Positions 1 to 9,098 of a stretch of 9,098 bases of DNA are shown here, in pieces. This DNA is from a bacterium. GTDB lineage: Bacteria > ARS69. Both the position numbers and the translations under genes were made by a program. The stretch is taken from assembly GCA_025774865.1 (NCBI GenBank), contig JALGZO010000354.1, positions 1-9,098 of the forward strand, given 5' to 3'. The notes under the pieces were generated by a model. That model was not told the DNA's origin and ran no database searches. It saw nothing but the letters and a program-made list of their open reading frames with translations. Within the stretch, counting starts at the first letter, position 1; each line of letters begins with the position of its first letter.

Positions 1-1
1 C

Positions 2-349
2 GAGGTCTGCCCCGAGTGCAAGTCCAAGATGGTCGTCAAGGAAGTACGCTGCGGGCGCTTCCTCGCGTGCTCCGGCTATCCGGATTGCAAACACACGAAG
101 TCGATCGGAATCGGCGTCAAGTGCCCGAAGGACAGTTGCTCGGGCGAGATCGTCCCGCGGCGCGCCCGCAAGTCGGGGCGCACGTTCTACGGTTGCAGCG
201 CTTACCCGGACTGCGACTTCGTCACCTGGGACCGGCCCGTCGACACGCCATGCGAGAACTGCAACCACCCGTATCTCGTCGAGAAGATCCGCACCTCCGG
301 ATCCGTCCTGCGTTGTCCGGAGTGCAAGGGCGAGAGCGTCGCCGCTTAG
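2..349 (+). CDS. topA: DNA topoisomerase I, C-terminal zinc-finger region (5' truncated)
   Basis: Only the last 115 codons are in the window; the gene enters from the left edge. Three consecutive Cys4 zinc ribbons of the type found at the C-terminus of bacterial topoisomerase I are visible. Counting from the first codon here, they are C3/C6/C23/C29 (with a CSGYPDC signature), C41/C46/C65/C71 (CSAYPDC) and C84/C87/C105/C108. In this family the ribbons bind single-stranded DNA and help the N-terminal Toprim/Tyr catalytic core relax negative supercoils. The catalytic part lies outside the window, so activity cannot be judged. The next genes are trmFO and xerC, the classical topA-trmFO-xerC order, which supports the call. 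The stop is TAG at 347-349. No convincing U-tract terminator follows: a 6-bp stem (359-364 with 388-393) exists but has a 23-base loop and no T run. Confidence 0.93.
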   Translation, partial: EVCPECKSKMVVKEVRCGRFLACSGYPDCKHTKSIGIGVKCPKDSCSGEIVPRRARKSGRTFYGCSAYPDCDFVTWDRPVDTPCENCNHPYLVEKIRTSGSVLRCPECKGESVAA

Positions 350-540
350 GGTGGGAGACACGGGCGCCTCGGAAACCCCGGGTGTGACCCGTGCTCAGAC
401 AGTGCTCGGGCCTGCGATAGAACTCAGTCCATGAACGATCGCGTGGGCAGGCCCTGCGCAAACTGCGCGCGGGCCACACCCGGGGGTTCCGAGCGCCCGC
501 GACTCGTAGGTCGAGGTACGGTCCTGCCGCTCTCTTCACT

Positions 541-681
541 GCGTACGCCCGCAGCGGTGTCAACCCGCGTACGCCCGCAGCGGCGTCAACCCGCGTACGC
601 CCGCAGCGGCGTCAACCCGCGTACGCCCGTAGCGGTGTCAACTCGCGTACGCCCGCAGCGGTGTGAACCCGCGTACGCGCG
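541..681. repeat. Tandem array of 26-bp repeats, five full units plus a partial sixth
   Basis: Units begin at 541, 567, 593, 619 and 645, each exactly 26 bp, and a partial sixth starts at 671. Each opens with the self-complementary octamer GCGTACGC, continues with the interrupted palindrome CCGC-A-GCGG, and ends GTGTCAACCC or a close variant. Differences are single bases: units 2 and 3 have GCGTC for GTGTC, unit 4 has CCGTAGCGG and CAACTC, and unit 5 has GTGTGAACCC. Because 26 is not a multiple of 3, the array shifts frame at each unit and is not coding. The regular spacing of GCGTACGC suits either replication slippage or an array of protein-binding sites; the sequence alone does not decide. 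There are no unique spacers, so it is not CRISPR. Confidence 0.93.
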
Positions 682-686
682 CCGGC

Positions 687-701
687 ATAGGATGGACTCC
701 C
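687..701 (+). promoter_or_regulatory. Possible -10 element TAGGAT with duplicated downstream motif
   Basis: TAGGAT (688-693) is followed by GGACTCCC. The 11-mer GATGGACTCCC (691-701) recurs exactly at 1077-1087, where it also overlaps a -10-like hexamer (TATGAT). The HU promoter further on uses a similar hexamer, TAGGGT. No good -35 is found 16-18 bases upstream (the sequence there is about GAACCC), so promoter activity is speculative. If real, transcription would start near 700 and run through the hairpin cluster into trmFO as a leader of about 400 bases or a separate small RNA. Confidence 0.22.
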
Positions 702-872
702 TCACGAGTGACTGCGTCGGCAGTCCCGACGGGATTCAAACTCCGCAAGGCACCCAAAGTGAATGAGTTGCGGGGCAGTACGCCGCAACGATGATCGGAT
801 TCCCAGAGCCGGCCCGGCGCGTTTAGCTGCGCCCAGTCACATCTCTGGGTGGGAATCGCCGCGTGAGAGGGT

Positions 873-1032
873 CGGTGCCTCTCGGCCGCATCAGGGCCCG
901 GGTTCCTTTGAGGGTGTGGCATGTTGGAGGGCCCAGCGGACGAGAGGCACCGGCCTTCTCGCCCGGCGCGCCGTTTCCACTCCCGTAGCGGGAGTACTCC
1001 CGGCGAGAGGCACTGGCCTCTCGCCCAGCGCT
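873..1032. repeat. Dispersed GAGAGGC palindromic repeat, three copies (one inverted)
   Basis: The sequence at 941-970 recurs at 1004-1032 with two substitutions and a short deletion through about 28 bases; both copies begin CGAGAGGCAC and contain TCTCGCCC. The reverse complement of the first 12 bases of the 941 copy (CGAGAGGCACCG) occurs exactly at 873-884. Each copy can fold into a hairpin with GAGAGG/CCTCTC-type arms. Copy number beyond this window is unknown. It resembles REP or small MITE-like extragenic palindromes, but no transposase or clear terminal structure is present. Confidence 0.6.
989..1002. promoter_or_regulatory. Perfect 14-bp palindrome CGGGAGTACTCCCG
   Basis: The 14 bases are exactly self-complementary with no spacer, as expected of a dimeric repressor operator, and lie about 110 bases before the trmFO start. 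The same arm (CTCCCG) occurs again at 980-985, so the element can alternatively form a hairpin with 989-994. No regulator gene is adjacent. It could also simply be part of the hairpin-rich repeat region. Confidence 0.35.
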
Positions 1033-1073
1033 CGCGGCCGGGGCCCGCGCTGGGCCTTCCAGACCTCGTCCCG

Positions 1074-1079
1074 TATGAT
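1074..1079 (+). promoter_or_regulatory. Probable -10 box (TATGAT) for trmFO
   Basis: TATGAT matches the sigma70 -10 consensus at five of six positions and sits 35 bases before the trmFO start, placing transcription initiation near 1086. The -35 region 17 bases upstream is poor (about TGGGCC). The downstream GATGGACTCCC is shared with the element at 691-701. Confidence 0.38.
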
Positions 1080-1082
1080 GGA

Positions 1083-1106
1083 CTCCCCCCGAGCGGGGAG
1101 AGGAGG
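1083..1106 (+). promoter_or_regulatory. Leader hairpin and Shine-Dalgarno of trmFO
   Basis: CTCCCC (1083-1088) can pair with GGGGAG (1095-1100), and the stem is followed immediately by AGGAGG (1101-1106), a near-ideal Shine-Dalgarno 7 bases before GTG 1114. This fixes the trmFO start. The C-rich arm could alternatively pair with the AGGAGG itself, so the leader may modulate translation; this is an inference from base complementarity only. Confidence 0.5.
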
Positions 1107-1113
1107 ATCTCGC

Positions 1114-2451
1114 GTGAGTGAGCGGGTGACCGTGATCGGCGGAGGCCTCGCCGGAACCGAGGCAGCGCTGACGCTGGCCGGGCGCGGGATCGGTGTCGAC
1201 CTGTTCGAGATGCGCCCACAGATGAAGACGGCGGCGCATCAGACGGACCGGCTCGCCGAGATCGTCTGCTCGAACTCGTTCAAATCGACGGCGCGGACGA
1301 GCGCATCCGGGCTGCTGAAGCGAGAGATGACGGCGCTCGGATCGTCGCTCCTCGAAATCGCGCAGCACTGCCGCGTCGAGGCGGGTATGGCGCTCGCCAT
1401 CGATCGCGATCAATTCGCCGCGGAGGTGACCGAACGGATCACGAGCGAGCCACGGATCACGCTCCACCGGGAGGAGATGCGGACGATCCCGTCGGGCGGC
1501 TCCGTGATCGTCGCGACCGGACCCTTGACCTCGGAAGCGCTCGCGGACTCGTTGACCGAACTCTTGGGACTCGAGCAACTCTTCTTCTACGACGCCACGG
1601 CCCCGATCGTGTCGGCCGAGTCGATCGACCGGAGGATCGCATTCGAGGCGAATCGCCGCGACGAAGGCACCGGCCACTACCTCAACTGTCCCTTCAGCGA
1701 GACGGAGTACGACGCCTTCCACGACGCCGTGCTCCAGGCCGACCTCTACCCGCTGCACGACTTCGAGAGCACTTCGTTCTTCGAGGCGTGCATGCCGATC
1801 GACGAGCTCGCGCGGCGTGGCAAGCAAACCCTCTGTTTCGGTCCGATGCGACCGGTGGGGTTGATCGATCCGCGCACGGGGGAGCGGCCATTCGCCGTCG
1901 TGCAGCTGCGCCCGGAGAATCGGGACTCGACCGCCTACAATCTCGTCGGCTTCCAAAACCGGATGCGTCACGGCGATCAACGGCGAGTGCTCCGGATGAT
2001 CCCCGGTTTGGCGAACGCGGAGTTCTATCGACTCGGGCGCGTGCACCGGAATACCTACCTGAACGCACCCCGTATGCTCGACGGCTTTCTCGCAGTTCGC
2101 GCAGAGCCGCGAGTTTCGATGGCCGGTCAGATCACGGGCCTCGAAGGCTACGTGGAATCGATCGCGACCGGGCTCCTCGCCGCCTGTTTCACGGCGGACC
2201 GGGTCCGAGGCCGTGATCTGGTACCTTTGCCACGGGAGACGATGCTGGGGTCGTTGATGCATTTCGTCAGCTCGTACGAGGGGAAGAAATACAGCCCCAC
2301 GAACGCGAACTTCGGCGTCCTTCCCCCGATTCCGGATCGACGGAAGAAGGCGCGTGCTCGCAACGAGGAGATGGTCGCTCGGGCCGAAGCCGCGCTCGAG
2401 ACGTGGCGGGCCGGGCTCACCGAAGCGGTTGCGAGCTTCCCGAGTCCTTGA
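1114..2451 (+). CDS. trmFO: Methylenetetrahydrofolate-tRNA (uracil-5-)-methyltransferase TrmFO
   Basis: The product is 445 aa, the usual size for TrmFO (formerly Gid). The family forms 5-methyluridine at position 54 of the tRNA T-loop using methylene-tetrahydrofolate and FAD, in the cytoplasm. An N-terminal FAD-binding Rossmann motif is visible (VIGGGLAGTEAA, residues 7-18). The block CSNSFKS carries C52, and FFEACMP carries C226; these correspond to the two conserved functional cysteines of the family (Cys53 and Cys226 in the B. subtilis enzyme). Further signatures are FGPMRPVGL, a QITGLEGYVES block near the C-terminus (second FAD-contact region), and NFGVLPP. GTG 1114 is chosen because AGGAGG lies 7 bases upstream and the FAD motif starts six residues in; extending to 763 would add about 117 non-homologous residues. 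xerC follows after 55 bases. Confidence 0.96.
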   Translation: MSERVTVIGGGLAGTEAALTLAGRGIGVDLFEMRPQMKTAAHQTDRLAEIVCSNSFKSTARTSASGLLKREMTALGSSLLEIAQHCRVEAGMALAIDRDQFAAEVTERITSEPRITLHREEMRTIPSGGSVIVATGPLTSEALADSLTELLGLEQLFFYDATAPIVSAESIDRRIAFEANRRDEGTGHYLNCPFSETEYDAFHDAVLQADLYPLHDFESTSFFEACMPIDELARRGKQTLCFGPMRPVGLIDPRTGERPFAVVQLRPENRDSTAYNLVGFQNRMRHGDQRRVLRMIPGLANAEFYRLGRVHRNTYLNAPRMLDGFLAVRAEPRVSMAGQITGLEGYVESIATGLLAACFTADRVRGRDLVPLPRETMLGSLMHFVSSYEGKKYSPTNANFGVLPPIPDRRKKARARNEEMVARAEAALETWRAGLTEAVASFPSP

Positions 2452-2453
2452 TC

Positions 2454-2490
2454 GGAGGGTATCCTCCTCGGGCTCGGAAGGAACCGAGCC
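2454..2490 (+). other. Two adjacent hairpins between trmFO and xerC
   Basis: GGAGG (2454-2458) pairs with CCTCC (2463-2467) around a GTAT loop. Three bases later GGCTCGG (2471-2477) pairs with CCGAGCC (2484-2490) around AAGGAA. Neither stem is followed by a T-tract, so a Rho-independent terminator is unlikely. They may be an RNA-processing or stability element inside the operon, or may tune xerC translation. Confidence 0.45.
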
Positions 2491-2506
2491 TGAACGTGGA
2501 CACGTG

Positions 2507-3454
2507 ATGCCGGAACCTGAGTCGCTGACGCCCAAGCGTCGAGAGCTCCTCGATCGATTCGCGGCACATCTCGAATTCGACGTGGGTCTGTCTCCCGGCA
2601 CGGTCCGTCTCTACTCCGCAGACGCCGAGCGCTTTTTGACGTTCCTGGGTGGCTTCTCGGAGATCGCGGATCCGCTCCCGGAGAACGTGGATCGCTCGCT
2701 CGTGGCGGGGTATCTCGCCCGGCGACGGGACACCGGGGCCGGCCGCCGTACGCTCGCGCGGACCGCCTCCGGACTCAGACGATTCTTCCGGTTCGCCCGA
2801 ACCCGGGGGATCCTCGGAACCGAACCGGACGTCCGGGTCCTCGAAAAGGTCCGGTCCCGCCGTCTGCCGCGCGCCCTGCCCGAGGACGGGCTTCTTCGGT
2901 CGCTCGAGGGGCTTGCGGCCACGGGCGTCGCACCGCGTGATCGAGCGATCCTCGAGCTGCTCTACGGATCCGGTTTGCGGGTGTCCGAAGCGGCCGCACT
3001 CCGACTCCGCGACCTGGATGCGTACACGAGGTCGGTCCGGGTTCAGGGCAAGGGGGGCCGCGAGCGAATCGTCCCCATCACGGAGTCCGCTCTGGAGGCG
3101 CTGGAGGAATCGTTTCGCGAGCGCGGGGTCACGGCGGGCGATGGACCCCACGGGCGCTTGCCCGTGTTCGTGAACCGGAGGGGTGCGTCGCTCGGCGTCC
3201 GGCAGATGAGACGTGTCGTGAGCGCCCATCTCCCTCGGAGCGGCGAGCGCGGAGGGTCGTCACCGCACGCACTGCGGCACAGCTTTGCCACACACCTGCT
3301 GGACCACGGAGCGGACCTGCGCGCGGTGCAGGAGCTGCTCGGTCACGCGCAGCTCGCGACGACCGCGATCTACACGCATGTGACGAAGTCGCGGCTACGG
3401 AAGGCATACGATCGAGCCCACCCGCGGGCGGGCGAAGTGAAGGAGAAGCAGTGA
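2507..3454 (+). CDS. xerC: Tyrosine recombinase XerC (CodV-type)
   Basis: The product is 315 aa, slightly longer than the usual 295-305. An N-terminal SAM-like core-binding domain spans about residues 10-100 ([20 protein letters not shown]). A C-terminal catalytic domain has all expected residues: R158 (GSGLRVSEA), K182 (QGKGGRER), H254-x-x-R257 ([14 protein letters not shown]), H280 (LLGHA) and the nucleophile Y289 (AIYTHV). In this family XerC and XerD resolve chromosome dimers at dif during division. The position between trmFO and hslV is that of B. subtilis codV/xerC, favouring XerC over XerD, although sequence alone separates them poorly. ATG 2507 is used; GTG 2504 directly before it is equally possible. 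The ribosome-binding site is weak (GTGGA at 2496). The last four bases overlap the hslV start. Confidence 0.93.
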
Positions 3455-3987
3455 GTGAGATGTTTCGAGCCACGACCATCCTCGGAGTCCGCTCCGGAGA
3501 TCGCTTCGCGATCGGGGGCGACGGCCAGGTCACGGTCGGTGATGCCGTCATGAAGAACAGCGCCGTGAAGGTGAGAAAGCTGGAGGAGAGCGGAATCCTC
3601 TGTGGCTTCGCCGGTTCTGCCGCCGATGCCTTCGCGCTGTTCGATCGTTTCGAGAAGCGTCTCGCCGAGTTCAGCGGCCGCCTGCCGCGCGCCGCCGTCG
3701 AGCTGGCGAAAGACTGGCGGACGGACCGGGTGCTGCGTCGCCTGGAGGCCATGCTGGCCCTCATGGACAAGGAGCACTCGCTCGTCGTGTCGGGAAACGG
3801 CGACGTGCTCGAGCCCGATGACGGAATCTGCTCGATCGGGTCCGGCGGCAACTACGCCCGCTCGGCCGCCCGAGCGTTTCTCGCCGCCGGCTGGACAGAT
3901 CCATCCGAGATCGTGCGCGAATCGCTTTCCATCGCCGCCGACGTCTGCATCTACACGAACCACAACATCGAGGTACTGGAAGCGTGA
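3451..3987 (+). CDS. hslV: ATP-dependent protease proteolytic subunit HslV (ClpQ)
   Basis: The product is 178 aa, typical for HslV. It is an N-terminal-threonine peptidase related to proteasome beta subunits, forming a double hexamer capped by HslU in the cytoplasm. A seven-residue propeptide precedes TTILGVR, so T8 is the predicted nucleophile after processing. D24 (GGDGQ) and K40 (VKVRKL) align with mature D17 and K33 of the E. coli enzyme, and GSGGNYA and IYTNHNIE are family blocks. The start is GTG 3451, overlapping the xerC stop as GTGA, with AAGGAG at 3440-3445, 5 bases upstream. ATG 3460 is an alternative that would leave a four-residue propeptide, but its spacing to the Shine-Dalgarno is poor. 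hslU follows with another GTGA overlap, as expected for equimolar partners. Confidence 0.97.
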
Positions 3988-5345
3988 GCCACGAAGGGCA
4001 CTCTCTGACGCCACGGCAGATCGTCCGCGAGCTCGATCGTTACATCATCGGTCAGGGTGCGGCCAAGCGCGCGGTCGCCATCGCACTGCGCAACCGCTGG
4101 CGGCGCCAACAGGTGGACGGCGACCTCCGGGGCGAGATCAGCCCCTCCAACATCATTCTTGTCGGACCGACCGGGGTGGGGAAGACCGAGATCTCCCGCC
4201 GGCTCGCGCGCCTCGCGGGCGCTCCGTTCGTGAAGGTGGAGGCTTCGAAGTTCACGGAAGTCGGCTACGTCGGCCGTGACGTCGAGTCGATGGTGCGCGA
4301 CCTGATGGAAGTCGCCATCGACCTCGTGAAGGAGGAGTTTCGCCGCATCCACGAGGCGAAGGCCAAGGAGCGTGCGTCGGAGCGTCTGCTCGACATCTTG
4401 TTTCCGCCTCAAACGCGCCGGCCCGGGGCCGAGCCGCCCACCGAGGCGGAGCGAGAGGAAGAGGTGCGCCGGGAGGCGAATCGCGACAAGCTCCGCGTCC
4501 GGCTCCGTGACGGCGATCTCGACGAGCGGGAAGTCGAGGTCGAGGTGACGAGCGGTCGCACCGGCACGATCGACATCTTCACGCCCCAGGGCATGGAGCA
4601 GATGGGGCTCAACCTCCAGGAGATGCTCGGCGGGAATCGCAAGACCCGCCGCCAGGTCACGGTCAAGGAAGCCCGGAGCATCCTGGAAGAGGAAGAGATG
4701 GAGAACCTCCTCGACCGGGAGAAGATCGTGACGGAAGCTCGCGAGCGAGCGGAGTCGTCCGGAATCATCTTCATCGACGAGATCGACAAGATCGTTGCCG
4801 CACCGTCGAAGCAGGGTCCGGACGTTTCTCGCGAGGGAGTCCAACGCGATCTCCTTCCTATCGTCGAAGGTTCGTCGGTCGGAACGAAGCACGGCGTCGT
4901 CAAGACGGACCACATCCTGTTCGTCGCCTCCGGCGCGTTCCACGGGACGAGCCCCACCGATCTCATTCCCGAGCTTCAGGGACGCTTCCCGATCCGGGTC
5001 GAGCTTTCGTCGCTGTCCGCCGACGACTTCGTTCGAATCCTCCGAGAGCCGGAAAACGCGCTTCTGAAGCAGTATCAGGCCATGATGAAGTCGGACGGCG
5101 TCCGACTCGAATTCACGGAGGACGCGGTGCTCGAGATCGCCGACGTGGCGTCGCAGGTGAACGGATCGGGGCAGGACATCGGGGCCCGTCGCCTGCAGAC
5201 CGTGCTGGCGACGCTCCTGGAGTCATGGCTCTTCGACATTCCCGACGGCTTCGCCGGCTCCTCGCTCGAGGTCGACGCCGATCTCGTTCGCGAGAGACTG
5301 CAGGACGTGCTCCGCGACGAGGACGTTCGCCAGTACATCCTGTGA
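3984..5345 (+). CDS. hslU: ATP-dependent protease ATPase subunit HslU (ClpY)
   Basis: The product is 453 aa (E. coli HslU is 443). It is an AAA+ unfoldase that feeds substrates into HslV. Visible elements are an N-terminal [17 protein letters not shown] block, Walker A G61-T68 (GPTGVGKT, K67), a charged I-domain from about residue 110 to 240, Walker B at 260-266 (GIIFIDE, D265/E266), GRFPIRVEL at 333-341 with R334 in the arginine-finger area, and sensor 2 GARRLQ at 400-405. The C-terminus ends QYIL, matching the hydrophobic tail that inserts into HslV. GTG 3984 overlaps the hslV stop by 4 bases; there is only a weak GGAAG immediately upstream, so translation is probably coupled to hslV. The I-domain is rich in Arg and Glu (about residues 150-190), which accounts for the small extra length. 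Confidence 0.97.
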
Positions 5346-6439
5346 GCCCGTTCAGCCCGCGGCCCATCGCCACCGCCGTGCTTCTCACCGCGGGAGTCGC
5401 CGCCTGCGCGAACATGGGACCTCCGCCCGGAGGCGACGTGGACCGGGACCCCCTGGTCATCGTGGCTTCGATCCCGTCGTCCGAGGCGGCCGGAGTGCGG
5501 TCGGACTCGCCGGTCACGATCGGGTTCGGTGAGCGGCCCGATCGCCGGAGCGTGATGCGCGCACTGACGGTGTTTCCGCCACCGGGTTTCCGCGAGACGG
5601 TATGGACCGACACGTCGGTCACGCTCGTGCCGGAGAGTGGGTGGGCGCTCGGCCGGAACACGATCGTGCGCGTCGCTCGGAGCGCGACGGACCGTCGAGG
5701 AAACGCGATGACGGAGCCGTTCCAGCTTCGTTTCACGACCAAGGCCGTCCCCGACTCGGGCGTGGTCACGGGCCGGGTCTGGTCGGGGCAGGAGTTCGGG
5801 TCTTCGCACGTCGTCGTGGTGGCCGCGTACCCGGCCGACGCCCAGGCCACCGAAGCTCCGGAGGAGGCATGGCCGGCCGCGATCGACGAGAATCTGTCGG
5901 AGGGCAAGTTTCGACTCACGGGCCTGGACACGGAAGTCCAATGGCAGGTGATCGGGATCGCGGATCGCGACGGTGACGTGCGCTCGTCGTCGTCGGGCGA
6001 AGTGTGGAGTGCCGCGCCCGACATGGTCGTGTTCCGCGACACGAGAGAGGTGACGGTCTCCGATTTCCTCATCGGGACACTCGATTCGCTCGGCGCGTTG
6101 GCGGGAGACGTCGTGGCCGACTCCGGAGACGTCGCTGTCGTCGTCGCGGAGCGCGACGACGACTTTCGAGAGGCCGAAGTGCTTCCGTCTGGCGGGAGTT
6201 TCGAGCTCACGGTGCCGACCGGGTTCGACTACCGGGTCGGCGCATTCCTGGACCTGGACGGCGACTCGCTCCTCGGGGGCGAAGAGCCATACGTGGAGCT
6301 CGACGAGCCTGCGGGGCTCTCGCTCACCGCGCGTCGCGACGGGATTTCGTTCGATCTCACGGGGCTCGGGGCCGATAACGACGCGACCCCCGATTCCGCG
6401 GCGGCCGCCGAGGAAGATCAGGAGGCGGAGGACCCATGA
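5342..6439 (+). CDS. Predicted lipoprotein with N-terminal Big_5-type Ig-like domain
   Basis: The product is 365 aa. The N-terminus is a lipoprotein signal: a hydrophobic stretch IATAVLLTAGVAAC with lipobox VAAC and lipidated C22. PPPGG follows at 27-31, then an Asp-rich segment and SIPSSEAAGVRSDSPVTIGF, the pattern of the bacterial Ig-like (Big_5/SbsA-type) domain in FCB-group lipoproteins. It ends near LRFTTK (about residue 135). The rest looks like two beta-sandwich repeats, each with an Asp-rich loop: DRDGD at 208-212 and DLDGDSLLGGEE at 304-315, resembling calcium-binding loops. The tail (about 345-365) is Ala/Glu/Asp-rich. The start is GTG 5342, overlapping the hslU stop as GTGA, since this places the signal peptide correctly. 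The dapF ATG overlaps its stop. It presumably sits in the outer or inner membrane facing the periplasm; its role is unknown. Confidence 0.85.
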   Translation: MSPFSPRPIATAVLLTAGVAACANMGPPPGGDVDRDPLVIVASIPSSEAAGVRSDSPVTIGFGERPDRRSVMRALTVFPPPGFRETVWTDTSVTLVPESGWALGRNTIVRVARSATDRRGNAMTEPFQLRFTTKAVPDSGVVTGRVWSGQEFGSSHVVVVAAYPADAQATEAPEEAWPAAIDENLSEGKFRLTGLDTEVQWQVIGIADRDGDVRSSSSGEVWSAAPDMVVFRDTREVTVSDFLIGTLDSLGALAGDVVADSGDVAVVVAERDDDFREAEVLPSGGSFELTVPTGFDYRVGAFLDLDGDSLLGGEEPYVELDEPAGLSLTARRDGISFDLTGLGADNDATPDSAAAAEEDQEAEDP

Positions 6440-7272
6440 CGGTTCGCTTCGTCAAGATGTCCGGGGCGGGAAACGACCTCGTGCTCGTCGATCACCGCGA
6501 AGGGTTCCTGCACGGCCGCGAGGAGGCGTTCGCCCGAGTCGCGTGCGATCGACGGCGAGGAATCGGGGCGGATGGCGTCGTGCTTCTGGAGCCCGACGAC
6601 GAACGGGACTTCACCGTCCGTTTCTTCAATCCCGACGGGGGTGAGTACGAGTTGTGCGGCAACGGGGCCCGCTGCATTCCGCACTTTGCCCGAGAGCTCG
6701 GGATTTCCGGGCCCGAGTACCACTTTCGTTCGCAGGCGGGGCAGCACGTCGCGCGTGCGATCGATGATCACACCGCGTGGGTCGAGTTGAACCCGGTCCG
6801 CCACGTGCGCCTCGACATACCGGTCGATCTCGATGGGAAGCCGGCCCAGATGGATTGGGGCGACATCGGCGTCCCGCACGGCGCGTACTGGACCTCCGAC
6901 GTGGCCATGGTCCCCGTGATGAAGTGGGGAGCTCACCTGCGCCGGCATCCCGCGTTCGGGGCCGAAGGTACCAACGTCAGCTTCGTCGAGGCGGTAGGGC
7001 CCAGCCGGTTGCGCATCCGCACGTTCGAGCGCGGCGTGGAGGGGGAGACCTTCGCGTGCGGGAGCGGTTCCGCGGTCGTCGCCACGATCGCCCGGGCCAA
7101 GGGCCTCGTCGGAGATCGGGTGGACCTGGAGGTTCGGAGCGGGGACGTCCTCACCGTTCACCTCCCCGCCGACGCATCCGACGGACCTCGCCTCGCCGGG
7201 CCCGTGACCCGCTCGTTCGCCGGCGAACTGGAGCTCGAGGCCTTCCTTGACCCGGGCCCTCCGGTCCGGTAA
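6436..7272 (+). CDS. dapF: Diaminopimelate epimerase DapF
   Basis: The product is 278 aa, the standard length. It interconverts LL- and meso-diaminopimelate in the cytoplasm, supplying lysine and peptidoglycan. The two catalytic cysteines are present: C74 (CGNGARC) and C208 (ACGSGS). Also visible are MSGAGND at 8-14, the substrate-binding Asn of FFNPDGG, TNVSF, and FERGVEGET preceding the second Cys. One difference from E. coli and Haemophilus DapF is GVPH (V146-P-H) where those have GNPH, so the Asn that contacts substrate is replaced by Val; other family members are thought to vary here, so activity is still expected. ATG 6436 overlaps the lipoprotein stop (ATGA), and GGAGG lies upstream at 6421-6425. 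It closes the trmFO-dapF run; no clear terminator follows. Confidence 0.97.
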   Translation: MTVRFVKMSGAGNDLVLVDHREGFLHGREEAFARVACDRRRGIGADGVVLLEPDDERDFTVRFFNPDGGEYELCGNGARCIPHFARELGISGPEYHFRSQAGQHVARAIDDHTAWVELNPVRHVRLDIPVDLDGKPAQMDWGDIGVPHGAYWTSDVAMVPVMKWGAHLRRHPAFGAEGTNVSFVEAVGPSRLRIRTFERGVEGETFACGSGSAVVATIARAKGLVGDRVDLEVRSGDVLTVHLPADASDGPRLAGPVTRSFAGELELEAFLDPGPPVR

Positions 7273-7292
7273 GAGCTTGCAATGAAAAAACT

Positions 7293-7322
7293 TTGACACG
7301 CTCACGAGGCCTCTGCTAGGGT
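7293..7322 (+). promoter_or_regulatory. Sigma70-type promoter for the HU gene unit
   Basis: TTGACA (7293-7298) is a perfect -35 and TAGGGT (7317-7322) a fair -10, separated by 18 bases, with TGC directly before the -10. An A-rich stretch (AATGAAAAAA, 7281-7290) just upstream resembles an UP element. Transcription is predicted to start near 7329, giving a leader of about 80 bases. It lies in the only AT-rich pocket of the window and in a real intergenic gap after dapF. Confidence 0.82.
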
Positions 7323-7336
7323 CCGTCGGTTCACGA

Positions 7337-7402
7337 TTCCCGGACTCGGGAAGCGGCTCCGGGCCGGCGCTCCGGGGGGTCTGAGTGCCGCCCGAGAAGG
7401 GA
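7337..7402 (+). promoter_or_regulatory. HU mRNA leader with alternative stems and Shine-Dalgarno
   Basis: TTCCCG (7337-7342) and CGGGAA (7347-7352) form a 6-bp hairpin with a GACT loop near the 5' end of the predicted transcript. The segment CTCGGG (7345-7350), partly loop and partly 3' arm, is also complementary to CCCGAG (7391-7396), which touches the Shine-Dalgarno GAAGGG (7396-7401). Two exclusive folds are therefore possible, one of which would sit beside the ribosome-binding site. Functional control is inference. Confidence 0.35.
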
Positions 7403-7408
7403 TTCCTG

Positions 7409-7759
7409 ATGACAAAAGCCGACCTCGTGGATCGCATCACCGGAGCCACCGGTCTCACGAAACGGGACGTGGCGGTCGTCGTGGACCGGTTCATCGACGC
7501 CGTCGGGCGCGCGCTGGCCACCGGGAACCACATCGAGATCCGGGGCTTCGGGAGCTTCAAGATCAAGTCGCGACGAGCCCGGATCGCTCGGAACCCTCGC
7601 ACCGGCGCGACGGTCCGGGTTCCGGAGAAGATCGTCCCTTATTTCAAGGTTTCCAAGGAGCTCAAGAAGGTAATCGAGGACGCCAATCCGGTGATCGAGG
7701 ATCGTGATGCGCCCATCTCCCCATCCGACGCCCAGATCTCGGCCCCCGACGCGTCCTAG
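7409..7759 (+). CDS. HU/IHF-family DNA-binding protein with acidic C-terminal tail
   Basis: The product is 116 aa, against about 90 for plain HU. It is a nucleoid protein that binds and bends DNA as a dimer. The helical N-terminus (TKADLVDRITGATGL) is followed by the conserved RGFGSFKI turn at about residues 45-52, a basic beta-arm, and NPRTG at 62-66 with the DNA-intercalating proline at P63, then VPYFKVSKELKK. Residues 93-116 form an extra tail rich in Asp, Pro, Ser and Ile, without counterpart in standard HU. ATG 7409 is chosen from GAAGGG 7 bases upstream; GTG 7385 would add eight residues without a good ribosome-binding site. HU versus IHF cannot be told from sequence alone. It heads a unit with the 31-aa gene and pilZ, with its own strong promoter. 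Confidence 0.93.
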   Translation: MTKADLVDRITGATGLTKRDVAVVVDRFIDAVGRALATGNHIEIRGFGSFKIKSRRARIARNPRTGATVRVPEKIVPYFKVSKELKKVIEDANPVIEDRDAPISPSDAQISAPDAS

Positions 7760-7797
7760 CTTCCCTTCAGATAACCGGGTCAAGGAGCCTGCCTGCC

Positions 7798-7893
7798 ATG
7801 CCGAGTGGTAAGAAGAGAAAGCGTGCGAAGATCGCCACGCACAAACGCAAGAAGAGGCTGCGGAAGGATCGGCACAAGAAGAAGAAGAAATAG
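7798..7893 (+). CDS. 31-aa Lys/Arg-rich protein, mS38/AURKAIP1-COX24-like
   Basis: This tiny gene lies between HU and pilZ. It has a strong Shine-Dalgarno AAGGAG (7782-7787) 10 bases before ATG and a TAG stop at 7891. The product starts MPSGKKRKRAK, has a central ATHKRKKRLRK and ends in five lysines; about two thirds of its residues are Lys, Arg or His. The pattern K-x-x-x-H-K-x-K-K-R-L-R-K resembles the short basic C-terminal motif of the mitochondrial ribosomal protein mS38 (AURKAIP1/COX24 domain); similar stand-alone proteins of about 30 residues occur in Bacteroidetes and relatives. A ribosome-associated or RNA-binding role is likely but inferred. The family assignment is from memory of the motif, without a search. 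Gene-finders with a minimum length would miss it. Confidence 0.8.
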   Translation: MPSGKKRKRAKIATHKRKKRLRKDRHKKKKK

Positions 7894-7908
7894 CCGACGG
7901 GGGAACCG

Positions 7909-8280
7909 ATGGCGGATTCAGGGACCAATCGCAGGAAGGACGTCAGGACCAGCGCGCGGGTTCCGATCGAGCTGGCCGGCCAAGGCGAGACTCTCTCCGT
8001 TTCTTCTCTGAATATCGGGGCCGGGGGCGTCTACGTGGAGGTTCCCCGGTTCATCGAGCCGCTGACCAAGCTCCATCTCTCCATGATGATTCCCGGCCCG
8101 ACCCCCGACGAGGAAGCCTCCCCAGTGGAGACGGAGGCAATCGTCGTGCGGGTCCTGCCCGAGCGACCTGACCCCGGCGTCGACCGCTACGAGGTGGCGT
8201 GCGCGTTCCTCGACCTGTCCGAAGATAACCGCGACGTCGTCAACCGCTACATCCTGACGCACCGTACCGTCGCCACCTAG
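7909..8280 (+). CDS. Single-domain PilZ protein (putative c-di-GMP receptor)
   Basis: The product is 123 aa, the size of one PilZ domain with little else. The N-terminal arginine motif is present (NRRKDVR, R9-x-x-x-R13), followed by a beta strand ARVPIEL. The second motif reads N35-I-G-A-G-G40, i.e. [D/N]xSxxG with Gly in place of Ser. PilZ proteins bind cyclic di-GMP through these two motifs and relay it to motility, secretion or polysaccharide machinery. The Ser-to-Gly change occurs in some PilZ domains, so binding is probable but not certain. The C-terminal half (EAIVVRVLPE, YEVACAFLDLSEDNRDVVNRYI) fits the last strands and helix of the fold. ATG 7909 lies 15 bases after the 31-aa gene, with GGGGGAA just upstream. 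A CheA-like kinase gene follows. Confidence 0.88.
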   Translation: MADSGTNRRKDVRTSARVPIELAGQGETLSVSSLNIGAGGVYVEVPRFIEPLTKLHLSMMIPGPTPDEEASPVETEAIVVRVLPERPDPGVDRYEVACAFLDLSEDNRDVVNRYILTHRTVAT

Positions 8281-8296
8281 GCGTCTTCAACCACCA

Positions 8297-8345
8297 CCTC
8301 CCTCGTGCCGATCTCTCGGAGACGGTGTGAGGGAGGCGTTTGTTT
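8297..8345 (+). terminator. Long hairpin with T-rich trailer; its 3' arm is the cheA Shine-Dalgarno
   Basis: CCTCCCTC (8297-8304) pairs with GAGGGAGG (8329-8336); the helix continues through three G-U pairs and CCG/CGG (8308-8310/8323-8325), then TCTC/GAGA (8312-8315/8319-8322) closing a TCG loop. The trailer is CGTTTGTTT (8337-8345). It looks like a Rho-independent terminator for the HU-pilZ transcript, with an imperfect T-tract. The 3' arm contains GGGAGG, the ribosome-binding site for TTG 8344, so the hairpin would also hide that site in any read-through transcript. Confidence 0.65.
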
Positions 8346-9098
8346 GGCTGAATCCTTCGAACAGCTACGCCTGGAGTTCCTCGCCGAGACCGAGGACACC
8401 CTGGAGGCGCTGCAGCACGATCTGAACCGGCTTGGCCAAGCCGTCGGCCGAGGTGCGCCCGAGGCCCAGATCGTCGACCGCGTGTTCCGCGCGACCCACT
8501 CGCTCAAGGGCGTCGCGGGCATGTTCGGTCTGGACGACATGTCCGCCGTCTCCCACGCGATGGAGAGCGTGTTCGAGCAGCTCCGGGAGGGCCGCCTCCC
8601 GTTCGACGACGCCGCGCTCGACCTCCTTTACCGGGGCAACGAATCTCTGCACTCGCTGCTAGCGCACGCATCCGGGCGTACCTCCGGTGACCCGCACACC
8701 GCGGCCGAGACTGTCATCCGCGAGGTCGAACGACACCTGGAGGAACACGCGCCCACCTCGGATAGCACCGCGGACGACGATCCGCTGGCCGCGACGCTCC
8801 CGCAGCTGGGAGAAGCGGAGCGCGACGCCGTGCGCGCCGCGTACGAAGCCGAAAAGACGATCGCCGTCGTGGAGGCGATCTTCCCGGCCACCGGCTACGA
8901 AGAACCGTTCCGCAATCTTCTCGAGGGCATTCGCACGTGGGGCACCGTTCACGGCAGCGCGCCGAGTGACCCGAGCGAAGAGACCGAGACCATTCGCGTG
9001 CGCGTCGTGGTGAGCGGGTCCGAGGAACTGTTCGGACTCATGCGCGCCGTCGGGCCCCTGGGAGCGGAGGTGCTCTCGTGTGATCCTCGCGCGACGCT
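8344..9098 (+). CDS. cheA: CheA-like chemotaxis histidine kinase, N-terminal part (3' truncated by window end)
   Basis: The frame is open from TTG 8344 to the window end, 251 full codons. The TTG has GGGAGG 7 bases upstream; the first in-frame ATG (8521) would cut the Hpt domain just after its histidine. Residues 1-110 are an Hpt (P1) domain: FLAETEDTLEALQHDL, then FRATHSLKGVAGMFGL with phospho-acceptor H52. A Ser/Asp/Thr-rich linker follows (about 118-144). Residues 145-200 (LGEAERDAVRAAYEAEKTI to IRTWGTVHG) match the pattern of the region that follows P1 in some CheA proteins (L-x-x-x-E-x-x-x-L, then a strand, then L-x-x-L-x-x-x-G-x-V), and a second similar module begins near 219. The dimerisation, ATPase and CheW-like domains would lie beyond the edge, so CheA rather than another Hpt protein is probable, not proven. 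Confidence 0.78.
   Translation, partial: MAESFEQLRLEFLAETEDTLEALQHDLNRLGQAVGRGAPEAQIVDRVFRATHSLKGVAGMFGLDDMSAVSHAMESVFEQLREGRLPFDDAALDLLYRGNESLHSLLAHASGRTSGDPHTAAETVIREVERHLEEHAPTSDSTADDDPLAATLPQLGEAERDAVRAAYEAEKTIAVVEAIFPATGYEEPFRNLLEGIRTWGTVHGSAPSDPSEETETIRVRVVVSGSEELFGLMRAVGPLGAEVLSCDPRAT

Follow-up and report, generated by a model that had tools for sequence, protein, structure and literature searches.

The transposase gene of IS10 is protected from read-through transcription by the geometry of its RNA: read-through RNA folds over the ribosome-binding site (RBS), and RNA begun at the promoter of the element itself does not. In phage T4, the long read-through RNA of the lysozyme gene e (as of soc and 49) forms a hairpin that hides the Shine-Dalgarno (SD) sequence, and a stage-specific promoter lies in the 5'-strand sequence of that hairpin, giving a short RNA that is devoid of the arm and well translated (PMC3014915). 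Late promoter, hairpin and RBS are arranged in the same way in the homing endonuclease genes I-TevI and segB of T4 and mobE of Aeh1 (PMC2988022). On the side of bacterial motility, class-3 promoters of chemotaxis genes that depend on sigma-28, that of Escherichia coli aer among them, are of the TAAA-N15-GCCGATAA type (PMC2859248). Here we describe a chemotaxis gene, cheA, whose SD lies in a hairpin with a candidate sigma-28 promoter inside its 5' arm, and we consider it moderately likely that this nested arrangement of promoter and RBS hairpin acts as a switch that makes cheA depend on the flagellar sigma factor sigma-28 (FliA).

The window, that is, the whole stretch of 9,098 nt that was analysed, carries HU, a 31-aa basic protein gene, pilZ and cheA in this order:

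7293-7322 (+): TTGACA-N18-TAGGGT, promoter of the sigma-70 type for the HU-(small basic protein)-pilZ unit, found 5' of HU in 4/4 genera
7409-7759 (+): gene for an HU-family DNA-binding protein (PF00216, 8.5e-30)
7798-7893 (+): gene for a very basic protein of 31 aa, kept at this place between HU and pilZ (relatives in L003 and L004)
7909-8280 (+): PilZ-domain gene, the last of the upstream unit (PF07238, 1.1e-10)
8344-9098 (+): cheA, TTG start, running off the contig; N-terminal Hpt domain (PF01627, 3.2e-15)

The 31-aa protein consists mostly of basic residues and had no Pfam match. A full-length relative of cheA (L003) has the domains Hpt, HATPase_c and CheW. The relatives of cheA align with it from TTG 8344 onwards, and two of them likewise begin with TTG, so that this codon is the right start; a different true start codon, which the preliminary description had named as a finding that would speak against its reading, is not the case. 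An in-frame GTG at 8305 was rejected as the start on the same alignment; it has no SD and lies inside the -10 element and the stem.

Five genomes of the phylum were sampled, G000 (that of the window) to G004, and the cheA locus was found in four of them, one per genus. Neither cheA nor pilZ was found in G004 (82% complete), and a scan of contigs of 84,980 species for cheA relatives returned only two that were already known, together with distant CheAs. The four loci are homologous, so that counts across genera are not independent. In all four genera of the family in which cheA was found (G001, G002, G003 and that of the window), pilZ lies directly 5' of cheA, and all four share a TTGACA-N18-TAGSGT-like promoter before HU. 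Neither the window nor the examined stretches of G002 and G003 showed any other terminator between this conserved promoter and cheA, so that read-through from the HU-pilZ housekeeping unit into cheA would be expected. At the other end of the window, a noncoding gap of 740 nt between the end of a topoisomerase-like zinc-ribbon ORF and trmFO contains a 26-bp unit (GCGTACGCCCGCAGCGGTGTCAACCC) repeated 5.5 times in tandem (541-682) and two long imperfect inverted repeats at 368-493 and 857-968 (31 nt, 87% and 33 nt, 85% complementary, respectively).

The hairpin lies directly before cheA and overlaps its SD:

8297-8336 (+): RBS-occluding hairpin of 18 pairs, which would form only in RNA begun upstream (from folding, opening cost, shuffles and pair conservation)
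8331-8336 (+): cheA SD, GGGAGG, at the base of the 3' arm, spaced 7 nt from TTG 8344-8346
8337-8345 (+): T-rich tail CGTTTGTTT, a weak terminator tail reaching into the start codon; its G002 counterpart is TTTTCTTT

A stem of about 18 pairs ending in GGGAGG 7 nt before TTG, and a T-rich trailer running into the start codon, had been noticed earlier, and both were confirmed: 8297-8310 and 8312-8315 pair with 8319-8336, with A8311 as the one bulge and UCG (8316-8318) as a triloop. Folding of 8280-8370 gave -35.0 kcal/mol (z -2.21), with 2/200 shuffles equally good. The SD was occluded, with a mean unpaired probability of 0.000, and the cost of opening it, calculated with the upstream 60 nt only, was 17.2 kcal/mol. 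None of 94 ORF starts with an SD, drawn from loci of this small phylum, had so high a cost (median 3.4, 95th percentile 9.4); the reference set was made with a crude ORF caller, and at least one ORF in it is probably spurious. Against the same 94 starts, the cheA starts of G002 and G001 were also within the top three. The proposal that the hairpin hides the cheA RBS in read-through RNA is supported by this anatomy and by the conservation described below, and such hiding is probable.

The hairpin had also been proposed to end the pilZ transcript. The hairpin of the window was not called in the terminator scan, for which a stem must be free of bulges, and the T-rich trailer is a weak terminator tail, whose U-tract begins 2 nt past the stem, after CG, and is interrupted by a G. 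In G002, by comparison, a stem of 17 pairs is directly followed by the T-rich tail (TTTTCTTT / TTTCTTT) and was called as a terminator. The cheA hairpin of G001 has no U-tract, and a canonical intrinsic terminator stands apart from it, 3' of pilZ (L004, 1408-1441). Together with the window, these elements place a terminator-like element between pilZ and cheA in three of the four genera, which would suit a reading of the hairpin as mainly the intrinsic terminator of the HU-pilZ unit, overlapping the FliA promoter and the cheA RBS by chance and occluding the SD as a by-product. We hold this to be unlikely, in view of the imperfect, uncalled tail of the window, the absence of a called terminator in G003 and the anti-SD pairing in G001, which is kept despite a separate terminator. 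Termination at the cheA hairpin is thus probable for G002, possible for the window, where anatomy and conservation support it, and not expected for G001.

According to the preliminary description, no separate cheA promoter was visible in the 63-base gap between pilZ and cheA. While no sigma-70 promoter was found there, a conserved element of the sigma-28 type was found inside the hairpin:

8287-8290 (+): putative -35 element TCAA (consensus TAAA) of the sigma-28-type cheA promoter; the same TCAA-N16-GCCGAT stands before ycgR and a flagellin
8307-8314 (+): putative -10 element GCCGATCT (consensus GCCGATAA), inside the 5' arm; the position of GCCGAT is conserved in 4/4 genera
8320-8322 (+): predicted sigma-28 transcription start, 6-8 nt past the -10 octamer, where the 3' arm begins

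The sigma-28/FliA consensus is TAAAGTTT-N11-GCCGATAA, with GCCGATAA as the -10 octamer, and the E. coli aer transcript begins 6 bp past this octamer (PMC2859248). The -10 of the window is close to this consensus. The aligned cheA leaders of three genera share a conserved TGCCGAT amid diverged sequence, and GCCGAT stands at the matching position in G003; the distance from GCCGAT to the cheA start is 37 nt in G000, 36 in G002, 28 in G001 and 31 in G003. Matches to the -35 are weak: TCAA at 16 nt in the window (consensus TAAA(GTTT), about 15 nt), and ACAA/TACA, TCAT and TACC in the other genera. The four leaders were scored against TAAA-N15-GCCGATAA, the E. coli consensus, with weights chosen after the motif had been seen; among random windows of 80 nt, 0.18, 0.18, 1.1 and 1.1% reached their scores. 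The combined value overstates the case because homologues are treated as independent in it. GCCGAT is kept where it is stem-paired (G002), where it lies mostly in the loop (G001) and where the hairpin is absent (G003). This independence from pairing argues that GCCGAT is constrained as a promoter element in DNA rather than as a stem in RNA.

Genome-wide scans with the promoter pattern were too noisy, GCCGAT being common in GC-rich genomes, and position, relatives and scored background were used instead. TCAA-N16-GCCGAT also occurs 5' of ycgR in the same genome (TCAA-N16-GCCGATTCTCC, before a gene with a PilZNR domain) and of a flagellin in G004, both genes expected as FliA targets, and in G002 a glycosyltransferase gene beside flagellin has a related form upstream. 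All five genomes encode fliA (5/5; TIGR02479, above the curated cut-off). The ycgR homologue of the own genome (PilZNR and PilZ) lies on L107, where the sequence upstream of it, TCAAG-N15-GCCGATTCTCC at about 3241-3320 (minus strand), is likely a second FliA promoter. At 14189 of L102 (minus strand, G003), about 3 kb away from fliA, TAAAACTCCGCGCACTCCTTGCCGATTC makes a good promoter of the FliA type, preceding a predicted lipoprotein-like gene.

The conserved sigma-28-type element bears directly on the earlier idea that cheA lacks a separate promoter and that the hairpin, in RNA running from pilZ into cheA, is opened by an anti-terminator or an RNA-binding factor. The shortness of the gap (63 bases), the collinear genes in four genera and the missing sigma-70 promoter would all agree with this idea. 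We regard it as very improbable, given the promoter-like element within the hairpin, the lack of any Rfam regulatory family at the gathering threshold (0 matches in the window) and the variable sequence between the arms, in which, GCCGAT apart, no ligand site is conserved.

Conservation of the stem was assessed by a direct count of pairs in register. In each of the three genera with a hairpin (G000, G002 and G001), the outer ten pairs are formed, none being broken; pairs 1-5, those of the SD, are invariant. Compensatory changes were found across the three genera at pair 6 (C-G/C-G/T-A), pair 7 (T-A/G-C/C-G) and pair 9 (G-T/C-G/T-G). These changes weigh against the reading that the FliA promoter is real and the hairpin incidental, a pyrimidine-rich spacer pairing with the G-rich SD through composition. 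Dinucleotide shuffles of the upstream sequence likewise reached the observed SD occlusion in only 9/2000 cases for G000 and 0/2000 for G002, and shuffling of the spacer only in 30/2000 and 2/2000, respectively. The SD pairing of G001, however, is no stronger than in its shuffles (1350/2000 reach the observed occlusion), another FliA-like spacer in the phylum (that of L102) is likewise pyrimidine-rich, and G003, the most distant relative, has no comparable hairpin, its SD opening cost still being 10.2 kcal/mol. Taken with these points in its favour, an incidental hairpin is, in our estimate, improbable. Loss of the stem in close relatives, which had been named as evidence against a functional element, is seen in part: the stem is kept in two of the three relatives and lost in the most distant, G003.

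The reading that we prefer, a sigma-28 promoter nested in the RBS hairpin, follows from how the predicted start and the stem lie with respect to each other. The predicted start is at 8320-8322 and the 3' arm runs from 8319, which by position would give a short RNA devoid of the 5' arm and unable to form the hairpin; in G002 and G001, the 6-8-nt rule puts the start at, or a few bases from, the beginning of the 3' arm. A start between stem and gene had been named as a finding contrary to the earlier reading; the start predicted here is inside the stem, not downstream of it. In RNA begun at the predicted sigma-28 start, opening of the SD is predicted to cost less than in the long RNA: about 10.8 instead of 17.3 kcal/mol in G000, 4.6 instead of 12.5 in G002 and about 1 instead of 11.4 in G001. 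In the short transcript of G000, the SD is still predicted to pair with early cheA codons (mean unpaired probability 0.005), so that the gain in accessibility is relative.

On these grounds, the FliA-type promoter TCAA-N16-GCCGATCT (8287-8314), spanning the 5' arm of the hairpin, would start transcription at about 8320-8322 and yield an mRNA with a leader of about 22 nt, in which GGGAGG is free of the 5' arm and cheA can be translated. RNA entering from the HU-pilZ unit would contain both arms and fold into the 18-pair hairpin, hiding the cheA RBS, and the T-rich tail may, in addition, terminate part of this read-through RNA. Such an element would insulate a flagellar-class gene from a constitutively transcribed neighbour without a dedicated regulator. 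Since the putative promoter lies inside the hairpin and the short RNA would lack the 5' arm, there is no need to postulate an anti-terminator or a binding protein, contrary to the earlier suggestion. Promoter activity, start point, translational silencing and termination are all parts that we infer from the sequence. A stricter version, in which one 40-bp sequence is at once the terminator of a housekeeping operon, the translational block on read-through RNA and the FliA promoter, with cheA strictly gated by FliA through RNA geometry alone, is put forward tentatively and seems to us rather doubtful.

The locus would work on the principle known from gene e and I-TevI of T4, here under the flagellar sigma factor. 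As in gene e, the SD of cheA lies in a stable hairpin of the long RNA and the (here putative) promoter within the 5' arm. The locus differs from gene e in that it concerns a bacterial chemotaxis gene and a sigma-28-type rather than a phage late promoter, has a terminator-like tail in two genera and a housekeeping operon upstream, and is known from sequence alone. I-TevI, segB and mobE belong to mobile elements in host genes, in which the arrangement limits premature endonuclease synthesis and FliA has no part. Protection from read-through transcription would also be common to IS10, there in the context of a transposon. With E. coli aer, the locus would share the promoter type on a chemotaxis gene; its -35 is weaker, and its putative promoter doubles as an arm of the RBS-occluding hairpin. 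We know of no description of a sigma-28 promoter serving as such an arm, and none inside an RBS hairpin was found in the open-access literature, which is not proof of absence.

Stage-specific promoters inside RBS hairpins are documented for phage late genes. If the arrangement is conserved before a chromosomal chemotaxis kinase in this little-studied phylum, bacteria would use it to prevent the expression of flagellar-class genes from housekeeping read-through RNA, and a hairpin that might be taken for an orphan regulatory RNA would become explicable once a promoter other than sigma-70 is sought.
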